The position numbers were made by a program, and so were the translations under genes. This document shows positions 1-64,000 of a stretch of 64,000 nt of DNA, one piece after another. The notes under the pieces are model-generated. The model was given only the letters and a program-made list of their open reading frames with translations, made no database searches and was not told the origin of the DNA. Positions within the stretch are counted from its first letter, which is position 1; each line of letters opens with the position of its first letter. This DNA is from Brevibacillus choshinensis (lineage in GTDB: Bacteria > Bacillota > Bacilli > Brevibacillales > Brevibacillaceae), in assembly GCF_016811915.1 (NCBI RefSeq), contig NZ_CP069127.1, positions 1,642,001 to 1,706,000 of the forward strand, written 5' to 3'.

Positions 1-471
1 GACGGAGAAATAGTAGATCAGGCTCAGCCCCAGCCAAAAGCTTGGCAAGGAGACACCGAGCAGGGCGACGATCATGATGGTGATATCAGCCGCCGAGTAT
101 TGCTTGGTCGCAGAGATGATACCCGCGATCATGCCGAGAACGATGGTGACAAAAATACTGGCGATGGCCAGCTCGATGGTAGCGGGCAGACGAGCCATGA
201 TCTCGTCAAATACCGGCAGGTTCGAGCGTAGGGACGTCCCTAGATCTCCGGAAGCTACGTCCGTTACGTAATGGAAATATTGCACCATGACAGGCTGATC
301 CAGCCCGAGCTGCGTGCGGATGTTGGCGATCGTTTCTGCCGAAGCGCCTTCCCCTGCGAGCAGTACAGCCGGATCACCGGGGACCATCTGCATGATCAAG
401 AATACGACCAGAATGACACCGAGCAGGACGGGAATCATCTGCAGCAAGCGGCGAATAATGTAGACGAACAT
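1..471 (-). CDS. Dpp/Opp-type ABC transporter permease, DppB family (partial)
   Basis: First inner-membrane permease of a peptide/nickel-type (family 5) ABC importer. Only the N-terminal 157 residues are inside the window; the rest runs off the left edge. The translation begins MFVYIIRRLLQMIPVLLG and shows the typical first transmembrane helix, then the MVPGDPA segment and an external loop containing LGLDQP, as in DppB/OppB. The start is the ATG behind GGAGGG. It lies 13 bp downstream of the DppC-like permease on the same strand, so both are translated from one mRNA. Substrate cannot be read from the permease; the neighbours suggest a small nitrogenous compound or peptide (inference). Confidence 0.9.
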   Translation of the reverse strand, partial: MFVYIIRRLLQMIPVLLGVILVVFLIMQMVPGDPAVLLAGEGASAETIANIRTQLGLDQPVMVQYFHYVTDVASGDLGTSLRSNLPVFDEIMARLPATIELAIASIFVTIVLGMIAGIISATKQYSAADITIMIVALLGVSLPSFWLGLSLIYYFSV

Positions 472-484
472 TGAGCATTCCCTC

Positions 485-1387
485 CTATTGTTTCATCCGT
501 GGGTCGAGAGCGTCCCGCAGGCCGTCTCCGAAGATGTTGAAGCCGAGTACCAGCGTCGAAATGGCGAGTCCAGGGAACATCGCGAGATAAGGAGCGGTAA
601 ACAGGAAGTCGCGTCCGTTGCTCAGCATGGCGCCCCATTCCGGCAGCGGAGGCTGTGCTCCCAAACCGAGGAAGGAAAGCCCTGCAGCCGAGAGAATCGC
701 GGTCGCGAGCCTCATCGTGGCTTGAACGATAATCGGTGACAGAATGTTTGGGAAAATATGCTTGAAGATAATGGTGAAATCATTGGCGCCGAGTGAGCGG
801 ATCGCATCGATGTACTCCAGCTTTTTCACCGTAAGGGTCGAGCCGCGAACGATGCGGGCAAATACCGGAATGGAAAACACCCCGACGGCGATCATGACAT
901 TGAACAGGCTAGGGCCGAGTGCGCTGACAATGGCGAGGGAGAGCAGGATACCCGGGAATGCGAGCAGAACATCAATAACACGGGAGATGACGGTGTCTAC
1001 CCATTTGCCGTAATAGCCAGCCAAAAGTCCGAGTATGATTCCAAAGAATGCTCCGATAAAGACGGCAACGAAACCGACAGACATGGACAAGCGTGTCCCG
1101 TACAACAGCCGGCTCAACACATCGCGGCCTTTGTCATCCGTACCCATCCAGTGCTCGGATGAAGGCGGCTTGAGCTTGTTCACCAGGTCTATGGCGTACG
1201 GATCATGGGGAGCGATGAGTGGTGCCAGCAGGGCTATCGCGATGTAGAACACTACGATAAAGCCTCCGACCATGGCAAGTTTATTTTTGCGAAGCTTGCG
1301 GTAAAAAGTGCGCCACCTGCCTGGGCGCGTGGCCACAGTTTTGGGTGGAATGGCTTGATTGGTTGGTGATGCGTACTCAACCTTCAT
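485..1387 (-). CDS. Dpp/Opp-type ABC transporter permease, DppC family
   Basis: Second permease (300 aa) of the same importer. It has the DppC layout: an N-terminal cytoplasmic stretch, a helix near residues 38-60, the characteristic LAPLIAPHDPYAIDL segment, then a BPD_transp_1 domain with the EAA-like loop around IRSLGANDFTIIFKHIFPN. The C-terminus GDGLRDALDPRMK is standard for the family. It is the first gene of a leftward operon with the DppB-type permease and is divergent from the amidohydrolase operon starting at 1571. No copy of the 21-bp-phased direct repeat found before the neighbouring genes is visible on its own strand, so it may be expressed differently. Confidence 0.92.
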   Translation of the reverse strand: MKVEYASPTNQAIPPKTVATRPGRWRTFYRKLRKNKLAMVGGFIVVFYIAIALLAPLIAPHDPYAIDLVNKLKPPSSEHWMGTDDKGRDVLSRLLYGTRLSMSVGFVAVFIGAFFGIILGLLAGYYGKWVDTVISRVIDVLLAFPGILLSLAIVSALGPSLFNVMIAVGVFSIPVFARIVRGSTLTVKKLEYIDAIRSLGANDFTIIFKHIFPNILSPIIVQATMRLATAILSAAGLSFLGLGAQPPLPEWGAMLSNGRDFLFTAPYLAMFPGLAISTLVLGFNIFGDGLRDALDPRMKQ

Positions 1388-1458
1388 GGTGCAACCCTCC
1401 TTTGCTTAGTCCAAAGTTATCAGAAAAATGTATGAAGTAAAGGCAATTTGAACAACTC

Positions 1459-1521
1459 GTAAAAATAGTGAAAATAGACGTAAAGATTGTGCAAATCTAG
1501 TCTTTCCGCCTGCCTGATAAT
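1459..1521 (+). promoter_or_regulatory. Direct-repeat activator site and -10 of amidohydrolase operon (promoter A)
   Basis: Two 17-bp direct repeats, GTAAAAATAGTGAAAAT at 1459-1475 and GTAAAGATTGTGCAAAT at 1480-1496, are 21 bp apart. A -10-like GATAAT lies at 1516-1521, 36 bp after the second repeat begins. There is no good -35, so the second repeat would cover the -35 position, as expected for a class II activator. The same geometry recurs at five other places in the window. The predicted transcript starts near 1528, which supports the translational start at 1571 rather than the upstream in-frame codon at 1487. Confidence 0.8.
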
Positions 1522-1570
1522 GGAGGAGAAAGGCTTGGAGAGAATCCAAAACAGAGAGGATGGATCGTGG

Positions 1571-2815
1571 ATGGGCGTTACCTATTGGTTGACCAATGTT
1601 CGTTTGGAGACGGGCTATCGCCGGGAGAACGGAATCGTTAGCGGGACGGAAGCCGCATTGTTTCACATCTTGATAAAAGACGGAAAATTTGCGCGGATTG
1701 TGCGTGCAACAGAAGTGCTGAATGACGGCACTCCTCAGCGCGATGCAGCCGGACTTCTGGCACTGCCTTCCTTTGTGGAAAAACACGTGCATCTGGACAA
1801 AACCTTGCTGGGTGAAGAGTGGCGCGCCGTGATTCCGGTCGCAAACATCATCGAGCGCTGCGAGATCGAAAAACGAGTGCTGCCTGCCCTGCCGACGACC
1901 ACACAGGAGCGGGCCGAAAACTTGCTGGCCGTTCTGCTTTCGTACGGCTCCACTCACGTACGCACACATGTAGACATCTATCCGGATGCAGGCATTTCCA
2001 ATCTGGTGGAAGTCCAAAAGGCGCTGGCGACCTACGAGAACCTCGTCTCTCATGAAATTGTTGCGTTTCCGCAGCATGGACTGCTCCGCACAGGCGCAAA
2101 AGGCTTGCTGCGTGAAGCGTTGGCACAGGGAGCGACACATGTGGGAGGAGTAGATCCTGCCATGGTGGATGGAGATATCGAGGAATCTTTGTACCAGATG
2201 ATGGAGCTGGCGGTAGAGGCAAATGCGGGAGTAGACCTGCACCTGCACGACCCGGGACATTTGGGAACGTTTACCATGAAGCGTCTGGCAGCGATGACGG
2301 TTGACGCAGGCTGGCAAGGCCGAGTGGCGATCAGCCATGCCTTTGCACTGGGTGACATTCCTGCGTCTGAAGCGGAAGAAATGGCGACCATTTTGCGTGA
2401 GGCTGGAATTACGATCATCACGAGCGTGCCATACAGCCGTGTGATTCCTCCTGTGCCGTTGCTGCACCAAAACGGCGTAGAGGTAGCAGTCGGCTGCGAC
2501 AACATCTTCGACACTTGGCAGCCATACGGAAATGGAGATGTGCTCGAGCGCCTGTGGAGACTCGCTGAGCGCTCCCGCTGGCTGGATGAGCTGTCCCTGT
2601 CCCAGTCGCTGCGCTTTATCACCGGTGGGAAAACCACGCTGGACGCAAATGGAACGCAGCTGTGGCCAGCGGTTGGGGAAGATGCCAGCCTCGTGCTCGT
2701 AGAGGCGAGCTGCACGGCAGAAGCAGTAGCTCGCCGGGCGGATCGCAAGGCCGTATTCTACCGCGGCACCCTGGCTTCAGGAAAGCTGGATGAAGTGAAC
2801 GCAGAGGAGGCTTGA
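1571..2815 (+). CDS. AtzC/CodA-like amidohydrolase, paralog 1
   Basis: Metal-dependent amidohydrolase (414 aa) of the COG0402 type. It aligns best with N-isopropylammelide aminohydrolase AtzC and with cytosine deaminase CodA, so it probably removes an amino or alkylamino group from an N-heterocycle; the substrate is unknown. Metal ligands are all present: H72-x-H74 (HVHLDKT), H224 in DLHLHDPG, H256 in ISHAF and D310 in CDNIFD. Q168 in VAFPQ matches the substrate-binding Gln of CodA. The start at ATG 1571 gives the same length as the paralogs; an upstream start at 1487 would fall before the predicted transcription start. First gene of a three-paralog tandem operon with only 6 bp to the next gene. 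Confidence 0.88.
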   Translation: MGVTYWLTNVRLETGYRRENGIVSGTEAALFHILIKDGKFARIVRATEVLNDGTPQRDAAGLLALPSFVEKHVHLDKTLLGEEWRAVIPVANIIERCEIEKRVLPALPTTTQERAENLLAVLLSYGSTHVRTHVDIYPDAGISNLVEVQKALATYENLVSHEIVAFPQHGLLRTGAKGLLREALAQGATHVGGVDPAMVDGDIEESLYQMMELAVEANAGVDLHLHDPGHLGTFTMKRLAAMTVDAGWQGRVAISHAFALGDIPASEAEEMATILREAGITIITSVPYSRVIPPVPLLHQNGVEVAVGCDNIFDTWQPYGNGDVLERLWRLAERSRWLDELSLSQSLRFITGGKTTLDANGTQLWPAVGEDASLVLVEASCTAEAVARRADRKAVFYRGTLASGKLDEVNAEEA

Positions 2816-2821
2816 GTCCCT

Positions 2822-4042
2822 ATGCCGTCCCCTTACTGGATCATCAATGCTCGCCTGGAGTGCGGATATGAATGGGAGCAGGGCTTGATCCGTGCTACGA
2901 AGACAGAGCTGTGCGATTTGCTGATTGAAAACGGAAAGATCAGCCGGATTGTCTCTTCCCGTGAGATTCTGGAGGATGGTCTGCCGAAAAAGGATGCGCG
3001 CGGACTGCTCATTTTGCCTTCGATGGCTGAAAAGCACATCCATTTGGAAAAGACCTACTACGGTGGACCTTGGAAGGCGACGACACCGGTAAAAAACTTG
3101 TTCGAGAGGCACGAAGAAGACAAGGGATTGTTACCAACCTATTTGAAGCAATCGCAGCAGGGAGCGGAAAACATCCTGGCCTTTCTGGTGGAAACGGGAG
3201 TCACCCACGTCCGTACGCATTGCCATGTCGATCCCCAGGCAGGGCTTGGATTTTTGGAAGGCATGCGAGGAGCTTTTGAAACGTTTGCCGGAAGAGTGTC
3301 CCACGAAATCGTTGCGTTTCCACACTACGGCATGCTTCGTACCCATGCGGAAAAGACCGTTCGGGAAGCGCTTAGGCAGGGCGCGACTCACGTAGGCGGT
3401 GTCGATCCTGGAGGGGTGGACGGCAATATCGAGAAATCGCTGCAGACCATGATCGAACTGGCTGTAGAAGCCGATGCGGATATCGACCTGCATCTGCACG
3501 ACCCGGGGCATCTCGGATTATTCACGATCAAGCGGCTGGCAGCTCTGACGGAAGAGGCGGGCTGGCAAGGTCGTGTCACCGTCAGTCACGCGATGGGGCT
3601 CGGGGATGTTTCCGTGGAAGAGGCCCGAGATATAGCGCAGCAGTTAGCTGCCCTCGGCATTTCCATCGCGTCCACCGTGCCGATCAATCGCCCGACGATC
3701 CCCATCCCTTTGCTCAACGAAGCTGGCGTGGCGGTCATGCTCGGAAATGACAGTCTGACCGACAACTGGTCCCCGTTCGGGTCAGGTGACTTGCTCGAAA
3801 AAGCGGGTCGTCTCGCGGAGCGTTTTCGACTTGCAGACGAGCGTTCCCTGGGAGTCGCGCTCGGATACGTCACAGAAGGACGGATTCCGCTGGATGACGA
3901 GGGGAATCGGATCTGGCCGTTGGTGGGAGATGAGGCCAGCCTGATGGCGGTCGAAGCCTCCTGCTCGGCAGAAGCGGTGGCGAGGCGTGCCAAAAGGCGT
4001 GTGGTGCTGTATCAAGGCAATCAGGTATCCGGAGAGTGGTAG
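2822..4042 (+). CDS. AtzC/CodA-like amidohydrolase, paralog 2 (altered pocket)
   Basis: Second tandem paralog (406 aa), colinear with paralog 1 without gaps through residue 320. Metal ligands H72, H74, H224, H256 and D310 are kept. Two motif positions differ from all sister copies: the residue after the HxH is Glu (HIHLEKT) instead of Asp, and the pocket Gln168 is His (VAFPHYG). In CodA the equivalent Gln contacts the pyrimidine, so a changed substrate is plausible (inference). It follows paralog 1 by 6 bp and is followed by paralog 3 after 41 bp, so it is co-transcribed from the promoter at 1459-1521. Confidence 0.87.
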   Translation: MPSPYWIINARLECGYEWEQGLIRATKTELCDLLIENGKISRIVSSREILEDGLPKKDARGLLILPSMAEKHIHLEKTYYGGPWKATTPVKNLFERHEEDKGLLPTYLKQSQQGAENILAFLVETGVTHVRTHCHVDPQAGLGFLEGMRGAFETFAGRVSHEIVAFPHYGMLRTHAEKTVREALRQGATHVGGVDPGGVDGNIEKSLQTMIELAVEADADIDLHLHDPGHLGLFTIKRLAALTEEAGWQGRVTVSHAMGLGDVSVEEARDIAQQLAALGISIASTVPINRPTIPIPLLNEAGVAVMLGNDSLTDNWSPFGSGDLLEKAGRLAERFRLADERSLGVALGYVTEGRIPLDDEGNRIWPLVGDEASLMAVEASCSAEAVARRAKRRVVLYQGNQVSGEW

Positions 4043-4083
4043 GAGTTCACGGTTACTTTTACAAAGAAAGGGTGTCGGGATAG

Positions 4084-5304
4084 ATGTCGACAGGCTATTG
4101 GATCACCAACGTCCGCTTGGAGAGCGGATATCGCAAGGAAAATGACAAGGTCGTCGCCACTCAGACAGAGGCGGCGCATCTTTTGATCGAGGATGGCAAG
4201 ATCGCGCAGATCGAATTCGGCGCACAGGCTCCCGAGACGGACCTTCCGAAGCAGGATGCTGCAGGACTTTTGGCATTGCCTTCTTTTCGGGATATGCACA
4301 TCCACATCGACAAGACGTATTACGGCGGTCCGTGGAAGGCTGTCACGCCCATCAAGACGATTTTGGATCGATTGGCTGAAGAAGCGACGCTCATGACCAA
4401 GCTGCTGCCGACAGCGCAGGAGCGTGCGGAAAAAATGCTGGGGCTCTTGCTGTCCGCGGGAACGACCCATGTGCGTTCCCATTGCAACATCGATCCTTAT
4501 ATCGGGCTGAAAAACCTGGAGGCGACACTGGCAGCGATCGAGACGTTCCGTGGAAAGCTCAGCTGCGAGATCGTCGCATTCCCGCAGCAAGGGCTCTTGC
4601 GCAGCAACCAGGTGGAGAACATCCGCGAAGCGCTGAAAATGGGGGCGACCTACGTAGGTGGCGTCGATCCCGCGACAGTGGATCAGAACATCGAGAAGTC
4701 GCTGGCTACGGTGTTTGAACTGGCGGTCGAGGCGGACGCCCCGATCGACCTGCATCTGCACGATCCGGATCACTTGGGGATATTCACCTTCAAGCGATTG
4801 GCAAAAATGACGGAGGAGGCAGGCTGGAAGGGCAGAGTGACCATCAGCCACGCCAACTCGCTGGCTGATATCAGTCTTGGCGAAGCGGCAGAAGTTGCGG
4901 AGATGCTGGCAGAGCAAGGCATTTCCATCACCAGTACCGTGCCGGTCATCAAGCCGACCATTCCAATCCCGCTGCTGCATGAAAAAGGGGTATCGGTATC
5001 GCTGGGGGACGACAGCATCACGGACCACTGGTCGCCATTTGGCCAAGGAGACAGCCTGGAGAAAGCAGGCCGTCTAGCAGAACGCTTCCGCATGCAGGAT
5101 GAGCGCTCCCTTTCCCAAGCGCTCGGCTTCATTACGGGCCACAAGACACCTTTGGACAAGGAAGGCAACCGCCAATGGCCAAACGTCGGAGATGAGGCGG
5201 ATATCGTATTCCTCCATGCTGCATCGGCAGGAGAAGCCGTAGCTCGCCGTTCCAAGCGCCAAGCGGTGATGTTTAAAGGCAAGGTTGTACACGGTTCTTT
5301 GTAA
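4084..5304 (+). CDS. AtzC/CodA-like amidohydrolase, paralog 3
   Basis: Third tandem paralog (406 aa). Metal ligands are complete: HIHIDKT at 72-78, DLHLHDPDH around 222-230, ISHAN with H256, and GDDSITD with D310. The pocket Gln is retained (VAFPQQG). It shares VGGVDPATVDQNIEKSL with AtzC-type enzymes (AtzC has VGGVDPATRENN), which argues for the AtzC clade over true cytosine deaminase. The ATG lies behind AAAGAAAGGGTGTC. The operon ends in a strong hairpin at 5377-5422. Confidence 0.87.
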   Translation: MSTGYWITNVRLESGYRKENDKVVATQTEAAHLLIEDGKIAQIEFGAQAPETDLPKQDAAGLLALPSFRDMHIHIDKTYYGGPWKAVTPIKTILDRLAEEATLMTKLLPTAQERAEKMLGLLLSAGTTHVRSHCNIDPYIGLKNLEATLAAIETFRGKLSCEIVAFPQQGLLRSNQVENIREALKMGATYVGGVDPATVDQNIEKSLATVFELAVEADAPIDLHLHDPDHLGIFTFKRLAKMTEEAGWKGRVTISHANSLADISLGEAAEVAEMLAEQGISITSTVPVIKPTIPIPLLHEKGVSVSLGDDSITDHWSPFGQGDSLEKAGRLAERFRMQDERSLSQALGFITGHKTPLDKEGNRQWPNVGDEADIVFLHAASAGEAVARRSKRQAVMFKGKVVHGSL

Positions 5305-5376
5305 GTGACAGAGTAGGCATCGACAGGAAAATGCGAAGCGTTCCCTATAGATAAAGAAAAGCGTGACCAGAAAAAA

Positions 5377-5422
5377 GAAAAGGGTGTCTCCAGCAGTGGA
5401 AGCTGCTTGGGGGCACCCTTTT
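5377..5422. terminator. Bidirectional terminator after the three-amidohydrolase operon
   Basis: Stem AAAAGGGTGtC / GGGCACCCTTTT around an inner CAGCAG/CTGCTT helix. T-runs exist on both strands, so it can end the rightward amidohydrolase operon and the leftward DUF3231 gene. Confidence 0.7.
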
Positions 5423-5443
5423 GAACATTCGATTTGGACAAGG

Positions 5444-6505
5444 TTAGTGCTTATTGGAGGCGAGAGCATTTCGATCGACAGCTTGGGGCGGCTGCTCCAG
5501 CCAACCGTTTTCAATCAAGATATTTGATCCATCCTCGACATAATTTCCAACTTCTACGAGAAAACGAGCGTATTTCGTTGCCACATCATGCCTTGCGCAC
5601 ATAGACAGCGCATTGCCATAAGCCCTGATTCTAACTGCATACATATCCAACTTATGAAACAGCATCAAGCGATCCGAAAAAGGAGAAGAAGTGGAGGTGG
5701 TCACCAACTGATCAAGGATGGGAGGGGATGTTAAACCTTCCTCCTGCAGAATCCCGCTGAAAGTGTCGTAATGCTTGGTAGCTATTTCTTTTCCGCGCCG
5801 GAAATACGCCTTTGCCTGATTCGATTTCGCAACCTGGCTAAAGCCAACCAATACCGCTTTGCTTGTCGCATTGTTTTCAACGTTATCGTAAAGATGCGTG
5901 ATCTCAAGAGCCTGCAGGGGCCGTACTCGACCAAAAAAACCATTATGATAGCTGTGTTTCTCTATAAAATCCACTGATTCAGGATAGGGAATGTAAGGCG
6001 GCCTGATTAAAAGCCCCTTTTTTAGCAAAGTCGTATTTACGAGATTAATGAGGTTGACAGTCTGATCGATACACGTTGTAAAAAACTGTCGAGTATCATC
6101 TCTTGTTACCAGAGGGATTGCGATTCCATATAGGCTTATTCCTGCCTTGGCAACATATTTCAGGTAGTGAAGGTAAAAATCATCTTCAAATAATCTGGGA
6201 GCTGTTATATCGACATCTTCCTGTGTGAATCCTACGGGAACGGGGTAGTTTTCTTTTGCAAATATTCCTTTCAGTGATTGTACAAATTGCTTAGACAATT
6301 GTATGGCGTGTTCGAGTATATTCTTGACCTCTTGATCTTTAACATGATTGAGCATGTAACTCAGCACGCAAACCGACATGGTATTTCCAACATACGTAGC
6401 CCAAATCTTGCCTTGCTCGGCGGACGTTAGTTTATCAAGATCATTTTGGGCCAAATAGGTTACTTGCTGAAGTGGACTCGTTTGCTCTTCCGCTATGGTT
6501 TCCAT
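5444..6505 (-). CDS. DUF3231 family protein (spore-coat CotF-like)
   Basis: A 353-aa protein of the DUF3231 type, a Bacillota family of two tandem all-helical domains related to spore coat CotF/ferritin-like bundles; biochemical role unknown. The two halves start near residues 8 and 175 and each contains GKIWATYV- or FFGRVRPLQALEI-like first helices. The start is the ATG at 6505, with GGAGGGG five bases upstream; longer in-frame extensions to 6694 overlap the next gene and look non-coding. It lies between amidohydrolase clusters with no evident functional link. Only 58 bp separate it from the upstream membrane protein gene, so they may share a transcript. Confidence 0.75.
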   Translation of the reverse strand: METIAEEQTSPLQQVTYLAQNDLDKLTSAEQGKIWATYVGNTMSVCVLSYMLNHVKDQEVKNILEHAIQLSKQFVQSLKGIFAKENYPVPVGFTQEDVDITAPRLFEDDFYLHYLKYVAKAGISLYGIAIPLVTRDDTRQFFTTCIDQTVNLINLVNTTLLKKGLLIRPPYIPYPESVDFIEKHSYHNGFFGRVRPLQALEITHLYDNVENNATSKAVLVGFSQVAKSNQAKAYFRRGKEIATKHYDTFSGILQEEGLTSPPILDQLVTTSTSSPFSDRLMLFHKLDMYAVRIRAYGNALSMCARHDVATKYARFLVEVGNYVEDGSNILIENGWLEQPPQAVDRNALASNKH

Positions 6506-6563
6506 AAAGAACCCCTCCGTACAATGAATGTTTCCTTTAAATTCTCGCCAACCATGAACCAAA

Positions 6564-7031
6564 CTATGTTTCCTGTTTATGGATTCTAAAAACAACCTGC
6601 AAAATATATCCGATGAGAATACCGAAAAAGCAGCATAGCATCGGTAACCATACGGGACCCAATCGTACTCCGAAAATCCGAAAAACAGGGGCATACATAA
6701 CGCCTATTGTTGCGAAAAAGGCTGCGAAGGCAAATGGAAAGACGGAGTAAGGGGGAAAATCATCTGAAAAGGTATCCCGGTATGCATCATAGATACCAAA
6801 CATGTATACACACGGATAAAACATCAGCCATTGAAAATCCGTCAATTGAATGGCGTTCTGAATGTCGCCTTGAAAACTTGCGATGATGATCTGGTTTAAG
6901 TGCGAATTTAGATTGATGATGAATTCCAGAGCAAGTAAGATGAATCCTTTTACGTACTTCCGATTTAAAAATTGACCAAATCCCGGTAAGGCAATACTCC
7001 ACAATATTTTTTCAATTGCTGAGCTTCTCAT
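6564..7031 (-). CDS. Small multi-pass membrane protein
   Basis: Integral membrane protein (155 aa) of unknown function with about four hydrophobic helices. The N-terminus IALPGFGQFLNRKYVKGF resembles the TM2/DUF5683-type entry motif (ALPGxGQxxxRKxxKG) found in many small membrane proteins. ATG 7031 is preferred over the TTG just upstream because AAGGAA sits eight bases before it. Genes of this type often accompany sporulation or coat proteins, which would fit the downstream DUF3231 gene, but that is only context. Confidence 0.6.
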   Translation of the reverse strand: MRSSAIEKILWSIALPGFGQFLNRKYVKGFILLALEFIINLNSHLNQIIIASFQGDIQNAIQLTDFQWLMFYPCVYMFGIYDAYRDTFSDDFPPYSVFPFAFAAFFATIGVMYAPVFRIFGVRLGPVWLPMLCCFFGILIGYILQVVFRIHKQET

Positions 7032-7281
7032 CAATGTTCCTTCCCTGCCTTGCTATATCAGATACCCGCATGACCTCCTTATGCTTCACCTCCTCGAGTG
7101 TTAGAATTCCTGAATCGATTTATTTCATTTTTGAGAAAACATGTTAGGCAGGTACGTGCTGTTTTCTACATTTCCGAGTGAAGATAAGTGTCATTTTCCC
7201 AATAATGGTAACTTTATGTCTGCTCTTGCCGTCTGCTATATGAATGGGAAATGACAACGAGAGGGGACAGAGCCGATTACG

Positions 7282-7710
7282 ATGGAAATGGCATGGAAAT
7301 GGGGAAGTGTACTCGGAACAAGCATGCTGGAGCTGTGGGCAGCCATCCCGCTGGGGTTTGCCTTGCAGCTTCCCGCGGTTGTCACAGGCATTCTGAGTGC
7401 GATCGGAGCGATGGCCAGCGCCGGTATTGTCATCTATGTGGGAGGATCACTTCGCAGCTGGCTGATCAGGCGTTTTGAGAAAAAAGGAAAAAGACAAGGC
7501 AGTATGCTCCGCATCTGGGAGAAATACGGAGTAATCGGACTGGGACTCGTTTCTCCGCTGATAACGGGAGCGCCTCTGGGAGCGGCGATTGGGATCTCAC
7601 TCGGTGCGCCGACGAGCAAGCTGATGTGGTGGATGTCTGTCGGGATCGTGATTTGGAGTGTCATCCTGACGACTGCAGTCTCCTTTGGCGTTCTCCAATT
7701 TTTTGAATGA
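7282..7710 (+). CDS. Small multidrug export family protein (Sm_multidrug_ex)
   Basis: A 142-aa membrane protein matching the putative small multi-drug export family (PF06695): N-terminal helix with MLELWAAIPLGFALQLP, a central LLR-rich cytoplasmic loop (about residues 68-90), then the GLVSPLITGAPLGAAIGISLG signature and a last helix near the C-terminus. The transport role is a family label rather than proven activity. It is monocistronic, preceded by a weakly spaced GAGAGGGGAC and followed by a strong terminator at 7724-7748. Confidence 0.75.
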   Translation: MEMAWKWGSVLGTSMLELWAAIPLGFALQLPAVVTGILSAIGAMASAGIVIYVGGSLRSWLIRRFEKKGKRQGSMLRIWEKYGVIGLGLVSPLITGAPLGAAIGISLGAPTSKLMWWMSVGIVIWSVILTTAVSFGVLQFFE

Positions 7711-7723
7711 ATCTTGAAAAAGA

Positions 7724-7748
7724 AAAAACCCGCATTTCGCGGGTTTTT
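7724..7748. terminator. Terminator between small export gene and amidohydrolase paralog 4
   Basis: Perfect stem AAAAACCCGC / GCGGGTTTTT with a five-base loop. The symmetry lets it serve both convergent genes. Confidence 0.88.
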
Positions 7749-7754
7749 GTGTTC

Positions 7755-8999
7755 TCACGGTCTCACTGCTGATGCCTTCTCCAATCCTCCGAGCACAATC
7801 TTTCCTTTAAACATGACAGCAGGCCTACGGGAGCGTCTCGCTACAGCTTCAGCCGAGCAGCAGGCTTCCGCAAAAACGATGCTCGCCTCATCCCCGACCT
7901 TTGGCCACTGGCGATTTCCTTCCTTGTCCAGTGTCGTCTTTCCGCCTGTTATGAAGAACAGAGATTGAACGAGAGAACGCTCATCCACCCAGCGGTAGCG
8001 CTCGACGAGACGGTTGAGCTTTTCCAGCATGTCGCCCGTTCCATAGGGGGACCAGGAATCATAGAAGCCATCGTAGCCGAGGGCCACTCGTACCCCTTTT
8101 TCATGGAGGATCGGAACAGGTGGCATCGGGCGATTGATCGGTACCGTCGTCATGATTTGCACGCCATTTTGCGAGAGGCGCTCGGCCATCTCTGTGCTTT
8201 CCTCTGGCGACACGTCACCCAGTGCAAAGGCATGGCTGATCGCCATCCGGTTTTGCCAGCCAGCCTCTTCGGTCAAATCCAGAATGCGCTTGATCGTATA
8301 GAAGCCGAGTGTGCCAGGATCGTGCAGATGGATGTCGACATCCGCATTGGCTTCTACGGCGATGTCCATCATTTCGCGCAAGGAGCCTTCCAGTTCGTTG
8401 TCAATCCCGGCAGGGTCCAAACCGCCGACGTGGGTTGCGCCCTCGCGCATGGCTTGTCTCATGAGATCGCTGGCTTTGGTCCGCAGCAATCCTTGTTGAG
8501 GGAATGCCACGATCTCGTAGGTCATTTTATCGCTGTAAGATTCCAGAGCTTCGCGCACACCCTCGAGGTTTTTCAGACCGATAAAAGGATCGATATTGAC
8601 ATGCGTCCGCACATGTGTAGCTCCGCCTGCGAGCAGCCAGGAGAGCATGGCTTGTGCACGCTGCTTGGTCGTACCCGAGATCAGAGGCATTTCCTTTTCT
8701 TCAAATTGCAGGCGATCGATGAGCTTTTTCGGAGGCAAACATGATTTCCATGCTGCTCCTGCGTACGTTTTATCCAAATGGTTATGCTTTTCGACAAACG
8801 AGGGGAGAGCCAAAAGCCCATTTGCATCTTGGGTAGGCAGCGTGGTGTCCAGTGGCTGCTCCGCCGACTCGATGCGAGTGATCCGTCCGTCTTCGATAAG
8901 CAGGTGAGACAGCTCGGTGAGAGTGTGATCGACCCCATCTGGTCCTGTTTCAAAACCGCTGTCCAGGCGTACATTCGTTAACCAAAAAGCATTCGTCAT
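7755..8999 (-). CDS. AtzC/CodA-like amidohydrolase, paralog 4
   Basis: Fourth paralog (414 aa), leftward and monocistronic. It is colinear with paralogs 1-3: HNHLDKT at 72-78 (with Asn between the two His ligands), VAFPQQG, VGGLDPAG, DIHLHDPGT, ISHAF and LGYDGFYD with the metal Asp. All five metal ligands are intact. The pocket differs slightly (DPGTLGFYTIKRI, YDG instead of NDN/CDN). It is transcribed from its own copy of the phased-repeat promoter (9133-9071), divergent from the sixth amidohydrolase, and ends at the shared terminator next to the small export gene. Confidence 0.88.
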   Translation of the reverse strand: MTNAFWLTNVRLDSGFETGPDGVDHTLTELSHLLIEDGRITRIESAEQPLDTTLPTQDANGLLALPSFVEKHNHLDKTYAGAAWKSCLPPKKLIDRLQFEEKEMPLISGTTKQRAQAMLSWLLAGGATHVRTHVNIDPFIGLKNLEGVREALESYSDKMTYEIVAFPQQGLLRTKASDLMRQAMREGATHVGGLDPAGIDNELEGSLREMMDIAVEANADVDIHLHDPGTLGFYTIKRILDLTEEAGWQNRMAISHAFALGDVSPEESTEMAERLSQNGVQIMTTVPINRPMPPVPILHEKGVRVALGYDGFYDSWSPYGTGDMLEKLNRLVERYRWVDERSLVQSLFFITGGKTTLDKEGNRQWPKVGDEASIVFAEACCSAEAVARRSRRPAVMFKGKIVLGGLEKASAVRP

Positions 9000-9070
9000 G
9001 CCATGATCCGTCCCTTCGCATTCATTTCTTTCAATGGGTAATCCCTCATGAAAAAGGTGATATCACATAA

Positions 9071-9133
9071 ATTATACGGAATATTTCGAACACGCAGTTT
9101 CAGGTTCTTTACTTTTTTTTTCATGATCTTTAC
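9071..9133 (-). promoter_or_regulatory. Direct-repeat activator site and -10 of paralog 4 (promoter B)
   Basis: On the minus strand GTAAAGATCATGAAAAA (9133-9117) and GTAAAGAACCTGAAACT (9112-9096) are 21 bp apart. A perfect TATAAT (9076-9071) begins 36 bp after the start of the second repeat. This is the same arrangement as at 1459, 9169, 23570, 25600 and 30261. It is divergent from promoter C. Confidence 0.85.
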
Positions 9134-9168
9134 GTATTGCGGGAAAAGGTCATTATTTTCGAAAAGGA

Positions 9169-9231
9169 GTAAAGATTGTGCAAATATGGGTAAAGCGAGT
9201 GCAACACATTTTCCAGAATATTTTTTACGAT
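9169..9231 (+). promoter_or_regulatory. Direct-repeat activator site and -10 of sixth amidohydrolase (promoter C)
   Basis: GTAAAGATTGTGCAAAT (9169-9185, identical to the second repeat of promoter A) and GTAAAGCGAGTGCAACA (9190-9206) are 21 bp apart. TACGAT (9226-9231) sits at the conserved 36-bp offset. The predicted leader of about 50 nt ends at the ATG at 9289. Confidence 0.8.
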
Positions 9232-9288
9232 AGTCTGAGGTAGGTCTGTACACATCGATGAGAAAAAACCTTGAGGGGGAGTCGCAGA

Positions 9289-10752
9289 ATGAAAACGAAA
9301 GTGACAGCCAAGTACGTCATCGGTTTTGATGGAGACGACCACATCATCATCCAAAATGGAGAAGTCGTATACGAGAACGACACGATTCTGTATGTCGGCC
9401 AAAAGTACGAGGGACAGGCCGACGAGGTGATCGACGCAGGCAACGCGGTGGTCAGTCCGGGATTCATCGATTTGAACGCACTGGGTGACATTGACCACGA
9501 CATCGTGCATGTGGAGGTACCTGCCAGCAAATCGAAAAACCTGCTCTGGTCCGAGCAGTATTACCGCAAGGGCTACCACGAGGTCATGACACCGGAAGAA
9601 GAGGCGTTCAAATCCTTGTATGCATACAGCCAGCTGATCTTGAATGGCGTGACGACTGCGATGCCGATCACATCGGTCTTTTACAAGCGCTGGGCGGAGA
9701 CGTACGAGGAGCTGGCGGCTGCCGTGGATCATGCAGGCCGTTTGGGCTTGAGAATGTACATGGGGCCAAGCTATCAGTCGGGGATGCGCGTCGTAGGGGC
9801 TAACGGCGAGATCGAGGTGCTGTGGAACGAAGACGAGGGACGTGCAGGGCTTGCGCGCGCTGTTCAATTCGTCAAGGATTTCGATGGGGCGCATAACGGG
9901 CTGATCCGGGGAATGCTCGCACCAGAACGAATCGAGACGCAGACGCCGGAAAACCTGATCAACACCAAGCGCTACAGCGAAGAGCTGGGCTGTCAGATCC
10001 GTCTGCATGCCGCACAAGGCAGCTATGAATACAACGAGATGCATCGCCGGCATAACATGTCGCCTGTCCAGTTCCTGCACAGTCTCGGCTTTCTGGGAGA
10101 GCGCACCGCAATTCCTCATGCCCATTACGTCCCGGGCTACAGCGGCGCTTCGATCGGGCAAGGGGACGACCTCGCGATTTTGCAGGAGACAGGGACGACC
10201 GTCATTCACTGCCCGCTGGTAATCGGAAGACACGGAGATGCATTGGAGACCTTTGCCCGCTATAAACGGCGCGGGATCAATATCGCGATCGGGACGGACA
10301 CCTTCCCGCCGGACTTCATCCAAAACATACGGACGGCCAGCATGCTCTCCCGTCTCCTGGAGCGAGACGTCGCCGATTCGTCCTACGCGGATATTTTCCG
10401 TGCAGCCACATTGGGGGGAGCGCGCTTCCTTGGAAGAGAGGACCTTGGTCGACTGGCACCAGGAGCAAAAGCCGATTTGATCGCGATCGACCTGGATGGC
10501 TTCCACTTGGGACCGATTGAGGACCCGATCCGCACGATGATCATGTCCGGCTCTGGCCGAGACGTCAAGCTGTCGATCATCGGGGGGCGTGTCGTCATGA
10601 AGGACCGCCAGATTCCAGGACTCGATCTCGAAGAACTCAAGTGGAAAGGGCAGCGCTACTTTGAAAAAATGAGACTGGGATATGTCGAGAGAGACTACCA
10701 GCAGCTAGGGGAAGAAGCGCTGTTTACTCCTTCATTTCGGATCCAAAAGTAG
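9289..10752 (+). CDS. Divergent amidohydrolase / chlorohydrolase-family protein lacking the HxH motif
   Basis: A 487-aa COG0402-type amidohydrolase, only distantly related to the five AtzC-like paralogs. The C-terminal part is typical (RLHAAQG with H240, PHAHY with H277 and H279, IGTDTFPPD with D337, then the LGRLAPGAKADLIAIDLD closing motif). At the place of the metal-binding HxH (after SPGFID) it has Asn63-Ala-Leu65, so a standard metal site cannot form from that strand. Either the family uses another ligand set or its activity is altered. The ATG at 9289 follows GAGGGGGA by eight bases; the TTG at 9271 lies inside this ribosome site. Control by promoter C links it to the AtzC-like genes. 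Confidence 0.82.
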   Translation: MKTKVTAKYVIGFDGDDHIIIQNGEVVYENDTILYVGQKYEGQADEVIDAGNAVVSPGFIDLNALGDIDHDIVHVEVPASKSKNLLWSEQYYRKGYHEVMTPEEEAFKSLYAYSQLILNGVTTAMPITSVFYKRWAETYEELAAAVDHAGRLGLRMYMGPSYQSGMRVVGANGEIEVLWNEDEGRAGLARAVQFVKDFDGAHNGLIRGMLAPERIETQTPENLINTKRYSEELGCQIRLHAAQGSYEYNEMHRRHNMSPVQFLHSLGFLGERTAIPHAHYVPGYSGASIGQGDDLAILQETGTTVIHCPLVIGRHGDALETFARYKRRGINIAIGTDTFPPDFIQNIRTASMLSRLLERDVADSSYADIFRAATLGGARFLGREDLGRLAPGAKADLIAIDLDGFHLGPIEDPIRTMIMSGSGRDVKLSIIGGRVVMKDRQIPGLDLEELKWKGQRYFEKMRLGYVERDYQQLGEEALFTPSFRIQK

Positions 10753-10779
10753 TTAGCTGCAATCGAACTAGAAATAAAC

Positions 10780-10815
10780 AAGCACAGCCTCGTTTCGTAA
10801 GAGCAGGCTGTGCTT
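10780..10815. terminator. Hairpin after the sixth amidohydrolase
   Basis: Perfect 11-bp stem AAGCACAGCCT / AGGCTGTGCTT with a 14-base loop. It lacks a strong T-run, so termination efficiency is uncertain. Confidence 0.55.
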
Positions 10816-10833
10816 GCTCGCTAGTTTTAGTCT

Positions 10834-11001
10834 TTAATCTCGATCTTCTTTGAAGTCTGGATAAATGTTCACAAGGTAGCTATGCAATTCGCCTTCAGCG
10901 TCGAGCAGGATATTCACATCTTTTACGAGCTGCTTCTTCTTGGGGGTAAAGACGACTAAGGTCTGAGGGTGCCCAGACTTCCCATCATCGGACGCAAATG
11001 G
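10834..11001 (-). pseudogene. Possible remnant of a small leftward gene
   Basis: An open frame of 55 codons reads like a real C-terminus (TLVVFTPKKKQLVKDVN, then a stretch ending PDFKEDRD and TAA) but has no start codon and is closed upstream by TAA at 11004-11002. A second short open stretch in another phase precedes it. This would fit a decayed or frameshifted gene. The family is not recognised, and chance coding potential cannot be excluded. Confidence 0.3.
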
Positions 11002-11061
11002 TTACATTTATTTACAAATATTTGAAATTCCATCTACAGATAATAGCTTGTCGTCAAAATC

Positions 11062-11089
11062 TTGCAAATCCTCGAAAAGCCCTTATAAT
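11062..11089 (+). promoter_or_regulatory. SigmaA-type promoter of alpha/beta hydrolase
   Basis: TTGCAA (11062-11067) and a perfect TATAAT (11084-11089) are separated by 16 bp. The transcript would begin near 11096, which excludes the TTG at 11098 as start and favours GTG 11113. Confidence 0.65.
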
Positions 11090-11112
11090 GGTAGTTCTTG
11101 GAGGGGATTGCC

Positions 11113-11895
11113 GTGAAAGATCACAAATGGATTGAGCGAAACGGAAAACGTTTGTCTGCGATGATTCACATGCCCGAACATGCTGAGAATCCACCTGTCA
11201 TTGTTTTTTGCCACGGATTCACCGGCGAGAAAGTAGGAGGCAACCAGTTTGTATTGCGCCTGGCCCATGCGGTCGAATCGGCAGGCTTTGCTGCTGTTCG
11301 ATTCGACTTTTCTGGCTCGGGGGAAAGTGCGGGTGAATTTGCCCGAGACACCACGATCTCCGGGTGGAAGGACGATCTGAATACTGTCGTGGAGTGGGTC
11401 GCCGAACAGCCAGCTTTTCGAGAATCTCCGAAATACCTGCTCGGCCATAGTCTAGGTGGATGCATCGTACTGCTTTACGATGATGCGGCCATACCCATTG
11501 CTGGTAGGATCGCTTTGGCACCCGTCATTCATCCGCAAGAAAACTTCCATGACAGCATCCTGGGCCCAGACCTTTGGGCAGCGGCAGAGTCTGGAGAAAC
11601 CATCTCTCACTTTTATGGAAAGGGCATGTCTTTGCAACCCGATTTCGTGCGTGATTTGATCCACAGCGGGCATTCCCCGTTAAAGGCGTGCCAAACCTAC
11701 GGCAATCCGGTACTGCTCGTACATGGTACAGCCGATACGGCGGTGCCGGCAGAAGGCTCCCATCAATTCGCGCAAATGTATGAGGGACCCTTGGCGCTTC
11801 GCTTGATTCCCGAAGCAGACCATAGCTTCTCTCGCCAAATGGAAGAGCTGCAGGAGAACATCGTAGGATGGCTCCTTGCCCAGCGCAACGCGTGA
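11113..11895 (+). CDS. Alpha/beta hydrolase (serine esterase/acyl hydrolase type)
   Basis: Cytoplasmic alpha/beta-hydrolase of 260 aa. The oxyanion segment FCHGFTGEKVGG lies near residues 35-46, the nucleophile elbow GHSLGG near 112-117, the acid is probably the Asp in HGTADTAVP, and the base is the His in EADHSFS near the C-terminus, so the triad is complete. The CHGFTGEKVGGN region resembles bacterial feruloyl/cinnamoyl-esterase-like and general acylester hydrolases; the substrate is not known. GTG 11113 follows GGAGGGG by six bases. It is monocistronic and ends at the terminator at 11922-11960. Confidence 0.85.
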   Translation: MKDHKWIERNGKRLSAMIHMPEHAENPPVIVFCHGFTGEKVGGNQFVLRLAHAVESAGFAAVRFDFSGSGESAGEFARDTTISGWKDDLNTVVEWVAEQPAFRESPKYLLGHSLGGCIVLLYDDAAIPIAGRIALAPVIHPQENFHDSILGPDLWAAAESGETISHFYGKGMSLQPDFVRDLIHSGHSPLKACQTYGNPVLLVHGTADTAVPAEGSHQFAQMYEGPLALRLIPEADHSFSRQMEELQENIVGWLLAQRNA

Positions 11896-11921
11896 GCTTC
11901 TGTGCCTATACACAATAAATG

Positions 11922-11960
11922 AGCCCGATTCCTCGGACAAACGAGGAGTCGGGCTTTCTT
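11922..11960. terminator. Terminator between hydrolase and lysR
   Basis: Long stem AGCCCGAtTCCTCG / CGAGGAgTCGGGCT followed by TTCTTT. It is located between two convergent genes. Confidence 0.85.
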
Positions 11961-12852
11961 TACGTTGACCGGCTGGCCGAGCCTGGCTCTGAAAAACGAG
12001 AGGTGATGAACTCGCAAAATTTGCGAGCCGCCAGTGACAGGTAGCGTTTCTCGTGCCAGATCATTTGAAAATGGCGCTGGCAAACCGGTTCTGAGATCGG
12101 AAGCAAGACCAGCTGGGGATCTACCTCTTTACTGACGCAGCCAAAGAGAGCTACACCGAGTCCGGCACGAACCAATTTTAAAATGGAGGCGGGATGGTCT
12201 ACCCGACAGGCGAATTTCGGCGTGAAGCCAGCTTGCCGGAAAAATGGATCGTACAATTTTTGGGCGGGCAGTTCCTCTTTGTACCCGATAAACGGGTCGT
12301 TTGCCACGTCTTGCAGCCGGATACTGCTCTCCTGGGCCAAGCGATGGCTGCTTTGGACCGCGACATAGATCTCTTCCTTCACTACCGTCGTTGTAGAAAT
12401 GTCCGGGTGCTTGAGCGGCAGGTGGTGAAGCAAATGTCGACTTCGCCTGATTCCAAAAGAATGGCCATTTCGTCGGCAGTTGCTTGTGAGATCTGAAAAT
12501 GGACGTCAGGATGAAGCGACAAAAACATGCCCAACGGCTCTGATAGGAGATCCAGTGCTGATGTCGCCAGATGGATGCTTCCATGCTCCAGACCTGCGAG
12601 CTCGGATACCACCTTTTGCCCTTCCTCTAGCAGATTGAGGGCTTTATCTACCCGCTCCAAGTAGGCCTTTCCAAACGTATTGAGCCGAATTCTTCCGCGT
12701 TCCCGGTCAAAGAGAGGGACGCCAATATCCTCTTCCAGCCGGGCGATCGTCTTGCTGAGGGCAGGTTGGGCGATCCGCAGTTCTTGGGCAGCTTTTGTCA
12801 TGTGCTGCCACCTCGCCACCGTCCTGAAATAATGCAGTTGCAACAGTTCCAT
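11960..12852 (-). pseudogene. LysR-family regulator with a frameshift (module 1)
   Basis: LysR-type regulator closely related to the intact copy at 17636-18532. The first frame encodes MELLQLHYF, the winged HTH (AAQELRIAQPALSKTIARLEE) and the effector domain to ICFTT. After about 12420 the frame shifts and the remaining 150 residues (from LPLKHPDI through the KEEIYVAV, DPFIGYKE and AGLGVALFG segments) are encoded in another frame. Joined, it has the normal length of about 297 residues. Whether this is a true mutation or a sequence error cannot be told from the window. It is divergent from the Tet(L)-like exporter and shares its operator layout with module 2. Confidence 0.8.
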
Positions 12853-12868
12853 GAGGAGTTCACTCCAT

Positions 12869-12935
12869 ATACTCAAGGTTATAGACTGCATATAAGAAGA
12901 TATATTTTCGTTTATTCTGAAACGATTATAAAATA
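12869..12935 (+). promoter_or_regulatory. LysR operator and promoter region, module 1
   Basis: ATAC-N6-TTAT at 12869-12882 is a T-N11-A-type LysR site. Thirty bp later comes GATATATTTTCGTTTAT (12899-12915), then GATTATAAAATA (12924-12935) containing a likely -10. The same blocks with the same 25-bp internal spacing occur at 18552-18617 in front of the module-2 oxidoreductase, so both are probably read by one regulator. Confidence 0.6.
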
Positions 12936-13000
12936 CAACAAGCAAGGCTAACAATCACCTTCCCGGGGAGAAATCTGGTTGATGTGAGGTGCTTTTTCCC

Positions 13001-14389
13001 ATGCAAGCTGAATTCCAATCACATGCTGGTGACAAATTGATTCGCATACTCGTGTTTACGCTGATGATCACGGTGATGAGTGCCACGATGTTCAATATCG
13101 TGCTGCCGCAGATCAGGAGCGATTTTCATTTGACGTTAAGCCAGGTTAGCTGGGTGACTTCCGCGTATTTGCTGATCTATGCGGTGGGAACCGTGATATA
13201 CGGGAAGCTGGCTGATTCCTGCAAGCTTAAGAATTTGCTTACATTCGGGCTGCTCTTGTTTGCTTGCGGCTCGATCATCGGTTTTTTTGCCCACGACTAT
13301 GGGACGGTGCTCCTCGGCCGGGTGGTTCAAGCGGTAGGTGCCGCAGTGGTGCCGGCGACTTCTACCTTGATTCCGATCCGTTATTTTCCCCCCGAAAAGC
13401 GAGGGAGGGCTTTGGGTATCTCGATGACAGGCATGGCGATTGGGAGTGCTTTAGGCCCGGTGATTGCCGCTGTTCTCGTCAGTTTGCTCGACTGGAGATG
13501 GCTGTTCTGCATACCTGTCTTTACGTTGGTAGCAGTTCCCTTCTATCGAAAATATTTGGAGGAGGAGAAGACGGCGTCAGGAAAAATGGACTGGATGGGT
13601 GGCGGACTCCTTGCCGCAACCGTTGCCTTGCTGCTGCTTGCGATCACGAATCAGAGCTTGTTCCTCGCCCTCGGATTCGTTTTGGCACTATGCCTGTTCC
13701 TGATCAGAATACGTACAGCGGCAGAGCCGTTTATCCGTCCCGGCTTATTTCGCAGCAAGCGTTTTTCGCTCGGTTTGGCTATTGCCTTTTTGATGACAGG
13801 GGGAGGGTATTCGCTCTATTTCCTGAGTCCGCAGCTGTTGGTCAATGTGAATCACCTGGCACCGGGCATGATTGGATTTTTTATGGTGCCTGCCGCTGTT
13901 GTGACCGCGTTTCTGGGCAGAAAAGGGGGGCGTCTGGCAGATAAAAAGGGAAATTCGTATGTATTTTACATGGCTTCAGCCCTGCTCCTGACATGCTTCG
14001 CCCTCCTATCCACCTTCGCAGGGGTATCTCCCGTATTCATAGCGTTCTTCCTCATTTTGGGGAATGTCGGTACATCGTTTATGATGATTGCCCTGTCCAA
14101 TGCGATCTCGCAGTCGTTGCCAAAGGAGCATGCCGGTGTAGGGATGGGACTCATGTCGATGCTGAACTTTATTGCGGGAGCACTCTCGGCAACCTTGTAC
14201 AGCAAAACAATCGACGGTGGCTCGGAAATTAGCTGGAATCTGCTGCAGATCCATCCAGGGGCGTACGCCTACAGCAATATTTACTCGGCTTTAGGGATCC
14301 TGATCATGTGCCTTACCAGCCTGTACTACATTCAATTCGGCCGTGTAAAACCAAATCAAAGTGCTTCAGAAAAAGGAGGGCATGAATGA
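13001..14389 (+). CDS. MFS drug exporter, Tet(L)/DHA2-like
   Basis: Proton-coupled exporter of 462 aa with about 14 hydrophobic helices. It resembles Tet(L)/Tet(K) in several places: FNIVLPQI in the first helix, SWVTSAYLLIYAVGTVIYGKLAD at the start of helices 2-3 (motif A), the GALGP/GSALGP antiporter region, PFIRPGLF, AGVGMGLMSMLNF and YAYSNIYSALGI at the end. A tetracycline substrate is not implied. ATG 13001 has GAGGTG nine bases upstream; the GTG at 12989 lies within it. Its stop overlaps the start of the oxidoreductase by ATGA, so the two are translationally coupled and likely LysR-controlled. Confidence 0.85.
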   Translation: MQAEFQSHAGDKLIRILVFTLMITVMSATMFNIVLPQIRSDFHLTLSQVSWVTSAYLLIYAVGTVIYGKLADSCKLKNLLTFGLLLFACGSIIGFFAHDYGTVLLGRVVQAVGAAVVPATSTLIPIRYFPPEKRGRALGISMTGMAIGSALGPVIAAVLVSLLDWRWLFCIPVFTLVAVPFYRKYLEEEKTASGKMDWMGGGLLAATVALLLLAITNQSLFLALGFVLALCLFLIRIRTAAEPFIRPGLFRSKRFSLGLAIAFLMTGGGYSLYFLSPQLLVNVNHLAPGMIGFFMVPAAVVTAFLGRKGGRLADKKGNSYVFYMASALLLTCFALLSTFAGVSPVFIAFFLILGNVGTSFMMIALSNAISQSLPKEHAGVGMGLMSMLNFIAGALSATLYSKTIDGGSEISWNLLQIHPGAYAYSNIYSALGILIMCLTSLYYIQFGRVKPNQSASEKGGHE

Positions 14390-15300
14390 AAGCCGTTGCA
14401 TTCTCTGAATACGGACCGCCGCAGGTATTGCAGGTAATCGAGATGGATGCTCCGCAGGTGGGGCCAGGTGAGGTGAGGATCAGGATAAAGGCGGCAGGTG
14501 TCCTGCCCTATGACTGCAAAGTCCGAAGTGGCTGGATTCCCCCGACGCTGACCGTGCATTTTCCGCAAGTGCTCGGAAACGAATTTGCTGGGATCATCGA
14601 TCAAGTAGGAGCAGACGTCACACAGTTTGCTGTCGGGGATGAGGTGCTGGGCTTCACTTTGCTGAAGGGCTACGCGGAATATGTACTTGCTGCACCGGAG
14701 CAGATCGTGCACAAGCCAAAGAATATGCCGTGGGAGATCGCAGGTGGATTTTCCGGCAATGGCCAAGGCGCTCACATGGCTTTGCAGGCATTGAACGTGA
14801 AAGCGGGAGAAACCGTACTCATTCATGCAGCCGCGGGTGGATTCGGTACATTTGCTGTGCAGCTGGCACTGGCTTGGGGAGCGGGGATGGTAATCGGAAC
14901 GGCGAGCGAGCAAAATCATGATTATGTTCGCAAGCTGGGGGCGATACCGGTCCGTTACGGAGACGGGCTGCTCGATCGAGTACGGGCGATCGCCCCTGAT
15001 GGAGTGGACGCTGCTCTGGATGCAGCAGGTCCGGAAGCGCTGAGAGCATCGGTGGAGCTCGTCCCAGATAAGGAGCGAATCCGCACGATGGTAGCTGTGG
15101 ACCTGGCGCAAAAACTGCAAATCCCTGCGCTCTTTGGCACGCGAACTGTGGCGAGACTGGCGGAGCTGGTGGATCTGTACGCTCGAGGAAAGCTGAATAT
15201 TCATATCCGCAAAGCTTACAGATTCGATGAGGCGGCCGACGCTCATCGAGCTGTGGAGAGCGGCCATGGTCAAGGAAAAGTCGTGCTCGTTACGGAGTAA
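14386..15300 (+). CDS. Zinc-independent quinone oxidoreductase-like MDR protein (module 1)
   Basis: NADPH-dependent medium-chain reductase (304 aa) of the quinone oxidoreductase/zeta-crystallin type. An N-terminal GroES-like fold carries VLGNEFAGIIDQVG; the Rossmann part carries HAAAGGFGTFAVQLALAWGA near residues 145-164, equivalent to the AxxGGVG nucleotide motif. No catalytic-zinc ligands are seen. It is coupled to the exporter by a 4-base overlap, suggesting a joint role in handling a reactive or toxic compound. A paralog of the same length at 18694 is broken. Confidence 0.85.
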   Translation: MKAVAFSEYGPPQVLQVIEMDAPQVGPGEVRIRIKAAGVLPYDCKVRSGWIPPTLTVHFPQVLGNEFAGIIDQVGADVTQFAVGDEVLGFTLLKGYAEYVLAAPEQIVHKPKNMPWEIAGGFSGNGQGAHMALQALNVKAGETVLIHAAAGGFGTFAVQLALAWGAGMVIGTASEQNHDYVRKLGAIPVRYGDGLLDRVRAIAPDGVDAALDAAGPEALRASVELVPDKERIRTMVAVDLAQKLQIPALFGTRTVARLAELVDLYARGKLNIHIRKAYRFDEAADAHRAVESGHGQGKVVLVTE

Positions 15301-15384
15301 ATGTTGATTGATCAAATAATGTTTTTCAGAAAGCAGCATTGACAAGGTCAGCCAAAGCGAATAAAATTTCAAACAACAATAACA

Positions 15385-15685
15385 ATACAACGCGACGAAC
15401 GGGAATAGTAAGTGGTCGGATCTGTAAAGAGAGCTGCGGGACGGTGCAACGCAGACAGAGAAGCCAGTGAAGCTCGCCCGGGAGCGGCAGGACTGAATCC
15501 GATGTAGCGCTGCATCGAAAGAGTAGGTCCTGACGGCTAACCTCCGTGATCGGGTGGTACGGATCAGTTTGGATCCGTGCATGAGGTGGACTTTACGGCA
15601 TACGGCCAAAGTCAACGAGAGTGGTACCGCGATAGACATGGTCTGTCGTCTCTTCGATAGAGACGGCAGGCCTTTTTGTTTTCTT
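15385..15685 (+). ncRNA. T-box riboswitch 1 before leuA (leucine, CUC)
   Basis: Complete T-box leader. It has the AGAGAGCTGCGGGA/CGCAG distal stem I (from about 15429), a specifier context GAAG-CTC-GCC near 15465 that gives the leucine codon CUC, the T-box sequence GAGAGTGGTACCGCG around 15617-15631, and a terminator GTCTGTCGTCTCT / AGAGACGGCAGGC followed by TTTTTG at 15641-15678. Uncharged tRNA-Leu should favour the antiterminator. It is immediately followed by a second leader with no gene between. Confidence 0.9.
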
Positions 15686-15697
15686 AACAGCATAATT

Positions 15698-15956
15698 CAA
15701 ACGCGAAGAACGGGAGCTAGTAAAGCGAATTTCTTGTCCAGAGAGCTGCGGGAAGGTGCGACGCAGTCAGGAAATGCTTGAATCTCACCCGGGAGCGGCG
15801 AGGTTGAATACCAGCGAGGCTGGCAGCTAGACCTTGACGGATCCCCCACGTCATCGGGGCAACGAAGTGGATTCCTTGAAAAAGGATCAATGAGAGTGGT
15901 ACCGCGGCGGCTGACGAGCCTGTCGTCTCTTGCATGAGAGACGGCGGGCTTTTTTT
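15698..15956 (+). ncRNA. T-box riboswitch 2 before leuA (leucine, CUC)
   Basis: Second tandem T-box with the same start (ACGCGAAGAACGGGAGCTAG), AGAGAGCTGCGGGA stem I from about 15738, a specifier context GAAT-CTC-ACC near 15785, T-box GAGAGTGGTACCGCG near 15892-15906, and terminator GAGCCTGTCGTCTC / GAGACGGCGGGCT with a seven-T run ending near 15956. Both specifiers read CUC. Two serial attenuators should make leuA expression steeply dependent on uncharged tRNA-Leu. Confidence 0.9.
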
Positions 15957-15999
15957 GTTCCCCAAATCAAACAACAACCCAAATGAGGAGGCAATACCC

Positions 16000-17565
16000 A
16001 TGACAAAACGAATCCATATTTTCGATACGACACTGCGCGACGGTGAACAAGCACCAGGCGCATCCCTGCATCCCGAACAAAAGATTGTGATTGCCAAGCA
16101 GCTGGCCCAGCTCGGTGTCGATGTCATCGAACCAGGGTTTCCGATATCCAGTCCCGGTGACTTCATGGCGGTGCAGCGCATTTCACAAGAGGTGCACGGT
16201 GTGGAGATCTGTGGATTCGCCCGCGCCGTGAAGGAAGACATCGATGCAGCGGTACGTGCCACCCAAGCAGCGGAGCGCCGCAGGCTGCACATGTTCCTCT
16301 CGTCCTCGAACATCCACCTCGACTTCCAGCTGCGCAAATCCAGAGAGCAGGTGATCCAGATCGCCCGCGCCATGATCGCGTACGGAAAACAGTTCGTGGA
16401 TCGGATCGAATTTTCTCCGATGGATGCGACGCGCACAGGGGATGAGTTCCTCTTTGAGATGATCGAGGCGGCGATCGAGGAAGGGGCGACGATCATCAAC
16501 ATTCCGGATACAGTCGGATACGCGCTGCCGGAAGAGTACGGAGCGATGTTCACCCGGGTCATGAAAAATGTCCGCGGGAGCGACAAAGTGGAATTTAGCG
16601 CCCACTGCCACAATGACCTCGGCCTGGCGGTTGCGAACAGTCTCGCTGCCATCCGCGCGGGCGTGACCCAAGTCGAGGTTACCGTAAATGGCGTGGGAGA
16701 GCGTGCAGGCAACTGCTCCCTGGAAGAGCTGGTGATGGCGATCGAGACGCGCAAGGAAGCGCTGGATGCCGAGACAGGGATCAGACCGGAGCATATCTAC
16801 ACGACTTCGCAAAAGGTGAGCCGTGCCATGAGCTTCCCGATTGCTTTCAATAAGCCGATTGTAGGTCGCAATGCCTTTCAGCATGAAGCGGGAATTCATC
16901 AGGACGGCCTGTTGAAAGAACGCAGCACATACGAGATCATGGATCCGGAGAAGCTGGGCGTACCTCGCAATATGATCATTCTCGGCAAGCATTCCGGGCG
17001 GCACGCCATCAAGCATCGGGTCAGCGAGTTTGGCGTGCAGCTGACCGATGAACAGATGGAGACCTTGTACGCGCAGTTTAAAGAACTGGCCGACAAGCAA
17101 AAGGTCGTACAGGATCACCAGCTGCTCGAGCTGGTCGGACATACGGTGAATGCGGTATTGGAGCCGTTTACCCTCGTCAGTGCACAAGTGCTGACAGGTA
17201 CCTCAGGAAATCGAATGGCATCTTGCACGATTACAAACAACGCCACGCGGGAAGAACAGACGTACTCCGGCACAGGCGAAGGTCCGGTAGAAGCCCTGGT
17301 CGCGGGAATCAAGCAGGCGCTGCCGATCGAGGTGGAGTTCACAGACATGGAGCTGTATTCCTTGTCTTCCGGGGAGCATGCGACAGGGGAAGCCATCGTC
17401 ACAGTCAGCGCAAACGGCAGTCATTTCAAAGGCGTCTCGGAGCATCGCGATGTTCTGATGGCGGTGGCGCAAGCGTTTATGGCTGCGAGCAATCAGGCCG
17501 TGCGTGATTACGAAGCGAGGTACGCTGCCCACGACCAGGAGCGGGTGGAGGCTTTCTTCTCCTGA
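16000..17565 (+). CDS. leuA: 2-isopropylmalate synthase
   Basis: First committed enzyme of leucine synthesis: condenses acetyl-CoA with 2-oxoisovalerate in the cytoplasm. The 521-aa length fits the long LeuA form. The HMGL-like domain has FDTTLRDGEQAPG at the N-terminus, AHCHNDLGLAVANS with the metal-binding His residues, and GVGERAGNCSLEE. The LeuA regulatory (dimer) domain begins near residue 385 and ends with the alpha-helical tail AARYAAHDQE-like. ATG 16000 follows GAGGAGG; the upstream in-frame ATG at 15934 lies inside the T-box terminator. leuB/C/D are not next to it; the gene stands alone before a strong terminator. Confidence 0.96.
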   Translation: MTKRIHIFDTTLRDGEQAPGASLHPEQKIVIAKQLAQLGVDVIEPGFPISSPGDFMAVQRISQEVHGVEICGFARAVKEDIDAAVRATQAAERRRLHMFLSSSNIHLDFQLRKSREQVIQIARAMIAYGKQFVDRIEFSPMDATRTGDEFLFEMIEAAIEEGATIINIPDTVGYALPEEYGAMFTRVMKNVRGSDKVEFSAHCHNDLGLAVANSLAAIRAGVTQVEVTVNGVGERAGNCSLEELVMAIETRKEALDAETGIRPEHIYTTSQKVSRAMSFPIAFNKPIVGRNAFQHEAGIHQDGLLKERSTYEIMDPEKLGVPRNMIILGKHSGRHAIKHRVSEFGVQLTDEQMETLYAQFKELADKQKVVQDHQLLELVGHTVNAVLEPFTLVSAQVLTGTSGNRMASCTITNNATREEQTYSGTGEGPVEALVAGIKQALPIEVEFTDMELYSLSSGEHATGEAIVTVSANGSHFKGVSEHRDVLMAVAQAFMAASNQAVRDYEARYAAHDQERVEAFFS

Positions 17566-17593
17566 TCCGAAAAGAACGTTCTATGCTCAGCCT

Positions 17594-17632
17594 AAAAAAG
17601 ACAGCCTGCACTTGGATGCAGGCTGTTTTTTT
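17594..17632. terminator. Terminator between leuA and lysR
   Basis: Stem ACAGCCTGCA / TGCAGGCTGT flanked by A- and T-runs, giving bidirectional termination between the convergent genes. Confidence 0.92.
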
Positions 17633-17635
17633 GGT

Positions 17636-18532
17636 TTATGGCCTCATTTCGGCCTGACGCTGCATTTCGGCGAAGTAGCGGATGACGTAATCGCGGAACG
17701 TACGTGAGGCTGCAGACAGATACCGGTCATGGCGCCAAGCCAATTGGTAAGTGCGCAGGCACAGAGGCTTTTCGATGCGGATGAGGCGCATGGAACTCAC
17801 CTTGTCTCCGAGAGTCTCCGGCAAGAAAGCGATCCCGATTCCCGCATGCAGGAAGTGACCCACGGCTGAATGCTCATCGACTTCGCATACCAGATTCGGC
17901 TCAAACCCGGCCTCTTTGCAAAAAGCATCCGTCATCGCGCGAAACGGATTCCCTTCCTTGATGCAAATGAATGGCTCGTGTGCCACCTCTGCCAGATCGA
18001 TACGCTCCCGGCTGGCCAAGCGATGGGTGAGGGGAACGGCGAGCATGATTTCCTCGGTCAAGATGTTAACCCCATCGATCCCGTCCTGCTCAAGCGGGGG
18101 AAAGGTAATGCAAAAGTCGATTTCGCCGCTTTGGAGCTGCTGCACTTTTTCCTCTGGTGATGCTTGGGTAATGCGCATCTGGACGCCTTGATGCACAGAA
18201 AGAAAGCTTCCGATCATGTCCGAGAAGCATTTGTGGGTCGTCGTGGCGAGCATGACCCGTCCGCGCTCCATTCCCGCCATATCGATGAGCTCCCGCTGTC
18301 CTTCTTCCAGCAGGCTGAGTGCCCCCTCCACTTTTTTCAGGAAGGCTTTGCCATACGCATTGAGCTTAATTTGTCGTCCATTCCGATCGAACAAAGGGAC
18401 GCCGACATGCTCTTCCAGACGCGAGATGGTCTTGCTTAGGGCAGGCTGAGCAATGTGCAGCTCCTGGGCAGCCTTTGTCATGTGCTCCAGCCTGGCAACC
18501 TTGCAAAAGTATTGCAGCTGTAACAGTTCCAT
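17636..18532 (-). CDS. LysR-family transcriptional regulator (module 2)
   Basis: Intact LysR regulator of 298 aa. Winged HTH at residues 1-60 (MELLQLQYF, AAQELHIAQPALSKTISRLEE), then a LysR substrate-binding domain. It is a paralog of the frameshifted copy at 11960-12852; the HTH recognition helices are nearly the same, so it may also serve that module. ATG 18532 is preferred over GTG 18541 because GAGAGGAAG is nine bases upstream of the ATG. It is divergent from the oxidoreductase with the operator region at 18552-18617 between them. Confidence 0.88.
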   Translation of the reverse strand: MELLQLQYFCKVARLEHMTKAAQELHIAQPALSKTISRLEEHVGVPLFDRNGRQIKLNAYGKAFLKKVEGALSLLEEGQRELIDMAGMERGRVMLATTTHKCFSDMIGSFLSVHQGVQMRITQASPEEKVQQLQSGEIDFCITFPPLEQDGIDGVNILTEEIMLAVPLTHRLASRERIDLAEVAHEPFICIKEGNPFRAMTDAFCKEAGFEPNLVCEVDEHSAVGHFLHAGIGIAFLPETLGDKVSSMRLIRIEKPLCLRTYQLAWRHDRYLSAASRTFRDYVIRYFAEMQRQAEMRP

Positions 18533-18551
18533 ACGTTGCACTTCCTCTCAT

Positions 18552-18617
18552 ATACCCGAGTGTATGAAGAGATAAGGAAGGATATATTTTTGTTTATGTA
18601 AGAGTGATTGTAAAATA
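18552..18617 (+). promoter_or_regulatory. LysR operator and promoter region, module 2
   Basis: ATAC-N6-GTAT palindrome (18552-18565), GATATATTTTTGTTTAT (18581-18597) and GATTGTAAAATA (18606-18617). The last two blocks have the same 25-bp spacing as in module 1, arguing for conserved operator plus promoter elements rather than chance. Confidence 0.6.
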
Positions 18618-18693
18618 ATTTCTGCAAGCCGACAACAGAATTACGGCAAAATCGGCGCGGAATAACAGTGGAGAGTAGAGAGGATGATGGCGG

Positions 18694-19605
18694 ATGAAAG
18701 CAGCTGGAATCTTGTCGTTTGGCGGTCCGGAAGTGCTGCGCTTGCTCGAGGTAGACACCCCTGTGGCGAATGAAAATCAAGTGAGGGTCCGCGTAAAGGC
18801 AGCAGGTGTGCAGCCCTTTGATTTGTCCGTCCGCAGCGGTTGGACTCCCCCGGGAGGAGCAGTCCGTTTTCCCCAGATTTTGGGCAATGAATTTGCTGGA
18901 GTCGTGGATCAAGTGGGGGATGCGGTAACCGGATTTGCTGCGGGAGACGAAGTCATGGGTTTTCAAGTACTGGGCTGCCAGGCTGAGTATGTCGTTGTGG
19001 CGCCCGATCAGTTGGTCAAAAAGCCGCAGCGAATGCCGTGGGAGGAAGCGGCCGTTCTTTCAGCTTCCGGCCAAACGGCGCATACAGCCTGAGAAGTGCT
19101 CGGGGTTAGCGCAGGGGAGACCGTGCTGGTCCATGCGGCTGCCGGCGGTGTCGGGACCTTCGCCGTACAGATCGCCCGAGCGTACGGCGCGACTGTCATT
19201 GGCACGGCAAGCGAGGGGAACCATGAGTATCTCCGCTCATTGGGAGTCATACCGATCAGCTATGGCAGTGGATTCGTGGATCGGGTGAGAGCAGTCGCTC
19301 CGAAAGGGGTAGACGCTGCCTTGGACGCGGTTGGGGGAGAGGCATTGGCTGCTTCCTTGGAAGTCGTGAAGCAAAAAGAGCGGATTGGAACGATCGTGGA
19401 ATTTGAGCAGGCGACTCAGCTTGGTGTCCGTGCCATTCGCAGCCAGCGCTCTGCTGATCGCCTGCAGCACCTGGTTGATTTGTACAATCGTGATCAGCTT
19501 CGCATCACCATCCGCCAAAGCTTTCCGCTCCATCTGGCCGCAAAGGCTCATCAAGAGCTGGAATCCGGACATGGACGAGGCAAGGTGGTGATCGTAATCG
19601 AGTAA
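18694..19605 (+). pseudogene. Quinone oxidoreductase-like gene with in-frame TGA (module 2)
   Basis: Paralog of the 14386-15300 gene and exactly the same length (304 codons). Both halves align: GroES-like part with ILGNEFAGVVDQVG, and Rossmann part with HAAAGGVGTFAVQIARAYGA. The frame is interrupted once by TGA at 19090-19092, between QTAHTA and EVLGVSAGE, where the paralog reads QAL. All else is intact, so this is either a recent nonsense mutation or a base-call error. No recoding signal is seen at the TGA. Confidence 0.82.
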
Positions 19606-19620
19606 ACGCATCTCAATTGA

Positions 19621-19665
19621 AAAAAGCCCAGTCAATCGACTATCCAAAGCCGTGACTGGGCATTT

Positions 19666-19669
<4 letters not shown>
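19621..19669. terminator. Terminator between oxidoreductase pseudogene and sensor kinase
   Basis: Stem AAAAAGCCCAGTCA / TGACTGGGCATTTTT, T-runs on both strands, between convergent genes. Confidence 0.88.
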
Positions 19670-20990
<1,321 letters not shown>

Positions 20991-20994
<4 letters not shown>

Positions 20995-21674
20995 TGCATA
21001 TCACCGACAAATTTGTATCCGATACCCCACACGGTTTTAATGTAGTGCTTGTCATGCTCCAGCTTGGAGCGCAAATTCTTGATGTGGACGGTCACCGTAT
21101 TGATATCGCCAAACTCGCTTTCTCCCCAGATGGCATTGTATATCTGCTCCCGGCTCAATACCCGATTCGCGTTCTCCGCCAAATACAGCAGAATTTGAAA
21201 TTCCTTCGTGGACAACTCTACCCGTTTGTCGTGGTGAAAGACTTCGAAGGTGTCTTTATTTATCGTCAATGACCCACTGTGAATCGACTTGGTAGCAGTT
21301 ATGTATCGATTTTCCCGGCGCAGATGCGCACGGACACGGGCGATCAATTCGGAGATGCTGAATGGCTTCAGGATATAATCGTCGGCGCCGACCTCAAGGC
21401 CGATGACCCGATCCAGCTCCCGATCCTTTGCACTGAGAAAGAGGATGGGAATGTTGACGGAATTGCGTATCTTCCGGCAGACGTCCAGGCCATCCATCTC
21501 CGGCATCATGATATCGAGCAGGATCAAGGAAAGCGATGGGTCGAGCGCTTTTTCCAGCGCTTCTTTTCCGTTTTGGGCCTCGATTGTGAGGAAGCCCTCG
21601 TCCTGGAAGCTTTCGGCGAGCAGACGCACGATATCCGGATCATCATCTGCAATTAAAATGGTGGGGCTAGTCAT
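20991..21674 (-). CDS. OmpR/PhoB-family response regulator
   Basis: Response regulator of 227 aa. Receiver domain with the acidic pair in ADDDPD, the phospho-acceptor Asp in LLDIMMPEMDG (about residue 54) and Lys in KPFSISEL; C-terminal winged helix with ELSTKEFQILLYLAEN, REQIYNAIWG and DINTVTVHIKNLRSKLE. ATG 21674 follows GGAGG. It pairs with the downstream sensor kinase. Confidence 0.95.
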
Positions 21675-21756
21675 CTACCATAACCTCCTTATTCACTATT
21701 ATTATAAATAGTAACGCTTCTTTGGAATATAAGGAGTAAATGCCTTCATAGTAAAA

Positions 21757-21788
21757 AAAAGGCGCTCCCGAATTGCGGAGCACCTTTT
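21757..21788 (-). terminator. Terminator of small exported protein gene
   Basis: Stem AAAAGGcGCTCC / GGAGCaCCTTTT, A/T-flanked, just past the stop codon of the 21805-22128 gene. Confidence 0.75.
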
Positions 21789-21804
21789 CTGTTTAGGCGA
21801 CTAC

Positions 21805-22128
21805 TTAGCTTTTTCTGTCATCGTCGCTTTGTACTGGGAAGTTCATCCAGCCGCCACCGAGTGAGAAAGGAGCGTCAGTTGCCGTAACAGCAGGGGTAGT
21901 TGTGGAAGTCTCAGTTGTAGCAGCAGTGCCATCAGTAGTCGATGGAACAGGTGCAACTTCTTCCGTAACTGGATTAATGATGTTGTGATTTTCACTGACA
22001 AAGCTGCTGAAGAAGCTGGCAGTATTTTCTTTTTCGCCTGGCTCGCTAGCAGCGAATGCTGGAACAGCCAAAGAAGCAGTAACAGCCATTACAGCTGTGA
22101 GTGTGAGAAAACGACAGGTTTTTTTCAT
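21805..22128 (-). CDS. Small exported protein of unknown function
   Basis: A 107-residue protein with a clear Sec signal peptide: KK, then a hydrophobic stretch, and a likely cleavage after VPAFAA. The mature part is short, acidic and Ser/Thr/Pro-rich (repeated T-T-E-T-S-T-T-T), with FSLGGGWMNFPV near the end and an acidic-basic C-terminus. The second ATG of the tandem (22128) is chosen because GGAGG lies nine bases before it. No family is recognised. Its position beside the two-component system makes it a possible target or ligand, which is only inference. Confidence 0.65.
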   Translation of the reverse strand: MKKTCRFLTLTAVMAVTASLAVPAFAASEPGEKENTASFFSSFVSENHNIINPVTEEVAPVPSTTDGTAATTETSTTTPAVTATDAPFSLGGGWMNFPVQSDDDRKS

Positions 22129-22389
22129 GGTTTTCATCCTCCATCCATCCCTTTCCCCAAGGGAGATCATCTTCATCTCCAGTTATAAAGGACATTTCTG
22201 TAATAGCTCTGAAAAAAGTATGAAGGTTTATGAAGAAATGATGGAGTACAAGCCTGAAAGTGTTATTTTATCCAAAATCTTTATTTTCGGAATAAACTTA
22301 CGCTAGAAATCGTTCGAAATAGTTGATATTTTATTAATAATTATGTAGTACTTAGAGTGTAGGATTTAAATTTGAGGGAGATGTAGAAG

Positions 22390-23463
22390 ATGGAGTGTCA
22401 GTTAACAGTTACTCTGACAGAACAGAGAAAAGAAAAGCCTGCTAGTGACAAGCTCGGGTTCGGTGTGCATTTTACCGACCACATGTTCACAATGGACTAC
22501 ACAGAAGGAAAAGGCTGGCACGATCCGCAAATCGTACCGTATTCCCCGCTCACACTCGATCCGGCAGCAATGGTGTTCCACTACGGCCAAGCTGTATTCG
22601 AGGGATTGAAGGCTTACCGCAACCATGAAGACAAAGCGTGGTTGTTCAGACCCGATCAAAATTTCAAAAGAATGAATCGTTCCCTGAGCCGCCTCAGCAT
22701 GCCGCTCATTGATGAGGCATTCATGCTGGAAGCGCTGAAGCAATTGGTTGCCACTGAAAAAGAGTGGATTCCGACCGAAAGCGGAACTTCCCTATACATT
22801 CGTCCGTTTGTGATCGCGACAGAGCCATGCTTTGGCGTTCGCGCTTCGCATACGTATAAATTCATCGTGCTCCTGTCCCCAGTGGGTGCTTACTACTCCG
22901 GAGGCATGAAGCCGGTCAAAATTTATGTGGAAAACAACTACGTCCGTGCCGTTCGAGGCGGGACAGGCAACGCGAAAGTTGCCGGGAACTACGCGGGAAG
23001 CCTGAAAGCACAAGAGGAAGCAAAGGAAAAAGGATACGAGCAAGTCTTGTGGCTGGACGGAATTGAAAACAAATACGTAGAAGAAGTAGGCAGCATGAAC
23101 GTCTTCTTTAAAGTTAAGGGAGAGGTGTGGGTCCCAGCCCTGAATGGCAGCATTTTGGAGGGGATCACACGGGATTCCACGATCCATATGCTGAAGGATT
23201 GGGGAGTTCCAGTCGTCGAGAAACGCATTTCGATGGAAGAGCTGTACGAGGCGTACACAAAAGGGGAGCTCGAGGAAGCGTTCGGAACGGGTACAGCAGC
23301 CGTCATTTCCCCGATCGGCGAGATGAACTGGAATGGCCACCAAATGATCATCAATGGAGAGCAGACGGGTGAATTGACCTCCAAGCTCTATGAACAAATG
23401 ACCGGCATCCAGTACGGACTCGTGGAAGACAAGTATGGATGGGCAGTAGAAGTAACGAAATAA
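22390..23463 (+). CDS. ilvE: Branched-chain amino acid aminotransferase
   Basis: PLP enzyme (357 aa) that interconverts Leu, Ile and Val with their 2-oxo acids. Class IV aminotransferase fold of the BCAT type: [17 protein letters not shown] near residue 60, R-F-x-P-like [13 protein letters not shown], the PLP Lys in [15 protein letters not shown], and [15 protein letters not shown] followed by [14 protein letters not shown] 22390 is preceded by GAGGGAGA. It is monocistronic. Like leuA it belongs to branched-chain metabolism, but no T-box is seen in the 260 bp before it. Confidence 0.94.
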
Positions 23464-23486
23464 GGAAACAGCAAGGCGAAAGAGCA

Positions 23487-23526
23487 GGCACAGTCGCCCT
23501 CTAATTGGGGGTGGCTGTGCTTTTTT
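23487..23526 (+). terminator. Terminator of ilvE
   Basis: Stem GCACAG-C-GCC / GG-GGCTGTGC followed by six T. Confidence 0.85.
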
Positions 23527-23569
23527 GTTCCTATCGATCAAAAGTTTATGATCGTAAAAAATAGGAATG

Positions 23570-23632
23570 GTAAAAATATTGAAAAGAAAGGTAAAGATAG
23601 TTGAAAGAAAAAAGTTAGAAAATTATTAAAAT
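23570..23632 (+). promoter_or_regulatory. Direct-repeat activator site and -10 of binding protein 1 (promoter D)
   Basis: GTAAAAATATTGAAAAG (23570-23586) and GTAAAGATAGTTGAAAG (23591-23607) are 21 bp apart. TAAAAT (23627-23632) starts 36 bp after the second repeat begins. Confidence 0.8.
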
Positions 23633-23687
23633 TAGAACTATGCAATGATACTTACTCGTTTTGATCTGAAAAAGAGGGGGCATTCAC

Positions 23688-25283
23688 TTGAAAAGAAAAA
23701 ACATGCTGCACTCCATTCTCGCCCTATCCGTACTGTTTTCGACGGTCCTCGCGGGTTGCTCATCCGGACAGTCTGCGACTTCCGGGGCCAGTACCAGCAC
23801 GACGGTGACCAGTCAGCCTGGACCGACTCCGGCAGCAACCGGAGGAACCTTGATTATCGCCCGTCTGTCCGATGCCAACAATCTGGATCCGCATTTCAGC
23901 ACCCAGATCAACTCCATGGCTGTTGTGCAGCACAAGCTGTACGAAGGACTCGTGCTGCTCGATCAAAACAGCGAGTACAAGCCGCTCTTGGCGAGTGAAT
24001 GGAAGCAGCTCGACGACCTCACATGGGAATTCGTCCTTCGAGATGGCGTGACATTCCATGATGGCACCCCCTTTGATGGAGAAGCGGTAAAGAAGACGAT
24101 CGCCAGGATTTTGGACAAAAACGCACCGACTCCCAAGGCCAACATGTTTGGCATGATTAAAGAAGTCAAAGTGATCGACCCGCATAAAGTGCAGATCATC
24201 CTCCACTATCCGTTTGCCGGTTTGCTGTCCGTACTGGCGAGTGCTGAAGGCGGCATCATCAGTCCAAAGGCGATTGAGCAATATGGAAAGGATTTGAACA
24301 AGCATCCGGTCGGAACGGGACCTTTTGTGTTTGAATCGTGGACGCCAGGACAAGAGATCGTGCTTACGAAAAATGAAAAGTATTGGGGAAAAGGGCCGAA
24401 GATTGACAAGGTTGTATTTAAGACGGTGCCGGAGGATACGACCCGTGTCGCGATGGTTGAGACTGGGGAAGCTCATATCGCGGAGCAACTGCCTGTGACG
24501 GAAATCGAACGCGTCCAAAATTCCACCAACATGACGCTGGGACGTTATGAATCCTTTGCGGTTGATCATATCGGGATGAATGTGACGAAAAAGCCGTTTG
24601 ATGATGTGCGGGTGCGTCAGGCCATCGCCCATGCCATCGACAAGGAAGCGATCATCAAAGGCGTGTACAATAACGTGGGAAAAGTCGCGGTCTCCACATT
24701 GGGACCAAAAGTGATCGGGTACAGCCCGAATCTGAAGACGCCGGAATACGATTTGAACAAAGCGAAGCAGCTGCTGGCAGAAGCCGGGTATGCGAATGGT
24801 TTTAAAGCGACGGTGTACTTAAATGACAACAAAGCACGCATCAATGTGGCGGAAGTCTTGCAGTCGCAGCTGAAGGGGATCGGGATTGACCTGCAGATTC
24901 AAGTGATGGAGTTTGGAGCGTATTTGGATTTGGCAGGAAAGGGCGAGGCGCAAATGTTTATCAGCGGATGGGGAAATGCGACGGGTGACGCTGACTACAA
25001 CCAGTACAACCTGTTCCACAGCACATCGCACGGGGTGCCAGGCAACCATTCCTTCTATTCCAATCCAAAAGTGGATGCGCTGATCGAAGCCGGACGAAAG
25101 GAAAAAGATCCGCAGAAGCGCAAGGAAATCTATGAGCAAGCGCAGCAAATCGAAATGGACGAAGTGCCGCTGCTCCCTTATCGCAGCAGTGAAAACCTCG
25201 CCGCCATCGCGAAAAACGTACAAGGTGTCACCATCAGTCCTTCGGGATACGTCGAGATCAATGACGTGACGATTCAGCAGTGA
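23688..25283 (+). CDS. Family-5 ABC solute-binding lipoprotein 1 (DppE/OppA-like)
   Basis: Membrane-anchored receptor (531 aa) of a peptide/nickel-type importer. Signal peptide with lipobox LAGC (Cys about residue 24), a Ser/Thr/Pro linker, then an SBP_bac_5 domain. Family marks include ARLSDANNLDPHF, GVTFHDGTPFDGEAV, HPVGTGPFVFESWTPGQ and KKPFDDVRVRQAIAHAIDKEA. The TTG start at 23688 has AGAGGGGG at ideal spacing and lies about 48 nt after the predicted transcription start. It is the first of four paralogs in 8 kb. No permease or ATPase gene is adjacent, so it must borrow one, possibly the DppBC-like pair at the left edge. Confidence 0.9.
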   Translation: MKRKNMLHSILALSVLFSTVLAGCSSGQSATSGASTSTTVTSQPGPTPAATGGTLIIARLSDANNLDPHFSTQINSMAVVQHKLYEGLVLLDQNSEYKPLLASEWKQLDDLTWEFVLRDGVTFHDGTPFDGEAVKKTIARILDKNAPTPKANMFGMIKEVKVIDPHKVQIILHYPFAGLLSVLASAEGGIISPKAIEQYGKDLNKHPVGTGPFVFESWTPGQEIVLTKNEKYWGKGPKIDKVVFKTVPEDTTRVAMVETGEAHIAEQLPVTEIERVQNSTNMTLGRYESFAVDHIGMNVTKKPFDDVRVRQAIAHAIDKEAIIKGVYNNVGKVAVSTLGPKVIGYSPNLKTPEYDLNKAKQLLAEAGYANGFKATVYLNDNKARINVAEVLQSQLKGIGIDLQIQVMEFGAYLDLAGKGEAQMFISGWGNATGDADYNQYNLFHSTSHGVPGNHSFYSNPKVDALIEAGRKEKDPQKRKEIYEQAQQIEMDEVPLLPYRSSENLAAIAKNVQGVTISPSGYVEINDVTIQQ

Positions 25284-25367
25284 CGGGCTGAGAGGGACCT
25301 TTCTGCCGACGGGTACAGGAAATTTGCCTCGATCACTTCAAATGTAAGCGAGGCAGAGCTCAAGTAG

Positions 25368-25490
25368 GCTTACTCCCATGCATTGGATTTGGTGGAAGAG
25401 TACGCCTGCTTGCTCGGCCAAGACTATCCATTGGATGTGACGCCCGCCTTCTTGCAGAAATTGCGAACCCATCCAGGCGTCCGCAAGTAA
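25368..25490 (+). pseudogene. Possible C-terminal gene remnant between binding proteins 1 and 2
   Basis: Within the 443-bp gap after binding protein 1, one frame reads AYSHALDLVEEYACLLGQD, continues through YPLDVTPAFLQKLRTHPG and ends in TAA at 25488-25490. It is preceded in frame by TAG at 25365 and has no start. Composition and sense look coding, so it may be the stump of a gene lost during duplication of the array. The family is not recognised. A hairpin GCCTCG/CGAGGC (about 25326-25354) precedes it. Confidence 0.3.
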
Positions 25491-25509
25491 AAGGATACCG
25501 ATAAAGAAA

Positions 25510-25554
25510 AAGGAAAGAGGATCAGAAGATTTCTGACGCCTCTTTCCTTTTTTA
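25510..25554 (+). terminator. Terminator before binding protein 2
   Basis: Stem GGAAAGAGG / CCTCTTTCC with an inner TCAGAA/TTCTGA helix and a six-T tail. Confidence 0.85.
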
Positions 25555-25599
25555 TGTTCCGCTAAACCTCGCCCTAGGGATAGTTAGTGTTAAAAATCA

Positions 25600-25662
25600 G
25601 TAAAGAAAATGAAAATAGAAGTAAAGAGAGTGAACAAATATAGCCAGAATAGTAGGTAAAAT
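25600..25662 (+). promoter_or_regulatory. Direct-repeat activator site and -10 of binding proteins 2-3 and amidohydrolase 5 (promoter E)
   Basis: GTAAAGAAAATGAAAAT (25600-25616) and GTAAAGAGAGTGAACAA (25621-25637) are 21 bp apart. TAAAAT (25657-25662) sits at the 36-bp offset. The downstream genes 25727-30253 are on one strand with short gaps, so this promoter may drive two binding proteins and an amidohydrolase together. Confidence 0.8.
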
Positions 25663-25726
25663 GAAACATGCGCGAATGATGAAAAAATTAACACAATAGG
25701 AACGCGCGAAAGAGGGGGACATCAAC

Positions 25727-27313
25727 ATGAAAAAGACGCGCTTTTTTCAGACGCTGATCGCGCTGACAGTAGCCGTTTCGGCTGCGCTAGCCGGCTGCTC
25801 TTCGGGCCAGGAAGCAAGTCAGGGGAACAACGGATCTGCGCAACCGGGAGCAAGCGCACCCGCAGGAAAAACCGGCGGTACCTTGGTGATTGCACGACTG
25901 TCCGATGCCAACAATTTGGATCCGCACTTCCTCACGCAAATCAACTCAGCCGCCATTATTCATCACAAGGTATACGAGGGACTCGTGCGGATGGACAAGG
26001 AGAGCAAGTACGTCGGTTCGCTGGCTACCGAATGGAAGCAGCTGGATGACGTGACGTGGGAATTCAAGCTGCGCCAAGGCGTCACATTCCACGATGGCGC
26101 GCCGTTCAATGCAGAAGCGGTGAAAAAGACCATCGCTCGCGTGCAGGATCCGAATGTCGGGTCCAATCGCGCCAATCTGTTTGAAGCCATCAAAGAAGTG
26201 AAGGTCGTCGATGATCTGACCGTACAGTTCGTTTTGCACTATCCGTATGCTCCGCTTCTGTCCGTTTTGGCAAGTGCGGAAGGGGTTATCCTCTCACCCA
26301 AAGCGATCGAGCAGTACGGAAAAGATCTGACCAAGCACCCGACCGGTACCGGACCGTACAAGTTCGAATCGTGGACACCCGGCCAGGAAGTGGTGCTCGT
26401 GAAAAATGACAGCTACTGGGGCGGACAGCCAAAGCTGGACAAGGTCGTCTTTAAAACCGTACCAGAGGACACCACTCGGATCGCCATGGTAGAAACAGGC
26501 GAGGCGCAAGTCGCCGAGCAATTGCCTGTAACCGAAGTGGATCGCGTACAAAATTCCAGCAGCATGACACTGGGGCGTTTTGCTTCCTTCTCCAGCGATC
26601 ATATTGGGATCAATACGAAGAAGAAGCCATTTGATGATGTGCGTGTCCGTCAGGCTATCGCATACGCTGTCGATAAGGAATCCATCATCAAGGGTGTGTA
26701 CAATGATGTAGGGAAACCAGCGCACTCCTCGATTACTCCAACGATGGTCGGTTACAGCGAAAACGTAAAAGGCCTGGATTACAATCTGGAAAAAGCAAAG
26801 CAGCTGCTTGCTGATGCAGGCTATGCAAACGGCTTCAAAGCAACAATCTACCTGAACGACAACAAAGCTCGCATCAACGTGGCAGAGGTATTGCAGCAAC
26901 AGCTCAAACAAATCGGAATCGATCTCCAAGTGAAGGTGTTGGAGTTCGGCGCTTACATCGACGCAGCCTCCAAAGGGGAAACCGACCTGTTCATCAGCGG
27001 CTGGGGCAATGCGACCGGTGACGCAGACTACAATCAGTACAATCTGTTCCACACCAAGTCGCAGGGCGCACCAGGCAACCACTCCTTCTACAGCAATCCA
27101 GAAGTGGACAAGCTGATCGAGGAAGGTCGCAAGGAAAAAGACGCGGACAAGCGCAAACAGATTTATGAACAAGCTCAGCAAATCGAGATGAATGACGCCG
27201 GGTTGATTCCTTATCGTTTCTCTGAGAATCTCGCTGCCATTCAAAAAGGTGTTGAGGGCGTTTGGATCAGCCCAGCTGGTCATATCGAAGTAGACGACGT
27301 GGTTCTTCCATAA
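25727..27313 (+). CDS. Family-5 ABC solute-binding lipoprotein 2
   Basis: Paralog of binding protein 1 (528 aa). It has the same signal peptide pattern and lipobox LAGC, then the same ARLSDANNLDPHF, GVTFHDGAPFNAEAV, GTGPYKFESWTPGQ and FDDVRVRQAIAYAVDKES blocks. Sequence closeness to protein 1 suggests recent duplication. ATG 25727 follows AGAGGGGGAC. A hairpin at 27328-27365 after the stop separates it from binding protein 3. Confidence 0.92.
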   Translation: MKKTRFFQTLIALTVAVSAALAGCSSGQEASQGNNGSAQPGASAPAGKTGGTLVIARLSDANNLDPHFLTQINSAAIIHHKVYEGLVRMDKESKYVGSLATEWKQLDDVTWEFKLRQGVTFHDGAPFNAEAVKKTIARVQDPNVGSNRANLFEAIKEVKVVDDLTVQFVLHYPYAPLLSVLASAEGVILSPKAIEQYGKDLTKHPTGTGPYKFESWTPGQEVVLVKNDSYWGGQPKLDKVVFKTVPEDTTRIAMVETGEAQVAEQLPVTEVDRVQNSSSMTLGRFASFSSDHIGINTKKKPFDDVRVRQAIAYAVDKESIIKGVYNDVGKPAHSSITPTMVGYSENVKGLDYNLEKAKQLLADAGYANGFKATIYLNDNKARINVAEVLQQQLKQIGIDLQVKVLEFGAYIDAASKGETDLFISGWGNATGDADYNQYNLFHTKSQGAPGNHSFYSNPEVDKLIEEGRKEKDADKRKQIYEQAQQIEMNDAGLIPYRFSENLAAIQKGVEGVWISPAGHIEVDDVVLP

Positions 27314-27327
27314 CGCAGCAAAAGGAG

Positions 27328-27365
27328 CAGCATAGCGAGATACCTGCCAGGGTCGAGCTATGCTG
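27328..27365 (+). terminator. Intercistronic hairpin between binding proteins 2 and 3
   Basis: Perfect 9-bp stem CAGCATAGC / GCTATGCTG with a 20-base loop and no T-run. It more likely protects the 3' end of the abundant binding-protein message or gives partial termination than fully ends transcription. Confidence 0.45.
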
Positions 27366-27421
27366 TTCGTCTATACAGAAGCTGGAAGCTGGATAATAAG
27401 AGATTCATGGGGGCGAGCTAG

Positions 27422-28993
27422 ATGAGTAAAAACAAAGCGTGGAAGTGGATGGCTGCGAGTGTGCTTGCTGCAGGACTGTTGGTGACGGGGTGTTCGACGG
27501 GGAAGGAGCAGGCAGTGGCCAGCAAGCCGGCAGGGGCGGAAAAGCAATCTGCTCCAAAGACATTGATGATCGCTCGACAATCGGATGCGAATAATCTCGA
27601 CCCGCATTTCATTTCCTCCATTAATGCGGCGAGCGTGGTCCAGCACAAAGTATACGAGGGGCTGATCCGGCGCACAGAGAGCATGGAATTCAAACCGATG
27701 CTGGCTACGGAGTGGAAACAGAAAGATGACGTGACGTGGGAGTTCAAGCTGCGTCAGGACGTCAAATTCCATGACGGAACACCGTTTACGGCTGAAGCGG
27801 TGAAGGCCACGATCGGACGGGTCCTGGATGAAAAAGTGGGCTCGCCCCGTGCCACTCTGTTTAAAATGATCAAAGAGGTAAAAGTCATCGACGACTACAT
27901 CGTAGAGTTCAAGCTGGAATATCCGTACTCGCCGCTGCTCTCGATCCTGGCGAATCACGAAGGCAGCATCATCAGCCCGAAAGCAATCGAGCAGTATGGG
28001 AAAGACTTGAGCAAGCATCCGGTCGGTACTGGCCCGTTTGTATTTGAGTCATGGACGCCGGGTCAGGAGATTGTCCTCAAGAAAAATGAAAACTACTGGG
28101 GTCAAAAAGTGAAGGTAGACAAAGTAGTTTTCAAGGTCGTTCCCGAAGATACGACTCGCATTGCCATGGTGGAGACAGGAGAAGCCCATATCGCAGAGCC
28201 GTTGCCCGTCACGGAAATCGATCGGGTGAAGAACTCGGCGCAAATCGACTTGTATCGCAGCGAGGGGCTGGGAACGGAATTCGTCGGCTTCAATACGAAG
28301 AAAAAGCCATTTGATGATGTTCGCGTGCGCCAGGCGATCAGCTATGCAATTGAGACGGATGCCATCATACAAGGCGTATTCAATCAGGTAGGAACCAAAG
28401 CGAATTCGGCAATGAGTCCCAAAGTGCTGGGCTACAGCGGCAAGCTGAGAGGGTACGCATTCGACCCGAATAAGGCAAAGGCCTTGCTCGGAGAAGCGGG
28501 GTACCCGAACGGTTTCAAAACCACCATTTGGACGGGGGATCGGAAAGAGAGGATCAACACGGCAGAGGTCATCCAGTCGCAATTAAAGGGAATCGGGATC
28601 GATGTCGAAGTGAAAGTCCTCGAATACGGAGCCTATCTGGATGCGGAAGATAATGGAGAGACGGACATGTTCATCAGCGGCTGGGGGAATGCCACTGGCG
28701 ACGGGGACTACAACCAGTACAATCTGTTCCATTCCAAATCACTGGGAAAGGGTGGAAACACAACGTTTTACGTGAATGCTGAAGTGGACAGATTGATTGA
28801 GGAAGGACGCAGGGAGCAAGACCCGGAAAAGCGAAAAGGAATCTATGCACGTGCATTGGAGATAGAAGTAAGTCAAGCTCCGATGGTGCCGATCCGCAAT
28901 CTGGAGAATGTCGCAGCGGTAGGAAAGAATGTGAAAGGATTTTGGATCAGCCCATCCGGGTACATGATGATCAACGACATTACGATTGAATGA
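27422..28993 (+). CDS. Family-5 ABC solute-binding lipoprotein 3
   Basis: Third paralog (523 aa), lipobox VTGC. It keeps ARQSDANNLDPHF, DVKFHDGTPFTAEAV, HPVGTGPFVFESWTPGQ and KKPFDDVRVRQAISYAIE. It lacks the phased-repeat promoter and is probably expressed from the one at 25600 across the hairpin at 27328. The stop is 18 bp before amidohydrolase paralog 5, giving a direct operon link between a binding protein and an amidohydrolase. Confidence 0.92.
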   Translation: MSKNKAWKWMAASVLAAGLLVTGCSTGKEQAVASKPAGAEKQSAPKTLMIARQSDANNLDPHFISSINAASVVQHKVYEGLIRRTESMEFKPMLATEWKQKDDVTWEFKLRQDVKFHDGTPFTAEAVKATIGRVLDEKVGSPRATLFKMIKEVKVIDDYIVEFKLEYPYSPLLSILANHEGSIISPKAIEQYGKDLSKHPVGTGPFVFESWTPGQEIVLKKNENYWGQKVKVDKVVFKVVPEDTTRIAMVETGEAHIAEPLPVTEIDRVKNSAQIDLYRSEGLGTEFVGFNTKKKPFDDVRVRQAISYAIETDAIIQGVFNQVGTKANSAMSPKVLGYSGKLRGYAFDPNKAKALLGEAGYPNGFKTTIWTGDRKERINTAEVIQSQLKGIGIDVEVKVLEYGAYLDAEDNGETDMFISGWGNATGDGDYNQYNLFHSKSLGKGGNTTFYVNAEVDRLIEEGRREQDPEKRKGIYARALEIEVSQAPMVPIRNLENVAAVGKNVKGFWISPSGYMMINDITIE

Positions 28994-29011
28994 TAGGGAG
29001 AGAAGAGTAGG

Positions 29012-30253
29012 ATGGAGAGAAAAGGAAGCTTCTGGATCACAAACGCCACTCTGGAGCACAGCTTTGCATGGAAAGAGGGGAGGGTTGCCGGCACGCAAAC
29101 CGAGCGGGTCCATGTGCAGGTAAAAGGGGGACGCATGGAAAAGATCGTTCCCGCTTCTGAACCGCTTCCGCCCGACGTGGAAAGCTGGGATGCCCGAGGT
29201 CTTCTCATGCTGCCATCTTTTCGAGAAATGCACATTCATTTGGACAAAACCTATTATGGAGGTCCGTGGCAGGCATGCATTCCTGCCTCCAATCGATTTT
29301 TTCGCATCGAGCAGGAGCGAGAACTGTTGCCGAAGCAGCTCCCTGTCGTGCAGGAAAGGGCTGAAAAGCTCCTGGATTTGCTGCAATCGAACGGAGCTAC
29401 CCATGTGCGTACGCACTGCAACATTGACCCGGTCATCGGCCTGCAAAACCTGGAGGCTACCCTTCGTGCCTTGGAGACATACTCGGGGAAACTTTCCTGG
29501 GAAATGGTTGCCTTTCCTCAACACGGATTGCTCCGCAGCAAGTCTGTCGGGCTGATGCGGGAAGCTCTGCGAAATGGAGCCGGGCTCGTCGGGGGAGTGG
29601 ATCCCGCCACGTTTGATGAAGATATTGAAAAATCGCTGAATACCGTGATGGATCTGGCGGTGGAAGCCGATGCGGATATCGATCTGCATTTGCATGAACC
29701 GGGACACCTGGGTGTCTTCATTATCAAACGGATCGCTGCGCTGACCGAGGAAGCCGGTTGGCAAGGACGTGTGACAATCAGCCATGCGTACGGACTAGGG
29801 GAAGTACCTGAGTCGCTCGCAAGTGAAATCGCCGAGCAGCTGGTCCAGCATCAAATCTCGATCGTGACCGCGGTTCCCATCGACATGCCTACCATACCTG
29901 TTCCGCTCTTGGATGCAAAGGGAGTCCGAGTATCGCTTGGAAACGATAACATCACCGATCATTGGGACTCATTCGGCACGGGAGATATGCTGCAAAAAGC
30001 CAATCGCCTCGCAGAGCGTTTCCGTTGGACGGACGAGGTCAGACTGTCTCGGGCGCTGGGATTCGTCACAGGTGGTGTGACTCCGCTCGACGATCGAGGC
30101 AACCGCGTCTGGCCGCAGGCGGGGGATTCCGCAGATGCTGTGTTTGTGCAAGCTGGCTGCTCTGCAGAAGCGGTGGCGCGTCAATCGGCGAAAGCAGCTG
30201 TCCTGTTCCAGGGCAAGCTGGTATGGCAGTCCGAAGACGATTGTGAAAAGTGA
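29012..30253 (+). CDS. AtzC/CodA-like amidohydrolase, paralog 5
   Basis: Fifth paralog (413 aa), numbered +2 relative to the others. Metal ligands are intact: H74-x-H76 (HIHLDKT), His in DLHLHEPG, ISHAY and LGNDNITD. It has Glu where the other four have Asp after the third His (LHLHEPG vs LHLHDPG); this is close to the catalytic Glu of cytosine deaminase, so reactivity may differ. The pocket Gln is kept (VAFPQHG). It lies 18 bp behind binding protein 3, which joins uptake and hydrolysis in one operon. Confidence 0.88.
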   Translation: MERKGSFWITNATLEHSFAWKEGRVAGTQTERVHVQVKGGRMEKIVPASEPLPPDVESWDARGLLMLPSFREMHIHLDKTYYGGPWQACIPASNRFFRIEQERELLPKQLPVVQERAEKLLDLLQSNGATHVRTHCNIDPVIGLQNLEATLRALETYSGKLSWEMVAFPQHGLLRSKSVGLMREALRNGAGLVGGVDPATFDEDIEKSLNTVMDLAVEADADIDLHLHEPGHLGVFIIKRIAALTEEAGWQGRVTISHAYGLGEVPESLASEIAEQLVQHQISIVTAVPIDMPTIPVPLLDAKGVRVSLGNDNITDHWDSFGTGDMLQKANRLAERFRWTDEVRLSRALGFVTGGVTPLDDRGNRVWPQAGDSADAVFVQAGCSAEAVARQSAKAAVLFQGKLVWQSEDDCEK

Positions 30254-30260
30254 AGTAAAA

Positions 30261-30323
30261 GTAAAAATATTATAAATAGATGTAAAGATGCTGAAAGGTT
30301 TGATTGACCCCTTGCCGTATAAT
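30261..30323 (+). promoter_or_regulatory. Direct-repeat activator site and -10 of binding protein 4 (promoter F)
   Basis: GTAAAAATATTATAAAT (30261-30277) and GTAAAGATGCTGAAAGG (30282-30298) are 21 bp apart. A perfect TATAAT (30318-30323) starts 36 bp after the second repeat. It lies directly after the stop of paralog 5. Confidence 0.85.
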
Positions 30324-30378
30324 GCAGATAAGCAAAGATTACAGAAATTTCGACAACATTCACCAGGGGGACATTCAA

Positions 30379-31950
30379 ATGAAGAAAGCACGCTTGTTTG
30401 GAACCTTGCTTGCCTTGACGCTAACCGTCGGTACCGTATTGACCGGTTGCGGCGCAGGACAAGAGCAAGCGGGTACAGGAACATCTGCACCAGCGGAAAG
30501 CCCGAAGGCAGGTGGCACGCTGATCGTGGCTCGCAAAGCAGACGCTAACAATCTCGATCCTCACTTCATCACGAATATTCCATCCGCAAACTACATTTAT
30601 GGCAAAGTTTACGAAAGCTTGATCGCGCGGGATAAAAACTCCGAGTACAAGCCTACGCTTGCGACGGAATGGAAGCAGGTAGATGATCTGACATGGGAGT
30701 TCAAGCTGAGAAGCGGCGTAACCTTCCACGATGGGGCGCCTTTCAATGCAGAAGCTGTGAAAAAGACGTTTGAACGGGCAAAGGATCCGAAAGTGGCTTC
30801 GCCTCGCGCGTCCAATTTCTCCATGATCAAAGAAATCAAGGTCGTGGATGATCAGACCGTTCAATTCATTCTGGACTATCCATTTGCTCCTCTGCTCTCC
30901 ATTTTGGCGAGCTCTGAGGGCAGCATTTTGAGCCCGAAGGCCATCGCGGAGCATGCAGACACGCTGTCCAAACAGCCTGTAGGAACAGGGCCGTTCAAAT
31001 TTGAAGCTTGGACACCGGGCCAAGAGATGACGCTTGTGAAAAATGACAGCTACTGGGGTGACAAGCCAAAGGTAGACAAGGTTGTGTACAAAGTGGTGCC
31101 TGAGGACACTACCCGAATTGCAATGATTGAAGCAGGCGAGGCTCACATCGGCGATCAACTGCCAGTGACAGAAGTAGAACGCGCCCAGTCTTCGCCGAAC
31201 ATGACGATGGTTCGGGCAGAAGGCTTGGGAGTGGAGTACATCGGGTTCAACGTCACGAAAAAACCGTTTGATGACATCCGCGTCCGTCAGGCTGTCGCTC
31301 ATGCCATCGAGAAGGAAGCGATCGTCAAAGGGGTCTACAACAATGTAGGGAACGAAGCCGTATCGGCCATGTCCTCCAAGGTGATCGGCTACAATCCGAA
31401 TCTCACAGACTACACCTATGACGTCAATGAAGCGAAAAAGCTGCTCAGCGAGGCAGGCTACGCAAACGGCTTCAAGACCACCATCGTAACGGATGACCGC
31501 AAAGAGCGGATGAACGTGGCAGAGGTGATTCAATCCCAGCTGAAGGGAATTGGCATCGATGTGGAGATCAAAGTAATGGAATATGGCGCTTACCTCGAGT
31601 TCACAGACAAAGGCGAACACGACATGTTCATCGGCGGTTGGGGTAATGCCACGGGAGACGGAGACTACAATCAGTACAACGTGTTCCACAGCTCTTCCAA
31701 AGGCAGTGCGGGCAACCTCGCTTTCTACAACAATCCGGAAGTGGACAAGCTGATCGAGGATGGCCGTCGTGAAAAAGATCCTAAAAAGCGCAACGAAATT
31801 TACGCCAAACTGCAAGAAATCGAGCTGAAAGAAGTGCCGGTCATTCCGATCCGCACCATCGATCATGTATCGGTGACGGCAAAGGATGTCCGTGGCTTCT
31901 GGCTGAGTCCGGTAGGATATCTGATGCTGGATGATGTGACAATTCAATAG
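30379..31950 (+). CDS. Family-5 ABC solute-binding lipoprotein 4
   Basis: Fourth paralog (523 aa). Signal peptide with lipobox LTGC, then ARKADANNLDPHF, GVTFHDGAPFNAEAV, QPVGTGPFKFEAWTPGQ and KKPFDDIRVRQAVAHAIEKEA. ATG 30379 is preceded by CAGGGGGAC and gives a normal signal peptide. The in-frame codon at 30304 lies before the -10 and cannot be used from this promoter. It is followed by a terminator at 31961-31994. Confidence 0.93.
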   Translation: MKKARLFGTLLALTLTVGTVLTGCGAGQEQAGTGTSAPAESPKAGGTLIVARKADANNLDPHFITNIPSANYIYGKVYESLIARDKNSEYKPTLATEWKQVDDLTWEFKLRSGVTFHDGAPFNAEAVKKTFERAKDPKVASPRASNFSMIKEIKVVDDQTVQFILDYPFAPLLSILASSEGSILSPKAIAEHADTLSKQPVGTGPFKFEAWTPGQEMTLVKNDSYWGDKPKVDKVVYKVVPEDTTRIAMIEAGEAHIGDQLPVTEVERAQSSPNMTMVRAEGLGVEYIGFNVTKKPFDDIRVRQAVAHAIEKEAIVKGVYNNVGNEAVSAMSSKVIGYNPNLTDYTYDVNEAKKLLSEAGYANGFKTTIVTDDRKERMNVAEVIQSQLKGIGIDVEIKVMEYGAYLEFTDKGEHDMFIGGWGNATGDGDYNQYNVFHSSSKGSAGNLAFYNNPEVDKLIEDGRREKDPKKRNEIYAKLQEIELKEVPVIPIRTIDHVSVTAKDVRGFWLSPVGYLMLDDVTIQ

Positions 31951-31960
31951 GATAAAAGGA

Positions 31961-31994
31961 TTCGGGGATGGCGGATTGCGCTGTCCCCGATTTT
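31961..31994 (+). terminator. Terminator of binding protein 4
   Basis: Stem TCGGGGA / TCCCCGA followed by TTTT. Confidence 0.8.
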
Positions 31995-32080
31995 GTAGGG
32001 AAACGTTCCAAAAAGACTCGATGAAATGTTAGAATCATGTTATATTTTCTGACATAGAGCTCTTTTGGAGGGTGATTGAT

Positions 32081-32719
32081 GTGAGCTGGTTTCTGTCTGG
32101 ATTTTTTTTATCGCTTTCGCTCTGTCTCGATCTCGGGATGGTGAACGTAGCGATCATTCGTGCCGGCGTAGAGAGAGGTCTCCTGCCTTCTTTTCTGATC
32201 GGGGTCGGCTCGAGCTTTGGAGACTTGATTTACGCCCTGCTCTCCATGGTCGGAATTTCTTTGCTCCTTGAAAACCGCGTCGTACGCTGGATGCTTTGGA
32301 TAGGCGGCACGGTCATTTTGCTGTACATGACCTGGAATATGCTCAAGGAGTTCCGCAGACCCAAAGAAATTGATCTGGGATCGAAAGAAAAACGTATGGA
32401 CAAGAGGAGAAGCTGGAAGGACTTTTCCTCAGGACTCGGCCTGGCGTTGGCTTCTCCGTCGGCAATTCTCTGGTTCGCTACGATTGGCGGCAGCGTGATC
32501 GCCTCATCGAATGCGGATTCAACTGCAGCGCTGTTCTCGTTTTTCGGAGGGTTCTTCACGGCCTCCATCGCCTGGTCGCTGTTCATGGCAGGGGTCTCGA
32601 GTCAAGGAGGGAAATGGCTTGGCCATCGACTTCTGCGGGGCTTTTCGTTTTTGTCTGCCTTGCTCTTTCTGTACTTCGCAGGCAAAGTGTTCATCGACGG
32701 CTATCATACTTTGCTGTAG
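32081..32719 (+). CDS. LysE/RhtB-family amino-acid exporter
   Basis: Membrane exporter of 212 aa with about six helices. The first helix holds SLCLDLGMVNVAIIRAGVERG, the family's N-terminal signature region (LxPGP-like position changed to LDLGMV), followed by the FLIGVGSSFGDLIYALL second helix and a charged central loop (about residues 92-115). It probably exports an amino acid or related metabolite. GTG 32081 has GGAGG nine bases upstream; GTG 32072 lies against the ribosome site. Confidence 0.8.
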   Translation: MSWFLSGFFLSLSLCLDLGMVNVAIIRAGVERGLLPSFLIGVGSSFGDLIYALLSMVGISLLLENRVVRWMLWIGGTVILLYMTWNMLKEFRRPKEIDLGSKEKRMDKRRSWKDFSSGLGLALASPSAILWFATIGGSVIASSNADSTAALFSFFGGFFTASIAWSLFMAGVSSQGGKWLGHRLLRGFSFLSALLFLYFAGKVFIDGYHTLL

Positions 32720-32780
32720 TCATCGTTCTGCATGACTGGTAAGGTAGAGGAGAACGTCACTTGCGAAGAGGTGGATGGGA

Positions 32781-33425
32781 ATGCACGAAGAGGTGCTTGA
32801 TATCTACGACGAAACAGGAACACACATCGGTGTAGCCAAAAGATCGGAGGTGCACCGCCTTGGACACTGGCACCAGACCTTTCATTGCTGGATCTATCGG
32901 GTGCGGGAAGGGAAGATTCAGGTGCTGTTTCAAAGGCGTCATCCCGAAAAGGATACGTTTCCAAATCTGCTGGACATCACGTCGGCAGGTCATCTGGCCG
33001 CTTCCGAAGCACCAGAGGATGGAGTGCGGGAGCTGCAGGAGGAGCTGGGGCTCGCTGTCGCGTTTGAAGCACTTGAGCACATCGGCGTGATCAAGGATGA
33101 AGGGATGGGTCCCGGGATCATCGACAAAGAGCTGTGTCACGTATTTGCCTATGCTTGTGACCAGCCCCTGGACGAATACGTTTTGCAGCCGGAAGAGGTC
33201 ACAGGCCTCCTATGGGTCGATTTGGATGAGCTGGAGCGAATGTTTGCAGGGGAGCGGGACAGGCTGGAAGCGGCTGGCTTTTTGGCGGAGCCGGATGGGA
33301 CGAGGCAGGACGTCCTCCTGCAAGTCGAGCAGCACGCCTTTGTACCGCATGAAAGTCATTATTATGAGCAAGTGTTTACGGCGATCAGAAAGCTCGGAAA
33401 TGCTATGCGAAGCGAAATAGAGTGA
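32781..33425 (+). CDS. Nudix hydrolase (IPP-isomerase-like subgroup)
   Basis: Nudix protein of 214 aa. The Nudix box is GHLAASEAPEDGVRELQEELGL near residues 73-94; it has one residue fewer between the first Glu and RE than the classical GX5EX7REUXEEXGU, as in YfcD/Idi-like members. The N-terminus DIYDETGTHIGVAKRSEVH and HQTFHCWIYR are typical of that subgroup. The substrate is unknown. ATG 32781 is preferred to 32775 because GAGGTG is seven bases upstream. Confidence 0.85.
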   Translation: MHEEVLDIYDETGTHIGVAKRSEVHRLGHWHQTFHCWIYRVREGKIQVLFQRRHPEKDTFPNLLDITSAGHLAASEAPEDGVRELQEELGLAVAFEALEHIGVIKDEGMGPGIIDKELCHVFAYACDQPLDEYVLQPEEVTGLLWVDLDELERMFAGERDRLEAAGFLAEPDGTRQDVLLQVEQHAFVPHESHYYEQVFTAIRKLGNAMRSEIE

Positions 33426-33431
33426 CAAATA

Positions 33432-33466
33432 ATACCTTGCCCGCTCAGCGTTGGGCGGGTATTTTT
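33432..33466 (+). terminator. Terminator of Nudix gene
   Basis: Stem ATACC-GCCCGC / GGGCGGGTAT followed by five T. Confidence 0.85.
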
Positions 33467-33575
33467 CACGTGTAGGCGGTTGCCGAGGATCCTCAGCAAG
33501 ATCACATGCAAACGTGCTATACTGATACAATGCTTTTTAGATAGAGATGCGTGTGTAGATGGAGAGGAGATTGCA

Positions 33576-35021
33576 ATGAGGGCAAAGATCATGATGGCGC
33601 TGATGCTCTCGACGTTCCTGGCAGCGATGGAAGGGACGATCGTCAGTACGGCAGTGCCTCGGATTACGAGTGATTTATCTGGATTTGAACAGGTCAGCTG
33701 GGTGTATGCGATCTACATGCTGGCAACAGCGGTTTCAGCACCGATCTACGGCAAGCTGGCCGATTTATTCGGCAGAAAAAACGTGATGATGTTCGGGATC
33801 GGAATTTTTCTGATCGGCTCTACCTTGTGCGGACTTGCCATGTCCATGGAGCAGCTGATTGTTTATCGGGCGATACAGGGCCTCGGTGCAGGTTCCGTGA
33901 TGCCGATTACGATGACGATTATCGGAGACTTGTACAACGATCAATCCTCCAGGGCCAAGGCACAGGGCTGGATCAGCGCGGTTTGGGGCTTGTCCGGTGT
34001 TGTCGGCCCGCTGGTGGGAGGATTCTTGGTCGATACGATCTCTTGGCGATACATTTTCTTTTTGAATTTGCCTTTTGGCCTCTTGTCGTTCTTTATGCTG
34101 GTTCTTTTCTACAAGGAAAAGCTCGGGGTCAAGACCAAGCGTCATATTGATTATCCGGGAGTGCTGATATTCAGTATTGGGACGATTTCCTTGCTGTACG
34201 CCCTTTTGAGGGGCAGCCAAAACCAGTCTTGGCTAAGCCCTACCATCTTATCCTTGCTGGTCTTTAGCATCATGACGTATGTGATCTTCGTGTCTGTGGA
34301 GAGGAAATCTCCGGAGCCGTTGATCCCCCTGAGTCTGTTTACGAACCGCAACGTCACAATGATCAACATGCTGACGCTGCTCGTCAATGCAATCGTGATC
34401 AGCCTGGTTGTTTACTTGCCGATCTGGAGTCAGGGCGTGCTGGGTGAGAGTGCGACGATGGCAGGTTTCGTCCTGACGCCGATGCCGGTTTGCTGGACGC
34501 TTGGCTCTGTCGTCTCAGGCAATCTGCTGGGGCGTCTGCGTGCGGATCAGCTGATTACGGGAGGGACCGCGGTATTGACGATTGCCTCGATTCTTCTGTT
34601 TAGTCTGTCTGCTCAATCGCCGGGATTTCTCATTTACGTCGCGGTTGGTCTGATCGGCTTGGGAATGGGGCTCATCAGTCCGATCGTCATGGTCAAGATT
34701 CAGGCATCCGTCCCGGTAGACAAACGCGGAACGGCCGTGGCCCTCAATACGTTTACGGCTACCTTTAGCCAGACCTTTGGGGCGGCAGTGTTCGGCATGT
34801 TCTTTAATATGGTGACGGTTGCCAGCGGTCAAAAAAATCTGGGCTCCTCGTTTGAAAGCGGCGGAATCCCTGCCCAGCAGCTGGAGCAAGTCCGCGACAT
34901 CCTGGCTTCCGGGGTTCACGTCGTCTTCACCGGGACAATGGTCGTGGCCATCGGCAGCTTCATGCTGGCTTTGATGATCGCAAAAGCAAGACGTGAAGCG
35001 GTCGGGATGGATGGAAACTAG
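33576..35021 (+). CDS. MFS multidrug exporter, DHA2 (EmrB/QacA) type
   Basis: Exporter of 481 aa with about 14 hydrophobic helices. The first helix has MEGTIVSTAVPRI, motif A is YGKLADLFGRKN, motif C region WGLSGVVGPLVGGFL, and the last helices contain RGTAVALNTFTATFSQTFGA. These fit the 14-helix drug:H+ antiporters. ATG 33576 follows GGAGAGGAG; the long in-frame extension to 33480 lacks a ribosome site. Confidence 0.87.
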   Translation: MRAKIMMALMLSTFLAAMEGTIVSTAVPRITSDLSGFEQVSWVYAIYMLATAVSAPIYGKLADLFGRKNVMMFGIGIFLIGSTLCGLAMSMEQLIVYRAIQGLGAGSVMPITMTIIGDLYNDQSSRAKAQGWISAVWGLSGVVGPLVGGFLVDTISWRYIFFLNLPFGLLSFFMLVLFYKEKLGVKTKRHIDYPGVLIFSIGTISLLYALLRGSQNQSWLSPTILSLLVFSIMTYVIFVSVERKSPEPLIPLSLFTNRNVTMINMLTLLVNAIVISLVVYLPIWSQGVLGESATMAGFVLTPMPVCWTLGSVVSGNLLGRLRADQLITGGTAVLTIASILLFSLSAQSPGFLIYVAVGLIGLGMGLISPIVMVKIQASVPVDKRGTAVALNTFTATFSQTFGAAVFGMFFNMVTVASGQKNLGSSFESGGIPAQQLEQVRDILASGVHVVFTGTMVVAIGSFMLALMIAKARREAVGMDGN

Positions 35022-35025
35022 AAAT

Positions 35026-35056
35026 GGCGTCGGCGATTGTGCCGGCGTCTTTTTTG
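35026..35056 (+). terminator. Terminator of MFS exporter
   Basis: Stem GGCGTCGGC / GCCGGCGTC (two G-U pairs) with six T. Confidence 0.8.
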
Positions 35057-35185
35057 TCGTGAGCGAAGAAGATGCCATTTTCCAAAAAATGAAAAAATCG
35101 TATTGCCTTTGCACCGAGTTGTTGGGTACTATTTTCCTGTAAGAAAATGGGCAAGCAAACGAAGACAAAAGGAGTGCAGTGGACG

Positions 35186-36436
35186 ATGGAGGAAATTCGG
35201 CCGATTTCAATTGACGATATCCATGAGGTTGTCAGAATTGCAGCGATGGCTTACCCAGGTAGCAATCTCCTTGCACCCGACAATCAAAAACGGTTTTATG
35301 AACGAGTGCGAGACACGCTGGAAAATGATCAAATCGCAAGCTTCCACGGATTGTTTCGCGATGAGCGTCTCGTCGGGGTCATGAAGTGGTACGATCTTCC
35401 CATGAATGTGCACGGTATCCCATTGCTCACGGGCGGGATCGGTACCGTCGCAGTTGATTTGCTGCACAAGAAGGAAAAAATGGCGATGGCCATGCTTCGC
35501 GGTTTTCTTACGACCTATCGGGAGCGCGGTGTCAGTCTGGTGTCGCTTTACCCGTTTCGTGTTGATTTTTACAAAAAAATGGGCTTTGGGGTCGGCACCA
35601 AGATTCATCAATACCGGATCAAGCCCTCCAGTTTTCCATATACATCCAAGGACAAGGTGTTCTATCTGGGCGAGGATGACAGAGAGCAAATTCTCGCTTG
35701 TTACCACCGCATCGTCAGGCAGACGCATGGCATGATTAAAAAGACAGAGAGAGAGCTGAAAAGCTTTTTGGGACAACCGGAGCAGGTGGCAGTCGGCTGT
35801 AAAAAGGACGGAAAAGTGATCGGCTATCTGGTCTTCCAATTTCAGCGTGTTCATGACGACAACCGCATGCAAAATGACATCGTAGTGAAAGAATTCTTGT
35901 ATGAGTCTTATGAAGCGATGGCGCAGCTGCTGTCCTTTTTGCAGAGTCAGGCCGACCAGATCAATCGGGTCGTCTTGACCACGGCAGATGAAGACTTTCA
36001 TTTTCTTTTGTCAGACCCAGGGAATGGTACAGACAGGCTGCTGCCCAGTGTGTATCACGAGAGTCACGTATCCGGAGTCGGCCTGATGTACAGAATCATT
36101 GATATCCCGGGCTTTTTCCACCAGCTGTCGCAGCGTCGCTTCGGCAGGGAGAATTGCCTGCTGCGCTTGAATGTACGCGACAGCTTTTTGCCGGAGAACG
36201 AGGGGAGCTGGCTCATCGGCTTCCGGGATGGCCTCCCTCATGTAGAAGAGGAAGGGCAAGCGGATGTGGAGCTTTCGATGGACATCGCGGACTTCTCTTC
36301 GCTGGCGATGGGGGTAGTCAGCTTGCGCAAGCTGTATTTGTACGGATTGGCAGAGGTGAGCGACGAAAAAGCGATCCCGCTTTTGGACAGGCTCTTTGCT
36401 GCAAAAGAAAAGCCGAAGAGCACGACGCCTTTTTAA
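35186..36436 (+). CDS. Eis-family GNAT N-acetyltransferase
   Basis: A 416-aa protein of the Eis type: N-terminal GNAT domain (residues about 1-150) with the acetyl-CoA loop region KEKMAMAMLRGFLTTYRERG, a second GNAT-like domain, and an SCP2-like C-terminal domain (from about 300) with a free C-terminus. Eis enzymes acetylate amines, including aminoglycosides in mycobacteria; the substrate here is unknown. ATG 35186 is preceded by AAAGGAG. Confidence 0.85.
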   Translation: MEEIRPISIDDIHEVVRIAAMAYPGSNLLAPDNQKRFYERVRDTLENDQIASFHGLFRDERLVGVMKWYDLPMNVHGIPLLTGGIGTVAVDLLHKKEKMAMAMLRGFLTTYRERGVSLVSLYPFRVDFYKKMGFGVGTKIHQYRIKPSSFPYTSKDKVFYLGEDDREQILACYHRIVRQTHGMIKKTERELKSFLGQPEQVAVGCKKDGKVIGYLVFQFQRVHDDNRMQNDIVVKEFLYESYEAMAQLLSFLQSQADQINRVVLTTADEDFHFLLSDPGNGTDRLLPSVYHESHVSGVGLMYRIIDIPGFFHQLSQRRFGRENCLLRLNVRDSFLPENEGSWLIGFRDGLPHVEEEGQADVELSMDIADFSSLAMGVVSLRKLYLYGLAEVSDEKAIPLLDRLFAAKEKPKSTTPF

Positions 36437-36504
36437 CCAAATAAAATTGTCATCATTTTGACACAAATCGGTATCTTTATTCCTCCCTCTCCATATGATG
36501 GTAC

Positions 36505-36604
36505 AAAACGGTAATGACCGTTTTGGTTGACCGCAAGCGGTCACATCTACGTTTATGAAAAACGTCGAGATGTTCCGATCCCCCGATGAGAGGGGACGTT
36601 TTTC
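36505..36604. promoter_or_regulatory. Cluster of three palindromes before the small membrane protein gene
   Basis: Three perfect inverted repeats in 100 bp: AAAACGGT-aatg-ACCGTTTT (36505-36524), TGACCGC-aa-GCGGTCA (36528-36543), and GAAAAACGTC / GACGTTTTTC (36557-36566 and 36595-36604) enclosing CCCC/GGGG. The first looks like a TetR-type operator; the last could be a terminator for the Eis gene. The role is not proven. Confidence 0.45.
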
Positions 36605-36628
36605 ACAGAATGGGAGGGGGGTAAGCGG

Positions 36629-36802
36629 GTGATTTACTTAACGCTCGTAATCTTTTTTGCTTTTTTACTCGTCGTCTGGTTTGTGGTCAAACTCCTCTTC
36701 CGCCTTGACCGTCGCGATTCCATCATCTACGACCAACGTACACTTTGGGAGAATTATGAAGTGGACTTGCAGGACATGCGTTATCCGAAGAAGAAAAAAT
36801 AA
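36629..36802 (+). CDS. 57-residue single-pass membrane protein
   Basis: A short gene with a GTG start behind GGGAGGGGGG. The product starts MIYLTLVIFFAFLLVVWFVV, one membrane helix, followed by a charged cytoplasmic tail ending MRYPKKKK. No family is recognised. The strong ribosome site, clean hydrophobic/charged layout and position 70 bp before the PilZ gene on the same strand support it as real and probably co-transcribed with PilZ. Confidence 0.65.
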   Translation: MIYLTLVIFFAFLLVVWFVVKLLFRLDRRDSIIYDQRTLWENYEVDLQDMRYPKKKK

Positions 36803-36872
36803 ACAGAGGAAGGCGCCGGCAATTGGCGCTCTTTCTGCTGTGAGGCAGATTTTCTGAGGAGAGGTGAAAGGG

Positions 36873-37328
36873 ATGACGATCGGGACAGAGGTACATCAAC
36901 GAGAATATTTCCGATTGAAGCTGGAGCATCCTCTCTGTGCCGACATGACGATCGTCCTCATCAAGGGTAAGGCGATGGAAATTGGCAGTTCGAAGGTGTT
37001 GGTGGAGGATCTGGGAGCAGGGGGACTTCGCTTTTTGTCCCATTTGAAAATGCCTGCAAACGACCAGCTCGTTCTCCAGTTCGATACCGAGCTGTGTTCG
37101 GAACTGATCACCATGTACGGGCACATCGTTCGGACGACGCGTTGGGAAGAGGAGTTTTATGAATACGCTGTCAAATTCACGATGGATGAATCCCAGCATC
37201 TCGAAATCAACAGGCTGGTAAATCGGCTTGCCATACGATACCGGAATCAAAAAGAAGTGAGAGATGGACGCTTTTGGAAAGGCGACAGACGAGAGTTCCT
37301 GATGCAGCAGGCGGGAACCCAGACATAA
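36873..37328 (+). CDS. PilZ-domain protein (probable c-di-GMP receptor)
   Basis: A 151-aa protein with one PilZ domain. The N-terminal QREYFRLKL supplies the RxxxR c-di-GMP clamp, and VEDLGAGGLRFLS supplies the D/NxSxxG-like second motif (here DLGAGG). It likely binds cyclic di-GMP and alters a partner such as a motility or surface function. ATG 36873 follows AGGAGAGG; the GTG at 36864 lies at the end of the ribosome site. A terminator follows at 37346. Confidence 0.82.
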   Translation: MTIGTEVHQREYFRLKLEHPLCADMTIVLIKGKAMEIGSSKVLVEDLGAGGLRFLSHLKMPANDQLVLQFDTELCSELITMYGHIVRTTRWEEEFYEYAVKFTMDESQHLEINRLVNRLAIRYRNQKEVRDGRFWKGDRREFLMQQAGTQT

Positions 37329-37345
37329 CTTGCGTTCAAACTAGA

Positions 37346-37390
37346 CAAAAAGCTCCCGTGTTGTGCATTGAGCCAACAAGGAGCTTTTTT
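37346..37390. terminator. Terminator of PilZ gene
   Basis: Stem AAAAAGCTCC / GGAGCTTTTTT with a 24-base loop. Confidence 0.75.
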
Positions 37391-37460
37391 GTTTGACAAT
37401 ATATAAACGTGATGTTACATTGTCTATTATAAAACAAACGAAAGAAAGTAGTGTTTATCA

Positions 37461-38600
37461 ATGTCGCTAACAGATCACTTTTGGAATGCTTCCTTTGATG
37501 AGTTGAAGCAGGGTTATGCAGAGCGTGAGCATGACTTTGTCTGCTTGCTCTGCGGAGAGACGGTCGAAAAAGGGATTATTTATCCCGTTGATGGACTTTT
37601 GTTTGAGGCAGCGAAGTTTATGGCTCGCCACATTGATACGGAGCATGGATCGGTGTTTCAGCATCTGAGCCAGCTGGATAAACGAATCACAGGATTGTCT
37701 GACCACCAGAACAGCCTGATGCGGCTTTTTTACCAAGGCTTAAGCGATCAGGAAGTTCAAAAAGAGCTGGGCATCGGAAGTGCATCTACGATCCGCAACC
37801 ATCGCTTTGCCTTAAAGGAAAAAGAAAGGCAGGCCAAAGTGTTTCTCGTGATGATGGAGCTCATGAAGGGGACGGGCAAGAAGTCTTCGCATTTGGCACC
37901 TGCACAGGCTGTGTCCAATAAAAAGCGGGGATCGGAGCAGGAAGTGTCGCCAATGGAATATGCACAAATCACGCAGAAATATTTCCCCGAAGGGACGCTT
38001 GGCGCGCTGCATCTCTTTCCGCGCAAGCAAAAACATCGTTTGGTTGTTCTGGAGGAGATATCCAAGCGATTTGATCCGAAAAAGATTTACACGGAAAAAG
38101 AGGTCAACGCCATTTTGGAGGCCGTTTACGAAGCGGATTACGTGACCATCAGACGGTATTTGATTGACTATGCTTTCTTGGAGAGAAACCCGGATGGCAG
38201 CGGGTATTGGGTCAAAAACACCGGAGAGGAGCAGGAAAAAAATATGGATCGCAAGCAAGAGCTCAAGCAATTGTACAAGGAAGTCAAGACGGAAGCAGGC
38301 GTCTATCAGATCCGAAATACAAGGAATGGGAAAGTCTGGATCGACGGTACGATGAATCTGAAGACGATGAACGGCAAGCAGTTTATGCTCAAGCACGGCT
38401 CCCATACGGTCAAGGATCTGCAAAAAGACTGGGAGCAATACGGTGAAGAAGCGTTCGTGTTCGAGGTGCTCGAGGTGCTGGAGAAAAAGGATGAGCCTTA
38501 CTTTGATGCTGCTGATGCCCTGGAAAAGCTGGAGGACAAGTGGCTCGACAAGCTGCAGCCGTACGGAGACAAAGGCTACAATGAAAGGAAAAAACAATGA
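37461..38600 (+). CDS. Zinc-finger / HTH / DUF2087 / GIY-YIG-like fusion protein
   Basis: A 379-aa multi-domain protein. Residues about 25-65 hold a possible metal site (CLLCGE with later His in ARHIDTEHG). Residues about 85-125 hold a LuxR-like HTH (GLSDQEVQKELGIGSASTIRNHRFALKE). About 180-255 is a DUF2087 domain (LHLFPRKQKHRLVVLEEI, then YVTIRRYLIDYAFLERNPDGSGYW). From 270 there is a GIY-YIG-like fold (GVYQIRNTRNGKVWI, ending WLDKLQPYGDKGYNER). The YIG is changed to WID and the usual catalytic Arg is not evident, so nuclease activity is doubtful. It is likely a transcription or stress regulator, inferred only from the domains. Confidence 0.7.
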   Translation: MSLTDHFWNASFDELKQGYAEREHDFVCLLCGETVEKGIIYPVDGLLFEAAKFMARHIDTEHGSVFQHLSQLDKRITGLSDHQNSLMRLFYQGLSDQEVQKELGIGSASTIRNHRFALKEKERQAKVFLVMMELMKGTGKKSSHLAPAQAVSNKKRGSEQEVSPMEYAQITQKYFPEGTLGALHLFPRKQKHRLVVLEEISKRFDPKKIYTEKEVNAILEAVYEADYVTIRRYLIDYAFLERNPDGSGYWVKNTGEEQEKNMDRKQELKQLYKEVKTEAGVYQIRNTRNGKVWIDGTMNLKTMNGKQFMLKHGSHTVKDLQKDWEQYGEEAFVFEVLEVLEKKDEPYFDAADALEKLEDKWLDKLQPYGDKGYNERKKQ

Positions 38601-38602
38601 CG

Positions 38603-38626
38603 GCTGCCTGTACGGCAGCTTTTTGT
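38603..38626 (+). terminator. Terminator after the DUF2087 fusion gene
   Basis: Stem GCTGCC / GGCAGC followed by TTTTTG. Confidence 0.75.
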
Positions 38627-38634
38627 TTTTGGCT

Positions 38635-38940
38635 TCAGTCCAGCAGATGAAATCGTTCGAGCTGTTCCCACAAGCCTTCCTTCTTCAAGATTTCCTTTTG
38701 CTTGGAGCCGATCAGGTCAAAGTGCGGAAAGGGCGGTCGATCATGGATATACGCTGGATTCAATCCGTTCGCTACACACCAATCCACGAGCTTGACGCGA
38801 TTTGCGCAGCCTACCTTTGTTACGGTTTTGGCGCCAGGAAACCGGGGGTCGAGCCAATAATGGGTCAAATAGGCGATTTCCTCCCTCGTCACCGCTTGCT
38901 TCCACTGATTCAGTTCTTCTCTGGTGATACCAAATGCCAC
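38635..38940 (-). CDS. Conserved small protein, MAFGI-type, unknown function
   Basis: A 101-aa cytoplasmic protein conserved in spore-forming Bacillota; it resembles the uncharacterised YneQ-like proteins from memory. Recognisable blocks are MAFGITREELNQWK, LTHYWLDPRFPGAKTVTKVGC and FDLIGSKQKEILKKEGLWEQ. It starts at GTG with AAAGGATG eight bases upstream. Its function is unknown. It lies downstream of gerQ on the same strand but beyond the gerQ terminator. Confidence 0.7.
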   Translation of the reverse strand: MAFGITREELNQWKQAVTREEIAYLTHYWLDPRFPGAKTVTKVGCANRVKLVDWCVANGLNPAYIHDRPPFPHFDLIGSKQKEILKKEGLWEQLERFHLLD

Positions 38941-39000
38941 GGGCGTTCATCCTTTATCTCTTCATTGTGCTTCGGTTCAGTCCATTATAGCAGAATGCAA

Positions 39001-39044
39001 AAAGACAGACTTGCTGCCCTTGGTGGAGGGAGAAGTCTGTCTTT
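39001..39044 (-). terminator. Terminator of cwlJ-gerQ
   Basis: Stem AAAGACAGACTT / AAGTCTGTCTTT just past the gerQ stop. Confidence 0.85.
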
Positions 39045-39051
39045 TCATCAG

Positions 39052-39489
39052 TTATCGAATTCCTTGTGGCAGTGTAGGCGGCACGTAGTTCAATTCTTCA
39101 TCCGCAGTGATGTAATCGGTGTTGACCATGAGCAGAAGATAACGTTTCCCGGTTTGAGGATCGCTCAGGATGATGTGGTCACGACCGGCTGTTTCCAGCA
39201 CCCCGCGGAAAATCTTTGCATTCCATTGGCTGTTGTTCTCGAATGTTTGATACACGGTAATGACTTTGCCTCGATTCAGGCGCAGGATATTTTCAATGTA
39301 AGATTCCTCAACGAGCTGACCTGGTGGGAATGGTACGCCGGGAATTGCGGAACCGCTAGGCTGCATCGGCATCAGCTGAGGCTGTTGTTGCTGCTGCTGC
39401 TGTGGAAAGCCATACGGCATTTGCGGCGATTGATACATGTCGTAACCAAATGGCTGTTGATACTGAGGGTAAGGCATTTGTTGACTCAT
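39052..39489 (-). CDS. gerQ: Spore coat/germination protein GerQ
   Basis: Inner spore-coat protein of 145 aa needed to place the cortex hydrolase CwlJ. The N-terminal third is rich in Gln, Pro, Tyr and Met (a run of seven Gln near residues 31-37), matching GerQ's transglutaminase-crosslinked region. The C-terminal domain has SYIENILRLNRGKVITVYQTFE, GVLETAGRDHIILSDPQTGKR and NTDYITADEEL, the conserved GerQ core. It is transcribed behind cwlJ with a 30-bp gap, consistent with their partnership. Confidence 0.95.
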   Translation of the reverse strand: MSQQMPYPQYQQPFGYDMYQSPQMPYGFPQQQQQQQPQLMPMQPSGSAIPGVPFPPGQLVEESYIENILRLNRGKVITVYQTFENNSQWNAKIFRGVLETAGRDHIILSDPQTGKRYLLLMVNTDYITADEELNYVPPTLPQGIR

Positions 39490-39519
39490 GATGAACTCGC
39501 TCCTTTATCTATCTTTCAT

Positions 39520-39942
39520 CTAGTAAACGCGTGGGCAATCCTCAGGTGTCGGGACGAAGAAGCAGTGCGCTTTATAGCGTCCGGAATTTTGCTGATCCCA
39601 CCAGGTAGGCGGACAGTCGCCTGCTGGTCGATAAAACCACAAAGCGTTTGAAGCGGGATGTGTCCGTTCTCCATTAATTGCGCGTTTGGCTAGCCGTTTC
39701 TCTCTATCTCTGGCGCGTTGATAAAAATACGGCTTATTGACCGATTCATATCCGCCTGGAGATTGATACACCATGTCATTCATGCTCCGAATGTTTTTGA
39801 AATCCAAGCAGTTGGCAAGGATGCGGTTGACGCCAACATTGCCTACCATGAGCATGCCTAGCTCGCCTTCTCCTTCCGCCTCTGCACGAAGCAGGCGAGC
39901 TAGCAAATCTACATCACTGGCGTTCGCTTTGATTACGGCCAT
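39520..39942 (-). CDS. cwlJ: Spore cortex-lytic enzyme CwlJ
   Basis: Cell-wall hydrolase of 140 aa without a signal peptide, as usual for CwlJ, acting on cortex peptidoglycan during germination. The hydrolase_2 fold is visible with LLARLLRAEAEGEGELGMLMVG (catalytic Glu), VGNVGVNRI, the SMNDMVYQSPGGYESV segment and the WWDQQNSGRYKAHCFFVP end. The start ATG follows GGAGGAGGTG. First gene of an operon with gerQ. Confidence 0.93.
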   Translation of the reverse strand: MAVIKANASDVDLLARLLRAEAEGEGELGMLMVGNVGVNRILANCLDFKNIRSMNDMVYQSPGGYESVNKPYFYQRARDREKRLAKRAINGERTHPASNALWFYRPAGDCPPTWWDQQNSGRYKAHCFFVPTPEDCPRVY

Positions 39943-39973
39943 CGCTTCACCTCCTCCAAAAACTCACAATTAC

Positions 39974-39981
39974 AATATATG
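39974..39981 (-). promoter_or_regulatory. Possible SigE-type -10 upstream of cwlJ
   Basis: CATATATT on the minus strand, 30 bp before cwlJ, fits the CATAnnnT form used by mother-cell sigma factors. cwlJ is mother-cell expressed in B. subtilis. A convincing -35 was not identified. Confidence 0.35.
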
Positions 39982-40173
39982 GGCGCACCTGTAATCGGTG
40001 ATTGACGGATATAATTTTTCTCTTGGCTTGTCGAGTGTTGTCAGAATGAAACGATTCCTAGGAATTTTAAATAATATGGAAAAATTAAGTAAAAAGCACT
40101 ATGTTTGCGGGAGAGTGGCTTGTAGTAAATTTGTATTAGTCTAACAATTCAGAAAAAACTGGAGGGAAATGCC

Positions 40174-42306
40174 TTGAATCAAAAAAAGAAACATCGTTCC
40201 GCTTCAAAATGGAGACAAGCCCCGTTTCTTGCCCGACTTTCCGTGTTGTCTGCTCTCGCTGTGACAGCGATGCTGCCATCGCAGACGCTTGCTGCCTCAA
40301 AATCTGTAGCTGGCTTTTCACCGGAAAAAACGGAGTGGCAGATTTCTTTTGAAAAAACATTTGCCCAGATGGTGAGCAAGGAATCGATTGCCCGGTTCTC
40401 CAAAGAGATGAGCAAGCGTCCTGGGGTCGTGGGGACGCCTGGAAATGCAGCCAATGTCGAGTTTGCCGTAAAGGAGCTGAAAAAGGCGGGGCTTCAGGCG
40501 GAAGTGAAGACCTACGATGTGTACATGTCCGTTCCGAAAAAAATCGCTGTGACGCAGACATACCCAGCGAAGCGTGAGCTGCAGGTCATGGAAAATCTGC
40601 CCAAAGGAACGCCGTACGCGAATGAAGTCATACCCGGCTACAATGCCTATTCGGCATCTGGCACTGTAGAGGCGGAGATTGTATACGCCAACTACGGTAG
40701 ACCCGAAGACTTTGCCGAGCTGGAAAAGCGGGGTATTTCCGTGAAGGACAAGATTGTGATTACGCGCTATGGAGCCAATTTCCGCGGAGTAAAACCCGAG
40801 CAGGCTGAAAAACGCGGAGCCATTGGCATGCTCATTTACAGCGATCCTGCCGATGACGGTTATGCAAAAGGGATTGTGTATCCGGAAGGCCCGTGGAGAC
40901 CAGCTGATGCGATTCAAAGAGGAAGCATTCTGTACATATTCCGCTATCCGGGAGATCCGTTGACGCCGGGAGAAGCCTCGGTTCCGGCGACGAAGCGCTT
41001 GGATCCAGGTGAAGCGGTGTCTCTCCCTCAAATTCCGACGACTCCGCTTTCCTATGGGGAAGCACGGCCTTTACTCGAAGCCATGCAAGGGGAGGACGCT
41101 CCGGCCGCCTGGCAGGGCGGGTTGCCCTTCACCTACAAGATTGGCCCGGGAGCGACAAAAGTGAAAATTGCCCTGGATATCGAATACAAAAATCAGCCGG
41201 TCAATGATGTGATTGTCCGCATTCCGGGAGCGAAGCATCCAGAGCAAACCGTAGTGATCGGTGCCCACCGTGACACATGGGCCTATGGAGCGGGAGACAA
41301 CACTTCGGGCTGGACGTCGACGATGGAAATCGCCCGGGTGCTGGGGGAAATGGTGAAAAAAGGATGGAAGCCAGATCGCACCATCATTCTGGCCGGCTGG
41401 GACGGTGAAGAGTACGGGTTGCTCGGCTCCGTGGAATGGGCCGAAGAGCATCGCAAGGAATTGACGGAGAACGCGGTGGCGTACATCAATATGGATGGAA
41501 CAGGCGGCCAATTCTTCGGAGCCTCTGCCGTGCCGTCGGTGAAGCAGCTGATCTACGATGTCACGAAAGAAGTGACAGAGCCTCGGAGCGGTTCTTCCAT
41601 TTACGATGACTGGTATGTGCGGGAGGGGAGAAAGGACCCTTCCATCGGCAAGCTTGGAAGCGGCTCTGACTATACGCCGTTTATCCAGCATTTGGGTGTG
41701 CCGTCGATGGATATGGGATTTGGTGTAGCAGGAGGCCTGTACCATAGCGCCTACGACAATTTGGATTCGATGAAGCGCTTCGTTGATCCGGGATATGAAC
41801 ATCAAGCGGCTGGCTCCCAGCTCGTCGGGATTGCGGCGCTGCGTCTCGCAAATGCGGATGCACTCCCCTTCCAGTACTCGGCATATGCTGCCGATGTGGT
41901 GGGCATGCTGGAGGAGATCGCTGGAAAAGATACGCTCGGTGTCGATTTGTCTCCCGTCATCGCGCAGGCGCGCAGCTGGCAGGCTTCAGCCAAAGAACTG
42001 GAGGAGCTGGCAGGAAAGATGATTGCCGATGGCATCACGGATGAGGAACGTATCCTGCTGGAAAAAATGAATGCAGCGATGATGCAGCAAGAACGCGATT
42101 TGATCGTGTCTGAGGGCCTGCCCAGCCGTCCGTGGTACAAGCACCAGGTTTGGGCACCCGGACTGACGACGGGATATGCAGCGCAGCCATTGCCAGCGAT
42201 CGCCGAGGCGATCCAAGCAAATGATGCCAAGGCTCTGCAGCAAGCAGCTGATCGTTTGAGCGGAGTGTTGAAAAAGGCGACAGAGACAGCCGACGCAGCA
42301 AAGTAA
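40174..42306 (+). CDS. Secreted M28 metallopeptidase with PA domain (glutamate carboxypeptidase II-like)
   Basis: A 710-aa exported zinc peptidase. Signal peptide with cleavage after TLAAS (about residue 41), a PA domain (about 130-270), an M28 domain (about 330-560) and a TFR-type dimerisation tail. Two-zinc ligands are in place: His in GAHRDTW (about 365), Asp in GAGDN, the Glu pair in WDGEEYGLLGS, Asp in YINMDG and His in LYHSAYDN (about 523). The order closely follows human GCPII/NAALADase. It probably releases amino acids from extracellular peptides. TTG 40174 has GGAGGG at proper spacing. Confidence 0.9.
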   Translation: MNQKKKHRSASKWRQAPFLARLSVLSALAVTAMLPSQTLAASKSVAGFSPEKTEWQISFEKTFAQMVSKESIARFSKEMSKRPGVVGTPGNAANVEFAVKELKKAGLQAEVKTYDVYMSVPKKIAVTQTYPAKRELQVMENLPKGTPYANEVIPGYNAYSASGTVEAEIVYANYGRPEDFAELEKRGISVKDKIVITRYGANFRGVKPEQAEKRGAIGMLIYSDPADDGYAKGIVYPEGPWRPADAIQRGSILYIFRYPGDPLTPGEASVPATKRLDPGEAVSLPQIPTTPLSYGEARPLLEAMQGEDAPAAWQGGLPFTYKIGPGATKVKIALDIEYKNQPVNDVIVRIPGAKHPEQTVVIGAHRDTWAYGAGDNTSGWTSTMEIARVLGEMVKKGWKPDRTIILAGWDGEEYGLLGSVEWAEEHRKELTENAVAYINMDGTGGQFFGASAVPSVKQLIYDVTKEVTEPRSGSSIYDDWYVREGRKDPSIGKLGSGSDYTPFIQHLGVPSMDMGFGVAGGLYHSAYDNLDSMKRFVDPGYEHQAAGSQLVGIAALRLANADALPFQYSAYAADVVGMLEEIAGKDTLGVDLSPVIAQARSWQASAKELEELAGKMIADGITDEERILLEKMNAAMMQQERDLIVSEGLPSRPWYKHQVWAPGLTTGYAAQPLPAIAEAIQANDAKALQQAADRLSGVLKKATETADAAK

Positions 42307-42322
42307 AGCAAGCTTGTGCATG

Positions 42323-42365
42323 AAAAAAGCGTCCTACAGCCGACGATAAGGCTTGGACGCTTTTT
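42323..42365. terminator. Terminator between M28 peptidase and DedA-type gene
   Basis: Stem AAAAAGCGTCC / GGACGCTTTTT, usable on both strands. Confidence 0.85.
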
Positions 42366-42373
42366 CTGTGCGC

Positions 42374-42940
42374 TTACGAATACCGTTTCCTTCGTCTGCT
42401 CCAAACAAACCAGCCGATTGCGACCAGAGCCCCTGCTCCTAAGATCGTGAGCTCCAGGTAATCATCCAAAAGGATTTTTGCATGCTTTCCATAAAAGTGA
42501 AACAGCGTACCGATCAGGAAAAATTTCAATCCTCGCCCAAGGATGGCAAAGAGCATCAGCTTCGTCAGCGAATAATTGAATACGCCACTCAAAATGGTAA
42601 ATACCTTGAATGGGATGGGCGTGAATGCGCCGATCAAAACAGCCGCATCACCGTTTTTGGAAAACTGCTCGGTCGCGAGTGCAGTCCATTTGGGCGGCAG
42701 CAGCTTTTGCAAAAGTGGTTTCCCCAGCCATTTGCCTAGCATAAATCCGATGGGGGCACCGAGTATAGAAGCGGTAAAAGCCACAGTCGCAAATCGCATC
42801 GCAGAATCGGGATCGAATAGACTCATGGCGATTTGCATGAAAAAAGGCGGAATCGGAAGGATAAACGAGTCCAAGAATGCCATTCCGAAGAGTCCCCATA
42901 TTCCGTAGTTCATAAAAAATTGCGTGATTTGTTCGAGCAT
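42374..42940 (-). CDS. DedA/VTT-domain membrane protein
   Basis: Inner-membrane protein of 188 aa with the VTT (SNARE-associated) fold: FLDSFILPIPPFFMQIAM at the first re-entrant segment, GAPIGFMLGKWLGKPLL, and FTPIPFKVFTILSGVF with the conserved Pro-rich F-TP-P motif. Family members move or flip lipids or transport cations; the short form resembles the YqaA branch. ATG 42940 has AAGGAGA at good spacing. Confidence 0.82.
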   Translation of the reverse strand: MLEQITQFFMNYGIWGLFGMAFLDSFILPIPPFFMQIAMSLFDPDSAMRFATVAFTASILGAPIGFMLGKWLGKPLLQKLLPPKWTALATEQFSKNGDAAVLIGAFTPIPFKVFTILSGVFNYSLTKLMLFAILGRGLKFFLIGTLFHFYGKHAKILLDDYLELTILGAGALVAIGWFVWSRRRKRYS

Positions 42941-43105
42941 GGGCGTCTCCTTACTTGAATTCCTTCCCAGCAATTATACAGGAAAGAATCTGGTTTCTGT
43001 AGGTAAGATATGTCGGTTTGTCCAAAATCAGCACTGGCTACTAGGATGGAAATATTTCGGACATACTGTTAGAGATTTTTTAGAGAAGGAGGCGTACACA
43101 CCACG

Positions 43106-43990
43106 ATGCAATCTCATCCTTATGGCGCACATGAAGTGATCGAGCTGCATGAGGTTTTAAACAGCGCGGTTGACGTGATCAATACCGCCCACCTATATGT
43201 TCCGTACATTCGCGACCCCCAGCTGGCGCAAATGGTACATCACCAGCTTCAATTTATGCAGGGCGAGTACAATGGCTTGGTATTCACCATTCAAGGTCTA
43301 GGGGCAGGCGAGCTTTTACCTTACCGCCCGATGCGGAACCATTCAGCGGCAATGGCAACGGTGGCGCAACCTCAGCACGGACACTGGACGGAGCCCCATT
43401 ACGCCGCACAGATGGATGATCGCGATGTCGCTTCCGCTTTGCTCGGGATGCACAAGAACGGGGCAAAGCTCAAAATGGCAGCGGCACTGGAAGCAGGACA
43501 TCCCCAGATTCGTGACCTGCTATTGCAAGGATCGGTCAATTGCGCAAAGCAAGCCTATGAAGTATGGGGGTATATGCAGCAAAGAGGCTATTACACATGG
43601 GCTGCCATGCCGGATGAGACCAATTCCGAGCTGCTCCGAGGCTATCAGCCGATACGCTCTCAGACAGAGTCAGGATTAGGCCAGGAGACGACTAGCCCGA
43701 TGCCTGCCCCGCCCGCCGCTTCTCTCATGAAAGAGCCGGTAAACGGAGCCCGGGTAGCGCCGCCTGATCCCAATCAAAATCTGACGCCCGTGAATGCTGC
43801 TCCCGTGTTTTCTCCGCCTCCGTACCGGCAGGATGCGAACTCGATAATGGAAGATACGTCGCTTGCGACAGATGCGTTACAGACCCAGGGCATCGACACA
43901 CCGGATACGCTGTCCCAGCAGCAAAGCGATGGGAGACAGACCCGAAGTCGCAAAAAGAACATGAACTCCGATTCCTTGCTTGGTCAATAA
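43106..43990 (+). CDS. CotF-like putative spore coat protein
   Basis: A 294-aa protein. The first 170 residues are helical and contain HEVIELHEVLNSAVDVIN and the CotF-like segments DVASALLGMHKNGAKLKMAAALE and AYEVWGYMQQRGYY. The last 110 residues are low-complexity, rich in Pro, Gln, Ser and Asn, ending with a basic-Ser tail. The architecture fits coat or spore-surface proteins; exact role unknown. The ribosome site AAGGAGG is unusually far (13 bases) from the ATG. Confidence 0.65.
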   Translation: MQSHPYGAHEVIELHEVLNSAVDVINTAHLYVPYIRDPQLAQMVHHQLQFMQGEYNGLVFTIQGLGAGELLPYRPMRNHSAAMATVAQPQHGHWTEPHYAAQMDDRDVASALLGMHKNGAKLKMAAALEAGHPQIRDLLLQGSVNCAKQAYEVWGYMQQRGYYTWAAMPDETNSELLRGYQPIRSQTESGLGQETTSPMPAPPAASLMKEPVNGARVAPPDPNQNLTPVNAAPVFSPPPYRQDANSIMEDTSLATDALQTQGIDTPDTLSQQQSDGRQTRSRKKNMNSDSLLGQ

Positions 43991-44067
43991 GTCCCGTTAA
44001 ATCGTTGACGATAGGAAATAATATCCACTACTATAGAGAGAGGACAAACATCTTTGGGAGGGGACCC

Positions 44068-44286
44068 ATGAAAACGCTTGGCTCGGGGAAAGTCATTTTT
44101 TACGCACCGGATGGTACCAATCTGCAGCTGTCAGGAGAAATCGATGTTCGTGGCGATCGTGTGTCGGTAACGGAGATCATCTACTTCAACGGCCAGCCAA
44201 ACGGGGCTCGCGAGACGAATTTGCCACTCGCCCAGACAGTTATTTACTGGGAGCCGGAAGTTTACGAGCAAATCGGTTTTGAATAA
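44068..44286 (+). CDS. Small conserved-looking protein of unknown function
   Basis: A 72-aa acidic protein (MKTLGSGKVIFYAPDGTN, with a later SVTEIIYFNGQPNG), possibly an all-beta fold. No family is recognised. The start is the ATG behind GGGAGGGGACC; upstream codons from 44005 lack a ribosome site. It is followed by a good terminator at 44309. Confidence 0.6.
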   Translation: MKTLGSGKVIFYAPDGTNLQLSGEIDVRGDRVSVTEIIYFNGQPNGARETNLPLAQTVIYWEPEVYEQIGFE

Positions 44287-44308
44287 AAGAAAACAGTAAT
44301 CGCACGGA

Positions 44309-44339
44309 CAGCCTTGCCGCTTTGGCAGGGTTGTTTTTT
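44309..44339 (+). terminator. Terminator of small gene before mqnC
   Basis: Stem CAGCCTTGCC / GGCAGGGTTG followed by six T. Confidence 0.88.
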
Positions 44340-44480
44340 GTTGGTCCCTCCTGAAGGCAGGCAGGATCGAGTCTGAGATATGTAACTTTTGACAAGCTAT
44401 GCACCTTGGGAATAGCCGGGGTAGGCCAAGTGTGATATCATGTGGAGTGGAATTTACGTAGGTAACAAGGAGTGATCCTT

Positions 44481-45587
44481 ATGATCGACAGTATATTGGA
44501 ACGGGCTCTTGCCGGAGAACGTCTGGGCCTGGAGGATGGCTTGGCCTTGTTTGCAAGCGATCAAATTGAAAAGATCGGACATTACGCGAACTTGGTCATG
44601 CAAAAGCACCATCCAGATCCTATCGCCACATTCGTAATCAGCCGTAATGTCAATTACACCAACGTTTGTGACACGTATTGCCGTTTCTGCGCATTTTATC
44701 GCCCGCCGGGATCTTCGGAAGGTTACGTTTTGCCGAAAGAGACCATCTTCCAAAAGATTCAGGAGACGGTAGATGTAGGCGGCACGGAAATCCTGATGCA
44801 GGGCGGTACCAATCCCGATTTGAAGATCGACTATTACACCGACCTTCTGCGCGACATCAAAAAGCGCTTCCCGCACATCACCATGCACTCTCTCTCGGTA
44901 GCGGAAGTATTGAAAATCGCTGAAGTTTCCAACATGTCAGTGGAGGATGTCCTTCGCGAACTGAAGGCCGCTGGTCTGGATTCGCTGCCTGGGGCAGGCG
45001 GAGAGATTTTAGACGATCGCACCCGACGCAAGATTTCCCGTCTGAAAGGCTCCTGGAAGGACTGGATCGACACGCAAAAAGCAGCACATCGGGCAGGCCT
45101 GCCGGGTACGGCGACTATGGTAATCGGCTTTGGCGAGGAAATGGAAGAGCGCGTCCTGTCGCTCCTGCGCATTCGCGAGGCACAGGATGAAACGCATGGC
45201 TTCAAGGCGTTCATCGTTTGGACGTTCCAGCCGGACAATACCAACATGAAGGCAGTCAACAACACGCCGGAAGAGTACCTGAAGACGCTGGCGATCAGCC
45301 GCTTGATGCTGGACAACGTGGAGAACTTCCAGTCTTCCTGGGTAACGATGGGCCCGCACTATGGCCAATTGTCGCTCTCCTATGGTGCAAACGATTTCGG
45401 GCAGACCATGATGGAAGAAAACGTCGTATCTGCCGCAGCATGCACGTACAAGGTAAACACCAACCAAATTCTGGAGCTGATTCGCAGAGCAGGCAAGACT
45501 CCTGCACAGCGCAACACCCAGTACGACATCCTGCGCGTTTTCAAAGACGGCGAGATGGCGGAAAAAGATTTCGTCATGCAGAACTAA
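44481..45587 (+). CDS. mqnC: Cyclic dehypoxanthinyl futalosine synthase
   Basis: Radical SAM enzyme of the futalosine route to menaquinone (368 aa). The CxxxCxxC cluster motif is CDTYCRFC near residues 64-71. MqnC marks include NYTNVCDTYCRFCAFYR, LMQGGTNPDLKIDYY, GAGGEILDDRTRR and FKAFIVWTFQPDNTNM. It makes cyclic dehypoxanthine futalosine in the cytoplasm. ATG 44481 has AAGGAG eight bases upstream. No other mqn gene is adjacent, but its presence indicates futalosine rather than classical Men biosynthesis in this organism. Confidence 0.95.
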   Translation: MIDSILERALAGERLGLEDGLALFASDQIEKIGHYANLVMQKHHPDPIATFVISRNVNYTNVCDTYCRFCAFYRPPGSSEGYVLPKETIFQKIQETVDVGGTEILMQGGTNPDLKIDYYTDLLRDIKKRFPHITMHSLSVAEVLKIAEVSNMSVEDVLRELKAAGLDSLPGAGGEILDDRTRRKISRLKGSWKDWIDTQKAAHRAGLPGTATMVIGFGEEMEERVLSLLRIREAQDETHGFKAFIVWTFQPDNTNMKAVNNTPEEYLKTLAISRLMLDNVENFQSSWVTMGPHYGQLSLSYGANDFGQTMMEENVVSAAACTYKVNTNQILELIRRAGKTPAQRNTQYDILRVFKDGEMAEKDFVMQN

Positions 45588-45598
45588 ATGGATGGATG

Positions 45599-45635
45599 AG
45601 AGGTGCGGGCCCGATCAGGTCCGTGCCTCTTTTTA
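45599..45635 (+). terminator. Terminator of mqnC
   Basis: Stem AGAGGTGCGG / CCGTGCCTCT followed by TTTTT. Confidence 0.85.
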
Positions 45636-45749
45636 TGAAAAATACCTCGATTTTTGTAAGAAACCTTCCCTGCGTTTCCAACCGTTTAAAAGTATATCAC
45701 TCCTGACGGGACATATACTGTAAGTACAATTGCGGTTGGGGGGATGGTT

Positions 45750-46676
45750 ATGCAGACGTTCCGCGTATTGCTGGAGAATGTCCCTGCGCATTGTGGCACG
45801 TACCGATCCATCTTGAAAGAGATGACGGAACGGGTCAACACTGCACCGGTGCGCGTTACATACAAAGAAGAGGAGCAGGACGGCTACTACCTGTTTTTCT
45901 TTCAGAGCTGGTGCGAAGAGGAATACGATGCGCAGACGATTGATTGGGCCAGGGCCTTTGTGGCGCTGTCATTGGCAGAATGGATCATGCAGGTCAAGGA
46001 ACCAGAAATCGTAGAAGAAATGGCTGAAGATCTGCTTCAGGCCGAACAGCTGGAAGAAGAGTGGGCCATCATCCTTCCCTACATCCAGCGCATGTGTCAG
46101 GAACAAGAGCAGGAGCCGGCTGGCGGCGAGCTGTTCACTGCGACCACACGCAAGGCAAACGTGTATCGAAAGGCGTTTACGTATCTCGAGCAAGACCGGA
46201 CGATCAACGTGCTGGGCTTTGTCCGCTTCCGCTTGCAGGATCATTGGAATGAACTGTTCGAGCTGGTGGAATCCGGCATTGACGAATATCTGGAAGACAA
46301 GCAATATCAAGAATTCGTGGAGCTCTTGCGGTATTTTATCGCCGTTCAGGAAACCAAGCAGGAAGTGGTTCACGTTGTTCCTAGTGTGGACAAACCTTTC
46401 CATCTCTATGATAAAAAAGGAGATCGTATTTGGCTGGATCAGCTGGATGCGGTGCTCAGCATGGACGAACAAAACTGCCGGGATGAAGATTATCTGGTCA
46501 GTGCTCTAGTGACGCTGGCTCCTGAAAGCATTGTCCTCCACATGGCGACAGAGAGGGCCGGGCTGACGCAGACGATCCGCAGCATTTTCGACAGCAGGCT
46601 GAGTACCTGCCAATCGTGCCCGATCTGTCTGGCAGACAGACGTGTACTTGACGTGCACAATCCGACTAAACTATAA
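45750..46676 (+). CDS. ytxC: YtxC-like sporulation protein
   Basis: A 308-aa protein of the YtxC family, found next to thrS in many Bacillales; role poorly known. Helical central section with QEFVELLRYFIAVQETKQE and ERAGLTQTIRSIFDSRLSTC, and a Cys cluster CQSCPIC near the C-terminus that might bind metal. ATG 45750 has GGGGGG six bases upstream; ATG 45744 touches it. Its location directly before the thrS T-box supports the identification. Confidence 0.8.
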   Translation: MQTFRVLLENVPAHCGTYRSILKEMTERVNTAPVRVTYKEEEQDGYYLFFFQSWCEEEYDAQTIDWARAFVALSLAEWIMQVKEPEIVEEMAEDLLQAEQLEEEWAIILPYIQRMCQEQEQEPAGGELFTATTRKANVYRKAFTYLEQDRTINVLGFVRFRLQDHWNELFELVESGIDEYLEDKQYQEFVELLRYFIAVQETKQEVVHVVPSVDKPFHLYDKKGDRIWLDQLDAVLSMDEQNCRDEDYLVSALVTLAPESIVLHMATERAGLTQTIRSIFDSRLSTCQSCPICLADRRVLDVHNPTKL

Positions 46677-46699
46677 TAGCAACAACAACTTCACATCAT

Positions 46700-46962
46700 G
46701 GCAAATACGATGAGAAGGACATGGACGATATGCAGGTCGCTCACAGAGAGGCGGGACACGGCTGGAAGCCCGCTGCGCACCCATATGAGATCTACCCCCT
46801 TCGAGTAGCAGCCGGGAACAAAGGCCTAGCCTTTTAAGTATCGGTAGCCGGTTTTAAACCGTTATTTTTCCTTGAGGAGTCTGCTTTCGATTTATCAGCA
46901 GACTTGAACTAGGGTGGTACCGCGAGAATACACTCGTCCCTTTTTGGGATGGGTGTTTTTTT
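46700..46962 (+). ncRNA. T-box riboswitch before thrS (threonine)
   Basis: Complete T-box leader: AGAGAGGCGGGACACGGC stem I from about 46743, a specifier context ending CT-ACC-CC near 46790 (Thr codon ACC), the T-box AGGGTGGTACCGCG at 46911-46924, and terminator ACACTCGTCCC / GGGATGGGTGT with seven T ending near 46962. It controls threonyl-tRNA synthetase by uncharged tRNA-Thr. Confidence 0.92.
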
Positions 46963-46994
46963 ATTTACAGATAGGAATCAATTAATCCCTATCC

Positions 46995-47049
46995 AGTATA
47001 AGTGCAACTAGGCTCCGCAAAAAAATAGGCGAAGCCAAGTTTTACTAAT
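46995..47049. repeat. Short repeat element, copy A (thrS leader)
   Basis: It begins AGTATAAGTGCAACTAG and ends AAGCCAAGTTTTACTAAT. Between them lies a hairpin GGCT-CGC / GCG-AGCC with an A-rich loop. The same end sequences flank a longer version at 56119-56212, pointing to a dispersed repeat. It lies between the T-box terminator and the thrS start, so it is part of the read-through message. Confidence 0.6.
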
Positions 47050-47087
47050 CTCTCAACCAATTACAAAACAGGAAGGAAGAACCTAAC

Positions 47088-49001
47088 GTGGCACAAATCA
47101 ATGTGACTTTCCCGGATGGAGCAGTACGGCAGTACGAGGCCGGGACTACCATCGAAGACATCGCTGGTTCCATTAGCGCCAGCTTGAAGAAGAAAGCAGT
47201 AGCCGGTAAGAAAGACGGTAAAGTCGTTGACCTCTACACACCGCTGGAAGAGGATGCTGCGATTGAGATCGTGACCCTGGATTCACAGGATGGAGTGGAA
47301 GTATATCGTCACAGTACCGCCCACTTGCTGGCACAAGCGGTCAGACGCCTGTATGGCAGCGAAGTGAAATTCGGGATCGGTCCTGTAATCGAGGACGGTT
47401 TCTACTACGACATGGATATTCCGGTGTCCCTGAGCCCGGAAGACCTGGGTAAAATCGAAGCGGAAATGGAAAAAATCGTCAAGGAAGACCTGCCGATTCG
47501 CCGCAAAGTCGTGAGCCGCGCGGAAGCAACCGAGATTTTCCAAGGCCTGAATGATCATCTGAAGCTGGAGCTGATCCGCGACCTGCCGGAGGATGCGACC
47601 ATCACGCTGTATGAGCAAGGCGAATTCTTTGACCTGTGCCGCGGCCCTCACTTGCCATCGACTGGCTACATCAAAGCGTTCAAGCTGATGAACGTAGCAG
47701 GTGCTTACTGGCGTGGAAAAGCGGAGAACCAGGTGCTCCAGCGCATTTACGGCACTGCATGGCCGAAAAAAGCGGAACTTGAAGAACATCTGCACTTCCT
47801 CGAGGAAGCGAAAAAGCGCGATCACCGCAAACTGGGGAAAGAACTCGAATTGTTCATGTTCTCCGAAGAAGCGCCAGGCATGCCGTTCTACCTGCCAAAC
47901 GGCTTTACTGTCCGCAACGAGCTGGAGCAATTCTCCCGCCGTCTGCAGCAGCTCGCTCAATACACAGAGGTGCGCTCGCCATTCCTCATGAACGAGCGTC
48001 TCTGGCATCAATCCGGACACTGGGACCACTATCATGAGAACATGTACTTCTCCGAGGTGGACAACGCGACATACGCCCTGAAGCCGATGAACTGTCCAGG
48101 CCACATGCTTATTTACAAAAACGCGATGCATTCCTACCGTGATCTGCCGATTCGCTACTCCGAGTTTGGCCAGGTGCACCGCCATGAGTATTCCGGTGCC
48201 CTGAACGGCATGCTTCGCGTACGTACCTTCTGTCAGGATGATGCGCACGTATTTGTCCGTCCTGATCAGATCGAGAGTGAAATCAAGGCCATGATCAAAC
48301 TGATCGATACCATCTACAAAGTGTTCGGTTTCGAGTACAGCGTCGCGCTCTCCACTCGTCCGGAAGACTCCATGGGCTCCGACGAGCTGTGGGAGATCGC
48401 AGAAAGCTCTCTGCGTAAGGTACTGGACGACGCCGGTTTGCCGTATGAGATCAAGGAAGGAGACGGCGCGTTCTACGGACCGAAGATCGACTTCCAGATC
48501 ACAGATGCGCTGAAACGCCGCCACCAATGCGGTACGATCCAATTGGACTTCCAAATGCCTGAGAAATTTGACCTGACTTACGTGGGCCAAGACAATGAAA
48601 AACACCGTCCGGTTGTATTGCACCGTGCGATGTACGGCTCCATGGAGCGCTTCATCGGCATCCTGATCGAGCACTATGCAGGTGCATTCCCTGTATGGCT
48701 CACTCCGATCCAAGCTCGCCTGATGAACATCAGCGAAGTGCATATTCCATACGCGCAAGAAGTGAAGGATAAGCTGCAGCAAGCGGGTATCCGCGTCGAG
48801 CTGGATGCGCGCAATGAGAAAATCGGCTACAAAATCCGCGAAGCTCAGGTGCAAAAAATCCCGTACATGCTGGTCATCGGGGAGAAAGAAATGGAAGACG
48901 GAACTCTCTCCGTTCGCAGACGCGGCGTGGGAGATGAAGGCGCAATGACCGTAGATGCGTTCGTTGAAAAAATCCGCGCTGAAATCAATGAAATGAAGTA
49001 A
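47088..49001 (+). CDS. thrS: Threonyl-tRNA synthetase
   Basis: Class II synthetase of 637 aa. TGS domain (1-62), editing/SAD domain with HSTAHLLAQAV and CRGPHLPSTG, catalytic core with motif 2 near FGQVHRHEYSGAL-like residues and the zinc/active-site Cys in MNCPGHM, and an anticodon domain from about 540. The GTG start 47088 follows GGAAGGAAG. Controlled by the T-box upstream and followed by a strong terminator. Confidence 0.97.
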   Translation: MAQINVTFPDGAVRQYEAGTTIEDIAGSISASLKKKAVAGKKDGKVVDLYTPLEEDAAIEIVTLDSQDGVEVYRHSTAHLLAQAVRRLYGSEVKFGIGPVIEDGFYYDMDIPVSLSPEDLGKIEAEMEKIVKEDLPIRRKVVSRAEATEIFQGLNDHLKLELIRDLPEDATITLYEQGEFFDLCRGPHLPSTGYIKAFKLMNVAGAYWRGKAENQVLQRIYGTAWPKKAELEEHLHFLEEAKKRDHRKLGKELELFMFSEEAPGMPFYLPNGFTVRNELEQFSRRLQQLAQYTEVRSPFLMNERLWHQSGHWDHYHENMYFSEVDNATYALKPMNCPGHMLIYKNAMHSYRDLPIRYSEFGQVHRHEYSGALNGMLRVRTFCQDDAHVFVRPDQIESEIKAMIKLIDTIYKVFGFEYSVALSTRPEDSMGSDELWEIAESSLRKVLDDAGLPYEIKEGDGAFYGPKIDFQITDALKRRHQCGTIQLDFQMPEKFDLTYVGQDNEKHRPVVLHRAMYGSMERFIGILIEHYAGAFPVWLTPIQARLMNISEVHIPYAQEVKDKLQQAGIRVELDARNEKIGYKIREAQVQKIPYMLVIGEKEMEDGTLSVRRRGVGDEGAMTVDAFVEKIRAEINEMK

Positions 49002-49022
49002 TCATGTTTCACAGATAGAAAG

Positions 49023-49063
49023 AAAAGGGCAGCTCCCTCCGTTTGGAAGGGGCTGCCCTTTTT
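49023..49063. terminator. Terminator between thrS and moeB-type gene
   Basis: Stem AAAGGGCAGC / GCTGCCCTTT extended by inner CC-TCC/GGA-GG, with T-run; bidirectional. Confidence 0.88.
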
Positions 49064-49087
49064 CATTTGCGAGCGCTCGCCAGCCAC

Positions 49088-50116
49088 TCAATGCCCGACG
49101 TACTTCGCATACAGGGTTCGGGCTATCGACAAGTCATCCGTCCCTTGCACCAGCACGCGTCCATCCTGAAAGAACACGATCGTGTAGTCGTCTGCATGAA
49201 AGCGGACCAAAAAGCGGTTGTGCTCGACTTCTCCGATGGGGGAGAATCGTTTGGCCAGCTTGTCGAGATCGATGCTAGCAGGATGGATGGGGCGAATCTG
49301 CACCGTGTCGCGTCCACAAAGCACCGCGAACTCCTCTGCCGCTCCTTCGCCTGCCGTTAAGGATTGAAATTCCCTCCTGACACAGGCGGGACAGTCTGGA
49401 TTTCGCCCCTTGGCAATAGGCAGTTGATCGTGGTCATTTTGCCAAACATCCACCTGCTCCAGGTACGGATTGAGATGATCGAAGTCGCCGATCAGCAGTT
49501 TGATGCCCTCTGTCGCCTGATAAGAGGCGATGATGGACACCAATGGCCCGATGATGCCGACTGTGTCGCAGGTTTCTCCCCGTCCCGCAGGAGCGTGAGG
49601 GAACAGGCAGCGAAAACAAGGGGTGATGCCTGGTCGGATGACGGCAAACATCCCGCGGGAATGGACAGCTCCTCCGTATACCCACGGAATGTCATGCTGG
49701 ATGGCGATATCGTTGATCAAATAACGGACCTGAAAATTATCCGTCCCATCGAGAATGAGGTCTGAATCAGCCAAGAGCGTCTGGGCGTTTCCTGCGTGCA
49801 GGTCTGCGATGATTCCTTCGACTTTCACGCTGGAATTAACCGCTTGAAGCTTGGCAGCAGCAGCCACTGCCTTTGGAATATGGCCCTGCGCATCCGCTTC
49901 ATCATAGAGCATCTGTCTCTGCAAGTTGCTTGCCTCCACGAAATCGCGGTCAATCATCCTCACGTGGCCGACTCCCGCACGAACGAGATGGTTGGCCAGC
50001 ACCGTTCCCAATGCTCCCATTCCTACGATCGCCACCTTTTTTTGCGCCAGCATGGACTGCCCGGCGGGACCGATCGGACCAAACAGCATTTGTCTGGAGT
50101 AACGGGTGGAGTCCAT
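49088..50116 (-). CDS. moeB: MoeB/ThiF-type sulfur-carrier adenylyltransferase
   Basis: E1-like enzyme (342 aa) that adenylates the C-terminal Gly-Gly of MoaD. Nucleotide motif GMGALGTVLANHL near residue 33, the Arg finger region YSRQMLFG, LILDGTDNFQVRYLIND, and two zinc pairs CFRC and CPAC. The C-terminal 90 residues are an extension without rhodanese motifs. Last gene of the regulator-tupABC operon, 20 bp behind tupC, so the carrier is activated as part of a tungsten-cofactor pathway. Confidence 0.9.
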   Translation of the reverse strand: MDSTRYSRQMLFGPIGPAGQSMLAQKKVAIVGMGALGTVLANHLVRAGVGHVRMIDRDFVEASNLQRQMLYDEADAQGHIPKAVAAAAKLQAVNSSVKVEGIIADLHAGNAQTLLADSDLILDGTDNFQVRYLINDIAIQHDIPWVYGGAVHSRGMFAVIRPGITPCFRCLFPHAPAGRGETCDTVGIIGPLVSIIASYQATEGIKLLIGDFDHLNPYLEQVDVWQNDHDQLPIAKGRNPDCPACVRREFQSLTAGEGAAEEFAVLCGRDTVQIRPIHPASIDLDKLAKRFSPIGEVEHNRFLVRFHADDYTIVFFQDGRVLVQGTDDLSIARTLYAKYVGH

Positions 50117-50136
50117 ATTTTTCCTCCTTTACGCAT

Positions 50137-50877
50137 TCAGCAAATCATTCGCCCGAACACAAAGTCCTGCAGCTCCTCGCTGACAGGCCGCTGAAAAAAG
50201 CGATCCGTATCCGCTTGCTCCGCAATCCTGCCCTTATGCAGAAAGAGGCAGGCGTCTGCCAGTCTTTTGGCTTGGGGGAGGTTGTGCGTGATCATGAGGG
50301 TGGTGGTGCGCCTGTCTCGATGGAACATCTGGATGACGCGCTCAAAAATGGTGATGTTGTACGGATCGAGGCTTGCGGTAGGCTCATCGAGCAGCAGCAG
50401 TTCCGGCTCGCAGACAAGCGCTCTTGCCAATGCGATCCGCTGCGCTTCCCCGCCCGATAAAGTCTGAGCTTGCTGTGAATGCAGGTGGGAGAGCTCTACC
50501 TGCTCCAAAGCTGCTTCGACCCGCATGCTGATCTGGTTCCGGTCGAGCTTCCGATAGCGCAGCCCCAGTGCGACGTTGTCAAAGACGGTCGCCTGAAACA
50601 TGGAAGGCTTTTGTGCCACGAAGGCCATCTGCCGCTGGATGGGAACGCTCTGGCGGTAGGAGAGAGTGGACAAGTCCACCGTGCTGCCAAACAGATCCAT
50701 CCTGCCTCGGACCGGCTTCTCGAGCAGATTGATGACACGGAGCAAGGTGCTTTTTCCAGCGCCGCTCGGACCCACAATGCCGTAAATCCGCCCGCGTTCA
50801 AAGACTGCTTGCTCGACCTGCAGCACTGTCCTTCCCCCGAAGGTGACCTCGAGATCGTGCAGCTCCAATCGATTCAT
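50137..50877 (-). CDS. tupC: Tungstate-type ABC transporter ATPase
   Basis: ABC ATPase of 246 aa. Walker A GPSGAGKST, Q-loop region, signature LSGGEAQRIALARAL, Walker B ELLLLDEPTASLD and H-loop His in MITHNLPQAK. Placed with a TupB-type permease and TupA-type receptor, so tungstate (or molybdate) import is likely. Stop/start junctions with neighbours are tight, with its ribosome site AGAGGTG over the tupB stop. Confidence 0.9.
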   Translation of the reverse strand: MNRLELHDLEVTFGGRTVLQVEQAVFERGRIYGIVGPSGAGKSTLLRVINLLEKPVRGRMDLFGSTVDLSTLSYRQSVPIQRQMAFVAQKPSMFQATVFDNVALGLRYRKLDRNQISMRVEAALEQVELSHLHSQQAQTLSGGEAQRIALARALVCEPELLLLDEPTASLDPYNITIFERVIQMFHRDRRTTTLMITHNLPQAKRLADACLFLHKGRIAEQADTDRFFQRPVSEELQDFVFGRMIC

Positions 50878-50881
50878 CTGC

Positions 50882-51544
50882 TCACCTCTGTCCCGTTTTC
50901 ATTTGATTCATCATTCCTACCATGAGAAAGCTGTTGAACAAAAAGCTGATGGCCAGCAGGACGAGACCCAATTGCAAGCCGGCAGAGAAATTTCCCGTGC
51001 GTGTCTCCAGGATGATGGCGGTCGTCATGACGCGGGTATGATGCTCGATATTTCCCCCGACCAGCATGACAGCACCGACCTCGGAGATGGCTCTGCCAAA
51101 TGCGGCTGCCACTCCCGACCAAATGCCGCCGCGCGCCTCCCGGATGATGGTAAGCATCAGCTGCAGGGGACTTGCTCCCAGACTTTTTGCAGTCTCCCAG
51201 TAGGCTCGCTCCTTCCCATGCACGGCGGCCATCGTGAGGCCGGTCATGATCGGTGTCACGAGGACGACCTGTGCGATGATCATGGCTTCGGCGCTGAACA
51301 GAAGGTCCAGTGAGCCGAGGGGGCCGTATCGCGAGAGGAGCATGTATACGAGGACGCCTACCAGGACGGGAGGCAGCCCCATGCAGGTATAGATCAGGGC
51401 GACAATCAGGCGCTTGCCAGGAAAGGTGTAGAGGCCGAGGAGAGCGCCGATGGGAATACCGGCGAGCATACCGATCAGAACGGAAGTACTCGTGACCTTC
51501 AGGGAGAGCAAGATAACCTCCCATACATCCTGGGTAAGCATCAT
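50882..51544 (-). CDS. tupB: Tungstate-type ABC transporter permease
   Basis: Permease of about 220 aa with five or six helices and the loop HGKERAYWETAKSLGASPLQLMLTI, which is the ATPase-contact segment. Typical TupB features are GGIWSGVAAAFGRAISEVGAVMLVGGNI and HTRVMTTAIILETRTGNF. GTG 51556 directly abuts the tupA stop; ATG 51544 with AGGTG nine bases upstream is preferred but not certain. Confidence 0.9.
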   Translation of the reverse strand: MMLTQDVWEVILLSLKVTSTSVLIGMLAGIPIGALLGLYTFPGKRLIVALIYTCMGLPPVLVGVLVYMLLSRYGPLGSLDLLFSAEAMIIAQVVLVTPIMTGLTMAAVHGKERAYWETAKSLGASPLQLMLTIIREARGGIWSGVAAAFGRAISEVGAVMLVGGNIEHHTRVMTTAIILETRTGNFSAGLQLGLVLLAISFLFNSFLMVGMMNQMKTGQR

Positions 51545-51556
51545 GGTTCCATTCAC

Positions 51557-52426
51557 CTAGCGCTTTTTGGCATCGGGAACGAACAAGCCTTTCCCGTACT
51601 CTTTTTGTCCAAATTCTCCGATCAGCTTCTGCCCTTCCTCACCGGTGAAAAACTCGATCAGCTTCATGCCTTCTTCCTTTTTGGCTGACGATTTGACCTG
51701 GATGATTCCGTACGGGTTGAGCAGTGATTTGTCTCCTTGCATCATGACCGCCAGATTCAGCTTGCGGGAGAGGAAGGTGGCTTCGTCAGTCAAGGTATAC
51801 GCTTTTTTCTCGTCGCTCATCTGCAGGGTCTCGCCCATTCCTTGCCCGGAAGAGAGGTACCAGCTGTCCGCTGGCTTGATCTTGGCTTCCGCCCAGATGC
51901 TCTTTTCTTTTTTGTCCGTACCGGAATCATCGCCGCGGGAGATAAAGGCAGCCTTCGCTTCAGAGATTTTGCCGAAGGCTTCTTTGGCCGTCTTGGCCTG
52001 CTTGACGCCGGCAGGGTCTTCTGGCGGTCCTACGATGTAAAACTGGTTGTACATCACGTCGTACGCGTTGATGCCAAAGCCTTTGGACACGAATTCGTCC
52101 TCTGACTTGCGGGCGTGGACCAGCAGGACGTCGGCATTGCCGTCTTCCCCGAGCTTGATGGCTTGTCCGGTTCCGACCGCCACTACCTTTACTTTGATCC
52201 CGGACTGCTTTTCAAAAATAGGCAGCAAGTAATCGAGCAAGCCGGAATCTTGCGTGCTCGTTGTGGTGGCGAGGGTGATTTCCTTCGGCGCTGTTTTCTC
52301 CGGAGCAGGAGCAGGAGCAGGCGCAGCGGCAGAGGACTGCTGGGGAGCCTGCGAGGAACAGGCGGAGAGCAGCAAAATCAAGGACAACAGAAAAAAAGAC
52401 GTGACAAAACGAAAATGCTTCTTCAT
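51557..52426 (-). CDS. tupA: Tungstate-binding lipoprotein
   Basis: Substrate receptor of about 290 aa. Signal peptide with lipobox LSAC, an Ala-Pro-rich linker, then the PBP fold. TupA hallmark TTTSTQDSGLLDYLLP near residue 55, and GTGQAIKLGEDGNADVLLVHAR. The TTTS and Ser-Arg-Gly-Asp-Asp-Ser-Gly (SRGDDSGT) positions are those that bind the oxyanion in TupA proteins. The preference for tungstate over molybdate is from family knowledge plus the neighbouring tungsten enzyme. Confidence 0.92.
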   Translation of the reverse strand: MKKHFRFVTSFFLLSLILLLSACSSQAPQQSSAAAPAPAPAPEKTAPKEITLATTTSTQDSGLLDYLLPIFEKQSGIKVKVVAVGTGQAIKLGEDGNADVLLVHARKSEDEFVSKGFGINAYDVMYNQFYIVGPPEDPAGVKQAKTAKEAFGKISEAKAAFISRGDDSGTDKKEKSIWAEAKIKPADSWYLSSGQGMGETLQMSDEKKAYTLTDEATFLSRKLNLAVMMQGDKSLLNPYGIIQVKSSAKKEEGMKLIEFFTGEEGQKLIGEFGQKEYGKGLFVPDAKKR

Positions 52427-52457
52427 CATTTCCACTCCTTATCGAATTGTGCAATCG

Positions 52458-53384
52458 TCAATACATTCTGTCTATTTCTTTGCCGGTTTGCGAGACGTTG
52501 TAGCCGCCTTGGGCCACGATCGCTTGTTTAAAGACCGGATCACGCAGCACGGAGAGGAGCTCGATAAAACGATCCTGCCGGGCGAGGCGAGTAGGGATCA
52601 CAAGGTCGTAGCGCTCTTCCTGTATCGGGAAAAAATCCAGGCCGAGTCCGCGAGCGACACTTTCGATCCCGAGCGCTGCGTCCGCGTTCCCTTGCAGGAC
52701 AGCGGCCGCGGTCGCGTAATGAGTGGTCAGCTCTACATCGTAGCCGGGGAGCGCTTCAGGAGCGATCCCTTTCTGCTGCATGGTGAAGTCCAGGAGCACA
52801 CGTGTGCCGGAGCCGCGTTGCCGATTTACGATCCGATGGCTCCCGCAAAGAAATTCATCCCAGCTGGTGATCATCCGCGGATTTCCCTTGGGAACGACAA
52901 AGCCTTGCCAGCGATTGACCAAATTGACTACTGTTACCCCTTCGTTTGGCAAAAGGCAGCGGATGTACGGCAGATTGTATTCGCCGGTTGTCCGATCCAA
53001 GAGGTGCGTCCCAGCCATCTCGACGCGGCCTTTATACAGCTCGATGAGCCCATCCAGACTGCCGCTGAAGGCTGGCAAAAGGGTAATGCCACGCTCCGCC
53101 AGCTTGCGAGCGAGCAGATCGATCGTCAAATCATGACTGCCGGCAAACAAAATTTCATAGGCTTGTTCTTGCTGGCGGCGAGGAGTTACGGCTGCGAATG
53201 GGTGACGATCCTCGCGGGATTTATTCATTTGCATGAAGGCGTCAAGGTCTGAACGCAAGATTCGCAGGGTCCTTCCGATTTTGGAAGCAGGCAGTTCTTT
53301 GCGCTTGATCATTTCATATACGGTATATCGGGTAAGCTTTAGCTCCGCTGCAACCTCGTCCGGGGTTAAGTAATCGCTTTCCAA
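52458..53384 (-). CDS. One-component regulator: excisionase-type HTH plus PBP-like sensor
   Basis: A 308-aa DNA-binding protein. Residues 1-52 form an excisionase/MerR-like HTH (LTPDEVAAELKLTRYTVYEM, then KELPASKIGRTLRI). Residues about 78-305 form a periplasmic-binding-protein-like domain with GSHDLTIDLLARKL, NRQRGSGTRVLLD and ATAAAVLQGNADAALGI. Such proteins sense tungstate, molybdate or a cofactor-related ligand. It is the first gene of the operon regulator-tupA-tupB-tupC-moeB and is divergent from the oxidoreductase, with phased repeats between. The same sensor domain is fused to the second MoeA. Confidence 0.85.
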   Translation of the reverse strand: MESDYLTPDEVAAELKLTRYTVYEMIKRKELPASKIGRTLRILRSDLDAFMQMNKSREDRHPFAAVTPRRQQEQAYEILFAGSHDLTIDLLARKLAERGITLLPAFSGSLDGLIELYKGRVEMAGTHLLDRTTGEYNLPYIRCLLPNEGVTVVNLVNRWQGFVVPKGNPRMITSWDEFLCGSHRIVNRQRGSGTRVLLDFTMQQKGIAPEALPGYDVELTTHYATAAAVLQGNADAALGIESVARGLGLDFFPIQEERYDLVIPTRLARQDRFIELLSVLRDPVFKQAIVAQGGYNVSQTGKEIDRMY

Positions 53385-53404
53385 AATGTCACCCCCTTTT
53401 TCAG

Positions 53405-53455
53405 TTTGGTTGAATTGGTTCTAGTTAGTTGCAGTTGGTTTTACATGATTTGGTC
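53405..53455. promoter_or_regulatory. Phased TTGGTT repeats between regulator and oxidoreductase
   Basis: TTGGTT at 53406, 53415 and 53435, TTAGTT at 53425 and a TTGGTC at 53450. The first four are 9, 10 and 10 bp apart, one helical turn, so they lie on one face of the DNA. They are the best candidate binding sites for the adjacent HTH/PBP regulator. Confidence 0.55.
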
Positions 53456-53624
53456 TATAAATAACATACTTTACCAAGGGACAGCTAGGCAAGAAAATAA
53501 TCGAAAAATTAGTAATATTGCTGGATTTTCGTGATGAGAAGGAAGGAATACCCATATAATAGTCGAAAGAGTACGTATATTTTGCGTGTTCACTATGGAT
53601 GAAGAAATGAGGAGGGGAAGAGCA

Positions 53625-55433
53625 ATGAACTTGGGGGGATTCAAAAACCGCGAAATGCTGGTTGATCTCTCGGCGGGCGTTGTGGACTATCGACCAATCA
53701 ATGAGGAGCTGGCACGGACCTACATCGGCGGCCGTGGATTGGGAGTGAAGTACGTATACGATAACGGCGCACAGGTGGAGCCGTTCTCGGAGGACAACAT
53801 CCTCTGCCTGATGACCGGTCCGGTGACGGGCTCTCGTTCGTCCATGAGCGGGCGCCTCTGCATGGTGACGAAATCGCCTTTGACAGGCACCGTAACCGAC
53901 TCGCACATGGGCGGCTGGTCCGCAGCGCGGCTGAAATGGTCCGGCATTGACAATGTCATCTTCAAGGGGGCGAGCGACAAGCCCGTGTATCTCTACATCG
54001 AGAACGGCCAGGGCGAATTGCGCGATGCCAGCGAACTGTGGGGGCAAGGCACCCGGGCAACGGTAAAGGCGATGCAGGACCGCTACGGCAAAGAAGACCT
54101 GAGTGTGATCTGCATCGGACAAGCGGGAGAAAATCTGGTTCGCTACGCAGGATTTATGAATGAGCACGACCGTGCGGCAGGTCGCGGCGGTACGGGAGCA
54201 GTAGCTGGCTCCAAAAAACTCAAGGCGATCGTCATCAAGGCAGCGCAAAAAGGAAACATGCCGCAGCCGGCGCAGGATGAGGAGTACAAAAAGGCCAACC
54301 AAAAGGCGCTCAAGGCCATCATGGAAGGCGGGCTTACCGCTCCGAAAAAAGGCGGCCTCTCCGTCTATGGAACGAACGTATTGACGAGCATCATTAATGA
54401 AGTCGGCGCACTTCCTACCATGAACTCCAAGTTCACACACTGGGATGGTGCTGAGGGACACAGCGGGGAAACGGTCAACGCTACACTGCTGGTAGCCGAC
54501 AATACCTGCCACGCATGCCCGGTCGCTTGCAAAAAAGAAGTGGAAGTCAAAGAGGGCAAGTACAAGACGCGCGTAGAGAGCTTTGAGTACGAGTCCGGCT
54601 GGGCGCTCGGGGCCAACTGCGGCGTGAGCGATGCCGCTCCGATTTCGTACCTGATCAATATGTGCAACGAACACGGGATGGACACCATTGAGCTAGGCAA
54701 TACCTTGTCCTGTATGATGGAAGCGTACGAGAGAGGCTTGACCGAGGAAAAAGTCGACTGGGGCGACGCTGACCGCATGATCGAGCTGACCGAGATGATG
54801 GTCTTCCGCAAAGGAGTGGGGGACATTCTCGCAGAGGGAACCGCCCGTGCGGCAAAAGCCTTTGGTGACGAAAACCTGGCTATGTGCGTCAAAGGGCAGG
54901 CGATCCCGGCGTACGATCCGCGCGGCATCCAAGGAATTGGACTCGGATATGCGACCAGCAACCGCGGCGCGTGCCACCTGCGCGGTTATACAGTCGCCAG
55001 CGAAATCGCCGGAATCCCGATGCCGACCGACCGTCTGGTTCCAGAGGGCAAAGGGGAGCTTTTGAAAGTGTTCCAGGATCTTTTGGCTTTCTCTGACTCC
55101 ATGAATATTTGCAAGTTCTCATCCTTCTCCGAGAATGCCGAGCACTACGCCGAGCAGTATTCCACGATGACAGGCGTTGAGGTGACGGCGGATGACGTGA
55201 TGAAGATTGGGGAGCGCATTTACAATCTGGAGCGCCATTACAACAACCTGGCGGGCTTTGACAAGCGTGAGGACGACCATTTGCCAAAACGCTTTACAGA
55301 TGAGCCGGCAAGTGGAAACAGCGCGGGTCATGTGAGCCGGATGGATGTCATGCTGGACGAATACTATCAGGTCCGCGGCTGGGTCGATGGTGTCGTGCCG
55401 CAAGAAAAGCTCAAGGAACTGAAAATTGTGTAA
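53625..55433 (+). CDS. aor: Tungsten-dependent aldehyde:ferredoxin oxidoreductase
   Basis: A 602-aa AOR-family enzyme that oxidises aldehydes to acids (or reduces acids) using a tungsten bis-pterin and a 4Fe-4S cluster. N-terminal pterin domain with YIGGRGLGVKY and GPVTGSRSSMSGR; the cluster Cys are in CHACPVAC (about 295-302) with a fourth Cys in MNICKF (about 495). DPRGIQGIGLGYATSNRGACH contacts the cofactor in known AORs. ATG 53625 follows AGGAGGGG. Monocistronic; ends at a bidirectional terminator. The gene set around it supplies tungstate and cofactor. Confidence 0.93.
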   Translation: MNLGGFKNREMLVDLSAGVVDYRPINEELARTYIGGRGLGVKYVYDNGAQVEPFSEDNILCLMTGPVTGSRSSMSGRLCMVTKSPLTGTVTDSHMGGWSAARLKWSGIDNVIFKGASDKPVYLYIENGQGELRDASELWGQGTRATVKAMQDRYGKEDLSVICIGQAGENLVRYAGFMNEHDRAAGRGGTGAVAGSKKLKAIVIKAAQKGNMPQPAQDEEYKKANQKALKAIMEGGLTAPKKGGLSVYGTNVLTSIINEVGALPTMNSKFTHWDGAEGHSGETVNATLLVADNTCHACPVACKKEVEVKEGKYKTRVESFEYESGWALGANCGVSDAAPISYLINMCNEHGMDTIELGNTLSCMMEAYERGLTEEKVDWGDADRMIELTEMMVFRKGVGDILAEGTARAAKAFGDENLAMCVKGQAIPAYDPRGIQGIGLGYATSNRGACHLRGYTVASEIAGIPMPTDRLVPEGKGELLKVFQDLLAFSDSMNICKFSSFSENAEHYAEQYSTMTGVEVTADDVMKIGERIYNLERHYNNLAGFDKREDDHLPKRFTDEPASGNSAGHVSRMDVMLDEYYQVRGWVDGVVPQEKLKELKIV

Positions 55434-55454
55434 CGACCGCATCGCTTGGCAAGG

Positions 55455-55488
55455 AAAAAAGGTGGAAACTTGCTTTCCACCTTTTTTT
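55455..55488. terminator. Bidirectional terminator after the oxidoreductase
   Basis: Stem AAAAAAGGTGGAAA / TTTCCACCTTTTTT with a five-base loop. Confidence 0.92.
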
Positions 55489-55505
55489 ACTCTACGATCC
55501 TCATT

Positions 55506-55778
55506 CTATCCGCCCACTCGCATGACTTTGATGCGAAAGCGTTTCATGAGCTGAGCGAAGCACTCTTCATTCGCGGCCGAAAAGTGGATAAAGACGGCGC
55601 TGACATGAAAACGGGAGGTAATCGTCACCGTCTCCTCGCGAAGCACCTCGGCATTCCATTCTTCGCCCTCCACCAAGATAGGCAGAGACTCAGTCAGGGC
55701 CGCACCGCCGCACTCGATCAGGTAAGACACGAGATGGGACACGGGGATTCCGCGCACCTCTATCGTTTGCTCGACCAT
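55506..55778 (-). CDS. Small conserved-context protein ending in Gly-Gly
   Basis: A 90-aa protein of unknown function located two bases behind moaD. It begins MVEQTIEVRGIPVSHLVSYL and ends KVMRVGG. The C-terminal Gly-Gly resembles sulfur carriers, but no ubiquitin-like fold is evident from the sequence. ATG 55778 has GGAGG five bases upstream, within the end of moaD. Tight coupling to moaD opposite the AOR gene suggests a role in tungsto-pterin enzyme assembly (inference). Confidence 0.65.
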   Translation of the reverse strand: MVEQTIEVRGIPVSHLVSYLIECGGAALTESLPILVEGEEWNAEVLREETVTITSRFHVSAVFIHFSAANEECFAQLMKRFRIKVMRVGG

Positions 55779-55779
55779 A

Positions 55780-56055
55780 TCAGCCTCCTGCCACCGGCGG
55801 GAACAGCGCAAACTGGTCTTCCTCCGTCACGCGGGTCTGAAGTCCGTCTGCATGAATGACATTGCGCCCATTGATAAATACATGGACAAACGGTTTGAAT
55901 GTTCGCTCCGGTGTAAAGATTTCTTCGTCCAAAGCAGGATACATCCGAATCAAGGCTTCGAGAATATCAATGACCCGATCGCCGCTGTCCATGGGGACTT
56001 CCACCGCTTTTGCCTGGCAGATTTCTCGAAAGTTGGCAAAGACCTTTACCATCAT
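55780..56055 (-). CDS. moaD: MoaD/ThiS-type sulfur carrier
   Basis: Ubiquitin-like sulfur carrier of 91 aa that supplies the dithiolene sulfurs of pterin cofactors. Starts MMVKVFANFREICQ, has DGLQTRVTEEDQFALFPPVAGG, and ends with the required Gly-Gly. It is activated by MoeB-type E1 encoded nearby. No MoaE is seen in the window, so either MoaE is elsewhere or this MoaD serves a dedicated tungsten route. Confidence 0.9.
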   Translation of the reverse strand: MMVKVFANFREICQAKAVEVPMDSGDRVIDILEALIRMYPALDEEIFTPERTFKPFVHVFINGRNVIHADGLQTRVTEEDQFALFPPVAGG

Positions 56056-56118
56056 TTTGAATATTCCCCTTTTTCTCTTTATTATACTATCTTGACGTTA
56101 AAAAAATCTAAGGTTGAT

Positions 56119-56212
56119 AGTATAAGTGCAACATAGCGAGACTTCGAGCACAGTGAGAAAGCGAGACTTGTGCCCCTTGGGTACTATGGCTTGTTAAGCC
56201 AAGTTTTCTAAT
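56119..56212. repeat. Short repeat element, copy B (moeA leader)
   Basis: Begins AGTATAAGTGCAAC and ends AAGCCAAGTTTTCTAAT, matching the ends of copy A at 46995-47049, but the middle differs and is 39 bp longer. It contains CATAG/CTATG and GCACA/TGTGC pairings and GGCTT/AAGCC next to the T-run. It may be a small non-autonomous element or a structured leader; no transposase is seen. Confidence 0.6.
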
Positions 56213-56260
56213 ACTTGATAGATTGACCAAACTAAACGATCTAGACTATTGGAGGCAATC

Positions 56261-57493
56261 ATGAAATTCTTCAATGTGAAAACAGTGACGGAGACGTTGG
56301 AAGTGATTGCAGGTGAATTTCAACCGAACCGACCTCCTATCGAGGTGCCATTGATAGATGCTCTGGAGATGGTACTGGCAGAAGATGTCCGGTCGGGTGA
56401 GCAGGTCCCTCATTTTGCCCGTTCAACGGTTGACGGATTTGCGGTCCTGGCCCGTGATACGTATGGAGCTTCTGATTCATTGCCGGCCTTCCTCGATGTG
56501 ACGGGGAGAATCGAGATGGGCAAGGAAGCAGCGGTGAGACTCATGGAAGGACAAGCTCAATCGATCCCGACTGGCGGGATGCTGCCGAGCGGCGCCGACA
56601 GTGTCGTCATGATCGAGCATGTAGAGGAAGTCGGCGACATGCTCAATGTGTACAGACAGGTAGCGCCTGGTGAAAACATCATTCGCGCTGGAGATGACGT
56701 AAAAGCAGGTGAGCTCGTCATGTCGGCCGGCCAGCGGCTTCGCCCGCAAGATCTGGGTGTCCTGTCTGCGATCGGCAAGACGAAGGTACGGGTATACCCC
56801 CGTCCTGTCGTGGCGATCCTGTCGACGGGAGACGAAATCGTTCCCGCAGATAAAAAGGATCTAGCCCCGGGAGAAATTCGCGATATTAACAGCATAACGA
56901 TTGCTGCGGCAGCAAGGCAGTGCGGCGCAGTGGTCATAGAGGGCGGGATCGTGTCCGACGATTACGCTTCCTTTGCGCTGCGAGCAAAGGAGCTGTTCGA
57001 AGAGTCCGACCTGCTCCTCCTGTCGGGCGGCAGCTCGGTAGGGACACGTGACTATACCGAGCAGGTGATGCAGTCATTGGGGGAGCCGGGAGTCCTTGTT
57101 CACGGCGTTTCCATCAAGCCAGGCAAGCCGACGATCCTCGCCAAAGCTGGCAGGAAGCCTGTCATGGGGCTTCCGGGTCACCCCGCTTCTGCCTTGATTA
57201 TTTTCCATCTGTTTGTCGCCCCCCTGCTGCAAAGGCTGCAAGGACAAAAGCCCGCAGCATACCATCAGCGCATTCCTGCACGCATTTCTCGCAATATTGC
57301 GTCTGCAGTGGGACGCTCGGACTACATCCGTGTTAAGCTGGAGGAGAGAGAAGACGGAATGTGGGCTGTACCTGTCTTCGGAAAATCCGGATTGATCTCG
57401 ACGTTGGTCAAAAGTGACGGCATGGTCGAGATATCTGCAAATAAAGAAGGCATTTTGGAAGGCGAACTCGTGCATGTTCATCTATTTCAATAA
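56261..57493 (+). CDS. moeA: Molybdopterin molybdenumtransferase MoeA (copy 1)
   Basis: Metal-insertion enzyme of 410 aa. MoeA domains: N-terminal with AEDVRSGEQVPHFARSTVDG, the TGGMLPSGADSVVMIEHV segment, a central MogA-like domain with STGDEIV, GEIRDINS and LSGGSSVGTRDY, GLPGHPAS and the C-terminal beta barrel. It inserts the metal into adenylated pterin. ATG 56261 follows GGAGG. It heads an operon moeA-moeA/PBP-moaA. Confidence 0.93.
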   Translation: MKFFNVKTVTETLEVIAGEFQPNRPPIEVPLIDALEMVLAEDVRSGEQVPHFARSTVDGFAVLARDTYGASDSLPAFLDVTGRIEMGKEAAVRLMEGQAQSIPTGGMLPSGADSVVMIEHVEEVGDMLNVYRQVAPGENIIRAGDDVKAGELVMSAGQRLRPQDLGVLSAIGKTKVRVYPRPVVAILSTGDEIVPADKKDLAPGEIRDINSITIAAAARQCGAVVIEGGIVSDDYASFALRAKELFEESDLLLLSGGSSVGTRDYTEQVMQSLGEPGVLVHGVSIKPGKPTILAKAGRKPVMGLPGHPASALIIFHLFVAPLLQRLQGQKPAAYHQRIPARISRNIASAVGRSDYIRVKLEEREDGMWAVPVFGKSGLISTLVKSDGMVEISANKEGILEGELVHVHLFQ

Positions 57494-57538
57494 GCACCAG
57501 ATACAAAGAAAGACGATAGCTACCGCAGGAGGAGTACG

Positions 57539-59467
57539 ATGCGCAAAATCTACTTAGAAGATACGCCGCTTACGGAAGCGCAGCAGCAGATCGCGAACCG
57601 GATTCGCTTCAAGCCGCTGGTGGAGGTGATCCCCACGCGAGAAGCATTGGGACGAGTCACTGCCCAGCCCATTTACGCCAAGGTGTCCATGCCGAATTTC
57701 CATGCTTCCGCCATGGACGGGATAGCGGTAAAGGCGGAAAAAACGTACGGAGCGGATGAGCAGCACCCGGTACGGCTGAAGCTTGCGATCGACTATGTCG
57801 AAGTCGATACGGGAGACCCCATTCCAGACGGCTTCGACGCGGTCATCATGATCGAGCATGTCCATCAGATGGATGAAGAGACGGTCGAAATATTGGAGGC
57901 TGTAGCTCCTTGGCAGCATATTCGACCGATCGGCGAGGATGTCGTGATCGGCGAAGTGATCGTCCCGGATCGGCACAAGCTGCGTCCGGTTGACCTGGGT
58001 GCGATTTTGGCCGGCGGCAATGTGACGATTCCGGTTTTGCGCAAGCCCCGAGTCGCGATCATTCCGACGGGGACCGAACTGATCGAGCCCTCCGACAGTG
58101 TGGCCGAGGGAGAGATCATCGAGTTTAATGGAACCGTCTTTGCTGCCTACTTGCAGGAGTGGGGAGCCGTGCCAGTCTATCACGGAATCGTGAAAGACGA
58201 ATACGAGCTGATCAAATGTGCAGTAAAATCCGCCGTCCAGGACGCAGATATGGTACTCTTAAATGCAGGATCATCTGCTGGACGTGAAGATTTCACGGTT
58301 CATGTGGTAGGCGAGCTGGGAGAAGTCTTGACGCATGGCGTTGCCACTCGCCCAGGAAAACCGGTCGTAGTGGGAGTCGTCGATGAAAAGCCAGTGATCG
58401 GATTGCCTGGCTATCCCGTATCGGCCTATTTGAATTTGGAATGGTTTGCTCGCTCGCTCATCTTTCAATATTACGGCATGCTGGAGCCCCAGCGGCAGCG
58501 GATATCCGCGACGGTCGGGCGGCGCATCGTATCGGTGATGGGGGCAGAGGACTTTATCCGGGTCACCATCGGTTGCATGGATGGACAATTTATTGCCAAC
58601 CCTTTGACTAGATCCGCAGGAGTCACGATGTCCATGGTGCGGGCTGACGGGATGCTGCGCATTCCGCCAGGGAACCTCGGCTATGAGCAAGGTGAAGTGG
58701 TGGAAGTAGAGCTGTATCGTCCGTTGGAGCAAATTCAAAACACGATAGTCTCCACGGGCAGCCACGATCTTTCCATGGACGTGCTCCATTCCCTCATACG
58801 CAAGAGGAATCCGGCGCGTTTTCTTGTCTCCTCTCATGTCGGAAGCATGGGCGGTATTTTGGCCATCCAAAAAGGGGAAGCGCATATCGCGGGTGTCCAT
58901 TTGTTTGATGAGGAAACAGGCACGTATAATCAGTCGTATATCGAAAAGTATTTGCACGACAAAGAGGTCGTATTGATCCAGCTTGTGTACCGACAGCAGG
59001 GCTGGTTTGTCAAAAAAGGAAATCCACTTGGAATCTCGTCTGTACACGATCTGACGAAGCCGGGCATTACGTATATCAACCGCCAACGCGGTGCAGGGAC
59101 GAGGCTTTTATTCGACTATCTGCTGGCCCAGGAAGCTGTGAACAGGGCGGATATCTACGGCTATTCCCGGGAGGCTGTCTCTCATCTGAGCGTGGCAGCG
59201 GCTGTCGCGGGAGGAACAGCTGACGCCGGCCTCGGCATCTACTCTGCGGCGGCAGCGATGGACCTTGACTTTATCCCTGTTTCGGAAGAACGGTATGACC
59301 TGGTCATGACCAAAGCGTTTTACGAGAGCAGCCAAGGGCAGGAGCTTTTGTCCTGTATCCGTTCGGAGGAGTTCGCTTCAGAAATGGAAGCCTTGGGCGG
59401 ATACAGCTGCCGTGATTCAGGAAAGATCGTCTATTCAACAGGATTGTCAGAAATATGTGAAGAGTAA
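57539..59467 (+). CDS. MoeA fused to a periplasmic-binding-like domain (MoeA copy 2)
   Basis: A 642-aa fusion. Residues 1-400 form a full MoeA (MPNFHASAMDGIAV, IPTGTELIEPSDS, NAGSSAGREDFT, GLPGYPVSAYLN). Residues about 405-640 form a PBP-like domain almost superimposable on the sensor of the 52458-53384 regulator (TGSHDLSMDVLHSL, NRQRGAGTRLLFDYLL, AAAVAGGTADAGLGI, SEERYDLVMTKAFY). The domain could sense the loaded metal or cofactor. Two MoeA copies in one operon suggest separate Mo and W insertion (inference). Start ATG follows GCAGGAGGAG. Confidence 0.92.
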   Translation: MRKIYLEDTPLTEAQQQIANRIRFKPLVEVIPTREALGRVTAQPIYAKVSMPNFHASAMDGIAVKAEKTYGADEQHPVRLKLAIDYVEVDTGDPIPDGFDAVIMIEHVHQMDEETVEILEAVAPWQHIRPIGEDVVIGEVIVPDRHKLRPVDLGAILAGGNVTIPVLRKPRVAIIPTGTELIEPSDSVAEGEIIEFNGTVFAAYLQEWGAVPVYHGIVKDEYELIKCAVKSAVQDADMVLLNAGSSAGREDFTVHVVGELGEVLTHGVATRPGKPVVVGVVDEKPVIGLPGYPVSAYLNLEWFARSLIFQYYGMLEPQRQRISATVGRRIVSVMGAEDFIRVTIGCMDGQFIANPLTRSAGVTMSMVRADGMLRIPPGNLGYEQGEVVEVELYRPLEQIQNTIVSTGSHDLSMDVLHSLIRKRNPARFLVSSHVGSMGGILAIQKGEAHIAGVHLFDEETGTYNQSYIEKYLHDKEVVLIQLVYRQQGWFVKKGNPLGISSVHDLTKPGITYINRQRGAGTRLLFDYLLAQEAVNRADIYGYSREAVSHLSVAAAVAGGTADAGLGIYSAAAAMDLDFIPVSEERYDLVMTKAFYESSQGQELLSCIRSEEFASEMEALGGYSCRDSGKIVYSTGLSEICEE

Positions 59468-59518
59468 TTAGGAACGGCGGATGGCAGGCCCGCCTCAGGA
59501 AAAGGAGAGTGATCAGCA

Positions 59519-60538
59519 GTGATAGAGCAAGTACGTGATACATTAAATCGCCCTCTCCGAGATCTGCGTATTTCCGTGACAGACAAATGCAATTTTCGTT
59601 GCCAATACTGCATGCCCGCCGAAATATTCGGACCGGACTTTGAATTCCTCCCGCAGCACAAGCTATTGTCATTTGAGGAAATTACGCGATTGACGGCGAT
59701 CTTTACGTCACTGGGTGTAGGGAAGATCAGGATTACGGGCGGAGAGCCGTTGATGCGGAAGGACTTGCCTTCATTAATTCGCATGATCAGACAGGTGGAG
59801 GGCGTCCATGATATCGCCATGACAACCAATGGCTCACTCCTCGCCCGTCATGCAAAAGCGTTGAAGGAGGCAGGGCTGGACCGCGTGACGGTCAGCTTGG
59901 ACAGTCTGGACGACGAGCGCTTTGGGAAGATGAACGGCAGAGGCTACCATGTGTCTGACGTGCTGAAAGGGATCGAGGCTGCAGCAGAGGCGGGACTGTC
60001 GATCAAGATGAACATGGTGGTGCAGCGCGGGGTCAACGATCAGGATATTCTGCCGATGGCGCGGTATTTTCGTGAGCAGAAGCACACCCTGCGTTTCATC
60101 GAATTCATGGATGTGGGAAACAGTAATGGATGGAAGCTGGATCAGGTCGTACCTTCCAGTGAGATCGTGAAGATGATCCACGAGGAAATGCCTCTCGAGC
60201 CGATCGATCCCAATTACTACGGAGAGGTTGCCTCTCGTTACCGCTATGTAGGATCGGAAGAGGAAATCGGTTTGATCTCCTCCGTCACGCAGGCGTTTTG
60301 TTCGACCTGCACACGTGCGCGTCTATCAGCAGAGGGCAAGCTCTACAACTGTCTGTTCGCATCGATCGGGAGTGATCTGCGCGCTCCTCTGCGAGACGGA
60401 CAGAGCGATGAGGAAATCCGCGAGCTGATTCGGGAGATCTGGGAAAAGCGCGATGAACGCTACTCGGAAATCAGACTGAACGATACACCTGGCCTCGTAA
60501 AGCGCTCCAAGGTGGAAATGTCCCATATTGGCGGATGA
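59519..60538 (+). CDS. moaA: GTP 3',8-cyclase MoaA
   Basis: Radical SAM enzyme (339 aa) for the first step of pterin cofactor synthesis. CNFRCQYC (Cys 24, 28, 31) is the SAM cluster; [18 protein letters not shown] (about 261-278) is the second cluster binding GTP. The C-terminus MSHIGG carries the conserved Gly-Gly needed by MoaA. GTG start behind AAGGAGAGTG. It is translated 51 bp after the MoeA fusion. Confidence 0.95.
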
Positions 60539-60557
60539 CAGGAAACACAAGCAGCCC

Positions 60558-60586
60558 TTGACAAAGGGAAAAACGCCCTGTAATAT
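60558..60586 (+). promoter_or_regulatory. SigmaA promoter of infC-rpmI-rplT
   Basis: TTGACA (60558-60563) and TAATAT (60581-60586) with a 17-bp spacer, followed by a long leader. Confidence 0.85.
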
Positions 60587-60594
60587 AAGGAGCG

Positions 60595-60768
60595 TGTATA
60601 AACACGAAACACTTCATACTTCGAGAACAAGCAGAGGCGCCCAGCTTCTCACCTGGGTCGACGTCACCTATGACTGTTGACAGGTAACTCTTACGCAAAG
60701 ATCCTTGGATCTGATGAATTTGCTAGGTGAGATATGTGCGGGCGCATAATGCGTTCGCACATTTTTGT
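60595..60768 (+). ncRNA. L20-type leader with attenuator before infC
   Basis: A 200-nt leader ends in a stable hairpin TGTGCG-CGCAT / ATGCG-CGCACA with ATTTTTG (60734-60768), a classic attenuator just before infC. In Bacillus the equivalent leader is bound by ribosomal protein L20 to repress infC-rpmI-rplT. Position and gene order support the same here; the L20-binding fold itself was not modelled. Confidence 0.7.
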
Positions 60769-60798
60769 TCCTTCTCGAAATTGACGGGGGTGGCAAGT

Positions 60799-61317
60799 AT
60801 TAGCAAGGATCAAATGTTAATTAACGAAGCGATCCGTGCCCGTGAAGTCCGATTGATCGGTGCTGACGGGAGCCAATTGGGAGTCGTACCCTTTAGGGAA
60901 GCTTTGCGCATCGCCCAGGAAGCCGAATTGGATCTGGTGAATGTTGCTCCTACAGCCAAGCCGCCTGTATGCCGTATCATGGACTACGGAAAGTTCAAGT
61001 ACGAGCAGGCGAAAAAGGAAAAAGAAGCGCGTAAAAACCAGAAGATTATCGAGCTGAAGGAAGTGCGTTTCTCTTCCAACATCGAGGAACACGATTTCCA
61101 AACCAAGCTTCGCAACGTCCGTAAGTTCTTGGAGGATCATCACAAGGTGAAGTGTACGATCCGTTTCCGTGGACGTGAAATCACCCACTCCGAAATCGGA
61201 CTTGCCGTTATGGAACGTGTTGCAGCCCAGTGTGAAGATCTCGCTTCGCCTGAGCGTAAGCCGAAGATCGAAGGCCGCAGCATGATCATGATTCTGGCTC
61301 CGAAAGCGGAAAAGTAA
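60799..61317 (+). CDS. infC: Translation initiation factor IF-3, AUU start
   Basis: IF-3 of 172 aa. The first residues are (M)[19 protein letters not shown] as in Bacillus IF-3. The codon at this place is ATT (60799-60801), with GGGGGTGG five bases upstream; the first in-frame ATG is at codon 6. The AUU start is a known device for IF-3 autocontrol. Blocks such as [18 protein letters not shown] and [17 protein letters not shown] confirm the family. Confidence 0.95.
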
Positions 61318-61347
61318 GATAGTAGTTTAGACAGGAGGATTTTTCAG

Positions 61348-61545
61348 ATGCCTAAAATGAAAACCAACAAGGCTGCTGCGAAACGTTTCAAAAAAACCGG
61401 AAGCGGCCAATTGAAGCGCGACCGCGCGTTTGGTAGCCACTTGTTCGCAAACAAATCCACGAAAGCGAAACGCCACCTGCGTAAAGCTGCACTGGTATCC
61501 AAAGGCGATCAAAAACGTATGGAGCAAATGCTCACTTACCTGTAA
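61348..61545 (+). CDS. rpmI: Ribosomal protein bL35
   Basis: Basic 65-aa protein starting [20 protein letters not shown], the bL35 signature. Second gene of the infC operon, 30 bp after infC, with AGGAGG before the ATG. Confidence 0.98.
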
Positions 61546-61636
61546 GAATTTCTTTATTACACACCATCACGCAGCATGAGCTCCCTAAGCGCCTCATAGC
61601 AGGCCGCCATGCTGGAAAGACCAGGAGGAGTTTAGT

Positions 61637-61996
61637 ATGCCAAGAGTAAAAGGTGGCATTGTTTCACGCCGTCGTCATAAGAAAATCCTGAAACTGGCGA
61701 AAGGTTACTTCGGTTCCAAACATCGCCTGTTTAAATCCGCTAATGCGCAGGTAATGAAATCCCTGCTGTATGCATACCGTGACCGTCGTCAAAAGAAACG
61801 TGATTTCCGCAAACTGTGGATCACTCGTATCAACGCGCAAGCTCGCCTGAACGGCCTGTCCTACAGCCGTCTCATGCATGGCCTGAAAGTAGCTGGCATC
61901 GAAGTAAACCGCAAAATGCTGGCTGACCTGGCTGTTAACGACAAAGCAGCTTTCAACGAGCTGGCTACTGTTGCAAAAGGCAAACTGAACGCGTAA
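61637..61996 (+). CDS. rplT: Ribosomal protein bL20
   Basis: 119-aa protein with [20 protein letters not shown] and [15 protein letters not shown], the bL20 signature. Besides its ribosomal role it is the expected repressor of its own operon through the leader before infC. AGGAGGAG precedes the start. Confidence 0.98.
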
Positions 61997-62171
61997 GTAT
62001 AGAAATCAAGTCGATCTTCCCAGCGGGGAATGATCGGCTTTTTCTTTTATGCGCCCCCCGAAAAATGGTGAGGCCTCCCCCGTTTCAGTGGTATATCGCT
62101 GGTCCATCCCAGCACGCTATAATTAATGAGAAAATTCTGTTAACTTTTGGACAGGAGGCGATTGTAACGCA

Positions 62172-63563
62172 ATGAGCCGGCCAAAATGGATGTTTTTCGT
62201 AAGGGAGTTGGATGCGTATCCTACGGGCAGAAGGCGGATCTTTCTCTTGTTTGTGGTAATCTTGGCGAATTTCGTGGCAAACTACGAGTCGCAGATGGCT
62301 CCCGTGCTTTCCTTGATTTTGAAAGATATCGGGATCTCCAATCCAGATTATGGCTTGATCGTCTCATTGTCAGTCGTGGCGGCGGCTTTTGGAGCGCTCT
62401 TGGGAGGGCCCTTGTCTGATCGCTACGGGCGTACGCTGATCCTGGTTCCCGGTTTGTTACTGACCGTTCTTTGCGTATTTGGAATGATCTTTGTTGATTC
62501 CTTTGAGTCGCTCTTATTCATGCGCGTCCTACTCAATTTTATTGAAGGTGGATTTATCGGGGCTACTGCAGGGCTGGTCCGCGACTTTTCCCCGCGGATG
62601 GGGAGAGCTCTGTCGTTTGGCTTTTGGAGCTACGGGACGTCCGGCTCCAATTTCTTTGCGGCCTTCATCGCAGGATACACGCTGCCGTACTTTGGAACGT
62701 GGCAATCCCAGTTTTACATCGCCGGCTTTTTGAGCTTGATTGTCGCCATATTTGTCATGTTTACCATTCACGATCTGTCACCGAGGCTCCGGGAAAAAGT
62801 GATTCAGAGCAGCGCAGCAGCGGTAGAAGTGAATCAAGCGGCTGCACGGCCAGCTGCCCGGAAGCAGGAATCGACGTCAGCTGGAAGCGGAGCCAGTGAA
62901 GCGAACAGCATGACACCCATGCAGACGCTGCGACTGGCCATGAAGCAAAAGCATATTTGGGCTTTGGCGATCGGCTGTACCTTCTTTTTGATGCTGTATT
63001 TGACCCTCGCTTCCTATGGGCCGCTGATACTGGTTCAAGCGTTTGGTTACACGCCGGCGAGGGCTGCCTTTGTCTCCCAATTCTTCTGGCTGTTCAGTCT
63101 CGTCACATTGATTGTAAGCGGTTACATTTCGGATAAGCTGCAGCTTCGGAAAGTGATCTCGCTCATTGGGGTCCTTGGCATGATTGCCGTGATGAGCATC
63201 TGGATCATGACGATTCACAACCCGGTTTCCGAAGCGACGATGATCCTCCTGATTTCCCTCATGGGTGGCTTCCTCGGGTTTGCCTATAGCCCGTGGATGG
63301 CGCTCTACTCGGAAAATCTGGAAGACCTGCACGGGGGGATACAAGCTTCGGGCTGGGCAGTGTGGAGTTTTGTGCTTCGCATCTACGCAATCATTTCCGC
63401 AATTCCGCTCAATCTGATCGCGGTGCGGTACGGATGGGATATGTGGCTGTGGATTACCATGATCGGCGCGATCGTGTACATCCCGCTGCTTTGCTTGGGC
63501 AAAGGACCTTGGTTCAAGCGTCCGATGCCCAGTAGCAGCGTGCCGACAGCGATGGACACCTGA
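62172..63563 (+). CDS. MFS transporter, 12-helix type
   Basis: Transporter of 463 aa. Helices 1-6, a central cytoplasmic loop of about 55 residues (Ala-rich, around 215-250), then helices 7-12. Motif A is GGPLSDRYGRTLIL, typical of sugar/organic-acid/solute symporters rather than drug exporters. The substrate is unknown; its position before a diol dehydratase gene leaves a polyol or related solute possible (inference). AGGAGGCG lies 12 bases before the ATG. Confidence 0.85.
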   Translation: MSRPKWMFFVRELDAYPTGRRRIFLLFVVILANFVANYESQMAPVLSLILKDIGISNPDYGLIVSLSVVAAAFGALLGGPLSDRYGRTLILVPGLLLTVLCVFGMIFVDSFESLLFMRVLLNFIEGGFIGATAGLVRDFSPRMGRALSFGFWSYGTSGSNFFAAFIAGYTLPYFGTWQSQFYIAGFLSLIVAIFVMFTIHDLSPRLREKVIQSSAAAVEVNQAAARPAARKQESTSAGSGASEANSMTPMQTLRLAMKQKHIWALAIGCTFFLMLYLTLASYGPLILVQAFGYTPARAAFVSQFFWLFSLVTLIVSGYISDKLQLRKVISLIGVLGMIAVMSIWIMTIHNPVSEATMILLISLMGGFLGFAYSPWMALYSENLEDLHGGIQASGWAVWSFVLRIYAIISAIPLNLIAVRYGWDMWLWITMIGAIVYIPLLCLGKGPWFKRPMPSSSVPTAMDT

Positions 63564-63594
63564 GAGACAAAAAACAGCGGAATGGCTGCACAAA

Positions 63595-63629
63595 AGCCGA
63601 TCGTCCTCGCGGGGAAGGATCGGTTTTTT
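63595..63629 (+). terminator. Terminator of MFS transporter
   Basis: Stem CCGATCgTCC / GGaaGGATCGG followed by six T. The remaining roughly 230 bp before the next gene hold a TATAAT at 63736-63741 without a clear -35; no canonical cobalamin riboswitch was recognised. Confidence 0.75.
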
Positions 63630-63862
63630 GCGTTCGGTGAGCCAAGACATTCCATACCATTCGTGTCCGAAATAGGTAAAGAAAATGCTACCGATCCGTC
63701 ATTTGTGTGCAGAGACGGAACAATATGCAGAAAATTATAATAATGGAAAGCGGCAGCCGGCACTTCTTCTGGAGCGAAAGACCAAGCAGGCACCCATGAC
63801 GGAAGCGGTTGTCTATTCGACCGATACATGAAATCCAAAAAGGACCATGGAGAGGTGTAAGG

Positions 63863-64000
63863 ATGCGACGTTCAAAACGATTCGAGATTTTGGAGCAAAG
63901 GCCTGTCAATCAGGACGGTTTTGTCAAGGAATGGCCGGAAATGGGATTTGTCGCGATGTCCAGTCCGAACGATCCGAAGCCGTCCCTCCGAGTAGAGAAG
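63863..64000 (+). CDS. pduC: B12-dependent propanediol/diol dehydratase large subunit (partial)
   Basis: Only the first 46 codons are in the window. MRRSKRFEILEQRPVNQDGF, then VKEWPEMGFVAMSSPNDPKP, is the highly conserved N-terminus of the PduC/glycerol-diol dehydratase large subunit, which converts 1,2-propanediol to propionaldehyde with adenosylcobalamin. AGAGGTGTAAGG precedes the ATG. The rest of the operon would lie beyond the right edge. Confidence 0.88.
   Translation, partial: MRRSKRFEILEQRPVNQDGFVKEWPEMGFVAMSSPNDPKPSLRVEK

Follow-up and report, generated by a model that had tools for sequence, protein, structure and literature searches.

Two questions about tungsten stand open: how a cell tells it from molybdenum once inside, and why many microbes keep two MoeA proteins (the latter stated explicitly in PMC10102598). 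The window, a stretch of 64,000 nucleotides from Brevibacillus choshinensis (contig NZ_CP069127.1, positions 1,642,001 to 1,706,000), touches on both. It encodes a DNA-binding regulator and a MoeA-type insertase that carry the same periplasmic-binding-protein-like (PBP_like) domain, and it raises the question of whether transcription factor and enzyme read one ligand. The initial annotation paired the two genes within 52458-59467, a span which also takes in aor and the remaining genes between them; the tupABC-moeB genes (49088-52435) belong with both to one unit.

On the minus strand this unit reads taoR-like regulator, tupA, tupB, ATPase gene and moeB/thiF; on the plus strand it reads aor, moeA, moeA-PBP and moaA. 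The same order recurs among relatives from the same family of genomes. The best match of the tungstate-binding protein TupA (51557..52435, minus) is NF041772 TupA, at 218 bits but below the model cut-off of 400, and its TTTS, R and T pocket residues are invariant within its family. It is followed by the permease TupB (50882..51556, minus; NF038017 255 bits, NF041773 TupB 165 bits), by an ATPase assigned as TupC from ABC_tran and its position after tupB (50137..50877, minus), and by a moeB/thiF-type adenylyltransferase (49088..50116, minus; NF009123 390 bits, cut-off 510) whose place is conserved in relatives. The plus-strand genes encode an aldehyde:ferredoxin oxidoreductase of the tungstoenzyme family (aor, 53586..55433; AFOR_N and AFOR_C), a MoeA without the PBP domain (56249..57493; MoeA_N, MoCF_biosynth and MoeA_C), MoeA-PBP (57539..59467) and MoaA (59519..60538; Radical_SAM and Mob_synth_C). 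Two small minus-strand ORFs (55506-56055), convergent with aor, lie between aor and moeA: one encodes 101 aa (55506-55811), the other a 91-aa protein (55780-56055) that looks MoaD/ThiS-like by eye and has GG at its end. Relatives also have small ORFs in this place. Rfam identifies no Moco/Tuco riboswitch in the cluster; its sole match is a T-box leader (RF00230; 46701-46944, plus) that precedes the gene for threonyl-tRNA synthetase at 47088.

The regulator gene (52458..53384, minus) runs from a TTG start at 53384 to a stop at 52458 and is overlapped by a longer ORF on the opposite strand. Its 308-aa product combines an HTH_17/excisionase-type DNA-binding domain (53223..53372, minus; residues 5-54; PF12728 59.4 bits, with TIGR01764 excise also matching at 51.7 bits) and a PBP_like domain (52479..53162, minus; residues 75-302), in which the profile search places PF12727 at residues 93-281 with 215.9 bits (Pfam cut-off 27 bits). 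PF12728 and PF12727 in a single protein is the TaoR-family architecture, and the genomic association of that family with tungstate/molybdate transport and aor genes is found here too: in the window and in nine relatives from the same family of genomes the gene stands directly before tupA and divergent from aor. Judged by architecture and setting, the regulator is a member of the described TaoR family.

The moeA-PBP gene (57539..59467, plus; 642 aa) is intact and, with 760 bits against NCBIfam PRK14498 (cut-off 534), its product is by profile match a MoeA-PBP fusion of the described kind. One chain holds the MoeA part (57566..58714, plus; residues 10-392; MoeA_N, MoCF_biosynth and MoeA_C) and, C-terminal to it, the PBP_like domain (58742..59425, plus; residues 402-629; PF12727 245.3 bits). 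A model of the full-length protein matches the structures of MoeA, gephyrin E and Cnx1E. In alignment, E. coli MoeA D59, T100, E188, D228, D259, P298 and P301 correspond to D60, T91, E180, D220, D251, P290 and P293 of the window protein. These seven E. coli positions are what we take to be the active-site residues of the insertase, known from mutant structures; by this alignment, the insertase site of MoeA-PBP is intact.

The initial annotation had spotted four motifs at matching places in the two proteins, and all are present: GSHDL (TaoR 82-86, MoeA-PBP 407-411), NRQRGSGTR (TaoR 187-195) matching NRQRGAGTR (MoeA-PBP 514-522), AAAVLQGNADAALGI (TaoR 226-240) matching AAAVAGGTADAGLGI (MoeA-PBP 553-567), and ERYDLV (TaoR 257-262, MoeA-PBP 584-589). 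The shared domain that it proposed for the HTH regulator and the MoeA tail is likewise borne out, PF12727 being found in both and BLASTP aligning them over 227 residues at 40% identity (166 bits, E 4e-51). Since the alignment spans the whole domain and PF12727 scores far above its cut-off in both, the similarity reflects homology rather than chance.

A shared domain with exact short motifs, in two genes only about 4 kb apart, could also have arisen by recent domain exchange or gene conversion between these neighbours, as the initial annotation had expected a phylogeny to show. In our tree the nearest relatives of each window domain have its own architecture: the regulator falls among tup-linked regulators (73% to the closest one sampled) and MoeA-PBP among other MoeA-PBPs (52% to the closest one sampled), whereas the pair are 40% identical to each other, and the motif match is kept across many unrelated genomes. 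Recent exchange is thus a most improbable explanation. The GSHD/NRQ form is common to lineages in several phyla, so the sharing of the domain is old.

A search of the genome (6.17 Mb, one contig) gives a third strong copy of PF12727, in another HTH-PBP regulator that lies at genome position 2327044, divergent from modABC. Residues at the predicted ligand loops are common to the window pair and absent from this modABC-adjacent paralogue. Across 26 genomes of the genus, each of the 13 with MoeA-PBP also carries, some 6 kb from it, a second HTH-PBP gene, and the 13 lacking MoeA-PBP have a single HTH-PBP gene, which is modA-linked wherever the surroundings were fetched. In a single genome of the genus the tungsten locus is present in two copies (L058, G009:C1:3115000-3131000, and G009:C1:3237092-3243870); both moeA-PBP copies score identically, as do both regulator copies, which suggests a recent duplication or an assembly duplicate.

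The difference between the paralogues extends to a sample without duplicates, drawn from Bacillota, Desulfobacterota, Chloroflexota and others, that comprises 99 HTH-PBP and 149 MoeA-PBP sequences. (One entry, L232 2-886, seemed a tup-linked regulator; it groups with MoeA-PBP, is the cut end of one and was removed from the counts.) All 46 modA-linked regulators have G-[QC]D, one residue shorter, together with NRE. Among tupA/aor-linked regulators, GS[HND]D with NR[QPN] occurs in 34 of 41; G-QD is paired with NR[RG] in the remaining seven, which belong to Oscillospiraceae and related Clostridia. MoeA-PBP is nearly uniform (GSH in 148/149, NRQ in 149/149). Bacillota W-type regulators (GSHD) and Desulfobacterota W-type regulators (mostly GSND) form separate groups, and MoeA-PBP sequences of several phyla are fixed for the ligand-loop residues GSHD/NRQ of the former as well. 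When all columns are ranked, S83, H84, Q189 and F200 best separate the Mo-type from each of the three W-type groups. The columns of the code are thus the sharpest in the alignment, and they sit at helix N-termini of the predicted cleft. Other residues are invariant in Mo- and W-types alike: D85, H127, R158, N187, R188, R195, H222 and E257.

The split between GSHD/NRQ and G-QD/NRE might be a marker of lineage that says nothing about the metal. The Mo-type regulators do form a single clade with support of 99-100, even with the two signature stretches excluded, and MoeA-PBP, the Desulfobacterota regulators and the Bacillota W-type regulators all fall outside it. The AU test does not reject a grouping of MoeA-PBP with the Bacillota W-type regulators (p-AU 0.28), and the change between the two forms may have run in either direction. 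On these sequences the change would have happened essentially once. Because the Mo-type regulators are one clade, most of the association between residues and metal rests on that one change plus a later E-to-R/G substitution, and the association could in part be a clade marker. Against a marker pure and simple, the three fully diagnostic sites (those where the Mo-type has one fixed state and the W-types share a state or have similar ones) all fall in predicted ligand loops, and a group nested in the Mo clade has moved to an aor/TupA setting and changed the same site. This group comprises the seven exceptions above (L117, L120, L121, L125, L132, L140 and L146), gut-type clostridial regulators with NRR/NRG where their relatives have NRE. 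They keep the Mo-type G-QD, have moeA and moeA-PBP immediately after them and aor in divergent orientation, and come from genomes with TupA in 6/7 and ModA in 3/7. The pattern suggests a second switch of metal setting, one that altered the same E. We therefore regard a lineage marker without bearing on the metal as rather doubtful.

AlphaFold models both proteins confidently (pLDDT 94.2 for the regulator, 91.2 for MoeA-PBP, and about 96-99 in the PBP_like core of the regulator). Among solved folds, VIA-align places the regulator domain closest to PstS (Z 19.1), ModA (17.8) and ModA with tungstate (1wod, 17.6), followed by WtpA with tungstate (Z 16.5) and TupA (3lr1, 15.9); the ModA/WtpA/TupA/PstS matches cover 205-225 residues with an rmsd of 2.8-3.8. 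As modelled, the domain is of the oxyanion-binding type of PBP fold. The secondary structures of the regulator and MoeA-PBP domains agree element by element in the models. In that of the regulator, GSHD sits just ahead of the N-terminus of one helix, GS 108-109 at that of a second, NRQRGSGT just before and into that of a third, and H222 at that of a fourth. Such helix N-termini are the usual places of ligand contact in the PBP fold. The initial annotation had named differing pocket residues as what would count against one common ligand; at the level of sequence no such difference arose.

Sequence searches of solved structures yielded no convincing homologue, and neither the regulator nor MoeA-PBP matched a TupA or ModA profile; the domain would at most function in the manner of such a protein. 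Aligned by hhalign (weakly, at a probability of 68%), TupA pairs its SRGDDSGT with NRQRGSGT of the regulator and its H107 with H127, so that the Arg and Thr of the TupA tungstate site align with the regulator domain; with the MoeA-PBP domain the alignment is weak (probability 12%), and ModA aligns less well than TupA with no clear pocket match. For TupA itself, published work shows that R118 governs the binding of oxyanions and that tungstate is not bound normally without it, and names T124 and H59 as residues of the site (PMC5517513).

What, then, is the ligand? We consider it rather probable, from sequences and models taken together, that the cleft of both domains binds tungstate and that the regulator and MoeA-PBP both read it. 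Of the proposal of one ligand for both, the part that stands is the common domain, the common register of secondary structure and the common predicted ligand-loop residues, the ligand itself being deduced from these rather than observed. Between the two ligands first put forward, tungstate and the cofactor, fold neighbours and the TupA alignment favour tungstate, and both stay candidates.

A domain fused to a cofactor-making enzyme might instead read the finished W/Mo cofactor or a pterin intermediate (MPT, MPT-AMP) and not the free oxyanion; the regulator would then measure cofactor supply, and the MoeA domain would hold substrate or product. Many charged residues are invariant in all groups (three Arg, two His, Asp and Glu), and the invariant residues outnumber those named for TupA, which leaves room for a ligand bigger than an oxyanion. 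LysR-type effector domains, binders of larger ligands, are also among the fold neighbours, and metal-specific residues would suit a metal-loaded cofactor too. The best fold matches, however, are binders of tetrahedral oxyanions, the TupA-site Arg and Thr are those that align, and the regulators adjoin oxyanion transporters, with the residue class following the transporter. On balance a cofactor or pterin ligand appears improbable.

The two domains could also have parted ways, the regulator sensing tungstate while the domain of MoeA-PBP is mainly structural, docks a partner or holds another anion. At only 40% identity, in separate clusters of the tree, such divergence is conceivable, and MoeA-PBP shows no Mo/W variation of the code, so that metal specificity cannot be probed within that group. 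An unused pocket would, however, not be expected to keep the Bacillota W-type ligand-loop residues fixed across several phyla, and we think diverged ligands unlikely.

Under the preferred reading, with tungstate as the common ligand, both proteins would contain a cytoplasmic version of one periplasmic-binding-protein domain whose cleft takes up tungstate. In the regulator, tungstate binding would change the assembly of HTH heads on a tandem-repeat operator between the divergent operons, setting tungstate uptake (taoR-tupABC-moeB) and tungstate use (aor) against each other. In MoeA-PBP, the domain would capture tungstate beside the insertase active site and then hand it over or license insertion. 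Tungstate as the ligand of both, the head-to-tail assembly, the direction of regulation and the hand-over in MoeA are what we infer from these data. A wider proposal, on which we are close to evenly divided and lean slightly towards doubt, is that PF12727 is a general intracellular reader of molybdate and tungstate, with two sites in the ligand loops fixing its specificity: GS[HND]D plus NRQ would select tungstate and G-QD plus NRE molybdate, and one tungstate-type pocket would serve both transcription and the loading of the insertase.

The predicted operator lies between the divergent genes (53405..53440, minus) and consists of AACCAA, AACTAA, AACCAA and AACCAA at steps of 10, 10 and 9 bp. 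Related arrays occur in the same intergenic stretch of nine relatives from the same family of genomes; chains of four units are found upstream of 7 of 18 Bacillota W-type regulators, and in none of 100 shuffles. In Mo-type regulators the chained unit is TATAA[CT] (at least three units in 7 of 40 regions, none in shuffles); the W-type unit is not chained in the Mo-type group, nor the Mo-type unit in the W-type group. We infer from this pattern that the array is an operator of helically phased direct repeats at about one turn. The exact three-unit pattern has its sole match in the 6.17 Mb genome at 53415-53440. A wider regulon was considered and set aside: there are no exact operator arrays elsewhere in the genome, and matches with one mismatch occur at the level of the reversed-pattern control. 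Beside the operator there is one match to a sigma-70 promoter, against 0.6 expected, which carries no weight. An example of the modA-linked tandem repeat, with TATAAC/TATAAT units spaced about 10-11 bp apart in the gap that separates the regulator from modA, is L035 2614-2760; relatives have it in the same gap.

The combination of direct repeats at one-turn spacing with an excisionase-type HTH agrees with head-to-tail binding of the BldC kind. By analogy with BldC and the RdfS-type proteins, the HTH of the regulator is a wHTH of the MerR/excisionase type (PMC5859096, PMC11963761). BldC sites are direct repeats with 9 bp per protomer (PMC5859096), compared with about 10-11 bp in the repeats here; unlike those proteins, our regulator carries a ligand domain on its HTH. 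TupA, ModA, WtpA and PstS share the two-lobed fold predicted here, and the Arg and Thr named for TupA have counterparts, but identity is about 12%, and the domain here is preceded in its chain by an HTH or a MoeA domain in place of an export signal.

Neither the regulator nor MoeA-PBP is new; both are of known kinds. Rajeev et al. in 2019 (Environ Microbiol 21:784) reportedly found that TaoR of D. vulgaris is an activator of aor and a repressor of tupABC when tungsten is replete, and are said to have already predicted relatives in Firmicutes. The window regulator likewise has HTH_17 with a PBP-like domain and stands beside tupABC and aor, and differs in that its operator repeat was derived for its own family of genomes. 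TaoR is described as HTH plus PBP-like elsewhere, with Rajeev et al. 2019 cited (PMC11980592), as it is in PMC10102598 too. A D. vulgaris screen of chlorate-resistance genes for the tungsten cofactor of AOR has among its hits the PF12727 MoeA (DVU0951) as well as the TaoR-family regulator DVU3193, and making that cofactor takes the plain MoeA in addition to the PF12727 one (PMC10102598); as both moeA genes are required there, MoeA-PBP is not simply 'the tungsten MoeA'. Identical in architecture to MoeA-PBP is the archaeal-type MoeA1, a MoeA-PBP fusion with C-terminal PF12727, found beside a plain moeA and with TupA, which co-occurs in 86% of cases (PMC11733289). From this co-occurrence its authors proposed tungsten handling and a groove that joins the PBP cleft to the active site of the MoeA part; they mention no regulator bearing this domain, and the word 'transcription' is absent from their text. 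What is added here is the residue code, the finding that MoeA-PBP carries it too, and the operator repeats, part of which earlier TaoR work may contain. With the code, sequence could serve to annotate a TaoR-type regulator as linked to tungsten or to molybdenum, and the shared ligand domain that bears this code links transcription factor, transporter and insertase.
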